Below are positions 1 to 40,063 of a DNA stretch of 40,063 nt, piece after piece; position 1 is the stretch's first letter; each line of letters begins with the position of its first letter. The translations under genes were made by a program, and so were the position numbers. Under the pieces are notes generated by a model. The model did not search any database. It was not told the DNA's origin and worked only from the letters and a program-made list of their open reading frames with translations. The stretch lies in the NCBI GenBank assembly GCA_016780065.1, contig JADHML010000009.1, positions 1 through 40,063 of the forward strand, written 5' to 3'. Source of the stretch: Flavobacteriaceae bacterium (GTDB lineage Bacteria > Bacteroidota > Bacteroidia > Flavobacteriales > Flavobacteriaceae).

Positions 1-14
1 GTAAAAAATTGAAC

Positions 15-833
15 ATGAAACCACAATGGGAATCTCTCGCAAATTATTCCGATATTTTATTTGAATTTTATAATGGGGTAGCTAAAATCACCATTAACCG
101 ACCAAAAGTTTATAACGCATTTCGCCCCGAAACCAACACACAAATGTTGGAGGCTATTGATATCTGTAGAGAACGTGAAGACATCGACATAGTAGTCTTT
201 ACGGGGGCTGGTGACAAGGCTTTTTGTAGTGGTGGCGATCAGAACGTAAAAGGAATTGGCGGTTATGTTGGAGATGATGGCGTTCCACGATTAAACGTGT
301 TAGACTTACATAAAAAAATTCGAGAACTGCCCAAGCCTGTCATTGCTATGGTCAATGGCTATGCAATTGGAGGAGGACATGTGCTTCATGTTGTATGTGA
401 CCTTACCATAGCTAGTGAGAATGCTATTTTTGGTCAGACAGGTCCTAAGGTTGGGAGTTTTGATGGCGGTTTTGGCTCTTCATATTTAGCTCGCCATGTA
501 GGTCAGAAAAAAGCTAGAGAGATCTGGTTTTTGTGTCAGCAATACTCGGCTGATGAGGCTTTGGAGATGGGCTTAGTCAATAAGGTTGTGCCGTTAGATC
601 AACTCGAATCTACCGTTCTTGAATGGTGTGCGATCATGCAACAGCGAAGTCCATTGGCTCTACGTATGATCAAAAGGAGTATGAATGCAGAACTCGATGG
701 TCAACATGGATTGATGCAATTGGCTGGTGATGCGACACTTCTTTATTATCTCACTGAGGAAGCTCAAGAAGGTAAACATGCATTTTTGGAAAAGCGCGCT
801 CCTGATTTCAAAAAATACCCTAAGTTTCCCTAA
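15..833 (+). CDS. menB: 1,4-dihydroxy-2-naphthoyl-CoA synthase
   Basis: Crotonase-fold enzyme that closes the second naphthoquinone ring, converting o-succinylbenzoyl-CoA to 1,4-dihydroxy-2-naphthoyl-CoA in menaquinone synthesis; cytosolic. Seen: the oxyanion-hole segment CSGGDQ near residues 71-76, the glycine-rich GYAIGGGH near 115-122, and the MenB signature [13 protein letters not shown] near 143-155, which separates MenB from other enoyl-CoA hydratases. At 272 residues the length is normal. An in-frame TTG six bases upstream could start translation, but ATG at 15 is preferred. The gene opens a same-strand run with menA, menC and menE, so it is very probably one operon; genes upstream of the window are not visible. 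Function is secure from family signatures and context. Confidence 0.96.
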
Positions 834-839
834 AATCAC

Positions 840-1754
840 TTGAATTTGAGCATATTTTCTTCAATAGCAATATGGATTCGGGTGGCTCGGTTGAGAACCC
901 TCCCTCTTTCGCTTTCGGGAATTGTTGTTGGCTCTAGCGCAGCTTATGCTATCTCCGCTTTTGATCTAACGATTTTTTTACTAGCCATCTTTACTACAAT
1001 TAGCTTTCAAGTCTTGTCAAACTTAGCTAACGACTATGGCGACGGAGTCAAAGGCACTGACAACAATGACCGTGTTGGTCCGCAGCGAGGGATACAGTCT
1101 GGTCAAATAAAACCACACATACTGAGGATTGTAATTTGGATCAACTCATTGGTTTCAATGCTTCTAACGCTGCTGCTGGTGTTTGTGGCATTTGGTTCAA
1201 ACGTTCAATCTACCCTCTTTTTTATTGTAATAGGAGCCTTGGCTATCGCATCAGCTGTTTTTTATACAGTGGGTTCAAAAGCATATGGCTACAAAGGGTT
1301 TGGAGATGTTTTTGTCTTTGTTTTTTTTGGTTTAGTTAGTGTGATTGGAAGCAATTATTTATTTGTCAAAACCATAGACTTTTTATTGTTTTTACCAGCC
1401 ACAGCCATTGGTATGTTTTCTGTCGGTGTTCTTCACCTAAACAATATGCGTGACGTATCAAACGACACAAACTTTGGCAAGAATACACTCGCGGTTCGTT
1501 TGGGAGTTCGTAAATCTAACGCTTACCATGTTTTTTTGATATTGACCCCTATCATACTTACATTGATATATGCATATTTAAGCTCCAGTCCTTATTGTTA
1601 TTTAATCGTATTGTTTTTAGGAATACCCCTTTTTAGTCATTTAAAACGTATACTCAATCGACATTCAGAAAAGGATTTGGACTCCGAATTGAAAAAGATT
1701 GCAATCTTAACTTTCTTATATGCTTGTCTGTTTGGTGTTTTAATCAATTTATAA
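840..1754 (+). CDS. menA: 1,4-dihydroxy-2-naphthoate polyprenyltransferase
   Basis: UbiA-family membrane prenyltransferase that attaches the isoprenoid tail to dihydroxynaphthoate to give demethylmenaquinone. The first Asp motif NDYGD lies at residues 64-68 with a following KGTDN, and the second DVSND at 204-208; both bind Mg-diphosphate in this family. About eight hydrophobic helices span the 304 residues. The start codon is TTG only 6 bases after the menB stop; no in-frame ATG lies near the N-terminal RTLPLSLSG segment that begins the conserved domain, so the TTG is accepted. It probably depends on menB translation. The reaction is inferred from the family and the flanking men genes. Confidence 0.93.
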   Translation: MNLSIFSSIAIWIRVARLRTLPLSLSGIVVGSSAAYAISAFDLTIFLLAIFTTISFQVLSNLANDYGDGVKGTDNNDRVGPQRGIQSGQIKPHILRIVIWINSLVSMLLTLLLVFVAFGSNVQSTLFFIVIGALAIASAVFYTVGSKAYGYKGFGDVFVFVFFGLVSVIGSNYLFVKTIDFLLFLPATAIGMFSVGVLHLNNMRDVSNDTNFGKNTLAVRLGVRKSNAYHVFLILTPIILTLIYAYLSSSPYCYLIVLFLGIPLFSHLKRILNRHSEKDLDSELKKIAILTFLYACLFGVLINL

Positions 1755-1764
1755 TGCGTTCGCA

Positions 1765-2799
1765 ATGAAATATCAATTCCGAAAACATCGACTTTATTTT
1801 AAAACTCCAGGAGGTACTTCAAGAGGAACTTTGTCCCACAAAGACAGTTGGTTTATCATTCTTGAAGACCAAGGAAAGTTGGGTGTTGGGGAATGTAGCA
1901 TCATAAAAGGTTTAAGTCCAGAAACCCCTGATCAAGTTGAGAACGCATTGATTCAAATCGGACGTGAAATTCATTTGGGTTTCGAGGTGCTCTACAGTAA
2001 ATTTTCAAAAATGCCAGCAGTTCAATTTTCATTAGAAATGGCTTTTCGTGGGCTAAGCTCAAATGACCCTTTTATTCTTTTTGATAATTCTTTCACCAAT
2101 TCTACAAATCAAATACATATCAACGGCTTGGTGTGGATGGGTGATCCAGATTTTATGCGCCAACAAATAGATGAAAAATTATCTATGGGGTTTGAATGTA
2201 TAAAACTCAAAATAGGTGCTTTGGATTTTGACTTGGAATGTTCGCTGATTTCAGATTTACGCGAACGGTTCGATGCTTCCAATCTTCAAATTCGCGTGGA
2301 TGCTAATGGAGCTTTTTCCACTGAGGATGCCATGTACAAGTTAACTCGCTTATCTAAATATGATATCCACTCAATAGAGCAACCCATCGCTGTCGATCAA
2401 TGGAAAGACATGGAAGCCTTGTGTAAATCTTCTCCTATTCCGATTGCTTTAGACGAAGAACTGATAGGTCGGACAACTGATCAACAAAAGAAGAGTTTAT
2501 TGGAAAATATACGACCCCAGTACTTGGTTCTTAAACCAAGTCTTATTGGAGGTTGGAGAGGCGCAGACCGCTGGGTTTCTTTGGCAGAAGAGTTTGGTAT
2601 AGATTGGTGGGTTACTAGTGCACTTGAAAGCAATGTGGGCCTCAATGCGATTGCCCAATGGTGTGCCCAAAAAAACACATCCTTACCTCAAGGATTAGGT
2701 ACAGGTCAGCTTTTTACAAACAATATAGATAGTCCTTTGTATCTTGAAGGCAGTTTTTTGGGTTACAACCCAAAATTGGATTGGAATTTTAATATTTAA
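1765..2799 (+). CDS. menC: o-succinylbenzoate synthase (enolase superfamily)
   Basis: Dehydrates SHCHC to o-succinylbenzoate in the menaquinone pathway. Enolase-superfamily catalytic set seen in order: KLK with Lys147 and Lys149, metal ligands Asp179 (VDANG), Glu205 (EQP) and Asp230 (LDEE), then Lys257 (LVLKPS) as the opposite base. This is the OSBS/muconate-lactonizing pattern. At 344 residues it is close to Bacteroidota MenC. Enolase-superfamily members with this residue set also include dipeptide epimerases and N-acylamino acid racemases, but the position between menA and menE settles the assignment. ATG start 10 bases after menA. Confidence 0.93.
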   Translation: MKYQFRKHRLYFKTPGGTSRGTLSHKDSWFIILEDQGKLGVGECSIIKGLSPETPDQVENALIQIGREIHLGFEVLYSKFSKMPAVQFSLEMAFRGLSSNDPFILFDNSFTNSTNQIHINGLVWMGDPDFMRQQIDEKLSMGFECIKLKIGALDFDLECSLISDLRERFDASNLQIRVDANGAFSTEDAMYKLTRLSKYDIHSIEQPIAVDQWKDMEALCKSSPIPIALDEELIGRTTDQQKKSLLENIRPQYLVLKPSLIGGWRGADRWVSLAEEFGIDWWVTSALESNVGLNAIAQWCAQKNTSLPQGLGTGQLFTNNIDSPLYLEGSFLGYNPKLDWNFNI

Positions 2800-2802
2800 T
2801 AA

Positions 2803-3738
2803 ATGTATATAGAAAAAGTTTTTTTGGGAAAAACAGATGCTTGGCGATTTGTTTTAGGAGCTATTTTAGTGGTTGTTGCTATTGTAATAGCGCAATTTCC
2901 ATTTGTCATAGCTGTCATAAGTGAAGTAGGGCTTGAAGGATTGTCTACATTAGATGAAAGTGAAATGTTAAGTGTTTTGGAGCCAAACACATCTCTTTTT
3001 TATCTTCTGTTGCCTTTTGCTGTTGCCTTTTTCGCCATTTTATTAGTGGTCAAAAAGATTCATCATCAAAAACTCGTAAACTTTTTAACCACCCGTCCCC
3101 GTTTTGATTGGCAACGGGTCTTTTTTTCATTTTTCTTGGTAGCCATTTTAGCGATTCTTAGCCTTGCAATTGATTATTATTTCAGCCCTGAAAAATACGT
3201 TTGGAATTATAATGCAAATGATTTTTTGATATTGTTGATCATTGCGGTGTTAATGGTCCCTTTGCAGACGACCGCTGAGGAATTCTTTTTTAGGGGTTAT
3301 TTAACGCAGGGCTTTGGTCTGTGGTCTCGCAACCGTTGGGTACCGCTGATAATCACTTCTTTATTGTTTGGTTTATTACATGGCTCAAACCCTGAGGTTG
3401 CCAAAATGGGATCGGCTTTGATTTTGGTTTACATAACTACAGGTTTCTTTTTAGCTATTCTTACTCTCATGGATGAAGGATTGGAACTAGCCATTGGGTT
3501 TCATGCGGCCAACAATTTGATAGTAGCTCTTTTGGTAACTTCTGATTGGACTGCTTTTCAAACGCATTCCATTTTTAAAAATATTGCAGAACCTGAACTG
3601 ATTTTTTACCTAATTGCTCCTCCTGTTATGTATCTGATTGTTGGATATGTGTTTGCTAAAAAATATAAATGGTCTTCTTGGCGTTCTAAATTAACGGGAG
3701 TCGTCGAAACCAACAATCAAGATGTCCGAGAATCCTAG
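2803..3738 (+). CDS. CPBP family intramembrane metalloprotease in the men operon
   Basis: Predicted multi-pass membrane protein with the CPBP (Abi/CAAX-protease-like) signature: Glu159-Glu160 followed by Arg164 in AEEFFFRGY, His193 in FGLLHGS and His234 in GFHAANN, which are the expected metal-binding and catalytic residues. About seven hydrophobic stretches are visible across 311 residues, with a basic tail. The substrate is unknown; members of this family cleave prenylated or small membrane proteins or act in bacteriocin self-immunity. It begins 4 bases after menC and overlaps menE by 17 bases, so it is surely co-transcribed with quinone genes. Whether it serves menaquinone synthesis or only shares the transcript cannot be told from sequence. 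Confidence 0.88.
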   Translation: MYIEKVFLGKTDAWRFVLGAILVVVAIVIAQFPFVIAVISEVGLEGLSTLDESEMLSVLEPNTSLFYLLLPFAVAFFAILLVVKKIHHQKLVNFLTTRPRFDWQRVFFSFFLVAILAILSLAIDYYFSPEKYVWNYNANDFLILLIIAVLMVPLQTTAEEFFFRGYLTQGFGLWSRNRWVPLIITSLLFGLLHGSNPEVAKMGSALILVYITTGFFLAILTLMDEGLELAIGFHAANNLIVALLVTSDWTAFQTHSIFKNIAEPELIFYLIAPPVMYLIVGYVFAKKYKWSSWRSKLTGVVETNNQDVRES

Positions 3739-4774
3739 TCTACATCCTGAATTTCGCCTAAATGGCGTTGCTTATGATTTAAATAACCTACTCATTCATG
3801 CAGATGAATTGCGTCAGACATCGGATCCTTTGCAAAAAGAATTGGGTTCTTTTTTACTAGATTGGTTTTCGGATTCCGAGACAATTGTTTTAAAAACTTC
3901 TGGTTCTACTGGGCGTCCGAAAAAAATTGTAGCTCAGAAGTCTAAATTGGTGGCTTCTGCACAATCTACAATTGCTTTTTGTGATTTAAAACCCAAACAG
4001 ACTTCTTTACTTTGTTTGCCCCTCATGTATATTGGTGGAAAAATGATGCTCATACGCGCAATGTTGGCAGGGTTACGGATAGATGTCGTCTATCCAACTT
4101 CTACACCATTTAATGAGGTTGATTTTTATGATTTTTCGGCAATCACACCTTACCAACTTCAACATTCCTTGACAAACTTTCATAAAATCAATAAGCTTCT
4201 TGTTGGTGGCGCCCCTGTCTCTTTTTCATTGGCAAATGAACTTAAGGGCAGTTCAACCCAAGTTTATGAAACTTATGGTATGACAGAAACCTTTAGCCAT
4301 GTTGCATTAAAAAATTTAAGTTTAGGTCACACACATTTTACAGCACTCCCAAATGTTTCTTTTGCCATTGATGAGGGTTGTTTGGTAATTCATGCGCCAT
4401 ACCTGTCTAAGAATCCTATCCAATCCAATGACAGGGTTGATTTGATATCCCCCACAGGCTTTGTGTGGTTGGGCAGATCTGATTATGTGATCAATTCAGG
4501 TGGTATCAAGCTTCACCCAGAACAAATTGAAGATAAACTCACTTTGCTTTTTAATCGTCCTGTACTCGTTTTTGGAATGCCTGATGATGCTTTGGGAGAG
4601 TCTTTGGCGGTGGTGTTTGAAGGAGATGTACCTAAGGGATGTGTTGAATCCATCAAAGACTCGAACTTGTTTGAACCTTATCAAAAACCCAAACACATTT
4701 ATTGTTTGCCTGAGTTTGTCAGATCAAATGATAAGTTAATGCGCCTCCAAACACTGAATCTATTACACAAGTAG
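3722..4774 (+). CDS. menE: o-succinylbenzoate-CoA ligase (short form)
   Basis: Adenylate-forming ligase that activates o-succinylbenzoate as the CoA thioester, the substrate of MenB. Seen: the ATP-binding loop KTSGSTGRPKK at 58-68, the adenylation motif YGMTET at 185-190, and the C-terminal catalytic lysine Lys338 in SNDKLMR. At 350 residues it is much shorter than the roughly 450-480 of Bacillus or E. coli MenE; compact versions are usual in Bacteroidota, and all key motifs remain. It overlaps the preceding protease gene by 17 bases in another frame, implying translational coupling. It closes the men cluster. Confidence 0.93.
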   Translation: MSENPSLHPEFRLNGVAYDLNNLLIHADELRQTSDPLQKELGSFLLDWFSDSETIVLKTSGSTGRPKKIVAQKSKLVASAQSTIAFCDLKPKQTSLLCLPLMYIGGKMMLIRAMLAGLRIDVVYPTSTPFNEVDFYDFSAITPYQLQHSLTNFHKINKLLVGGAPVSFSLANELKGSSTQVYETYGMTETFSHVALKNLSLGHTHFTALPNVSFAIDEGCLVIHAPYLSKNPIQSNDRVDLISPTGFVWLGRSDYVINSGGIKLHPEQIEDKLTLLFNRPVLVFGMPDDALGESLAVVFEGDVPKGCVESIKDSNLFEPYQKPKHIYCLPEFVRSNDKLMRLQTLNLLHK

Positions 4775-4824
4775 ATTTTTCAATCCTTTTAAAAAGTCGA
4801 TATTTGCACAAAACAAAATGAAAA

Positions 4825-5004
4825 ATGGGGTTAAATAAAAATAGCATATTCGCTTGGGCTTCTTTGATACTAACGATTATAGGAATTGCTCTTGTATTGT
4901 TAGGTGTCCTCAAATACCCTGAATACGCTATAGGGTTCAGCTTGGTTGGAACAGGGTTTATCGCGATCGGCTGGGCTTTTAATGCCCTAAAAGGGCGCGT
5001 CTAA
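4825..5004 (+). CDS. Small two-helix membrane protein (59 aa)
   Basis: Reading from ATG 4825 gives 59 residues beginning [12 protein letters not shown] and ending AFNALKGRV. Two hydrophobic helices (about residues 8-28 and 36-52) are joined by a short KYPEYAIG turn. It resembles a conserved short flavobacterial membrane protein family that I recall under the name CAL67264 family; that name is from memory and function is unknown. A weak -7-like GATATTTG lies at 4799-4806, so it may be transcribed apart from menE. Its stop overlaps the fumC stop by 4 bases tail to tail. The short GCCCT-AAA-AGGGC hairpin at 4984-4996 lies inside its 3' end but has no T tract. Confidence 0.72.
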
Positions 5005-6392
5005 CGTCCTATCATATCTTCAGGACGTACCCAAGCATCAAACTCTTTTTCCGTTAGGTAGCCTGTAGAGACTGCAGCCTCTCTAAGAGTAGTACCTTCT
5101 TTGTGGGCTTTGTTCGCAATTTCAGCCGCCTTGTAATACCCGATTTTATTATTTAGTGCAGTTACCAACATCAAAGAATCATTTAACAGCTGGTCTATAA
5201 CTTTTGTATTAGGCTCGATGCCTTTTGCACAATGTAGGTCAAAACTCACCGCCGCATCTGCTAATAAACGGGCAGATTCTAACACATTGGCACCCATAAG
5301 GGGTTTAAAAACATTAAGCTCAAAATGACCCTGTGCACCTCCAAATGCAACTGCCACATCATTTCCAATCACTTGTGCACAGACCATGGTCAATGCCTCA
5401 CACTGGGTGGGATTTACCTTACCAGGCATGATAGAACTTCCCGGTTCGTTAGCAGGAATGATCAACTCGCCTAAACCAGATCGTGGCCCACTTGCCATCA
5501 CACGAATATCGTGTGCAATTTTATTGAGTGAAACCGCCAGTTGACGCAATGCCCCATGAGTTTCTACCAAGGCGTCATGAGCGGCAAGAGCCTCAAATTT
5601 ATTAGAAGCTGATTTAAAAGGATGTCCTGTAAAATCTGCTATGTATTGCGCTACAAGTTCAGCATAGCCTTTTGGTGTGTTGATGCCAGTTCCTACTGCA
5701 GTTCCGCCCAAAGCCAACTCTGATAAGTGGGGTAGGGTGTTTTCTAAAGATTTAATTCCGTAGTTTAATTGCGCAACATAGCCTGAAAACTCTTGACCCA
5801 GACTTAGTGGAGTAGCATCCATCATGTGCGTACGACCTATTTTGATTACTTCATCGAACGCTTTTGATTTGACTTCGAAAGTATCTCTGAGCTGCTTGAT
5901 TGCTGGCAGGGTGTTTTCAACAATCAATTTGTAAATAGCAATGTGCATCCCTGTTGGAAAGGTGTCGTTAGAGGACTGAGATTTGTTTACATCGTCATTC
6001 GGATGCAGGGCTCGATCACCTTCTCCAAGCTTGTTGCCTTGCAACACATGTGCTCGGTTGGCAATAACTTCGTTTACGTTCATGTTGCTCTGTGTGCCCG
6101 ATCCCGTTTGCCATATAACCAAAGGAAACTGATCATCTAATTTACCTTCAAGGATCTCGTCACAAACCTGAGCAATTAAATCTCTTTTCTCCACATCCAA
6201 AGCACCTAGCGATTCATTGGTGTAAGCCGCTGCTTTTTTAAGAAAAGCAAATCCATAGATGATTTCTAATGGCATCGAAGCGACAGGACCAATTTTAAAA
6301 TTGTTTCTTGAACGCTCTGTTTGAGCACCCCAGTATTTGTTGGCAGGGACTTTTACAGATCCCATGGTGTCTTTTTCTGTTCGGAATGACAT
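5001..6392 (-). CDS. fumC: Class II fumarate hydratase
   Basis: Iron-independent fumarase of the TCA cycle interconverting fumarate and malate. Fumarase/aspartase superfamily landmarks: the [17 protein letters not shown] segment near 98-114, His189 in [10 protein letters not shown], and the signature [11 protein letters not shown] at 318-328 with catalytic Ser320, close to E. coli FumC numbering. At 463 residues it is full length. ATG start at 6392; a -7 box (TAACTTTG) ends 17 bases upstream, so the mRNA has a very short leader. It converges with the small membrane protein gene at 4825 and shares its last 4 bases with it. Confidence 0.97.
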
Positions 6393-6409
6393 GTGTTAAT
6401 AACTTTCTG

Positions 6410-6417
6410 CAAAGTTA
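6410..6417 (-). promoter_or_regulatory. -7 promoter element of fumC
   Basis: On the minus strand the bases read TAACTTTG, an exact match to the Bacteroidota -7 consensus TAnnTTTG, ending 17 bases before the fumC ATG. No clear TTTG -33 box sits 19-20 bases upstream. Assignment is by motif and position. Confidence 0.6.
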
Positions 6418-6451
6418 CGATAAAAACAGAAGCTGATTTATGCTGTCAAGG

Positions 6452-6482
6452 TTGTAAGACTGATACTTTCTGAATACATTTG
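6452..6482 (+). promoter_or_regulatory. Promoter of the small membrane protein at 6501
   Basis: TTG at 6452-6454, a 20-base spacer, then TACATTTG at 6475-6482, matching both halves of the Bacteroidota housekeeping promoter. It ends 18 bases before ATG 6501. This places the upstream in-frame TTG at 6480 inside the promoter, which argues that translation starts at 6501. Confidence 0.7.
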
Positions 6483-6500
6483 CATCATCAAAACAATCAT

Positions 6501-6671
6501 ATGTTTGAATTTGATCAATATCTAGGATTTCTTGCTTTCTTGACCATCTTAACCATTGGCTTTTGGCTGATGATATTCCTTATCGGATTTGTAGTGCCTT
6601 ATTGGCTGACTGGAAACCTGCTCGAATGGCTAAAAGAAAGAAAAGAAGCAAAAAAGAATTCGGAGGGTTAA
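6501..6671 (+). CDS. Small membrane protein (56 aa)
   Basis: Starts MFEFDQYLGF, has one long hydrophobic stretch (about residues 7-38, enough for one or two helices) and a charged tail rich in Lys and Glu (LKERKEAKKNSEG). The start was set at ATG 6501 because an in-frame TTG at 6480 falls within the -7 promoter box. Function is not recognised. The strong promoter match, good membrane topology and tight fit between neighbours support a real gene. Its TAA overlaps the receptor gene's stop by 4 bases tail to tail. Confidence 0.6.
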   Translation: MFEFDQYLGFLAFLTILTIGFWLMIFLIGFVVPYWLTGNLLEWLKERKEAKKNSEG

Positions 6672-9130
6672 AATTCAAAACCTCCACCATCACTTCCTGA
6701 ATCATACCCCCCAGTCCTTCTACGACTCTGACGCGCTTCTTCCTGTCTGAATCTATACGTAAATGTTAGCGTAAATGTAGGTTTTCTTCTCTGGTAATCT
6801 CCGTCGATTGTTACAAAATCAGTTTCTGTTGTGTATCTGTATTTGATCGTATTAAACAAATCGTTAAAGCGTAGATTAAGGGTCGCTTTTTCATTTAAAA
6901 CATCTTTGCTTAAGGCTAGATTAGAGTATAGAAAGCCTTTGCTGGTGCCAAAAGAAGATTTGTTTGGACCTCTATATCGCATAGAAATTTGTGATCTGAT
7001 TTTGTAAGGAAATGTATAGCTGTTACTCAAGCTCCCCGTCCAACTGACACTTTCAGTGTCATAACGCACCCCTTCATATGTACCATTTTCTTCTCTTTTA
7101 AAGAAGTTGACACTGAGGTTGGTCCGCATTCCCCTGATGGCTCTAATCGAGGAGTTGAATTCAACACCATACTCGTTTGTAGTGCCCAGATTCACGGGAA
7201 ATCTTTTTATCACATCAGTTTCTATCCCATTAACCAAAACAGTCTCTCCGCTAGTTACAGCAACCCTACTGATAGATTCTGTTGAATGTCTGTAGTAAAG
7301 TGAGCTGTTAAGGGTAAATTTTTTGAATTGTTTTATATAGCCAATATCCACTCCGTTTGAGTAACTAGGGTTCACTTCCGGATTTCCTTGAAAAAAGCTG
7401 GTTCGACTGGAGCGAGATTGAAAAGGGTTTAGAAACCAACTATTTGGGCGTGTTATCCTTCGGTTGTAGCCTAGTGTAACACTCGTTGTAGGATTTATCA
7501 CTAAACCCAAATTAAGTGTAGGAAACAAGTCTCTGTAGTTCTTCTCGCCATTTTCATAATCTCCGCTCAATTGATAAACACCCACACGAGTGTCCTCTAG
7601 TCTTAGTCCTGCCAGTATAGAAAAGTCACCGTACTTTTTTCCGAATTGTGAGTAGAATGCGTGTACCTCTTCACTGTAATTCAATGTGTTCGATAAATCT
7701 GTGTTGCGTATCAAGTTTTTTGAGGCATCTTCTATGAGAACTTCAAAGTCAATAACTTGATTGTTGATGTTTCCTCTGTATCCTGCCTCAAACTGTGTGT
7801 TTTCGTCAATTGGATAGACATAATCTATTTGCGCCAATTCACGATTTTGTTGATCATCTGTGATGTTCTTTTCAAAGGGTTCAGAAGCATTGCCTGTGTC
7901 ATCAAAGGACTGTAAGGAGGCCGTTTCTAGCTCTTCGTTCCATTCTTTTTGAAGGTTGACAGTCAATAAGTGACCCGCATCGTTAAATTTATGTTCAAAA
8001 TTAAATGATACCTGATCGTTCATGTCCAAATCTACCTCATCTTCATTTCGAGTTGACTTAATCTGAGTGTTGTCACTCAAAAATTGAGTTTGAGAATTAA
8101 CCGTTACATCAATTCCATCTCTGTGTGTGTTGGTATATATGAGAGAAAAGGATGTTTTTTTACCCAAATTTATATCTGTTCCAAAGTTTATATTAAATCC
8201 CTCTCGACGACGATCAAAAGATCTTTCTTCAATAAATTGATCTATTAAAGAATTGGATACATAGGTGTTTTTTTGATAAGCACCTCCTAAATTGGTGTTG
8301 TCTCGGTAGCCCGAATTGGTGAAAAAATTGAATTTCCCTTTTTTGTAATTGATGTTGGCAGTTCCGCCATAACTATCATTTCTACCCGCCGAAGTAGAAA
8401 AGACACCATTGAGCCCTTTTAGAAATTGTTTGGTGGTTACAATGTTGATGATTCCGGTTGATCCTTCTGCCTGATAACGTGCAGATGGTGAAGTAATCAC
8501 TTCTACTTTTTGTATGGTTTCTGCAGGGAGTTTAGACAAAGCCTCAACACCTCCTACGCTCGCCAATCCAGAGGGTTTTCCATCTATCAAAATTCGAACG
8601 TTCGTATTGCCTCTCAACTCTATATTTCCATCAATGTCTACAGAAACAGAGGGTACATTTTCCAACACATCAGAGACTGTACCTCCTTTGGTAACCAAAC
8701 TTTGTGATACATTGTAAATTCTTTTGTCCAACCTAATCTCCATCTCAGCCATTTGACTGACCACATCGACACCCTCTAGCTCGGTAGATTTAGATTCCAT
8801 TTGAATGTTTCCAATGTTTGCAGATTCTGAATATATTTTGGAAGCAATGACACTCGATTCAAACCCTATATAGTCAATAATTATTTTGTATTTACCTGAC
8901 TTAACCTTAATTGAAAAATTTCCAACTTCGTCTGTCAAACCACCATTAACAACCTTATCTCCATTCGCAGCATCAACAAATGAAACAGTTGCATATGGAA
9001 GTGTTTCCATAGATTCTGACGCTACAATTTTTCCTTTTATAGCAATAGATTTTTGTGCATACACCAAAGTAGCAGATAATAACACCACGTATAGAAGAGT
9101 GTGTTGAAAGTAAAGATTGATATTTTTCAA
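6668..9130 (-). CDS. TonB-dependent outer-membrane receptor (OMP beta-barrel family)
   Basis: Outer-membrane active transporter of 820 residues. In order: a signal peptide ending near ATLVYAQ, a carboxypeptidase-regulatory-like beta-sandwich (about 28-115), a plug domain ending near ARYQAEGSTGIINIVTTK, and a long beta-barrel whose repeats end in aromatic residues; the C-terminus is FEF after a Gly/Ser-rich stretch. It is shorter than SusC-type receptors and no susD-like gene is adjacent, so polysaccharide import is not indicated; the ligand is unknown. The start codon is TTG at 9130, overlapping the stop of the upstream HAD gene, which implies translational coupling. No alternative ATG precedes the signal peptide. 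Confidence 0.9.
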   Translation of the reverse strand: MKNINLYFQHTLLYVVLLSATLVYAQKSIAIKGKIVASESMETLPYATVSFVDAANGDKVVNGGLTDEVGNFSIKVKSGKYKIIIDYIGFESSVIASKIYSESANIGNIQMESKSTELEGVDVVSQMAEMEIRLDKRIYNVSQSLVTKGGTVSDVLENVPSVSVDIDGNIELRGNTNVRILIDGKPSGLASVGGVEALSKLPAETIQKVEVITSPSARYQAEGSTGIINIVTTKQFLKGLNGVFSTSAGRNDSYGGTANINYKKGKFNFFTNSGYRDNTNLGGAYQKNTYVSNSLIDQFIEERSFDRRREGFNINFGTDINLGKKTSFSLIYTNTHRDGIDVTVNSQTQFLSDNTQIKSTRNEDEVDLDMNDQVSFNFEHKFNDAGHLLTVNLQKEWNEELETASLQSFDDTGNASEPFEKNITDDQQNRELAQIDYVYPIDENTQFEAGYRGNINNQVIDFEVLIEDASKNLIRNTDLSNTLNYSEEVHAFYSQFGKKYGDFSILAGLRLEDTRVGVYQLSGDYENGEKNYRDLFPTLNLGLVINPTTSVTLGYNRRITRPNSWFLNPFQSRSSRTSFFQGNPEVNPSYSNGVDIGYIKQFKKFTLNSSLYYRHSTESISRVAVTSGETVLVNGIETDVIKRFPVNLGTTNEYGVEFNSSIRAIRGMRTNLSVNFFKREENGTYEGVRYDTESVSWTGSLSNSYTFPYKIRSQISMRYRGPNKSSFGTSKGFLYSNLALSKDVLNEKATLNLRFNDLFNTIKYRYTTETDFVTIDGDYQRRKPTFTLTFTYRFRQEEARQSRRRTGGYDSGSDGGGFEF

Positions 9131-9735
9131 AGTATTTCTAATTTAGTTAGTTCTTTTTCTAATTGGATAGCATTATCAAATTTTAGGCCAAAAATACCAA
9201 GATTTTGTGCGGCAATCACATTTATTAGTTTGTCATCGATAAAAACACACTCCTCGGCTTCTAATTCGTTACGATCCAAAAGAAGTTTGTATATACTGTG
9301 ATCAGGCTTTATGAGTTTTTCAGTTCCTGAAACTACGATGTCTTCAAAATAGTTTAGAAAACCAAACCTTTCAAGTGCTACAGGAAATGTTTCGTGACTC
9401 CAATTGGTTAGTCCAAAAAGAGAAATTGATTTTTTCTGTTTTAATCTTTCAAGAATTTTAACAGTTCCAGTTATTTCATAACCCAGCATTTCTTTCCATC
9501 TACCATAATACATTCTAATGAGAGATTCATGTTCAGGGAACATGTCAACCCGTTCTTGAGTGGCTTTTTCGATGCTGTGTCCAGCATCTTGTTGTTCGTT
9601 CCAATCAGAAGTACATATGTTTTCGAAAAACCAATTCATTTGAGCACGATCTCCTCTAAATTCTTTTAAAAAAACATATTCTGGATTCCAATCAATCAGT
9701 ACCCCTCCAAAATCAAAAATCACATTTTTAATCAT
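9127..9735 (-). CDS. HAD-superfamily phosphatase (YihX-like)
   Basis: A 202-residue haloacid-dehalogenase-fold hydrolase, subclass IA. Motif I is IFDFGGVLI with nucleophile Asp8, where the second Asp of the usual DxD is Gly, as in the YihX group. Motif II appears as the LFGLTNWS segment, motif III as the Lys in KLIKPDHSIY, and motif IV as CVFIDDK. YihX of E. coli hydrolyses alpha-glucose-1-phosphate, so a sugar-phosphate substrate is possible but unproven. Its ATG overlaps the prfB stop by one base (TAATG) and its stop overlaps the receptor start, so prfB, this gene and the receptor form one transcriptional unit. Confidence 0.85.
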   Translation of the reverse strand: MIKNVIFDFGGVLIDWNPEYVFLKEFRGDRAQMNWFFENICTSDWNEQQDAGHSIEKATQERVDMFPEHESLIRMYYGRWKEMLGYEITGTVKILERLKQKKSISLFGLTNWSHETFPVALERFGFLNYFEDIVVSGTEKLIKPDHSIYKLLLDRNELEAEECVFIDDKLINVIAAQNLGIFGLKFDNAIQLEKELTKLEIL

Positions 9736-10839
9736 TACAACACTTCTTTTTCATCGTTCTGATTGAGCATCAAATATGCCTTTAAAAATCCATTTAGATC
9801 CCCATTGAGCACATCATCAATAGCGGATGTTTCATAACCGCTTCGTACGTCCTTAATCAATTTATAGGGCTGCATTACATAATTTCGTATTTGAGACCCC
9901 CATTCTATTTTTTTCTTTCCCGCCTCAATATTCTGACGTGCCTCTTGTCTTTTTTGAAGTTCGATTTCATACAATTGAGAGCGGAGCATCTGCATGGCTC
10001 TTTCTCTGTTGTCATGTTGGGACCTGGTTTCGGAACAAGATATTTGAATCCCAGTAGGTTTGTGGTTCAGCTGAACCTTGGTTTCTACTTTATTCACATT
10101 TTGACCTCCGGCACCACTCGATCTTGCTGTTGTAATTTCGATGTCAGAGGGATTGATTTCGATTTCAATCGAATCGTCCACCATCGGATACACGTATACT
10201 GAAGCAAAACTAGTGTGTCTTTTGGCATTGCTGTCAAAAGGGGAGATGCGTACCAAGCGATGCACGCCATTTTCACCCTTAAGCCAACCAAAACCATAAT
10301 CACCCTCAATTTCCATGGTTACAGTTTTGATTCCTGCAACATCACCTGATTGAAAGTTGAGCTCTCGAACTTTAAAACCATTTTTATCTGCCCACATACT
10401 ATACATTCTCATCAGCATAGAAACCCAATCACAACTCTCTGTACCGCCCGCACCAGCTGTGATTTGAAGTACAGCAGATAGGCTGTCACCTTCATCAGAA
10501 AGCATGTTTTTAAATTCTAAATCTTCGAAGTGTGTTTCGGTTTGTTGGTAGTGTTCCTCAAGCTCTTCTGTGGTCACTTCATCAGCTTTGTAGAATTCAT
10601 AAAGAACCTCGAGGTCACCAAGAAGTTGACTGGCCTTATCGTAATCTACAATCCACTGTTTTCTAGATTGTAAAGCACGCATGTAACGCTCTGCAGATCT
10701 AGAGTCATCCCAAAAATCAGGTGCAAGGGTTTTTTCTTCTTTGTTTTGAACTTCGATGCGTAGGGCATCAATGTCAAAGATACCTCCTTAGCGCACCGAG
10801 GCGCTCAACAAGATCTTTTATGTGATCGTGGTGTACCAT
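9735..10839 (-). CDS. prfB: Peptide chain release factor 2, with programmed +1 frameshift
   Basis: RF2 recognises UGA and UAA and triggers peptide release. The gene starts at ATG 10839; the first 21 codons end in CTT (10779-10777) followed by in-frame TGA (10776-10774). A +1 shift at CTT-T continues as Asp-Ile-Asp-Ala-Leu and joins the main frame, giving 367 residues. An AGGAGG at 10788-10783 sits just upstream, the same architecture as E. coli prfB. Further evidence is the SPF codon-recognition tripeptide near 199-201 and GGQ at 244-246. Starting at 10682 (MRALQSRK) would wrongly remove about 52 residues. Expression is expected to be self-regulated by RF2 level at the UGA. Confidence 0.95.
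10773..10788 (-). promoter_or_regulatory. RF2 recoding site (internal SD plus CTT TGA C)
   Basis: Minus-strand order is AGGAGG, TAT, CTT, TGA, C. The internal Shine-Dalgarno-like AGGAGG spaced three bases before CTT, together with the slow UGA followed by C, is the known RF2 frameshift stimulator. Seen directly; function follows from the E. coli precedent. It is notable because SD sequences are otherwise rare in this window. Confidence 0.93.
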
Positions 10840-10857
10840 AGCCGTTTTTATTGGAGT

Positions 10858-10865
10858 CAAATATA
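10858..10865 (-). promoter_or_regulatory. -7 promoter element of prfB
   Basis: Reads TATATTTG on the minus strand, an exact TAnnTTTG match, ending 18 bases before the true prfB ATG at 10839. This spacing supports the upstream start and the frameshifted gene model. No convincing -33 TTTG was found at the expected distance. Confidence 0.6.
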
Positions 10866-10990
10866 CCATTTTAGTATATTGAATATTTATTTTTTAACAC
10901 CTTACCCTGAATTTCATTAAAATTAATAGGTCTCACCTTCGTACCCTATATTTGAGCTGATAATTTTTTTCTCATAAGCTTTAATTTTTT

Positions 10991-10998
10991 TAAATTTG
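10991..10998 (+). promoter_or_regulatory. -7 promoter element of the cysteate-synthase-like gene
   Basis: TAAATTTG matches the Bacteroidota -7 box. Transcription would begin near 11002, exactly where the leader hairpin begins. No clear -33 box is seen, so the promoter may be weak or activator-dependent. Confidence 0.55.
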
Positions 10999-11001
10999 GC
11001 C

Positions 11002-11033
11002 ATGAAACAATGCTCCAACTAGGGGTGTTTCAT
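11002..11033 (+). promoter_or_regulatory. Leader hairpin directly before the start codon
   Basis: ATGAAACA (11002-11009) is perfectly complementary to TGTTTCAT (11026-11033). Within the loop, CTCC (11013-11016) can pair with GGGG (11022-11025) including one G-U, leaving AACTA as apical loop. The hairpin ends one base before ATG 11035, and with the -7 box at 10991-10998 it would be essentially the whole 5' leader. A seven-codon mini-ORF (ATG to TAG, 11002-11022, encoding MKQCSN) lies within it. A role in translation control is inferred only. Confidence 0.5.
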
Positions 11034-11034
11034 T

Positions 11035-12081
11035 ATGACAAACAAAAAAATAGACGCACATAACAACGCCCTTGAACTAATAGGCAAAACGCCTTTAGTA
11101 AAAATCGATGCGCTGACCTCTTCATTTAAAGGGTCATACTATGCGAAAGTAGAGTCTTTTAACCCGGGTCATTCTAACAAAGACCGCATCGCTTTGCATA
11201 TTATTGAAGCTGCCGAAAGACAAGGGATTCTCAAACCTGGAGATACCATTATAGAAACTACTTCAGGAAACACAGGGTTTAGTTTGGCAATGGTCAGTGC
11301 AATCAAAGGTTATGATTGCGTTTTAGCCGTAACTTCAAAATCTTCTCCTGACAAGATAGATATGCTACGTGCTATGGGGGCTAAGGTTTATGTATGTCCT
11401 GGACATGTAAAGGCCGATGATCCACGTTCATACTATCAGGTAGCTAAGCGACTTCATAATGAAATTAAAGGTTCTGTTTATATCAACCAATATTTCAATC
11501 AACTCAATACTGAAGCACACTTTCATACAACAGGTCCTGAAATTTGGGAACAAACAGCAGGTCAGATTACTCACTTGGTAGCAGCCAGCGGTACTGGGGG
11601 TACCATTTCAGGAATAGGAAGATTTTTGAAAGAAAAAAACCCTGACATTAAAATTATAGGCGTTGATGCATATGGATCCGTATTAAAAAAGTTTCATGAA
11701 ACGCTTGAATTTGATGAGAATGAGATATATCCTTACAGGATAGAGGGTCTTGGAAAAAACTTAATTCCTACAACTACGGATTTTGAAATTATTGATCATT
11801 TCGAAAAAGTAACGGATGAAGATAGCGCACATGCGGCTCGAGAAATCGCCAAAAAGGAAGGTCTTTTTGTTGGTTATACTTCTGGTGCTGCCTTGCAAGC
11901 CATTCGTCAATTAAATCACCAAGAATTTTTCTTTGATAAGAACAGTCAAGTAGTTGTTATTTTTTGTGACCACGGTTCGCGCTATATGAGTAAAATCTAT
12001 AGTGATAAGTGGATGCGTGATCAAGGTTTCTTCGATGCTGAAAATATTGAGGACGAAAAGCCCATCGAGTACATTAGATAG
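11035..12081 (+). CDS. Cysteine-synthase-fold PLP enzyme, probable cysteate synthase
   Basis: Fold-type II PLP enzyme of 348 residues, related to O-acetylserine sulfhydrylase and cystathionine beta-synthase. Lys49 in NPGHSNKDR is the Schiff-base lysine (cysteine synthases usually have SVK here), TTSGNTG at 75-81 is the substrate loop, and SGTGGTISG binds the PLP phosphate. It lacks the heme and CBS regulatory domains of animal CBS. The next gene is an alpha-oxoamine-synthase homologue, and in gliding Bacteroidota this combination is expected for sulfonolipid synthesis: cysteate made from an activated serine and sulfite, then acylated. That role is inference; cysteine synthase or cystathionine beta-synthase remain alternatives. 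Confidence 0.7.
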
Positions 12082-12083
12082 GG

Positions 12084-12091
12084 TATATTTG
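12084..12091 (+). promoter_or_regulatory. -7 promoter element before the acyltransferase gene
   Basis: TATATTTG, an exact TAnnTTTG match, lies just after the stop of the upstream PLP gene and ends 19 bases before ATG 12111. It suggests the second gene of the pair can be transcribed independently as well as by read-through. No matching -33 box was found. Confidence 0.5.
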
Positions 12092-12110
12092 CAACTAAAT
12101 TATATATGTA

Positions 12111-13361
12111 ATGAGTGATTTATTTGACCGCATAAGAGCAAATAAAGGCCCTTTGGGAAAATGGGCTTCTGTAGCAGAAGGATATTTTGCATTTCCAAAA
12201 TTAGAAGGACCTATCTCTAATCGAATGCATTTTCAAGGTAAAGAGGTGATTACTTGGAGTGTAAATGATTATCTAGGCTTGGCCAATCATCCAGAAGTAC
12301 GTAAAGTCGATGCTGAGGCAGCTGCCGAGTATGGCTCTGCTTACCCGATGGGTGCACGATTGATGTCGGGACATACCTCATTACATGAGCAATTACAAGA
12401 TGAACTCGCAGCTTTTGTTGGAAAGGAAGCGGCCTATGTGCTCAATTTTGGTTACCAAGGTATATTATCTACGATTGACTCTCTTGTTTCTAAAAATGAT
12501 GTGATTGTATACGATGTTGATAGCCACGCTTGTATTGTAGATGGTGTGCGCCTTCACCTCGGTAAGCGCTTTACCTTTCAACACAATGATATTGATAGTT
12601 TAGAAAAGAACCTAGTTCGTGCACAGCGTGTTGTTCAGGAAACTGGTGGTGGAATCTTGGTTATTTCAGAAGGTGTATTTGGTATGCGTGGTGAGCAAGG
12701 TCGATTACGAGAGATAGCTGCCTTAAAAGAAAAATACAATTTCCGACTACTAGTCGATGACGCTCATGGTTTTGGAACTTTAGGCGCCACGGGGGCTGGA
12801 GCAGGTGAGGAGCAAGGTATACAAGACGATATTGATGTCTACTTTGCAACTTTTGCAAAGTCAATGGCGAGCACGGGTTCTTTTATTGCTGCTGACAAAG
12901 AAATTATCGATTATCTGAAGTACAACATGCGTTCACAAGTATTTGCTAAGTCTTTGCAGATGGTTTTGGTCAAAGGTGCTTTGAAGCGACTGGAAATGTT
13001 GCGTACGATGCCAGAACTCAAAAACAAACTTTGGGAAAACGTTGATGCTCTTCAGTCTGGGCTAAGAGAACGTGGTTTCGATCTTGGAACGACTCAAAGT
13101 TGTGTGACTCCAGTCTATTTAAAAGGAACCATTCCTGAGGCGATGGTTCTGGTTAAAGATTTGAGAGACAATTATGGTATATTTTGTTCAATCGTGGTTT
13201 ATCCAGTGATACCTAAGGGACTCATACTATTACGTCTAATACCTACTGCCTCTCACAACTTAGAAGATATTAATGAGACTTTAGAAGCATTTTCATCGAT
13301 AAGAGAAAAATTATCAAATGGAATTTACGAACGCCTTTCTGCTAAAATTGCACAAGTCTAA
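12111..13361 (+). CDS. Alpha-oxoamine synthase family PLP enzyme, probable cysteate fatty acyltransferase
   Basis: Fold-type I PLP enzyme of 416 residues in the family of serine palmitoyltransferase, 8-amino-7-oxononanoate synthase and 2-amino-3-ketobutyrate CoA ligase. Seen: His139 in YDVDSHACIVDG stacking on PLP, SEGVFGMRG near 186-194, Asp216 and His219 in VDDAHG, and the PLP lysine Lys250 in FATFAKSMASTG. The acceptor amino acid cannot be read from motifs. The adjacent cysteine-synthase-like gene favours L-cysteate, giving 3-ketocapnine, the sulfonolipid base of flavobacteria. Alternatives are serine palmitoyltransferase or glycine C-acetyltransferase; no biotin or threonine-degradation genes are nearby to support those. 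Confidence 0.78.
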   Translation: MSDLFDRIRANKGPLGKWASVAEGYFAFPKLEGPISNRMHFQGKEVITWSVNDYLGLANHPEVRKVDAEAAAEYGSAYPMGARLMSGHTSLHEQLQDELAAFVGKEAAYVLNFGYQGILSTIDSLVSKNDVIVYDVDSHACIVDGVRLHLGKRFTFQHNDIDSLEKNLVRAQRVVQETGGGILVISEGVFGMRGEQGRLREIAALKEKYNFRLLVDDAHGFGTLGATGAGAGEEQGIQDDIDVYFATFAKSMASTGSFIAADKEIIDYLKYNMRSQVFAKSLQMVLVKGALKRLEMLRTMPELKNKLWENVDALQSGLRERGFDLGTTQSCVTPVYLKGTIPEAMVLVKDLRDNYGIFCSIVVYPVIPKGLILLRLIPTASHNLEDINETLEAFSSIREKLSNGIYERLSAKIAQV

Positions 13362-13388
13362 TTAGCATAACCTTCTTATAAGGCAACC

Positions 13389-13409
13389 AAAAAAGGAAAA
13401 CCCTTTTTT
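13389..13409. terminator. Probable bidirectional terminator
   Basis: AAAAAAGG (13389-13396) and CCTTTTTT (13402-13409) form an 8-bp stem around an AAAAC loop. The symmetric A/T tracts give a T run after the stem on both strands. It lies between the stop of the acyltransferase gene (+) and the stop of the small membrane protein gene (-), where a two-way terminator is expected. Confidence 0.6.
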
Positions 13410-13410
13410 C

Positions 13411-13683
13411 TTAGGCGTGTATAATGATCAATAACAAGTTTATAAAAATACTTGCTATAAGCAAATTGTAAACAGTTTTTACGGATAGCTGCGCGATGAT
13501 TGCTCCATTGTAGAACGATGACGCATAGATCCCTACAGCCAGTTGCACCATGATTGCTGTTGTTGGGGGTTGTTTTAGCAAATACAGCACTGCAATTGAT
13601 GCTATGCAAGTCTGTAATATGATTGTTAAAGGAATAAGTTGCAGATAATGCGTACGGAAATGTTCGAAAGATTTGTGGTACAT
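13411..13683 (-). CDS. Small membrane protein, three helices (90 aa)
   Basis: From ATG 13683 the protein begins MYHKSFEHFRTHYLQLIPLT and contains three hydrophobic segments (about 16-40, 44-62 and 68-88) typical of an integral membrane protein. It looks like a flavobacterial conserved hypothetical, though I cannot name the family. A 13-residue in-frame upstream extension to 13722 exists but is AT-rich and unlikely. An overlapping open frame over nearly the same bases gives a Cys/Asn-rich peptide without coherent topology and was rejected. Function unknown; no partner gene on the same strand. Confidence 0.65.
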   Translation of the reverse strand: MYHKSFEHFRTHYLQLIPLTIILQTCIASIAVLYLLKQPPTTAIMVQLAVGIYASSFYNGAIIAQLSVKTVYNLLIASIFINLLLIIIHA

Positions 13684-13796
13684 AACTGAAAAGATTTGGT
13701 CTTTTAAAATTACAAAAAACATTCAACAAACCCTTCTGGAAAATTCAATGGTTTCCTTGATTTTTATTTTTTACCTCTCGTTTTTTAAAAAATACC

Positions 13797-13804
13797 TAAA
13801 TTTG
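13797..13804 (+). promoter_or_regulatory. -7 promoter element of pyrR-pyrB
   Basis: TAAATTTG, an exact TAnnTTTG match, ends 16 bases before the pyrR ATG. The implied leader is too short for the RNA attenuators that PyrR controls in Bacillus, so any PyrR control here would have to work differently or elsewhere. Confidence 0.6.
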
Positions 13805-13820
13805 CATAAATCTATCTAGG

Positions 13821-14369
13821 ATGAGTGACAGGTTACTGCTCAACACCCATGAAGTAAACATCATCCTCAATCGCCTTGCTTGTCAGCTTCGCGAATCCCA
13901 TCTCGATTTTTCAAATACAGTGCTAATAGGCCTTCAGCCTCGAGGTGTTATACTATCACAACGGCTGTGTATGATTCTTGCTCAGGAGTATGGAATAGAA
14001 GACATACAAATGGGTTTTCTGGACATCACTTTTTTTAGAGATGATTTTCGTCGATATGATAAGGTTTTGAAAGCAAAAGAAAATTTGATGGATGTGGAGA
14101 TTGAAGGAAAGCGTGTGGTGCTTATTGATGATGTTTTGTATACAGGACGAAGCATACGTGCAGCTTTGACAGCTATAGACTCATATGGGCGTCCCTCAGA
14201 AATTCAATTATTGACCCTAATTGATCGCAGATTTTCTCGTCATCTTCCAATTCAACCCGATTTTTTAGGAAGACAAGTCGATGCCATTCAAAATGAACGA
14301 GTCAAAGTCTTTTGGAAGGAAGAAGATGGCAAGGATGCAATCTATTTAACAACAAACGAGAATGAGTAA
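13821..14369 (+). CDS. pyrR: PyrR-type phosphoribosyltransferase / pyrimidine regulator
   Basis: Type I phosphoribosyltransferase of 182 residues. The PRPP-binding loop is VVLIDDVLYTGRSIR at about 99-113, where the DDVLYTGR form is typical of PyrR; LQPRGVILSQRL near 39-49 forms the flexible-loop side. In Gram-positives PyrR binds pyr mRNA leaders and also has uracil phosphoribosyltransferase activity. Here it is followed by pyrB with an 8-base overlap, so a pyrimidine link is firm. No attenuator leader is visible upstream, so the enzymatic role or an unknown target is likely. Confidence 0.88.
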   Translation: MSDRLLLNTHEVNIILNRLACQLRESHLDFSNTVLIGLQPRGVILSQRLCMILAQEYGIEDIQMGFLDITFFRDDFRRYDKVLKAKENLMDVEIEGKRVVLIDDVLYTGRSIRAALTAIDSYGRPSEIQLLTLIDRRFSRHLPIQPDFLGRQVDAIQNERVKVFWKEEDGKDAIYLTTNENE

Positions 14370-15285
14370 ATTAAGCGTTGACCATCTTTTAGGAATCAAA
14401 TACCTCAATCTTGAGGATATAAAATTGATTTTTGAAACGGCTACGCACTTTAAGGAGGTAATCAATCGTCCGATAAAAAAAGTGCCCTCTCTTCGAGATG
14501 TGACCATTGCCAATCTTTTTTTTGAAAACAGCACACGAACCAAGTTGTCATTCGAATTGGCACAAAAACGACTCTCCGCAGACGTAATTAATTTTTCAGC
14601 ATCCAGTTCTTCTTTGAAAAAAGGGGAAACACTTATTGATACCGTGAATAACATCTTGTCTATGAAAGTAGATATGGTTGTGATGCGGCATCCCAGTCCA
14701 GGTGCAGCGATGTTTTTGTCTAAGCATGTAGACGCAACCATTGTAAATGCTGGAGATGGGGCACATGAGCACCCCACCCAAGCGCTATTAGATAGTTATT
14801 CCATAGATCAAAGATTGGGCTCTGTTGAAGGTAAAAAAGTCGTTATTGTTGGAGATATTCTTCATTCAAGAGTGGCCCTGTCAAATATATTTGCTTTGCA
14901 AAAACTTGGAGCTGAGGTTCGTGTGTGTGGTCCAAAAACATTGATGCCTAAACACATCGAAAGTTTAGGTATAATAGTTGAAACGGATTTACGGAAAGCC
15001 CTGGATTGGGCAGATGTCGCCAACGTATTACGTGTGCAATTCGAACGAATGAACGCAAGTTATTTTCCATCTAACCGCGAATACACCATGCAATACGGAA
15101 TTACTCAGAAAGTTCTTGAGGATATCAACAAGCCCCTTGTGATCATGCATCCCGGACCTATAAATAGGGGTGTGGAAATTTCTTCTGAAGTTGCAGACTC
15201 TGACCAAGCCATCATTCTCGATCAAGTTGAAAACGGAGTCGCCATCCGAATGGCTGTATTGTATTTATTGGCTGCCAAACGTTGA
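14362..15285 (+). CDS. pyrB: Aspartate carbamoyltransferase catalytic subunit
   Basis: Catalyses carbamoyl phosphate plus aspartate to carbamoyl aspartate, the first committed pyrimidine step. Seen: the carbamoyl-phosphate loop FFENSTRTKLSFE with STRT at 57-60, the lysine loop SSSLKKGET near 82-90, HPTQALLD at 137-144, and MHPGPINRG near the C-terminus binding aspartate. At 307 residues it is full length. No pyrI regulatory chain is visible in the window, so it may act as the unregulated trimer form. It overlaps pyrR by 8 bases and is followed after 3 bases by a hypothetical gene. Confidence 0.96.
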   Translation: MSKLSVDHLLGIKYLNLEDIKLIFETATHFKEVINRPIKKVPSLRDVTIANLFFENSTRTKLSFELAQKRLSADVINFSASSSSLKKGETLIDTVNNILSMKVDMVVMRHPSPGAAMFLSKHVDATIVNAGDGAHEHPTQALLDSYSIDQRLGSVEGKKVVIVGDILHSRVALSNIFALQKLGAEVRVCGPKTLMPKHIESLGIIVETDLRKALDWADVANVLRVQFERMNASYFPSNREYTMQYGITQKVLEDINKPLVIMHPGPINRGVEISSEVADSDQAIILDQVENGVAIRMAVLYLLAAKR

Positions 15286-15288
15286 ATT

Positions 15289-15633
15289 ATGCGTACAGAA
15301 ACAAAAGGACATACAGCAATCATCTTTCAAGAAAACACCGATCCAAAAGGAAAAGATTTTCGAACGATTTTTAAGGCTCAGTATAAGAACTATAACGACA
15401 AAAATATTGTTTTGGTTCTTTTGGAACTCAGTTATGTTGGCTCCAAAGACATAAAGGAGTTTAGAGAGCTTGCAGCTTTTCATAAAGAAACTGCTCAAAA
15501 ATCTTTTGTTTTTGTCACCGGACCATTGTCTTTAAAACTCTTACCTGAGGATCTGGTTACAGTGCCTACCTTAAATGAAGCTTTTGATGCGATAGAAATT
15601 GAGGAAATCGAGAGAGATCTAGGGTACTTATGA
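15289..15633 (+). CDS. Conserved hypothetical protein between pyrB and rnz (114 aa)
   Basis: Soluble 114-residue protein, no signal peptide or membrane helix. Pattern: beta strand HTAIIFQE, charged segment, helix KDFRTIFKAQYKNY, strand NIVLVLLELSYVG, helix KDIKEFRELAAFHKE, strand SFVFVTGP, then helix TLNEAFDAIEIEEIERDLG. The alternating strands and helices and the ending are reminiscent of a STAS-like or small alpha/beta fold, but no motif proves it. It starts 3 bases after pyrB and overlaps rnz by 4 bases (ATGA), so it is translated with RNase Z. Function unknown. Confidence 0.75.
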   Translation: MRTETKGHTAIIFQENTDPKGKDFRTIFKAQYKNYNDKNIVLVLLELSYVGSKDIKEFRELAAFHKETAQKSFVFVTGPLSLKLLPEDLVTVPTLNEAFDAIEIEEIERDLGYL

Positions 15634-16538
15634 AGCTTACAATCCTAGGGTCCTATTCTGCAACTCCTCATGTTGACAAAGCTCCAACGGCACAATTATT
15701 AGAAATTCGAGGACACCGTTTTTTAATTGACTGTGGAGAGGGGACTCAAGTACGTTTGCGCCAACACAAAGTCAAGTTTTCACACATCAAACACATTTTT
15801 ATTTCTCACCTACATGGAGATCATTTTTATGGGTTACCAGGGTTGATTTCCACCTTTAGGTTATTGGGTAGAGAAGCCCCTTTGCATATTCATGGCCCCA
15901 AAGGGATCAAAGAGGCAATTCTATTGCTTCTTAAACTCGCTGATTCATGGACCAACTATCCTTTGCACTTTCATGAACTCGACGATAAAGACTCTGTCTT
16001 GTTGTATGCTGACGATCAGGTTGAGGTGACAACGATACCATTGAAGCACCGCATCTATACCAATGGTTTTTTATTTAAAGAATTACCAGGATTGAGAAAA
16101 ATCAATAAAATTGCCACTGATAAACATCAAATAGACATCAGTCAGTTTCACAAACTTAAACTTGGTGAGGATGTTGAAGATGACCAAGGGCAGATCATTG
16201 CTAACTCCAAACTAACTCTTGACCCATCTGCACCCCGCTCATATGCTTTTTGTAGTGATACAGCTTATTTTCCTGAACTTGCCAATGCTGTTCAAGGTGT
16301 CGATGTTATGTATCATGAATCTACTTTTTTAGAGGATCGAAAAGACCTTGCTTTGAAAACGTATCATAGCACCGCCAAACAGGCTGCCATGATTGCCAAA
16401 CAGGCTCAAATTGGTCAATTGTTATTGGGTCATTTTTCTTCCCGATACAATTCTTTAGATCCATTTTTGGAAGAAGCCAAAACTGTTTTTGAAAATGTTC
16501 AATTAGCTTCCGATGGCATGGTGTATGATTTCGAATGA
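15630..16538 (+). CDS. rnz: Ribonuclease Z (tRNA 3' endonuclease)
   Basis: Metallo-beta-lactamase-fold endonuclease that matures tRNA 3' ends. The zinc motif HLHGDH is at residues 60-65 in FISHLHGDHFYGLPGL; further ligands are the Asp in FCSDTAY and the His in LLLGHFSSRY. The flexible-arm region typical of RNase Z is present between about residues 150 and 200. At 302 residues it has the normal bacterial (short-form) length. It starts inside the end of the preceding hypothetical gene. Confidence 0.95.
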   Translation: MKLTILGSYSATPHVDKAPTAQLLEIRGHRFLIDCGEGTQVRLRQHKVKFSHIKHIFISHLHGDHFYGLPGLISTFRLLGREAPLHIHGPKGIKEAILLLLKLADSWTNYPLHFHELDDKDSVLLYADDQVEVTTIPLKHRIYTNGFLFKELPGLRKINKIATDKHQIDISQFHKLKLGEDVEDDQGQIIANSKLTLDPSAPRSYAFCSDTAYFPELANAVQGVDVMYHESTFLEDRKDLALKTYHSTAKQAAMIAKQAQIGQLLLGHFSSRYNSLDPFLEEAKTVFENVQLASDGMVYDFE

Positions 16539-16559
16539 TTTTGTACCTTCACTTGTGTA

Positions 16560-17213
16560 ATGAAAAACACAAGTAATTATTCTTCCCTTCGTAAAAATTA
16601 CCAGTCTTCAGAGTTGTTAGAATCTGAAATTCCTGGAGACCCTATAACGCTTTTTAATCAGTGGTTTGATGAAGTTTCTTCTAAGGGTGGGGTTGCTGAA
16701 ACCAATGCAATGACTTTGAGCACATCAGATTCTAGCGGAGCTCCCCAATCTAGAGTGGTCTTGCTCAAACATATTGATCAAGGTGATTTTGTGTTTTTTA
16801 CTAATTACAACAGCGCAAAAGGATCGGCAATTTCTCAAAACCCACAGGTGTGTTTGTCTTTTTACTGGCCTAATTTAGAACGCCAAGTGATTGTCACTGG
16901 AATTGCAGAGTCTGTAGATGAATTTGCTTCGGATGCATATTTTAAAGAACGTCCACGAGGCAGTCAGATTGGTGCTCATGTTTCAGAACAAAGCAGTCCT
17001 ATCCAGAACCGTGATTTTTTAGATAACAAACTAGCTGAATTAGAAAGATTTTACAAAAACAAATTGATTCCCAGACCCAAACATTGGGGTGGTTACAAGG
17101 TCATTCCAAAAACCATTGAATTCTGGCAGGGGAGACCCAATAGACTACACGATCGAATCCTATTTTCATTGAACAAGAATGATCAATGGACTTTTAAGCG
17201 ACTTTCCCCATGA
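16560..17213 (+). CDS. pdxH: Pyridoxamine 5'-phosphate oxidase
   Basis: FMN-dependent oxidase that makes pyridoxal phosphate from PNP or PMP. Seen: PQSRVVLLKHID (FMN phosphate contacts), FVFFTNYNSAKG (FMN/PLP pocket), RQVIVTGIAE, and the C-terminal signature FWQGRPNRLHDR. At 217 residues it matches the E. coli enzyme. It follows rnz after 21 bases and overlaps the sixA-like gene by 4 bases (ATGA). PLP made here would serve, among others, the two PLP enzymes at 11035-13361, though there is no direct evidence of co-regulation. Confidence 0.96.
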   Translation: MKNTSNYSSLRKNYQSSELLESEIPGDPITLFNQWFDEVSSKGGVAETNAMTLSTSDSSGAPQSRVVLLKHIDQGDFVFFTNYNSAKGSAISQNPQVCLSFYWPNLERQVIVTGIAESVDEFASDAYFKERPRGSQIGAHVSEQSSPIQNRDFLDNKLAELERFYKNKLIPRPKHWGGYKVIPKTIEFWQGRPNRLHDRILFSLNKNDQWTFKRLSP

Positions 17214-17692
17214 AAACATGGGTTATGATGCGTCATGCCAAATCCTCATGGGCTTTTGATCTTCCGGACAGAGAACGCCCCCTGACTGAAAGGGGAGCTC
17301 GAGACGCATCCCTCGTTGGTGAGCGATTAAGTACAATGAATTTTAAATTTGATAAAGTCTGCTCGAGTCCTGCCAAAAGAGCTTTTGATACAGCGTTGCT
17401 TGTCACGAGTTCCTTAGGAATCGATACTACCTCTATTGAGCTCGAAGAGAAGTTATATGATTTTTCAGGAAATCAAGTATTAAACTTTATTCACTCTCAA
17501 GAAGAAAGCTTATCAAACATCATCACTTTTGGCCATAACAATGCTTGTTTGTATCTAGCAAAAACCCTGGGCAGGTACAATCTTGACAATCTACCCACGG
17601 CAACTGCAGTGATTTTTCGATTTGATGTATCTTTATGGAGTCAAATTACCGACTGTGAATGCAGTGTGATAATTCCAAAAAAGATTCGTTAA
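17210..17692 (+). CDS. SixA-like histidine phosphatase
   Basis: Short histidine-phosphatase-superfamily protein of 160 residues. The catalytic RHAKSSW motif sits at about residues 8-14, followed by RERPLTERGARDA with its second phosphate-binding Arg; the C-terminal half supplies FGHNNACL with the second catalytic His. SixA of E. coli dephosphorylates phosphohistidine on signalling or phosphotransfer proteins. Its position immediately before ppk1 (no gap) suggests a link with polyphosphate metabolism, which is inference; PPK1 itself works through a phosphohistidine. Confidence 0.85.
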   Translation: MKTWVMMRHAKSSWAFDLPDRERPLTERGARDASLVGERLSTMNFKFDKVCSSPAKRAFDTALLVTSSLGIDTTSIELEEKLYDFSGNQVLNFIHSQEESLSNIITFGHNNACLYLAKTLGRYNLDNLPTATAVIFRFDVSLWSQITDCECSVIIPKKIR

Positions 17693-19759
17693 ATGCCAAA
17701 AAATCAGTTCGTAAATAGAGAAATCAGTTGGTTGGATTTTAATGCACGTGTTTTACAAGAAGCGCAAGACCCGAATGTCCCCCTGATTGAACGTTTGCGT
17801 TTTGTGGGTATTTTCTCAAACAATCTCGATGAATTTTTTAAGGTTCGCTATGCAACCGTCAAACGCATTGCTCGGGCTGAACAAAGACATGGTAAAATTT
17901 TTGGAGAACATTCAGCTGAAGACCTGTTGCAAGAGATTACTCAAAAAACCATCACACTTCAACAAAACAGTTTGGATACCCTGAACAGTATCATGACTGA
18001 ACTTTCTAAGGAAAACATATTTTTTGTAAATGAAACCCAGATTACCGAACAACAAAAAGGATTTGTTAACACTTACTTTAATGAGCAAGTAGGCCCTGCC
18101 TTAATTACATTGATACTCAACGATCTTAAAACGATCTCTCACCTAAACGACCAAAATGCTTTTTTGGCGGTTCGTTTTGAGCTCGATAAAGAGAAACACC
18201 CATTTGACGATTCTGTACAATACGCTCTTATAGAGATCCCTTCTTCCATTCAGCGCTTTGTGGTTTTGCCTTCCGAAGGAAGTTCTACATATGTGATGAT
18301 GTTGGACGACCTAATACGTTTTCAATTAGAATCCATTTTTGGAGTGTTTGATTATACAAAGATTGAGGCTCATATGATAAAATTTAGTCGTGATGCCGAA
18401 CTCGATTTAGATGACGATCTAAGTAAAAGTTACATAGAAAAAGTAGCTGAAAGTGTTAAAGAACGATCAGAAGGTGAGCCCGTTCGCTTTGTGTATGACA
18501 AACAAATCGGTCAAGACACATTGTCCTTGTTGCTTTCACGAATGGAAATTGACACTCATGACAGTATAATCCCAGGAGGTAGATACCACAACAGACGTGA
18601 TTATATTAAGTTTCCTAACCTTGGGAGAAAAGACTTACTATACAGCCCCAAAACACCCTTATTAGCACCCGATTTTGATTTAAATAAGAGTATCTTATCT
18701 CAAGTAGCAGTCAAAGACCATCTTATCCACACTCCTTACCATACCTTTACCTATGTAGTCAAGTTTTTACGTGAGGCGGCCATAGATCCTAAGGTAAAAA
18801 GTGTTTATATCACAATTTATAGGTTGTCAAAAATCTCCAATGTTGCAAGTTCTCTTATTCAAGCTGCCCGTAATGGCAAGCGAGTTACAGTCCAAATAGA
18901 ACTTCAAGCTCGCTTTGATGAGGCGGCCAATATTCAGTATGCTGAAATTATGAAAAAGGAAGGCATACGTTTGATTTTTGGTGTCCCTGGTCTAAAAGTA
19001 CATGCCAAAATTTGTTTGGTTCAACGTAAGGAAGGAGACAAGTTGAAACGTTATGGTTTTATTAGTACGGGTAATTTTAACGAATCTACTGCCAAGCTCT
19101 ACACAGATTACACTCTTTTTACTGCCCACCAATCTATTTTAAGAGAAATTGGCAAAGTTTTCGATTTTTTAGAAGCGAGTTATCAGGTGAAAAAGTATAA
19201 GCACTTAGTGACTTCTCCCCATCATAGTTCATTGTATTTTCAATCATTAATTATGAATGAAATACAAAATGCCAAGGCGGGTCGTCCTTCGTCTATTAAA
19301 ATCAAGCTTAACAGCATCACCAATTACCCAATGGTTGAATCTTTGTATGAAGCCAGCAGAGCAGGGGTAAAGATACAGCTCATCGTTCGTGGCGTTTGCT
19401 GTTTGATACCTGGTGTTAAAGGGCAAAGCGAAAACATAGAAGTTATAAGTGTAGTCGATCGTTATCTAGAACACACACGTCTACTTATTTTTGAAAATGA
19501 CGGAAACCCGAGAGTGTTTATTTCCTCTGCAGATTGGATGACACGCAATCTACACAATAGAGTTGAGGTGTCTTGTCCTATCTATGACAATGACATCAAA
19601 GATCAACTCATAGAAACCTTTGACATATGTTGGCAAGACAATGTAAAAGCACGCCTTGTAAACACCACCAATAACAACGAATATAGGTCTAATAAAAAAC
19701 CCAAAACACGAACACAAGAAGCGTTGTATGTTTATTATAAACAAAAATTAGATTCGTGA
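17693..19759 (+). CDS. ppk1: Polyphosphate kinase 1
   Basis: Makes inorganic polyphosphate from ATP through a phosphohistidine. The catalytic His437 lies in GLKVHAKICL, matching E. coli His435; GFISTGNFNESTAKLYTDYT and the second phospholipase-D-like half (SADWMTRNLHNRVE) complete the active site. The N-terminal domain begins FVNREISWLDFN, characteristic of PPK1. At 688 residues it is the usual length. It directly follows the sixA-like gene and overlaps ppx by 4 bases, giving a synthesis-plus-degradation operon. Confidence 0.97.
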   Translation: MPKNQFVNREISWLDFNARVLQEAQDPNVPLIERLRFVGIFSNNLDEFFKVRYATVKRIARAEQRHGKIFGEHSAEDLLQEITQKTITLQQNSLDTLNSIMTELSKENIFFVNETQITEQQKGFVNTYFNEQVGPALITLILNDLKTISHLNDQNAFLAVRFELDKEKHPFDDSVQYALIEIPSSIQRFVVLPSEGSSTYVMMLDDLIRFQLESIFGVFDYTKIEAHMIKFSRDAELDLDDDLSKSYIEKVAESVKERSEGEPVRFVYDKQIGQDTLSLLLSRMEIDTHDSIIPGGRYHNRRDYIKFPNLGRKDLLYSPKTPLLAPDFDLNKSILSQVAVKDHLIHTPYHTFTYVVKFLREAAIDPKVKSVYITIYRLSKISNVASSLIQAARNGKRVTVQIELQARFDEAANIQYAEIMKKEGIRLIFGVPGLKVHAKICLVQRKEGDKLKRYGFISTGNFNESTAKLYTDYTLFTAHQSILREIGKVFDFLEASYQVKKYKHLVTSPHHSSLYFQSLIMNEIQNAKAGRPSSIKIKLNSITNYPMVESLYEASRAGVKIQLIVRGVCCLIPGVKGQSENIEVISVVDRYLEHTRLLIFENDGNPRVFISSADWMTRNLHNRVEVSCPIYDNDIKDQLIETFDICWQDNVKARLVNTTNNNEYRSNKKPKTRTQEALYVYYKQKLDS

Positions 19760-20643
19760 AAGTCAAAAAATATGCTGCCATAGACATAGGCTCCAATGCA
19801 GTCCGTTTGTTAATTTGTAACATTATTGAACAGAAGGGAAAGCCTACTGTATTCTCGAAAAACGCCATCATACGTGTTCCCATTCGTTTGGGAGCAGATT
19901 CTTTTGTGTTTGGTGAGATTGGGGAGGAAAACCAACAACGTATGATAGATGCCATGCATGCCTATAAGTTGTTGATGAAAGTACATGGAGTTTCGCAATA
20001 TCTAGCCTATGCAACTTCTGCCTTGAGAGAGGCAAACAATGGACATCAGTTTGTCGATCGAGTTCAAAAGGCTACTGGAATGAACATCGAAATTATTGAT
20101 GGTCAACGTGAGGCTGAAATTATAGCCTCAACCGATTTGTACTCGGTATTAAAACCCAACAAAAACTATCTATTTGTAGACGTAGGAGGAGGCAGTACTG
20201 AATTGACAGTTTATAGCAAAGGAGAGATTTTAATCTCTAAATCTTTTAAACTTGGCACAGTTCGTTTATTAAAAAAAATGGTTAGTAAACAGGTTTGGGA
20301 TGACTATCAATCTTGGATAGAAACACACACAAACGGATTAAACAATTTTTCCATTCTAGGCTCAGGGGGTACTATTAACACACTGTTTAAATTGTCTGGA
20401 CATAAACTTGGTAAACCATTGTCCTTAGGTTATGTTGAAAAACAGTACAACACTTTAAAAAAGATGAGCCGTAAAAAGATGATGACTCGTCTTAAACTAA
20501 ACCCTGACAGAGCAGATGTCATTGTACAAGCAACTCATATTTATCTATTGGCTATGCAGCATGCAAATGCTTCTAAAATTCATGTGCCTAAAGTGGGCTT
20601 GGCAGATGGTATGGTAAAATATATGTATAAAAAAATGGGTTAG
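19756..20643 (+). CDS. ppx: Exopolyphosphatase / guanosine pentaphosphatase family
   Basis: ASKHA-fold phosphatase of 295 residues. Phosphate-1 loop AAIDIGSNAVRLLI at the N-terminus, the Glu-containing REAEII near 115 as catalytic base region, and phosphate-2 loop FVDVGGGSTEL near 142-152. It lacks the C-terminal HD-like extension of the E. coli Ppx (513 residues), so it is the short two-domain form. GTG start overlapping the ppk1 stop (GTGA) indicates coupling. It probably degrades polyphosphate; pppGpp hydrolysis is possible. Its stop overlaps that of miaE by 4 bases tail to tail. Confidence 0.93.
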   Translation: MKVKKYAAIDIGSNAVRLLICNIIEQKGKPTVFSKNAIIRVPIRLGADSFVFGEIGEENQQRMIDAMHAYKLLMKVHGVSQYLAYATSALREANNGHQFVDRVQKATGMNIEIIDGQREAEIIASTDLYSVLKPNKNYLFVDVGGGSTELTVYSKGEILISKSFKLGTVRLLKKMVSKQVWDDYQSWIETHTNGLNNFSILGSGGTINTLFKLSGHKLGKPLSLGYVEKQYNTLKKMSRKKMMTRLKLNPDRADVIVQATHIYLLAMQHANASKIHVPKVGLADGMVKYMYKKMG

Positions 20644-21224
20644 CCATGCATGGTCTCCTTTACGCCCAGATTTTTCATTAAATGAGCCTCGAATTCTAAT
20701 AAGTTATTCCACTTTTTATCAACGATATTTCTTTGATTGTATCGGCGAGCAAAACCCAAAAACAAACTATAGTGATTGGCCTCGCTAACCATAAGTTTTC
20801 GATAAAAGTCAGCAAGTTCTTTGTCTGGTAATTGTTCTGAAAGTAGACGAAAACGTTCACAGCTACGTGCCTCAATTAGAGCGGCATATAAAAGTTTGTG
20901 TGTTAAATGATCTTCTCTGCTACCTCCTTTTGGAAAAAACTGCATGAGCTGATTGACATATTCATCTTTTCGTTCTCTTCCCAATGACCAGCCACGTTTG
21001 ACAATTTTGTCATGTACCATTTTAAAATGACTCATCTCTTCTTTAACCAAATCGGTCATGGCTTGAACAAGTTCGCTTTTTTCTGGAAAACTAATAATTA
21101 ATGAGATTGCTGTACTTGCTGCCTTTTGCTCACAATAGGCATGATCTGTAAGTATCTCCCGAATATTTTTTTCAACGATGTTGACCCATCGAGGGTCTGT
21201 AGGTAATTTTAATCCAAGCATCAT
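20640..21224 (-). CDS. miaE: tRNA 2-methylthio-N6-isopentenyladenosine hydroxylase
   Basis: Diiron monooxygenase that hydroxylates the isopentenyl group at tRNA position 37. The four-helix iron ligands are visible: Glu/His in DHAYCEQKAA, EEMSHF, then EARSCERF and EANHY, the two E-x2-H type pairs of ferritin-like proteins. At 194 residues it is near the family norm. It starts with tandem ATG codons whose first overlaps the dnaX stop (ATGA), so it is coupled to dnaX. Confidence 0.92.
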   Translation of the reverse strand: MMLGLKLPTDPRWVNIVEKNIREILTDHAYCEQKAASTAISLIISFPEKSELVQAMTDLVKEEMSHFKMVHDKIVKRGWSLGRERKDEYVNQLMQFFPKGGSREDHLTHKLLYAALIEARSCERFRLLSEQLPDKELADFYRKLMVSEANHYSLFLGFARRYNQRNIVDKKWNNLLEFEAHLMKNLGVKETMHG

Positions 21225-22957
21225 AAATCTAAATCAAATTCTTTTCTAAACTCATCAACAAGCGGATTGATGGCTACAAGTTGATCATATTTATCCTTAG
21301 GCGTATAAATAAATTTTTTATCTTCTTTAAGATCTACATGAATCTTAAGACTTAAGGTGTCGTTCTTAAGTTGTTCACCCAAAAACAACATAATATCCCT
21401 TTTCTCGCGTTCAAGTTCTTTTTTATTGGTGTTATTAGGAAATGTTAAGTGAATCTCATTTACGTTTTTTAGTCTCGGGGTATCCAATTTCAATAAGGCA
21501 ACAAGATTATGAGCTCCTTTTTTTTCTTGTTCTTTGATGCTAAGAGACCATATTTTTTCTAATTCCTCTTGCGAAAACTTTTCCTCTCTTTTTGGTTGAA
21601 CAGCTGAACCCTGTTTTTGATTTTCAAACTCTTTTTTGAGTTTGATGCTTGAGAGAGATAAACCCGATACACCTTTGTGTTTTATATCTATTTTTAAGCT
21701 AGGTGATTGTTCTTCAGGTTCTTTGTCAAGATCGTCAGTTTTGGTGTCAACTTCCTTTTTGTTAAGTTGATTGGACTCTGGCTCTGAAACCACTGGGGGT
21801 TCTATATCGTTCTTATGATATTGTTTAACTTCTTTTTTTTGGGGTTCTTTTTCTTTTTCCTCTAAAGAGGGAGGTTTTATGTAGGGTTCAGTCTTTTTTT
21901 TTTCGTCATTAACAGAAGCGATTTGCATGAGGCACAACTCGACTAATAGACGTTGGTTTTTTGAGCTTTTATAATTTAGATCACAGTCATTGGAAAGTTC
22001 CAAGGCCTTCTCAAGAAAATATAGACTTGCATTTTTACTTTGACTAAGGTATTTTGCTTTGGTTGTCTCTGCCACCTCTAAAAGCTCTATGGTTTCTTCA
22101 TTTTTAGCCATCCACAAATCCCTCAAATGACTTCCGAGTCCAGTGATAAAGTGGTGCCCATCAAATCCTTTGCTCAATACCTGATCAAATACCAAGATTG
22201 AAGCTCTAATATTGCCCTCAATGAGGTGGTCTGTGATGTTTATAAATGTGTCAAAATCAAGAATATTTAGATTAATAGACACACTTTGGGCGGTAATTTT
22301 ATTTCCTGAAAAACTTACAATTCGATCAAAAATCGAAAGAGCATCTCTCATGGCACCATCTGCCTTTTGAGCAATAAGCTGGAGGGCTTCTTCTTCAGCT
22401 TCTATGTTTTCTTCTTTTGCGATATGGGATAAATGATTTTTTGCATCTGTAATTCCGATACGTTTAAAATCAAAAATTTGACATCTCGAAAGAATCGTTG
22501 GAATGATCTTATGTTTTTCTGTGGTAGCCAATATGAAAATTGCATGAGCAGGAGGTTCCTCTAGAGTTTTTAAAAACGCATTAAAGGCTGCTTGAGATAA
22601 CATGTGTACCTCATCAATGATATAAACCTTGAATTTCCCGATTTGAGGGGGGATGCGTACCTGATCTATTAAATTTCGTATATCCTCAACAGAGTTATTC
22701 GAAGCAGCATCGAGTTCAAATATATTGAAAGCAAAATCGTTTTGGGTATCAATACCATCTTGAATATTGATTTTCTTAGCTAGAATACGAGCACACGTAG
22801 TTTTGCCTACTCCACGAGGACCACAAAACAACAACGCTTGAGCCAAATGATTTTGCTCTATGGCATTTTCTAAAGTTTGAGTAATCGCATGTTGACCAAC
22901 AACGTCCCCAAATTTTTGAGGTCTATATTTTAAAGCAGATACAACAAATGGCTCCAT
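21221..22957 (-). CDS. dnaX: DNA polymerase III subunit gamma/tau
   Basis: Clamp-loader ATPase and replisome organiser. Walker A GPRGVGKTT at 46-54, Walker B DEVH at 115-118, sensor ATTE at 144-147 and the arginine-finger SRC at 157-159. The zinc module between Walker A and B has lost its cysteines (none between about 62 and 85). A Lys/Glu/Pro-rich linker begins near 350, followed by a C-terminal domain with FSQEELEKIWSL typical of Bacteroidota tau. An A10 run at codons 352-355 could create a short gamma form; see the separate entry. 578 residues; ATG start, with a -7 box 7 bases upstream. Confidence 0.96.
   Translation of the reverse strand: MEPFVVSALKYRPQKFGDVVGQHAITQTLENAIEQNHLAQALLFCGPRGVGKTTCARILAKKINIQDGIDTQNDFAFNIFELDAASNNSVEDIRNLIDQVRIPPQIGKFKVYIIDEVHMLSQAAFNAFLKTLEEPPAHAIFILATTEKHKIIPTILSRCQIFDFKRIGITDAKNHLSHIAKEENIEAEEEALQLIAQKADGAMRDALSIFDRIVSFSGNKITAQSVSINLNILDFDTFINITDHLIEGNIRASILVFDQVLSKGFDGHHFITGLGSHLRDLWMAKNEETIELLEVAETTKAKYLSQSKNASLYFLEKALELSNDCDLNYKSSKNQRLLVELCLMQIASVNDEKKKTEPYIKPPSLEEKEKEPQKKEVKQYHKNDIEPPVVSEPESNQLNKKEVDTKTDDLDKEPEEQSPSLKIDIKHKGVSGLSLSSIKLKKEFENQKQGSAVQPKREEKFSQEELEKIWSLSIKEQEKKGAHNLVALLKLDTPRLKNVNEIHLTFPNNTNKKELEREKRDIMLFLGEQLKNDTLSLKIHVDLKEDKKFIYTPKDKYDQLVAINPLVDEFRKEFDLDL
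21888..21904 (-). other. Candidate dnaX slippage / frameshift site
   Basis: On the coding strand GAA AAA AAA AAG (codons 352-355) contains ten A in a row and ends in the E. coli-type slippery heptamer A AAA AAG. A -1 shift, or one extra A in the mRNA, gives GAC TGA (stop at 21890-21888) and a 356-residue product; loss of one A gives a stop after residue 359. E. coli uses ribosomal frameshifting and Thermus uses transcript slippage on A9 at the equivalent place. No SD-like stimulator lies just upstream and only a weak hairpin downstream, so transcript slippage is more likely. Confidence 0.55.
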
Positions 22958-22963
22958 ATGTCA

Positions 22964-22971
22964 CAAATATA
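22964..22971 (-). promoter_or_regulatory. -7 promoter element of dnaX
   Basis: TATATTTG on the minus strand, ending 6 bases before the dnaX ATG. This would give a leaderless or nearly leaderless mRNA. The element is divergent from the rnpB promoter about 60 bases away. Confidence 0.55.
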
Positions 22972-23030
22972 TCAATATTGAACGGGATTTTATGTTGTTT
23001 ATAAAGATGGTTTTGAACAACATTTTGTCT

Positions 23031-23038
23031 TACTTTTG
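23031..23038 (+). promoter_or_regulatory. -7 promoter element of rnpB
   Basis: TACTTTTG matches TAnnTTTG and ends 4 bases before the mature RNase P RNA 5' end inferred from helix P1, the expected spacing for a transcript that starts at its mature end. A TTTTG at 23011-23015 could be a -33 box with a short spacer. Confidence 0.65.
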
Positions 23039-23042
23039 CCAC

Positions 23043-23333
23043 GCAGGCCTCCTTACCGCTTTGTTTCAGGCAAAGAGGAAAGTCCGGACACCAAAGCGCA
23101 GTATAGCGGGTAACGCCCGTCGCTTTACCTTAAAAGTAAAGTAGGACCAGTGCAACAGAAAGCAAGTACAGTTCGGCTGTAGTGAAATCAGGTAAACTCT
23201 ATACGGTGAAACGTCAAATATACCAACGCTTGAGGGTAGCGCGCCCAAGTTGGCGGGTAGGCGGTTAGAGCCCATTAGCAATGATGGGCCTAGATCAATG
23301 GTAAGGCACGACAGAATCCGGCTTATGGCCTGC
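23043..23333 (+). ncRNA. rnpB: RNase P RNA (class A)
   Basis: Catalytic RNA that removes tRNA 5' leaders. Seen: the conserved core GAGGAAAGTCCGGACACC near 23071-23089, the universally conserved ACAGAATCCGGCTTA near 23310-23325, AGTGCAACAGAAAGCAAG in the P10-P12 region, and closing helix P1 formed by GCAGGCC (23043-23049) with GGCCTGC (23327-23333). About 291 nt, slightly short for class A. A TTTTT follows P1 and probably ends transcription. Ends were set from helix P1 and may be off by a few bases. Open reading frames over it are not genes. Confidence 0.96.
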
Positions 23334-23336
23334 TTT

Positions 23337-23756
23337 TTATTTATTTGTTGGACCAATAATTTCCGTAAAAAAATCATCATTTGCCTCCCAAAGTTCGATC
23401 GCATTTCCTTCTGGATCGAGAATGTGGACAAATTTTCCATACGGGTACTTCGATATTTCGTCAATGACCGTAACACCGCTTTCCTGTAATTCCTCTAGGA
23501 TGGCTTCTAAGTCATCCACCCGATAGTTTATCATAAAATTTTTCTTAGATGGCCAGAAATAATCTGTTTGACTCGACAATGCAGACCATAAAAAATAATT
23601 AATCTGTTCAGGATCGTTAGCGTTTCTGAATTCAAAAGATGATCCATAATGGTTTAAGTGAAATCCTAGTGTGTCCCTATACCAAGCACGTAAGGTATCA
23701 GGCTTTTTGGCTTTGAAGAATACACCACCAATGCCAATGACTTTGGGTTTACTCAT
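23337..23756 (-). CDS. VOC / glyoxalase-like protein
   Basis: 139-residue vicinal-oxygen-chelate fold protein with two beta-alpha-beta-beta-beta repeats: first half IGGVFFKAKKPDTLRAWYRDTLGFHL, second half ending GKFVHILDPEGNAIELWE. The terminal Glu of IELWE is the usual metal ligand. Such proteins act as dioxygenases, lyases, resistance proteins or chaperone-like binders, and the substrate cannot be told from sequence. Its stop codon abuts the rnpB 3' end, so its transcript may run into rnpB antisense. It lies 30 bases after wbqC and may be the last gene of that run. Confidence 0.88.
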   Translation of the reverse strand: MSKPKVIGIGGVFFKAKKPDTLRAWYRDTLGFHLNHYGSSFEFRNANDPEQINYFLWSALSSQTDYFWPSKKNFMINYRVDDLEAILEELQESGVTVIDEISKYPYGKFVHILDPEGNAIELWEANDDFFTEIIGPTNK

Positions 23757-23786
23757 TTGGGGCTATTTTGGTCAAAGTTACACAAT

Positions 23787-24401
23787 CTATACAGAGCGCA
23801 AAAGTGCCACGCTCCCTGGACCTTCATTAAAAAGAAGATCAAAAATACTCATGTTGGGAATAAAACCATTTTTTCCTGAAAACACTTGTGTGTATTTAGG
23901 AGTTGTTACAGGGATTTTTTCTTTTGCGTTCGCCCAACTTCGTGCATCTTTTTGTTGTGTTAGATTCTTATTGTAAGAGAGTGTGGTGTCTTTTGGATAG
24001 TGAATATCCAATAGATCAGCAATCGTCTGATTAACTTTTGTGTTAAATGTCATCAGACGTTCAAACGACTCTGTGTAGAGTGGGCTGATGTCATCTTCGT
24101 AATATTCAAAAAAAGGAGACGATCTATAGGCAGTTTGAAGGGTTCTCCAGTGTTGTTTTTGCCATGGGAATTCGTTGGCTATTTCCACTTCTGAATACTT
24201 CTGATGTCCTTTGTGACCCAAGTGTTTGATCGGAATACTTAACATCTGCTTTCCGTTCGCCCCGTGGATATAAGTGCGGTTACGATAAGTCTGTTTGTCA
24301 TAGTGGTCGTGAACTTCCCAAATGACGTTTTTCCCTTTTGCCAAAGGCACCCAATAAGCTAGAGGAGAGGCATATGCTATGGGTAGTACAATGGTACTCA
24401 T
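23787..24401 (-). CDS. WbqC-like family protein
   Basis: 204-residue soluble protein resembling the WbqC family (PF08889-type), with LPIAYASPLAYWVPLAKGK at the N-terminus, YRNRTYIHGANGKQMLSIPIK and the Trp/His-rich PWQKQHWRTLQTAYRSSPFFEYY. Some members are encoded in O-antigen loci, but the biochemical role is unsettled. Its ATG overlaps the lepB stop (ATGA), and a lepB-wbqC pairing is, as I recall, common in flavobacteria, so it is co-expressed with the signal peptidase. Confidence 0.85.
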   Translation of the reverse strand: MSTIVLPIAYASPLAYWVPLAKGKNVIWEVHDHYDKQTYRNRTYIHGANGKQMLSIPIKHLGHKGHQKYSEVEIANEFPWQKQHWRTLQTAYRSSPFFEYYEDDISPLYTESFERLMTFNTKVNQTIADLLDIHYPKDTTLSYNKNLTQQKDARSWANAKEKIPVTTPKYTQVFSGKNGFIPNMSIFDLLFNEGPGSVALLRSV

Positions 24402-26092
24402 TTTTTACGTTTGTTGCGATACAAGCTATATCCTTGCCATATCACTAAAAACACGACAAAGTGCCATCGATAGGAAACAGGGTCTCCTGAACCACCAACT
24501 GTTGTGAACACTCGATCCCACCGTACTTTCATGTTGCGAATCCCATCGTTTATACCATCAATACTCATCCATATAAAAATAGGTTTCCCCACAATATGAT
24601 CGTCTGGAACAAAACCCCAAAAACGACTGTCTTCAGAACGATGTCGGTTATCTCCCATCATCCAGAAATAGTCTTTTTCGAAAGTGTAAGAAGTTGCCTC
24701 TTGACCACCAATTATAAATTGACCGTTGTTGATGATCAAGCTTTTATTCTCGTAATCACGAATGATTTTTTTATACAAAGCAATGTTAGAGTTGTTAAGC
24801 TTAACAGTAGCTCCTGTTTTAGGCAACACAATAGGCCCAAAATTATCTTCATTCCAGTTGTAACGGACATCATTAGGGAAGAAATTGGTGTTGTAAGTTT
24901 TTCGGTTATTGATTTGACGTACAAGACTGTCAAAACCGACCGTCTTTTGTAAAGCATTTGCTTCTGCAAGGGTCAGGTACAAACTTTTTTTAGTTTCCAT
25001 CAACTCACTCGCACTAATCCCATATTGTAAAATGACATCTGTCGGTAAGCCTTTGCCGCCTGTGATGACCGTGAAGTTTTCAGGTTGGTTGCTGCTGACG
25101 TTTAGAATAAACGGACGAATGGCATTGAATCGCTCTTGATTGATGTTGTTGATACGAAATGTTCGCATGATATCGCTGATGCCATCACGAATGAGGGCAC
25201 GAGATGAAATCCCTGTTTTTTTGTACGCTGTATAGCCATACAAGGGTTTCGCTCGATCGGGTAATTGAGTTTTGCTGCCGTTGATATGAATGATGCCATC
25301 AATGATTTCGAGAGTGTCACCAGGAAGCCCTACACATCTTTTAACGTAGTTAGATTTTTTGTCGATTGGTTTTTCAACACCTGCCTCTTTGACAAAAAAT
25401 TGGCGAACTGTATCGGCAGGCCAGCTAAAAACAACAATCTCGTTGCGTTTGATTTCTTGTAATTTTGGGAATCGAAGATAGGGGAGTTGTGGTTTTTTAA
25501 GATACGATCGCACACCTGTTCCGATGATGGTATCATGAACCATAGGAAAAGAAACCACGGTTTGCGGCACTCGAGCTCCATAGTGATACTTACTAACAAA
25601 AAGAAAATCTCCTGTGAGGAGTGTTTTTTCTAAGGACCCAGTTGGAATGATGTAGGGTTGAATAAAATATGTGTGCACAATTGTTGCAATGACGACTGCA
25701 AAAAGAACAGAACCTACCCACTCTCCAAAGGCTGTTCGAGGTTTAAGACTTCTGTTTTCTTTATAAGTTGGCTGGGTAGCGTAATTGATATAATATATGT
25801 ACAACCCGAGAGTCCCAATCCCTAACAATGTGTCGATAGAGCTGTTTCTCCCAAAACTTCGAAGTGTTTCGACCCATATTACAGGAAACATAATCAGGTT
25901 GATAATAGGTAAGAATAGTAAGACCACCCACCAAGCAGGTCTGTTGATAATCTTCATCAAGATGATTGCATTGTAGATAGGTATGGCGGCTTTCCAGGCT
26001 GCGTGTCCAGATCTTTTGTAGAGTTTCCATGTTCCAAAAAAGTGAACCGCCTGTACGGCAAGAAAAAAATAAAACCACTCAGTGAAGGTCAT
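24398..26092 (-). CDS. lepB: Signal peptidase I, long Bacteroidota form
   Basis: Membrane serine/lysine protease that releases secreted proteins. The N-terminal 105 residues hold three or four hydrophobic segments; another precedes the catalytic region. Catalytic Ser153 is in IPTGSLEKTLLTGD and the general-base Lys251 in SNYVKRCVGLPGD; the last box is MMGDNRHRSEDSRFWG, with a final hydrophobic helix near the C-terminus. At 564 residues it is far longer than the 324 of E. coli, owing to the N-terminal domain and an insertion of about 190 residues between the Lys box and the last box. It lies 52 bases after dapB in a par-dapB-lepB run. Confidence 0.95.
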   Translation of the reverse strand: MTFTEWFYFFLAVQAVHFFGTWKLYKRSGHAAWKAAIPIYNAIILMKIINRPAWWVVLLFLPIINLIMFPVIWVETLRSFGRNSSIDTLLGIGTLGLYIYYINYATQPTYKENRSLKPRTAFGEWVGSVLFAVVIATIVHTYFIQPYIIPTGSLEKTLLTGDFLFVSKYHYGARVPQTVVSFPMVHDTIIGTGVRSYLKKPQLPYLRFPKLQEIKRNEIVVFSWPADTVRQFFVKEAGVEKPIDKKSNYVKRCVGLPGDTLEIIDGIIHINGSKTQLPDRAKPLYGYTAYKKTGISSRALIRDGISDIMRTFRINNINQERFNAIRPFILNVSSNQPENFTVITGGKGLPTDVILQYGISASELMETKKSLYLTLAEANALQKTVGFDSLVRQINNRKTYNTNFFPNDVRYNWNEDNFGPIVLPKTGATVKLNNSNIALYKKIIRDYENKSLIINNGQFIIGGQEATSYTFEKDYFWMMGDNRHRSEDSRFWGFVPDDHIVGKPIFIWMSIDGINDGIRNMKVRWDRVFTTVGGSGDPVSYRWHFVVFLVIWQGYSLYRNKRKK

Positions 26093-26144
26093 AACATATA
26101 GGCTTTAGTCAACGAAAATAATAAAAAAATTATGCTAGATATGT

Positions 26145-26843
26145 TTATAAGCCCAACACATCACGCATACCAAACACTCCTTTTTTTCCCAGAATCCATT
26201 CAGCGGCAACGACGGCACCCAAAGCAAATCCAGTTCGACTATGGGCAGTATGGGTAATGTCTATAGAATCAACCTCTGAATGATAACTCACCGTATGAGT
26301 GCCTGGAACATCATTTTCACGAAGCGCCTTGATAGGAAACCCTTCTTTTGCCTCTCCATATAGATGCCATTGCTTATGTTCGCTATTGTCAATCACTCCC
26401 TCAGCCAATGTGATGGCAGTACCACTTGGAGCATCCAGTTTTTGCGTATGATGAATCTCTTCAATTTCTACTTTGTATTCAGGAAAAGACCGCATGTAGC
26501 TTGCTAATTTTTTATTGAGTTCAAAAAATAAATTGACACCCAAACTAAAGTTGGATGCGTAAAGAAACGCACCTTCGAGTTTGTTGCATAGTGCATCAAC
26601 TTCTTTTTTGTGATCGAGCCATCCCGTGGTGCCGCATACGACAGGAATGCCGACATTAAGGGCATTGGTGATGTTGGCTAAGGCTGCATTGGGAATGCTA
26701 AAATTAATGGCGACATCCGCGTTATTTAAGGAGTCTAACGGGTTGTTTTTATCTATTTTGGCAACGATCTCATGCCCTCTTTTTTCGGCTATTTTTTCTA
26801 TGGCTTTACCCATACGACCATACCCTAAAAGTGCTATTTTCAT
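26145..26843 (-). CDS. dapB: 4-hydroxy-tetrahydrodipicolinate reductase
   Basis: NAD(P)H-dependent enzyme of lysine and diaminopimelate synthesis, hence needed for peptidoglycan. N-terminal Rossmann motif LLGYGRMGKAI, the GTTGW loop, and the signature EEIHHTQKLDAPSGTA with the catalytic His-His and Lys. At 232 residues it is shorter than E. coli DapB (273), as usual in this phylum. It begins 9 bases after the DUF5683 gene. An operon linking chromosome partitioning, wall precursor synthesis and secretion seems likely. Confidence 0.95.
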   Translation of the reverse strand: MKIALLGYGRMGKAIEKIAEKRGHEIVAKIDKNNPLDSLNNADVAINFSIPNAALANITNALNVGIPVVCGTTGWLDHKKEVDALCNKLEGAFLYASNFSLGVNLFFELNKKLASYMRSFPEYKVEIEEIHHTQKLDAPSGTAITLAEGVIDNSEHKQWHLYGEAKEGFPIKALRENDVPGTHTVSYHSEVDSIDITHTAHSRTGFALGAVVAAEWILGKKGVFGMRDVLGL

Positions 26844-26852
26844 TTTGTTTTT

Positions 26853-27392
26853 TTAAAAATCTAAACTGAGGGCCACGCCCCATTGCATTTCATTGGTCAA
26901 CGTATTGTGTTCGAATCTTGGCTTGACGCTTAAATTGTCGTTAACATTGTATTGTTTAAGGTGGGCGTCAATGTTTGCGTCTAAAATATTGAGCAAATAA
27001 ACGCCAACTATAAACAACATCGATCTGTCTCTATTTTGTTTGTAAAAATTTTGCCCATCGATGAGTCTGTTATCATCAGAAATAACTCCTTGAAATTCAT
27101 CATCTGTATAGCCAGCCATGCGTCTCTTGTAAGCATTGCGGTATCTCTTGTAATTTTTTTGATTAAAATCATAAAAATATATAGACGCACCCAGCCCACC
27201 ATAAACCAACGGAACTTTCCAGTATCTTTTGTTGTAAATCTGACCCAAACCTGGCAATACTGCAGAGTAAAATGCAGCTCGAGATGGCCTAAGGGGGTCT
27301 ATCTCATAAGCGGATAGATTTTCAGTGTTATTTTGGGCATACACACCAATAACACAAAAAAGAACTAGTAAACACAGAAAATTAGTCTTCAC
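26853..27392 (-). CDS. DUF5683-type exported / membrane protein
   Basis: 179 residues with an N-terminal signal peptide (FLCLLVLFCVIGVYAQ) and the conserved block SRAAFYSAVLPGLGQIYNKRYWKVPLVYGGLGAS, which identifies the DUF5683 family as I recall it. One or two membrane segments follow (GGLGASIYFY and MLFIVGVYLLNILDA). The C-terminus, with alternating WGVALSLDF, suggests beta structure. Function unknown. It overlaps parB by 11 bases and is followed by dapB, a conserved arrangement that hints at an envelope role. Confidence 0.82.
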   Translation of the reverse strand: MKTNFLCLLVLFCVIGVYAQNNTENLSAYEIDPLRPSRAAFYSAVLPGLGQIYNKRYWKVPLVYGGLGASIYFYDFNQKNYKRYRNAYKRRMAGYTDDEFQGVISDDNRLIDGQNFYKQNRDRSMLFIVGVYLLNILDANIDAHLKQYNVNDNLSVKPRFEHNTLTNEMQWGVALSLDF

Positions 27393-28266
27393 CTTTTATT
27401 TTTTTGGTGATATTTTTGAGCTCTTTTCTTGATGAAAAAGGGATGATCAAGCGTCCTCCACCTTGTGAGTTGAGCTGGATCTGAACCTTTTTACCATACA
27501 CTTCTTTATAGTAATCCAAATCTTTTTTTGAAATCGATTCGGGTTTTGATTTTGGGGTTGCTTCTTCTGTTTTTTCTTTTTTAATCAAATTTTCCGTTGC
27601 ACGTACAGAAAGACCATTAGAAAGAATTTTTTCATAAACCTCAAGTTGCTCCGAACGATCTTCAATAGAGACCAAGGCACGACCATGCCCCATACTGATA
27701 AATCCGTCACGCATTCCTGTTTGAATAATGGGGTCTAGGCGCAGTAACCTCAAATAATTGGTTATGGTTGATCGTTTCTTTCCTACGCGCGTGCTCAATT
27801 CATCTTGAGTTAAAGAAATTTCTTCTATAAGTCGTTGGTAGGAGAGGGCAATTTCAATAGGATCGAGATCTTCTCGTTGAATGTTTTCTACCAAAGCCAT
27901 TTCTAGTGACTCTTGGTCATTAGCAATTCGAACAAAAGCAGGAATGCTGGGCAGTCCCAAGCTTTGCGAAGCACGCAATCGGCGCTCACCAGAAACCAAT
28001 TGATATTTTTGAAAGGCAATTTTACGCACTGTGATGGGTTGAATTACGCCTAGGTTTTCAATAGAGCTTGCCAACTCATTCAATGCGTCTTGGTTAAAAT
28101 GTGTTCGAGGTTGGTAGGGGTTTACATCGATTTGAGCCAAGTCGAGCTCAATTACGTTTCCAATCACTTGGTCATCCGAAAGGTTCTCTTCGGATTCATT
28201 TTGGGGATCGTTTAAAAGTGCCGATAGCCCTCGACCTAAAACCTGTCGTTTGTTTGCTTTAGCCAT
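27382..28266 (-). CDS. parB: Chromosome partitioning protein ParB
   Basis: CTPase and DNA-binding protein that loads on parS. The ParB/Srx N-domain shows NPYQPRTHF and GERRLRAS (CTP-binding), followed by the helix-turn-helix region TQDELSTRVGKKRSTITNYLRLL and a C-terminal dimerisation domain. 294 residues. ATG overlaps the parA stop by one base (TAATG). I found no convincing parS palindrome by eye in this window. Confidence 0.96.
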   Translation of the reverse strand: MAKANKRQVLGRGLSALLNDPQNESEENLSDDQVIGNVIELDLAQIDVNPYQPRTHFNQDALNELASSIENLGVIQPITVRKIAFQKYQLVSGERRLRASQSLGLPSIPAFVRIANDQESLEMALVENIQREDLDPIEIALSYQRLIEEISLTQDELSTRVGKKRSTITNYLRLLRLDPIIQTGMRDGFISMGHGRALVSIEDRSEQLEVYEKILSNGLSVRATENLIKKEKTEEATPKSKPESISKKDLDYYKEVYGKKVQIQLNSQGGGRLIIPFSSRKELKNITKKIKGED

Positions 28267-29033
28267 TACACGCTATTTTTTGATATGACCTCATGGGCTA
28301 AATTTAAATAATTTTCAGCACCTCTGCTTGTGCTGTCATAATAGAGAATACTTTCTCCATGACTGGGGGCTTCACCTACCTTTACATTTCTTTGAATGAT
28401 GGTTTTAAAAACCATGTCATTAAAATGTTTTTTTACTTCATCTACCACTTGATTTGAAAGGCGTAAGCGAGAGTCGTACATAGTTAACAACATCCCTTCA
28501 ATATCTAGGTCTTTGTTATGAATTCGTTGTATGCTTTTGATGGTGTTGAGTAATTTCCCAAGACCTTCTAAAGCAAAATACTCACATTGAATGGGAATCA
28601 GCACCGAATCCGCAGCCGTAAGTGCGTTGAGCGTTAACAAACCGAGTGAGGGTGCGCAATCTATGATGATAAAATCGTACTGATTTCTTGCATCTTGTAG
28701 GGCTGCCTGAAGCATGTACTCTCTTTTGGGTTTATCCACGAGCTCAATCTCTATGGCAACCAAATCTATGTGAGCAGGCACTAAATCTACATTTGTAGTT
28801 TCTGTGTCTAAAATCATATCATTTAATTGAACGGTATGCTCTAGAAGTTGATAAGTACCTTTTTCAATCTGATGAACATCAACACCAAGGCCCGAAGTGG
28901 CATTGGCTTGGGGGTCTGCGTCTATGAGCAGCACCTTTTTTTCGAGTACGCCTAAACATGCTGAAAGGTTAACAGCGGTCGTGGTTTTACCCACTCCTCC
29001 TTTTTGATTTGCTACTGCAATAATTTTACCCAT
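28266..29033 (-). CDS. parA: Chromosome partitioning ATPase ParA
   Basis: Deviant Walker A ATPase: NQKGGVGKTTTAVNLSACLG at the N-terminus with the signature Lys, the VLLIDADPQ switch I motif and the DFIIIDCAPSLG Walker B region. At 255 residues it is the short chromosomal (Soj-like) form without a DNA-binding N-domain. It leads the run parA-parB-DUF5683-dapB-lepB-wbqC. No exact -7 box was found in the 71 bases before it. Confidence 0.96.
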   Translation of the reverse strand: MGKIIAVANQKGGVGKTTTAVNLSACLGVLEKKVLLIDADPQANATSGLGVDVHQIEKGTYQLLEHTVQLNDMILDTETTNVDLVPAHIDLVAIEIELVDKPKREYMLQAALQDARNQYDFIIIDCAPSLGLLTLNALTAADSVLIPIQCEYFALEGLGKLLNTIKSIQRIHNKDLDIEGMLLTMYDSRLRLSNQVVDEVKKHFNDMVFKTIIQRNVKVGEAPSHGESILYYDSTSRGAENYLNLAHEVISKNSV

Positions 29034-29104
29034 TGACTCTGACCATGATTGCAGTAAAAATAGGAATTCATGAGGGTAAACAAAGCGCTAACGTAGGGTT
29101 TTGT

Positions 29105-29980
29105 TTATTTTTTTTTCAACATGATTTTGCGCAACATGGTCCACATAGCTTTGGGGATTTTGTCGAGCATATTGAACTGCCCTGCGCCTTTCAGCCATTC
29201 GCCTCCGTCTAGGACTATGGTTTCTCCGTTTAGATAGGCACCAAAATCAGAAACCATGTAGGCAGCCAAGTTGGCCAACTCTTGATGTTCTCCCACACGA
29301 CCCAAAGGTACTTTTTTGGCTGGATCAAATTTTTTAACCAACGGCCCAGGCAACAACCGTTCCCATGCTCCTTTGGTCGGAAAGGGTCCTGGAGCAATGG
29401 CATTAAAACGCATTCCATACTTTGCCCATTCAACGGCCAAAGATCGTGTCATGGCTAAAACGCCTGCTTTTGAAACAGCAGATGGTACCACGTATCCCGA
29501 GCCAGTAAAAGCATAGGTGGTAATGATGTTGAGGACATTCACATTTTTTTGTTTGGTCTTAATCCAGTGTTTTCCAAACACTAAAGTGCAGTTTTTGGTT
29601 CCTTTTAACACAATATCGATAATTGTATCAAAAGCATTGGCAGAGAGATTTTCGGTTGGTGAAATAAAATTTCCTGCCGCATTATTCAATAACACATCGA
29701 TAGGGCCAAGCTTCTCCACCACCTTTTCATGCATTTCAACCACTTGATCATATTCGCGAACATCACAAGAGACCGCAAAACATTCTCCCCCAGTAAGTGA
29801 AGAAAGCTCATCAGCAGTCGCTTGTAATTTTTCGAGATTTCGAGAAGTAATGGCTACTTTGGCTCCCAGTTCTAAAAAATATTGGGTCATCGCTTTGCCC
29901 AATCCGCTACCACCCCCTGTAACGACGATTGTTTTCCCTGAAAGAGCATCGTCTCTAAGCATTTTATCTGAATATGTCAT
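29105..29980 (-). CDS. SDR oxidoreductase, 2,4-dienoyl-CoA reductase type
   Basis: Short-chain dehydrogenase of 291 residues with NADP-binding VTGGGSGLGKAM and NNAAGNF. In the active site the usual YxxxK tyrosine is replaced: the stretch GSGYVVPSAVSKAG has Ser at the Tyr position. Mammalian mitochondrial 2,4-dienoyl-CoA reductase has the same substitution and nearly the same block, including WAKYGMRFNAIAPGP and PTKGA. The enzyme therefore probably reduces unsaturated acyl-CoA in fatty-acid beta-oxidation. It starts 38 bases after the divIC-like gene and could be the last gene of that transcript. Confidence 0.88.
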   Translation of the reverse strand: MTYSDKMLRDDALSGKTIVVTGGGSGLGKAMTQYFLELGAKVAITSRNLEKLQATADELSSLTGGECFAVSCDVREYDQVVEMHEKVVEKLGPIDVLLNNAAGNFISPTENLSANAFDTIIDIVLKGTKNCTLVFGKHWIKTKQKNVNVLNIITTYAFTGSGYVVPSAVSKAGVLAMTRSLAVEWAKYGMRFNAIAPGPFPTKGAWERLLPGPLVKKFDPAKKVPLGRVGEHQELANLAAYMVSDFGAYLNGETIVLDGGEWLKGAGQFNMLDKIPKAMWTMLRKIMLKKK

Positions 29981-30018
29981 GCCTTAAAAATACAATTTTT
30001 TATGCATGCATAGCAAAA

Positions 30019-30345
30019 TCATTCTTCAGTTAAAGAATCTTCAAACTCTATAATGTAGATATCCTCATTGTTTTTTTTAAGGAAATATTGCTCTCGACCA
30101 TAGCGTTCCATTGCAGAAGTATCTTTCATTTTTAGAATAAAGGCCTTATCGGCTTTAATTTCTTGTATAAGAGTTTGTTTTTGTTTTTCTAATTCTTTGA
30201 CTTTTTGATTCAAACTCCAATAGATGCGCAGAGAATTGGTGTCAAAAAAGAGCATCCAAAAAATAAAAAAACCACTCACTAAGATATAGATGTTGGTCAA
30301 TCTTCTAAACCAAGGGTTTTTCCAAATGTTTTTGAGTGTTTTCAA
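30019..30345 (-). CDS. DivIC / FtsB-type septum formation initiator protein
   Basis: Small bitopic division protein of 108 residues: a cytoplasmic N-terminus, one membrane helix (about 15-33, IYILVSGFFIFWMLFFD), a coiled coil (about 40-75, with heptads in NQKVKELEKQKQTLIQEIKA), and the short conserved tail YGREQYFLKKNNEDIYIIEF. This is the FtsB/DivIC layout of the FtsQLB complex. It directly abuts the udk stop. The name rests on topology and the C-terminal block. Confidence 0.88.
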   Translation of the reverse strand: MKTLKNIWKNPWFRRLTNIYILVSGFFIFWMLFFDTNSLRIYWSLNQKVKELEKQKQTLIQEIKADKAFILKMKDTSAMERYGREQYFLKKNNEDIYIIEFEDSLTEE

Positions 30346-30951
30346 TTAGATATGATTCTTAATTTTTTTACAAAAGTCTTCAATTTTACTCAAATCATGT
30401 GCAGAATTGTCAAACACCAAATCTGCATGCTGCTTGTGGGGTTCAATAAATAAGTCATGCATGGGCTTGATGGTGCTCTTGAATCTGTTTTGAACCTCTA
30501 GTGGTGTGCGGCCACGTTCTTTGGTGTCACGTTTTATACGACGTTTAAGACGTATGTTTTCCTCACTACTCACAAAAATACTGTAGTCAAACAATGAGAA
30601 TAATTCTTCATTAGTAAAAATTAAAATTCCTTCAACCACCATATATTCTTTAGGAGAAATATTTTGTGTTTGCTCATTTCTTAGATGGGTTTCAAAGGAG
30701 TAGGAGGGCATTTCTATGGATTGCCCAGACTGGAGCAGCCTCAAATGTTTTTCGAAAAGTTGAAAATCAATGGCATCTGGGTGGTCAAAATTGAGTTTAC
30801 AACGTTCCTCAAAACTAAGTTTTGGGTGGTTTTTGTAATACGAATCTTGAGAAATTACCCCCATACGATCTTCTCCGATCTCTTTTTGTAAGGCATTTAC
30901 TAATGTGGTCTTTCCAGAGCCTGACCCTCCACAGATCCCTATAAGTGTCAT
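30346..30951 (-). CDS. udk: Uridine kinase
   Basis: Phosphorylates uridine and cytidine in pyrimidine salvage. P-loop GGSGSGKTT at 8-16, then SQDSYYK, FDHPDAIDF and VVEGILIF, all family landmarks; the lid region has RRIKRDTKERGR. 201 residues, full length. It overlaps cytochrome c by 4 bases (ATGA) and runs into the divIC-like gene without a gap. Confidence 0.95.
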   Translation of the reverse strand: MTLIGICGGSGSGKTTLVNALQKEIGEDRMGVISQDSYYKNHPKLSFEERCKLNFDHPDAIDFQLFEKHLRLLQSGQSIEMPSYSFETHLRNEQTQNISPKEYMVVEGILIFTNEELFSLFDYSIFVSSEENIRLKRRIKRDTKERGRTPLEVQNRFKSTIKPMHDLFIEPHKQHADLVFDNSAHDLSKIEDFCKKIKNHI

Positions 30952-31340
30952 TGTTTGGTTGTAAGTTTTTCTACCATTTGTTTGGTGATCAATTTATCGT
31001 ATTTATTTCCCCAAGTATTCAATATAAAGTTCGTCACATCGGCAACTTCTTGGTCATCTAAGCCCATAGGAGCCATCACGCTGTTGTATTTAACTCCGTT
31101 TACCACAATTGGACCGTTTAATCCGTATTTGATGCTGTTAACAGTAGCTTTGATGTCTTTTAAATAGTCAGAATTGGCTAGGGGAGGAAAAGCTTTTGGT
31201 ACGCCTTGACCATTGGCCATATGGCATAGCATACAAAAATCTTCATATACCAACTGTCCATTGGCATAGCTTTCACTCTGACGAATGTCTTGAGAAAAAA
31301 CAAATGCTGGAAATAGGAAGATTATTATCAGTCTGCTCAT
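30948..31340 (-). CDS. Secreted c-type cytochrome
   Basis: 130 residues with an N-terminal signal peptide (FLFPAFVFSQ), one heme-binding CMLCH at 36-40 and a likely axial Met at 89 or 92 (NSVMAPMGLDD), followed by the terminal helix EVADVTNFILNTW typical of class I cytochromes c. It probably accepts electrons from the upstream sugar dehydrogenase, whose stop codon overlaps this start; such dehydrogenase-cytochrome pairs are common. Confidence 0.92.
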   Translation of the reverse strand: MSRLIIIFLFPAFVFSQDIRQSESYANGQLVYEDFCMLCHMANGQGVPKAFPPLANSDYLKDIKATVNSIKYGLNGPIVVNGVKYNSVMAPMGLDDQEVADVTNFILNTWGNKYDKLITKQMVEKLTTKQ

Positions 31341-32455
31341 GTTTTTGGTACAATTTTATAGATTCCTTTATTCTCTACAGCCAAGTAAATATAACCATCG
31401 ACACCCATAATCACATCACGTACGCGACCAATATCTTCAGCAACTTTTTCTCTATATGTGACCTTGTCGTTTTCAACAACAAGACGTTCTAGATATTCAA
31501 ATTTTAGAGACCCTACTAGCAGGCTGCCTTCCCATTCTGGGTATACTTCACCGCTAACAAAAGCCATCCCTGAAGGAGCAATGGATGGAATCCAATAATA
31601 CAAGGGTTGTTCCATGCCGGGTAGGGCAGTATCTTTGGTTATGGTGGTCCCTGAGTAGTTTTTACCAAACGTTATTTTGGGCCAACCATAATTTGCACCT
31701 GCTCGAATGATGTTGATTTCATCTCCACCTAAAGGTCCGTGTTCATGTGTCCAAATGGCTCCCGTTTCGGGATGGCGTACCATGCCCTGCGGATTTCTAT
31801 GTCCATAAGAAAAGACGGCTTTCACACCACCATCAGTTTCAACAAAAGGGTTGTCACTTGGTATGGTTCCGTCATCATGCAAGCGGTACACCTTTCCGCC
31901 GTCTCTTGTAAGATCTTGTGGGTTGTCGTCTCGTCGTCCACGGTCTCCCACAGAAAAGTATAAATAACCTTCGTTGTCAAACACAATCCGTGAGCCAAAA
32001 TGTCTACCAACACGTGTGTTGGGTTTGGCTTTGTATAATAATTTGACATCTATGAGCTCGTCATCAGAGAGGATGGCCGAGAAGAGCGCCGTATTTCCGC
32101 CTTCTTGATCACTACCAAGGCTAGATGATTGTGTAAAGTATATGCGTTTATTGTTGGCAAAATCAGGATGCAAGGCAATGTCCATTAACCCACCTTGGCC
32201 ACGTAAATAGGTTTGAGGAACATTACTGATTTCGTATTTTATTCCTTCTTTGAAATGAATCATTGAACCTGATTTTTCAGTGATTAGCAGGCTGTAATCT
32301 GGTAGCATAGCCAATCCCCAAGGGATATCTAACTCAGGAACAATTAGTTCTAAGTTGTAATTTATGTCGGTAGGGGTTTGTATGCTCGTATCGTTTTGGG
32401 CACATGATCCGCACAATACCAATGCAAAAAACCAAGAAGATAATTTTGTTTTCAT
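31337..32455 (-). CDS. PQQ-dependent sugar dehydrogenase family lipoprotein
   Basis: Soluble beta-propeller aldose dehydrogenase (GSDH/Ylii type), 372 residues. It starts at ATG 32455 with a lipoprotein-like signal (FFALVLCGSCAQND), so it is probably anchored in the periplasm or outer membrane. Propeller features: PWGLAMLPD, ITEKSGSM, GGLMDIALHPDF, the active-site region GRHFGSRIVFDNEGYLYFSVGDRG, SYGHRNPQG and HEHGPLGGDEINI. An open frame runs upstream to 32623, but that part is read through a tRNA gene and is not protein. Substrate unknown; electrons probably pass to the adjacent cytochrome c. Confidence 0.92.
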   Translation of the reverse strand: MKTKLSSWFFALVLCGSCAQNDTSIQTPTDINYNLELIVPELDIPWGLAMLPDYSLLITEKSGSMIHFKEGIKYEISNVPQTYLRGQGGLMDIALHPDFANNKRIYFTQSSSLGSDQEGGNTALFSAILSDDELIDVKLLYKAKPNTRVGRHFGSRIVFDNEGYLYFSVGDRGRRDDNPQDLTRDGGKVYRLHDDGTIPSDNPFVETDGGVKAVFSYGHRNPQGMVRHPETGAIWTHEHGPLGGDEINIIRAGANYGWPKITFGKNYSGTTITKDTALPGMEQPLYYWIPSIAPSGMAFVSGEVYPEWEGSLLVGSLKFEYLERLVVENDKVTYREKVAEDIGRVRDVIMGVDGYIYLAVENKGIYKIVPKT

Positions 32456-32492
32456 GAGGTAAATTTTCTGCAAATTAGGCAAAAAGCAATGG

Positions 32493-32513
32493 AAAAAAAA
32501 GCCAAGATATGGC
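32493..32513 (-). terminator. Terminator after the tRNA-Pro pair
   Basis: On the minus strand GCCA-TATCT-TGGC (32513-32501) is followed by eight T (32500-32493). The stem is only 4 bp, extendable to a larger imperfect one using the preceding GC-rich stretch. It lies about 70 bases after the last tRNA and before the sugar dehydrogenase start. Confidence 0.5.
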
Positions 32514-32581
32514 GTCATCGGCTCCGCTTCGAATGAAAGCCAAGCGTCACCGTATGAATAGCCAAGTTGAGGAAAGTGTTG

Positions 32582-32655
32582 TCGGGATGACAGGATTTGA
32601 ACCTGCGACCCCACGCACCCCATGCGTGTGCGCTACCAGGCTGCGCCACATCCCG
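32582..32655 (-). tRNA. tRNA-Pro (anticodon GGG)
   Basis: Read on the minus strand: acceptor stem CGGGATG/CATCCCG with discriminator A, D-arm GCGCAGCCTGGTAGCGC, anticodon stem CACGC/GCGTG around loop ATGGGGT (anticodon GGG, reads CCC and CCU), and T-arm GCAGGTTCAAATCCTGT. 74 nt without an encoded CCA. Second in a tandem pair of proline tRNAs, 17 bases after the first. Confidence 0.95.
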
Positions 32656-32672
32656 TTAAGGAAAATTTTTTG

Positions 32673-32747
32673 TCGGGGTGGCAGGATTCGAACCTGCGAC
32701 CTCCTGCTCCCAAAGCAGGCGCGATAACCGGGCTACGCTACACCCCG
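32673..32747 (-). tRNA. tRNA-Pro (anticodon TGG)
   Basis: Minus strand: acceptor CGGGGTG/CACCCCG, discriminator A, anticodon stem CCTGC/GCAGG around loop TTTGGGA (anticodon TGG), T-arm GCAGGTTCGAATCCTGC. 75 nt; the D-loop is one base longer than in the neighbour. First of the pair in transcription order. Confidence 0.96.
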
Positions 32748-32822
32748 AGACGGAATTGAAACCGTTGTCAAAATTTCAAAGTCAACAAACTGTAAGTTTA
32801 TTTTCATACCGAAAACGGTTTG

Positions 32823-32853
32823 CAAATATAGACCATTACAGATGAATTACAAA
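32823..32853 (-). promoter_or_regulatory. Promoter of the tRNA-Pro operon
   Basis: Minus strand TTTG (32853-32850), a 19-base spacer, then TATATTTG (32830-32823): both boxes and the spacing match the Bacteroidota housekeeping consensus exactly. The leader to the first tRNA would be about 70 bases. Confidence 0.8.
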
Positions 32854-32918
32854 TGCTTTTTTGACTTCCGTCACTATGGAGTGTTAGCTATATGTTTCCT
32901 AACAATTTAGGTTTTATT

Positions 32919-33803
32919 TTAGTATTGTTTAAGTACTTCAAATTCGTCATAGGTCAACACCCATTGGCTATTGATGTTTTCCCATTTTTCTTGATATATT
33001 TTCCCCTCTCCAATGTTCATACTCCAAAGTGAGGATATGAATGCTGATCGATTGGTTGTAGTCTTAAATGTAGGATTGTGATAGGTGATGTTTTTAGCAC
33101 CGTTTTCAATAAGAGCGGACCAAAAATCTTGAATTGATTTTTTTCCATGAAATGAGCCGAAAGGGAAGGCGTTCATTGTAGAATCAAAAGAATACCCATT
33201 TCCACAAACCATAGCATTGCCATCATTGAACCCATATATCCAAGCGATAGATGTGTTTATGACCTCCTCCAAAACCCGATGACTTTCAGTAGGGTTCATC
33301 GAACTGACTCGTGGGGTTTCAAACTGATTCAATACCTGAAAGTCATCATAAGTGAGTACCCATTTGTCAAATTTCTTTTCCCATTTTTCTTGAAATATAA
33401 TTCCACTACCTACATTCATACTCGAATGGGCTGATAAAAACACAGTGGTCTCGTTGATTACCTCAACACTCACATCTGTGTATACTAAGTTGTTGGCACC
33501 AGATTCAACAAATGAAATCCAAAAATCTGAGATTTCCTCGATCCCATTTTTGATTCCTATCGGGGTTACTTTCATAAGCGCCTTTTGATCGTATCCAGCC
33601 AAGCATGTTTCAACATCTCCTTTGTTGAATGCGTTAATCCAATCTTTACTGGCTTGTATAACCTCTAAAGCGACTAGGTGGTGTGTGGTCGGTTTGTGGT
33701 CTTGATAGGATTGTATGGATTGGTTTTCATTTTGTGACAGGCCTTTTAGAGAAATAAAGACAAGTCCCAAAAAAATAAGGTTTCTGACGGTTGTAGGTTT
33801 CAT
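32919..33803 (-). CDS. Secreted protein with two tandem NTF2/SnoaL-like domains
   Basis: 294 residues: a signal peptide (to about GLSQ), then two repeats of about 110 residues. Equivalent blocks are WINAFNKGDVETCL / WIYGFNDGNAMVCG, FWISFVESGANNLVYTD / FWSALIENGAKNITYHN, SSMNVGSGIIFQEKWEK / WSMNIGEGKIYQEKWEN, and KWVLTYDDFQVL / QWVLTYDEFEVL. This is the cone-shaped SnoaL/DUF4440 pattern duplicated in one chain. Such folds are small-molecule isomerases, hydrolases or binding proteins; the substrate is unknown. Each repeat keeps one Cys near its start. It lies 80 bases after a Crp/Fnr-type regulator, with a CRP-like dyad between them. Confidence 0.8.
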   Translation of the reverse strand: MKPTTVRNLIFLGLVFISLKGLSQNENQSIQSYQDHKPTTHHLVALEVIQASKDWINAFNKGDVETCLAGYDQKALMKVTPIGIKNGIEEISDFWISFVESGANNLVYTDVSVEVINETTVFLSAHSSMNVGSGIIFQEKWEKKFDKWVLTYDDFQVLNQFETPRVSSMNPTESHRVLEEVINTSIAWIYGFNDGNAMVCGNGYSFDSTMNAFPFGSFHGKKSIQDFWSALIENGAKNITYHNPTFKTTTNRSAFISSLWSMNIGEGKIYQEKWENINSQWVLTYDEFEVLKQY

Positions 33804-33858
33804 GATATAAATGATTAATGATTTTTTACAAAGAAAAGCATGAAGACGAGCTCTCTCC

Positions 33859-33874
33859 TGTGACTTTGGTTACA
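33859..33874 (-). promoter_or_regulatory. Possible Crp/Fnr-type operator
   Basis: TGTAA-CCAAAG-TCACA on the minus strand, nine of ten bases of the classic TGTGA-N6-TCACA dyad. It lies 56-71 bases upstream of the secreted NTF2-like gene and just after the regulator gene. A role as the regulator's binding site is inferred; Bacteroidota Crp homologues may prefer other sequences. Confidence 0.35.
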
Positions 33875-33883
33875 AGTCTTAGA

Positions 33884-34501
33884 TCATTTTTTGTTGATGA
33901 CAATCATCTTTTGACCAAGTTTTATTTTACTCTCACTTTCTAGTGATTTTAACAGTCTTGAAATGACTTCTCTTGTTGATCCCAATTCTCTAGCCAATTC
34001 TTGATGAGATTTTCTAATAACATCTCGATGAGCTTTAGAGGTTAAATATTCTATTAAGCGATCTTTTAAAGGTTTGAAAGCTATGTTGGCATATTGATGC
34101 ATCAGATCATTGTAACTATCAATAAAGGTTTTAGTTGTATAATCATTCCAAGATTTGTATTTATAGTTCCAATCGCGAGCAAATCTCACTGGGATGTTTA
34201 AAAGCGTTGAATCATTTTCTATGACAGCATTGACATAGCTTTTACATGCAGAAAAACAAGCACACAATGACAAAGTACAAGTTTCCATACTGTTCAAATA
34301 GTATATCAAGATTTCTCGGTCTTCAAACGTTTGATAAACCCTTACTTTTCCCTTCAAAACAATTTTTAAGACTTTGATGTATTTCTGACTTTCGATAATC
34401 AAATCCCCTGATTTGTGAGTCGTTATGTAGGCATATTTGTTCAACTCCTTTATGAGTTCTTTGTCTGTAATCTTTAATTGAGATATAAAAAGGTCAAGCA
34501 T
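33884..34501 (-). CDS. Crp/Fnr-family transcription regulator with a Cys cluster
   Basis: About 205 residues from ATG 34501 (MLDLFISQLK); an in-frame TTG at 34555 would add 18 polar residues and is less likely. N-terminal cyclic-nucleotide-binding-like barrel with KSGDLIIES and VLKGKVRVYQ, then a long helix, then winged helix-turn-helix SHQELARELGSTREVISRLL at about 165-184. In place of a cAMP phosphate cassette there are four cysteines at 75, 80, 82 and 86 (C-x4-C-x-C-x3-C), suggesting redox or metal sensing. The likely target is the downstream secreted gene, or itself. Confidence 0.85.
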   Translation of the reverse strand: MLDLFISQLKITDKELIKELNKYAYITTHKSGDLIIESQKYIKVLKIVLKGKVRVYQTFEDREILIYYLNSMETCTLSLCACFSACKSYVNAVIENDSTLLNIPVRFARDWNYKYKSWNDYTTKTFIDSYNDLMHQYANIAFKPLKDRLIEYLTSKAHRDVIRKSHQELARELGSTREVISRLLKSLESESKIKLGQKMIVINKK

Positions 34502-34767
34502 GATAGGGTGTGGGGTTCTTTTGATAATAGAATGATTGTTTGAGTTGCTAGACAACCTAAAACACCATAAGCAGATGCAATGTTAATGTAGATTTTAAAT
34601 GGAATGTTTCATAGGTTCAAATAGAAGCATGGTTGTAAGATTTAGGTTTTTTAAAATTACATAAATGTCAATCATAAAAAAAGCAAAATCTTTTTATAAC
34701 TTTTGATAAAATTTGTATCACCATTTTACCCATAAACCCTACTTTTATGCCTTTCAAATCGATTACA

Positions 34768-35712
34768 ATGCAAACTCAACCCTTAAAAACCCTTATTATA
34801 GGATCCGGACCTGCCGGATACACTGCTGCTATTTATGCTGCTCGCGCAGATCTTAAACCTGTTTTATACACTGGTATGGAGCCTGGCGGACAATTGACCA
34901 CGACAACTGAAGTTGATAACTTCCCTGGTTATCCAGAGGGTGTAGATGGCCCAACTATGATGGTGCAGCTCCAACAACAAGCAGAACGTTTTGGAACGGA
35001 AGTACATATTGGTATGGCAACTTCTGTTGAGCTTGCCCAAGAGGAGGGAGGCATTCATCGCGTAACGATCGATAATGATAAAGTTATAGAAACACAGACC
35101 GTCATCATTGCCACTGGAGCCACTGCTAAATATCTTGGATTGCCTAGCGAACAACGTTTACGTGGTGGAGGTGTATCTGCATGTGCGGTTTGTGATGGCT
35201 TTTTTTACAAAGGTCAAGAAGTAGCAATCGTCGGTGGTGGAGATACCGCTTGTGAGGAGGCTACTTATTTAGCTAACATTTGCACCAAGGTCACCATGTT
35301 GGTCCGAAAAGATCATATGCGTGCCTCAAAAGCGATGCAACACCGTGTGACCTCGACCCCCAACATAGATTTGCGTTACAACACAGAAATCGATGAGGTT
35401 TTGGGTGATCAGGTTGTAGAAGGATTACGTATGGTGAACAATCAAACTGGAGACAAAGAACAGATTGAAATCACAGGATTGTTTATTGCCATTGGCCACA
35501 AGCCGAATACAGATATTTTTAAAAACCAACTCGATATGGATGAGGCTGGTTACTTGATTACTGAAGGGAAGTCTACCCATACCAACCTTCCAGGCGTATT
35601 TGCTTCTGGTGATGTGCAAGACAAAGAGTATCGTCAGGCGGTTACCGCTGCCGGAACAGGTTGTATGGCTGCCCTAGATGCAGAACGTTATTTAGCAACC
35701 CTTTCGGTTTAG
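34768..35712 (+). CDS. trxB: Thioredoxin reductase
   Basis: FAD/NADPH enzyme that reduces thioredoxin. FAD motif GSGPAG at 12-17, redox CAVC at 139-142 followed by DG, NADPH motif GGGDTA at 156-161, and FASGDVQD near the C-terminus. 314 residues. ATG 34768 (MQTQPLK) is chosen over the in-frame ATG 34747 because it places the FAD motif at the usual distance and the upstream bases contain a TACTTTTA -7-like element overlapping 34747. It stands alone and converges with pspC, sharing 4 bases of stop codon. Confidence 0.95.
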   Translation: MQTQPLKTLIIGSGPAGYTAAIYAARADLKPVLYTGMEPGGQLTTTTEVDNFPGYPEGVDGPTMMVQLQQQAERFGTEVHIGMATSVELAQEEGGIHRVTIDNDKVIETQTVIIATGATAKYLGLPSEQRLRGGGVSACAVCDGFFYKGQEVAIVGGGDTACEEATYLANICTKVTMLVRKDHMRASKAMQHRVTSTPNIDLRYNTEIDEVLGDQVVEGLRMVNNQTGDKEQIEITGLFIAIGHKPNTDIFKNQLDMDEAGYLITEGKSTHTNLPGVFASGDVQDKEYRQAVTAAGTGCMAALDAERYLATLSV

Positions 35713-36743
35713 ATAAATCCTGACACATACCGCAAGCCAACTCCAATAGTTAACAAGATGGAGAACATCCAAACACCTAGTAAAACAAGGTGAAGCCCAA
35801 GTGTGTATGTGAGACTCGGATTTATGATCCATTTACCAAGTAATAACATATATATTACTGGAATGGCTGCCACTACTAGTACGGGAGCGACTGCCCACCA
35901 AACAGGAATGCCCATGTGTACGATGTCTAAAGGGGGCCAAAATGGATCTCCCAAAGTGATATCGAATAGTTCATATAGCCCTATCGTAAACAAAGCAACT
36001 AACAAAGCGAAAAGCCCCAATGAGCTCATGAAAACCAATACAAGACCTAAAAATTGCCTTAAAAAACCAAACAGTTTTTTGAATACATCAGCGATTTTTT
36101 TAAAAAAAACGTTGGTTTTAGAACGAATCTTATCTCCAGTTGCTTCGTAGTCCGTGTTTTTGACACGCTGTGCTACCTCATCAATACTTTCTTTAATTTT
36201 TTTTTCTAGGTTGGAGATGTTAATCGGCTCACCACGCATCATTAGTTTTTCTACTGTGGTCTTAGCTTCGGAAAGAATGATCCACAATACAAAGTAGATT
36301 AATATAAATCCACCCCACGAGAACAACCCCAAAATAAGCCATATCAAACGAACCCACTTGACTTGCAACCCAAAATAATGAGCCAACCCTGCAGCTACCC
36401 CACTAATGATTTTGTCGTCTGGATCTCTAAATAATTTTCGCTTATGTGTGGTTTTTTCTTCCTCATCAATCTCCTCTGTATCCATTTTGAAGGCATTAGG
36501 CTGCCCCATAGTTTCTATCACGTAAGTCACATCTTGAAGAGTGATGACTTGTCTTTGATGTGTGATTTTTTCGCTAAACAACTCTGCAATTCGCGACTCA
36601 ATATCAGTAAGTATTTCATCTCTCAGTGCTTGATCTCTGAAGTGGGTTTTTATGGCTTCTAGGTACTGTGATAAATTGTCATAGGCATTTTGATCTATAT
36701 AAAAATGTTGCCCTCCTAGGTTTATATTTAGGGTAGTATTCAT
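35709..36743 (-). CDS. PspC-domain envelope stress membrane protein
   Basis: 344 residues. An N-terminal cytoplasmic helical region (NTTLNINLGGQHFYIDQNAY through DVTYVIETMGQP) is followed by the PspC domain KLFRDPDDKIISGVAAGLAHYFG with its membrane helix (to about 160), a charged linker with helices, and three further membrane helices in the C-terminal third. PspC proteins sense or relay inner-membrane stress. It overlaps padR by 4 bases (ATGA), so it is under that regulator's promoter. Confidence 0.9.
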   Translation of the reverse strand: MNTTLNINLGGQHFYIDQNAYDNLSQYLEAIKTHFRDQALRDEILTDIESRIAELFSEKITHQRQVITLQDVTYVIETMGQPNAFKMDTEEIDEEEKTTHKRKLFRDPDDKIISGVAAGLAHYFGLQVKWVRLIWLILGLFSWGGFILIYFVLWIILSEAKTTVEKLMMRGEPINISNLEKKIKESIDEVAQRVKNTDYEATGDKIRSKTNVFFKKIADVFKKLFGFLRQFLGLVLVFMSSLGLFALLVALFTIGLYELFDITLGDPFWPPLDIVHMGIPVWWAVAPVLVVAAIPVIYMLLLGKWIINPSLTYTLGLHLVLLGVWMFSILLTIGVGLRYVSGFI

Positions 36744-37078
36744 GATGATTTAGGGTTTTTTGTTAATAATTCTACAGCCTGTTGAAGTTCTTCCCATCCA
36801 TTAGACAGTTCTTTCAAAAAAAGGATTCCTTCTTTTGTGATTTGATAATACTTTCGAGGGGGTCCACTAGTAGACTCTTCCCATTCATATTCTAACAAAC
36901 AAGCTGTTTTTAATCGAGCCAAAAGAGGGTAAAGGGTTCCTTCTACAACAATCATCTTCGCTTCTTTAAGATGGATTAAGATCTCCGTAGCGTATTTTCG
37001 ATCTTGAGCCAATACAGCCAAAATGCAATACTCCAATACTCCTTTACGCATTTGCGCTTTTGTGTTTTCCGTGTTCAT
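36740..37078 (-). CDS. PadR-family transcription regulator
   Basis: Winged-helix repressor of 112 residues from ATG 37078 (MNTENTKAQMRKG). PadR landmarks: RKGVLEYCILAVLAQ, the recognition region VVEGTLYPLLARLKTACLLEYEWEES, and GPPRKYYQITKEGILFL. An in-frame GTG three codons earlier overlaps the -7 box and is rejected. In this phylum PadR genes often precede PspC genes. A near-perfect dyad at 37108-37126 upstream is a likely operator for it. Confidence 0.92.
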   Translation of the reverse strand: MNTENTKAQMRKGVLEYCILAVLAQDRKYATEILIHLKEAKMIVVEGTLYPLLARLKTACLLEYEWEESTSGPPRKYYQITKEGILFLKELSNGWEELQQAVELLTKNPKSS

Positions 37079-37086
37079 TTTCAACA

Positions 37087-37094
37087 CAAATATA
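37087..37094 (-). promoter_or_regulatory. -7 promoter element of padR-pspC
   Basis: TATATTTG on the minus strand, ending 8 bases before the padR ATG, so the mRNA would have almost no leader. The place of its -33 box is occupied by the dyad at 37108-37126. Confidence 0.6.
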
Positions 37095-37107
37095 GGGTAT
37101 TCAAAGG

Positions 37108-37126
37108 TATTATGTATAACATAGTA
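37108..37126. promoter_or_regulatory. Dyad between divergent padR and DUF4442-type promoters
   Basis: TA-t-TATGT-ATA-ACATA-g-TA: perfect 5-bp arms TATGT/ACATA that extend after one mismatch. It covers the -33 positions of both divergent promoters (-7 boxes at 37087-37094 and 37144-37151). The ATGT/ACAT half-sites recall PadR operators, although the classical spacing is eight bases and here it is three. Confidence 0.5.
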
Positions 37127-37143
37127 CTAGTTATTTTTATTAA

Positions 37144-37151
37144 TATCTTTG
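37144..37151 (+). promoter_or_regulatory. -7 promoter element of the DUF4442-type gene
   Basis: TATCTTTG, an exact TAnnTTTG match, ending 5 bases before ATG 37157. It fixes the translation start at 37157 and rejects a longer open frame reaching back into padR. Confidence 0.6.
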
Positions 37152-37156
37152 ATTGT

Positions 37157-37612
37157 ATGAAAATCACTCCACGTTCTGTCAAATGGTTTAGCTTATTTAA
37201 GTTGCCCTTAGTATTTATTAGTGGGATTCGTTTAAGAAGTATTCAAGATGGAGTTTCTATCGTTGATGTTCGCCATAAGTGGATCAATCAAAATCCTTTT
37301 CGATCTATGTTTTGGGCGGTTCAGGGGATGGCGGCAGAGCTTGCTACTGGCGTATTATTGTTGGACGTAATTCAAAAAAAGAAAGTAAATATTTCCATGC
37401 TGCTCACTCAAACCGAAGCGAGTTTTTCCAAGAAAGCTACAGGAAAAATTGCTTTTAGATGTGAACAAGGATCACAAGCCAAACTTCTTGTCGAACAGGC
37501 TATAGAGAGTGGTCAAGGTGAAGGAGCATGGTTAGAATGTTCAGGAGTCGATGCTTCTGGTCAACAGGTTTGTCATTTTCGTTTCTTTTGGTCTGTGAAG
37601 CAAAAGAATTAA
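37157..37612 (+). CDS. DUF4442-type hotdog-fold protein
   Basis: 151 residues starting MKITPRSVKWFSLFKLPLVF. The pattern GIRLRSIQDGVSIVDVRHKWINQNPFRSMFWAVQGMAAELATGVLLL resembles the DUF4442 thioesterase-like family, in which the NPFRSMFWAVQ region replaces the usual hotdog active-site helix. Later strands CEQGSQAKLLVEQAI and HFRFFWSVK complete the fold. It may act on an acyl-CoA or acyl-ACP, but no catalytic residue can be assigned. Divergent from padR with a shared regulatory region; the longer open frame from 37004 lies in padR and is not used. Confidence 0.78.
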   Translation: MKITPRSVKWFSLFKLPLVFISGIRLRSIQDGVSIVDVRHKWINQNPFRSMFWAVQGMAAELATGVLLLDVIQKKKVNISMLLTQTEASFSKKATGKIAFRCEQGSQAKLLVEQAIESGQGEGAWLECSGVDASGQQVCHFRFFWSVKQKN

Positions 37613-37671
37613 CATTTCCACAACACTTTTAAATCTGTTTTTTTTATTATTTTGTTGTGTAAACCAGCGCC

Positions 37672-37869
37672 ATGTCTTCCAATATGTTAACCTATGCTAA
37701 GACGCTCTTAATAAAAGTCAGTTTTGACCCTTATTTGTTTAAAAGAGAGTTGCAGAAATCAACTCTTTATCTCATGCCCCACGAGTATTTGGCTCTTAAA
37801 CAATGGATTAAAAACGAGCTGTCTTTACAAGTGCAAAACCCTAAAGCTCTAATCTATTTTTTGGACTGA
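37672..37869 (+). CDS. Small conserved soluble protein (65 aa)
   Basis: 65 residues, MSSNMLTYAKTLLIKVSFDPYLFKRELQ and onward, mostly helical and charged. A second ATG at 37684 (MLTYAKT) fits better the start I remember for related short flavobacterial proteins and would give 61 residues. No function known. Its 3' end overlaps the end of oxyR by 29 bases on the opposite strand, unusual in extent for this window. Confidence 0.65.
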   Translation: MSSNMLTYAKTLLIKVSFDPYLFKRELQKSTLYLMPHEYLALKQWIKNELSLQVQNPKALIYFLD

Positions 37870-38788
37870 TTATTTTGACATCTTCGAAAGCAATAGCCGC
37901 CCTAACAATGCCACTGATAACTTCGTGAATGGCTTCTATGATTTGAAGTTTTAACTTTCTTTCATGATAGATCAAACTAATGGCTCTGGCTGGAGGAGGC
38001 GCTTTGAAACTTCTCAAGTTTTTTTGATCATCTTTTGTCATGGTTTTGGTGTGTAAGTAGGGGAGTAGTGTAATGCCAAGCCCCTCGTTTGCCAGATGTA
38101 CAAGAGTTTCAAAACTTCCACTTTTAATCGTAAAACTTTTTGTTTCCTTTTCAGCTTTGCTTGGACACAAGTTGAGAACATTATTACGAAAGCAGTGCCC
38201 GTCTTCTAGCAACAACATTTTTTCGTTTGATAAATCGTCCGAAGTAAGTTCTTTTTTTTGATGTAAAGTCGTAGAAGCTGGTACATAAGCCAAAAAGGGT
38301 TCATGATACAATACACGCTCTATGACTTTTTCTTCATTTAGAGGGGTAGCTGCGATAGCTGCATCTAAATCTCCCTCTCGTATGCGCTCTAACAACTGAT
38401 CGGTGTTGAGTTCCTCGATATGTAGTTGTAATGCAGAATACTTGTTGGTAATATTTCGCAGAAACATGGGTAGCAAAGTAGGCATAACAGTAGGAATGAT
38501 GCCCAGTCGGAAAACACCTCCCACAAACCCTTTTTCCTGATCAACAATGTCTTGCATACGCTCAGATTCAGCAACAATTTGTACAGCCTGTTCGATGATC
38601 TTTTCACCCACTGCGGTCAGTGCTATGGGTTTTTGGCTGCGGTCAAAAATTAAGATGTCTAACGCTTCCTCAAGTTTTTGCACTTGCATACTTAAAGTAG
38701 GTTGCGTTACAAAAGATTTTTCGGCAGCAAGTGTAAAATTTCGGTGTTCTGCAAGGGCGATGCAATATTTTAACTGGGTGATTGTCAT
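37841..38788 (-). CDS. oxyR: Hydrogen-peroxide-sensing LysR regulator OxyR
   Basis: 315-residue LysR-type regulator. N-terminal HTH: FTLAAEKSFVTQPTLSMQVQKLE. The peroxide-sensing pair Cys199 and Cys208 is in EDGHCFRNNVLNLC, at the same positions and spacing as in E. coli OxyR, so disulfide-based activation is expected. It likely controls catalase or peroxidase genes elsewhere; trxB nearby could reset it, but that is inference. Overlaps the small gene at 37672 by 29 bases at the 3' end. Confidence 0.95.
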   Translation of the reverse strand: MTITQLKYCIALAEHRNFTLAAEKSFVTQPTLSMQVQKLEEALDILIFDRSQKPIALTAVGEKIIEQAVQIVAESERMQDIVDQEKGFVGGVFRLGIIPTVMPTLLPMFLRNITNKYSALQLHIEELNTDQLLERIREGDLDAAIAATPLNEEKVIERVLYHEPFLAYVPASTTLHQKKELTSDDLSNEKMLLLEDGHCFRNNVLNLCPSKAEKETKSFTIKSGSFETLVHLANEGLGITLLPYLHTKTMTKDDQKNLRSFKAPPPARAISLIYHERKLKLQIIEAIHEVISGIVRAAIAFEDVKIISPKNRLEL

Positions 38789-38806
38789 AGTTTAAAGATG
38801 CATCAT

Positions 38807-39499
38807 TTAGTTTGGAATGACAACCATTTTCATTCGCACATTATCTTTAGGCCATTCGCGTTTATCGGTTGGTAGGTTGGCAATTTTATCTACCACATCC
38901 ATTCCCTGTATCACATTGCCAAAAACCGTATAATTTCCATCCAAGTGATAAGCTCCTGGTACTTGCTGGACAATAAAAAACTCATAGGGTGATGCCAGTC
39001 TGTGAGGGTTGTCAATTTCACTACTAGGCATGGATACTGCCCCTCTGTGATGGCGTAATCCGTTTTTAGTATCAGGCGGTAATAAATATTTGCCGATGGC
39101 TCGTCTCTTTTTAGAAGTACTCGTTTGATCTGAATTTCCTCCTTGAATAATAAAATCTTTTACAACTCTATGAAAGAAAGTGCCGTCAAAATATCCTTTA
39201 CTTGCGAGATAAATAAAGTTTGCCCGATGATAGGGTGTTTTTTGGTGAAGTTTGATGATAATGTTTCCATATTGTGTTTCAACGCGCACCTTGTCAGCAG
39301 AATTTTTTTGGGCGTATTCGAAAAAAAAAGGAATGGCATTTTCGTCTGTCAATACAAATTCTTTTTTAGGGGTAGGTTGAATAGGTTTTGGTTTTTCGGT
39401 AATTTGTGGCTTTGAAACCGCTAGGGGCTTGGGTTTAGTCGTACATCCAAGAACTACTCCAAGAGTGATGACATAAAAGAATAAAGAATGCAGTTTCAC
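38807..39499 (-). CDS. Lipoprotein cyclophilin-type peptidyl-prolyl isomerase
   Basis: 230 residues. Lipoprotein signal peptide with lipobox VVLGC at about residue 19, then a Pro/Lys-rich linker (about 22-50) and a cyclophilin domain with VETQYGNIIIKLH, FFHRVVKDFIIQGG and GNYTVFGNVIQGMDVVDKI. It folds exported proteins in the periplasm. Start is GTG at 39499, overlapping the Nudix gene's ATG by 12 bases head to head. A -7 box (CAAAAATA on +, TATTTTTG on -) at 39519-39526 lies inside the Nudix gene. Confidence 0.93.
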   Translation of the reverse strand: MKLHSLFFYVITLGVVLGCTTKPKPLAVSKPQITEKPKPIQPTPKKEFVLTDENAIPFFFEYAQKNSADKVRVETQYGNIIIKLHQKTPYHRANFIYLASKGYFDGTFFHRVVKDFIIQGGNSDQTSTSKKRRAIGKYLLPPDTKNGLRHHRGAVSMPSSEIDNPHRLASPYEFFIVQQVPGAYHLDGNYTVFGNVIQGMDVVDKIANLPTDKREWPKDNVRMKMVVIPN

Positions 39500-40063
39500 G
39501 ATTTAAAAAATATAGTTCCAAAAATACAAGAAATCAAACTTCCGGGTTTGGAGGCTCAACTAAAGTTGGCCCCACCTGGTAGGTCTAACCTAGAAAGACA
39601 TTCCATAAGATCTCCAAAGAAAGCCGCTGTTATTTGTTTGTTGTATCCAGACAAATACCATCAAATGCATTTTTGTTTGATTAAGCGAGCTCCATATCCT
39701 GGAGTACACTCGGATCAGGTGGGTTTTCCGGGTGGTCAGCTTGATACTTCTGATCCTTCTCTTTGGGCAGCTGCTCTTCGTGAGTTACAAGAAGAATTGG
39801 GATTGATTTCAAATAATGTATCACAAATAAAAACATTGAGTCCTTTATACATTCCCCCAAGTAATTTTTGGGTACAGCCTTTTTTGGGAGTTTATCATAC
39901 AACGCCAATATGGATTCCAGATGTTTCAGAAGTTAGTAAAGTCATTGAGGTACCTCTTCATAAGTTTGTTTACGAGTCTGATATCATAACAACCCAAGTA
40001 AACTCTTCTAAGGGTGTATTAGAACGCGTGCCAGCTTATCCAATAGAGGGTTTTGATGTTTGG
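39488..40063 (+). CDS. CoA-pyrophosphatase-type Nudix hydrolase (cut by window end)
   Basis: Opens at ATG 39488 (MQFHDLKNIVPKIQEI) and runs open to the end of the window, 192 residues so far. Nudix box in the form GGQLDTSDPSLWAAALRELQEELGL near 91-115; the CoA-pyrophosphatase subgroup has the preceding block SDQVGFPGG. Probably hydrolyses CoA or CoA esters. No -7 box was found upstream, where the sequence belongs to the divergent isomerase gene. The C-terminus is not visible. Confidence 0.9.
   Translation, partial: MQFHDLKNIVPKIQEIKLPGLEAQLKLAPPGRSNLERHSIRSPKKAAVICLLYPDKYHQMHFCLIKRAPYPGVHSDQVGFPGGQLDTSDPSLWAAALRELQEELGLISNNVSQIKTLSPLYIPPSNFWVQPFLGVYHTTPIWIPDVSEVSKVIEVPLHKFVYESDIITTQVNSSKGVLERVPAYPIEGFDVW
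39519..39526 (-). promoter_or_regulatory. -7 promoter element of the cyclophilin gene, inside the Nudix gene
   Basis: Minus strand TATTTTTG, an exact TAnnTTTG match, ends 19 bases before the GTG at 39499. It lies within codons 11-13 of the divergent Nudix gene. Confidence 0.5.

Follow-up and report, generated by a model that had tools for sequence, protein, structure and literature searches.

A ten-adenine run in dnaX of a Flavobacteriaceae bacterium is a likely programmed slippage site for gamma-like and tau clamp-loader proteins

In Thermus thermophilus, dnaX encodes tau in one frame that runs across nine A, stops lie near in both other frames and slipped mRNAs give rise to the shorter gamma protein (Larsen et al. 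2000; consulted portions of PMC1088944 and PMC5009743). According to the same portions, this type of slippage produces mRNAs with varying A counts and yields both proteins at about 1:1 (PMC1088944, PMC5009743). In E. coli, gamma and tau are made from the one dnaX gene by -1 ribosomal frameshifting (excerpts of PMC5009743 and PMC3711429). A GeneTack survey described dnaX genes in which a poly-A run joins two ORFs, comprising 17 genes from 12 genera, nine of them with ten A (Antonov et al. 2013, PMC3711429, in the part consulted), and regarded a varying direction of the shift as a mark of transcriptional realignment. According to a review, when the efficiency is close to 50%, changing a single nucleotide can be enough to exchange the product that depends on the shift for the one that does not. 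In the titles and opening lines of abstracts of the open-licence literature, we found no report of a poly-A dnaX site across the Flavobacteriaceae. Poly-A slippage in dnaX is thus already known, and what we describe here is a wider conservation of the site and a freer change of frame than is stated in the portions of these sources that were consulted.

The window, by which we mean the whole stretch analysed, covers 40,063 nucleotides of a Flavobacteriaceae bacterium (assembly GCA_016780065.1, contig JADHML010000009.1). Its dnaX gene is a single ORF of 578 aa (65.9 kDa, modelled) that is stop-free across a run of exactly ten A, read as GAA AAA AAA AAG (Table 1). The NCBIfam model TIGR02397 matches residues 6-346, Pfam PF12169 (DNA_pol3_gamma3) scores 26.6 bits (cut-off 24.4), and the N-terminal part of the protein matches gamma and tau chains of known E. 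coli structures (best E 5.3e-63, residues 5-271). A sequence-only reading of this DNA had reported the run, its codons and the two out-of-frame products of 356 and 359 residues, and recomputation from the sequence returned the same positions and lengths; the heptamer A AAA AAG that it named lies within the run. It had also proposed that a truncation here falls at the end of the clamp-loader domains and removes the tau tail, in agreement with the end of Pfam domain III at residue 357. Modelled mRNAs with one more, one fewer or two more A are predicted to end shortly after the run, whereas three more A retain tau with 579 aa. A protein made from a slipped mRNA would thus retain the ATPase as well as domain III, but nothing of the tau tail.

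Table 1. Coordinates of dnaX, its putative slippage site and neighbouring features in the window
Feature	Position	Strand	Remark	Basis
dnaX, clamp-loader subunit gamma/tau	21221..22957	-	template frame = tau, 578 aa	ORF, translation; NCBIfam gamma/tau models
A10 run	21894..21903	-	proposed slippage site, codons 352-355	sequence; kept in relatives
TGA	21888..21890	-	after one added A or a -1 ribosomal shift; 356-residue product (40.0 kDa)	modelled product
TAA	21877..21879	-	after one lost A (359 residues, 40.3 kDa) or two added (360 residues)	modelled product
Domain III	21887..22270	-	residues 230-357; last domain left in short product	Pfam PF12169
Tau-specific linker and tail	21221..21887	-	absent from short product	position downstream of run
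MiaE gene	20640..21224		ATGA overlap with dnaX end at 21221-21224	Pfam PF06175
RNase P RNA, class A	23040-23340	+	divergent from dnaX and immediately upstream	
A9 run	29108-29116		sense strand of short-chain dehydrogenase gene, near its end	
A9 run	36197-36205		sense strand of PspC-domain protein gene	
T9 run	39321-39329		in sense of cyclophilin-type isomerase gene	

The window dnaX resembles that of Thermus in having a long A run, one open tau frame and close stops in both other frames. It differs in having ten rather than nine A; mRNA heterogeneity, which has been shown in Thermus, is a prediction for the window gene. With the GeneTack genes it shares the gene and the run length, and their two-ORF arrangement is found in many relatives of the window (68 run-bearing genes, see below); the window gene itself, however, is one ORF and its tau tail does not lie in another frame. 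The conservation across the family, the occurrence of both arrangements side by side and the stops in both frames go beyond what the consulted part of PMC3711429 states.

We consider it likely that the A10 run serves for programmed slippage and so gives gamma-like and tau proteins. According to this proposal, RNA polymerase would slip on the run and generate dnaX mRNAs with differing A counts; those with 10 or 13 A would be translated into full-length tau, while in the others translation would soon run into a stop codon, the product being a gamma-like protein of 356-360 residues with no tau tail. We infer slippage in this organism, RNA polymerase rather than the ribosome as its agent, the ratio of the products and the action of the short form as gamma. 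Early termination after slippage would also remove ribosomes from the junction of dnaX and the MiaE gene, and the share of tau might therefore affect MiaE.

Relatives were examined in the genus and in a wider set that grew out of it. In the genus, 12 further genomes were searched, nine with a dnaX N-terminus, one with the tail only and two with neither. The wider set held 330 loci, 327 of which had a dnaX N-terminus, giving 320 distinct genes; it is a non-random sample, as three of the searches retained only their best 30 matches and some of the phylum rows were chosen by hand. Run length was taken as the longest A run within 50 codons from about codon 338, and by this measure the 320 genes comprise 226 with A10, 30 with A9, 28 with A11, seven with A12-A14, one with A8 and 28 with a shorter run.

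The frame of tau was placed by the tail that is conserved in relatives and was scored wherever the run measured at least eight A; nine two-ORF genes have no placed tail, and L180, in which the break lies far downstream of the site, was not counted as split. In 213 genes of the wider set tau can be read straight across the run, whereas 61 genes would have to gain an A to make it and seven would have to lose one. In these last 68 genes the tail lies in another frame, and therefore tau itself needs the slip. The length of the run stays near ten whatever the frame, and is exactly ten A in 43 of the 61 genes that need one more. On a FastTree phylogeny of the N-terminal proteins, a minimum of 35 changes of frame class was counted with branch support ignored, as opposed to a mean of 61 with shuffled labels; when only the A10 genes of this tree were considered, the minimum was 23. 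In L322, L323 and L326-L330, which belong to the phylum but lie outside the class, the zero-frame products are near 400 aa and an A9-A10 run occupies the equivalent position, which recalls the Chlorobium genes in the consulted part of PMC3711429.

The main alternative is that the ribosome and not RNA polymerase slips, with a -1 shift, or a slide in either direction, at the lysine codons, much as E. coli dnaX does it, and termination at the nearby stop. The heptamer A AAA AAG and the close stop in the -1 frame are features that the window gene has in common with E. coli, any A10 holds a sequence on which ribosomes could slip, and ribosomes have been reported to slide on poly-A (PMC4363877, in part). 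In addition, the direction of the shift is lopsided, with 61 of the 68 split relatives requiring the equivalent of -1, and 161 of 282 genes have an SD-like (GGAG-like) motif no more than 14 bases ahead of the run. The window gene is not one of these: as the sequence-only reading had noted, no SD-like motif is found in the 30 bases before its run. The fold after the run is also weak (a four-pair hairpin, -4.7 kcal/mol, z -1.6 vs mononucleotide shuffles), and over 282 genes no excess of downstream fold over control positions was seen (mean z -0.39 vs -0.45, mononucleotide shuffles). Moreover, SD pairing is blocked in Bacteroidia, whose ribosomes fail to recognize SD sequences because the anti-SD is sequestered (PMC9976891, in the portion consulted). 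The window also differs from E. coli in having A10 instead of a plain heptamer and a stop in the third frame too; a run of 9-11 A, present in 284 of the 320 genes, is more than an E. coli-type heptamer needs. Furthermore, its orthologues need both directions of shift, and the seven that need the opposite one are at odds with a -1 mechanism. A shift by the ribosome therefore seems unlikely to us. Transcript slippage, which had been preferred before any relatives were compared, is favoured because both directions occur among relatives, the run measures 9-11 A and no stimulator was found in the window.

A second alternative is that the run arose by accident, simply because the linker is rich in lysine and the DNA rich in AT, and serves no function. 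For the window gene alone this would be reasonable, as E-K-K-K encoded with the codon use of this gene yields A10 with a probability of 0.41; to that extent the earlier caution that chance could produce such a run in AT-rich DNA stands. It does not hold across relatives: from amino acids and codon use, A9 or longer is expected in 84.8 of 171 family genes (SD 6.1; two of the 173 family genes were dropped from this test), whereas it was observed in 169, although formal probabilities come out too small because the genes are related. In the genus, the run is not broken by synonymous codons but is kept in all ten dnaX genes, the window included (nine with A10 and one with A14). The A14 gene, L009, reads GAG AAA AAA AAA AAA AAG at codons 352-356 and still has tau in frame. 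The count of genes with A9 or longer is 171 of 173 in the family, 15 of 16 in the order, 19 of 20 in the class and 19 of 33 in the phylum, and 67 of 78 for named records, among them all 22 named Flavobacteriaceae; the exceptions within the family are L210, with A8, and L039, in which the run is lost. In 236 full-length genes, 213-214 runs of nine or more lie at the dnaX site (the count depends on L310, in which the longest run is 48 codons further on) and 13 elsewhere in the genes. Exact A10 runs are rare in the own genome of the window, with four on both strands of 1.02 Mb, in an assembly that is 58% complete, and dnaX holds one of them; the window contains three other A or T runs of nine (Table 1). 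Together with the conserved stops and with the tau tails placed in other frames in 68 genes, these counts make an accident very improbable.

The 28 genes of the wider set without a run of eight include one family gene; 14 come from other classes of the phylum and 11 are named Bacteroidota records, several of the latter being Bacteroides-like MAGs. The run site is therefore not essential throughout the phylum. L173, L177, L190 and L180-like breaks, in MAGs, are also found among them. An A8 run about 60 bases downstream of the A10 run, pointed out in the sequence-only reading, does exist at codon 373 of the window gene and was considered as a second slippage site. No run of eight is present there in the nine other genus genes (L008 has A7 near this place), and since the genus does not conserve it, we regard it as incidental.

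The stops beyond the run are conserved as well. In the genus, the frame reached by one added A has a stop one codon past the run in ten of ten genes, and the stop of the other frame lies 5 to 17 codons past it in the ten genes. Of 170 family genes, 165 have a stop in both non-tau frames no further than 10 codons past the run, as do 100 of 111 others, so that the proposed check, whether related flavobacteria keep the out-of-frame stop, comes out positive for both frames. As controls, the same was found at 31.2% of 2,950 tail positions and in 30.4% after synonymous shuffling for the family set, and at 23.9% and in 42.1%, respectively, for the non-family genes, where the family label includes L025, of another family, and omits L032, L035, L036, L037 and L039. 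One of the stops is often created by an isoleucine ATA codon (TAC ATA A), ATA being used there in 95 of 119 family genes vs 25% gene-wide.

It could be argued that the split frames merely reflect homopolymer errors in sequencing or assembly, since many of the genomes are MAGs and 27 of the 36 all-split clades, a count that still includes L180, are single genomes. The other nine clades, however, have 2 to 12 members, six split genes sit in single-contig genomes (G035, G038, G053, G385, G096 and G060), and in the 43 genes with exactly ten A that need one more, the frame has moved outside the run. Errors would furthermore not put stops into both other frames. As a general explanation errors are hardly credible, while in single-genome split clades they may account for the frame case by case. 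That the run is a DNA-level phase-variation tract switching tau on and off, as its variation in length between species (A8 to A14) might suggest, is equally hard to credit, as cells without tau should, judging from E. coli, replicate poorly.

One genus of the window's family, g21, has lost the run. Of its 21 genomes, all of them drafts, 17 have dnaX, and none of these 17 genes (L331-L347) has the A run. The zero frame closes at codon 353-354 in every one of them, by TAA in 16 genes and by TAG in one, and the tau tail lies one base back from this frame. All 17 contain TCTCTCC, although this motif had been included in the pattern used to search them. Between this motif and the zero-frame stop, the tail frame keeps P, F, R/W and G, whereas the zero frame takes H/L, F/L/S and E/G/V. 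In pairwise comparisons of the 16 genes without N, 155 codon differences in the tail frame are synonymous and 103 are not, as compared with 96 and 172 in the zero frame. The substitutions fit the tail frame, so this frame, constrained as protein from directly past TCTCTCC, is translated before the zero-frame stop is reached. All 17 g21 genes have a tail-frame ATG within the Leu-Cys codons, vs 52 of 169 family-set genes; translation of the tail could accordingly begin separately at this ATG or follow from a frameshift close to TCTCTCC, both of which would fit. L039 is the only g21 gene in the tree, and the two genes nearest to it have A10 and a split tail. L210 (G130, genus g115) has a split dnaX with A8 only and TCTCTCC upstream as in g21, and is perhaps an intermediate state. 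Taking these observations together, we tentatively propose, as a reading that is somewhat short of probable, that Bacteroidota keep the site while the tau frame moves freely, since slippage serves all frames, and that in g21 the run has been lost and replaced, the tail being reached by a shift that does not depend on a homopolymer or by internal initiation at the ATG overlapping gamma.

If programmed slippage at the A10 run is confirmed, a large group of bacteria from the environment would set their two clamp-loader forms, gamma and tau, by slippage on a ten-base run, and would do so where ribosomes make no use of the SD stimulator on which E. coli dnaX relies. Gene callers would also be warned that many seemingly frameshifted dnaX genes are real. 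Genus g21 offers a natural experiment on the replacement of a recoding site in an essential gene, and, should internal initiation prove true there, this clamp-loader gene would have been split into gamma and a separate tail.
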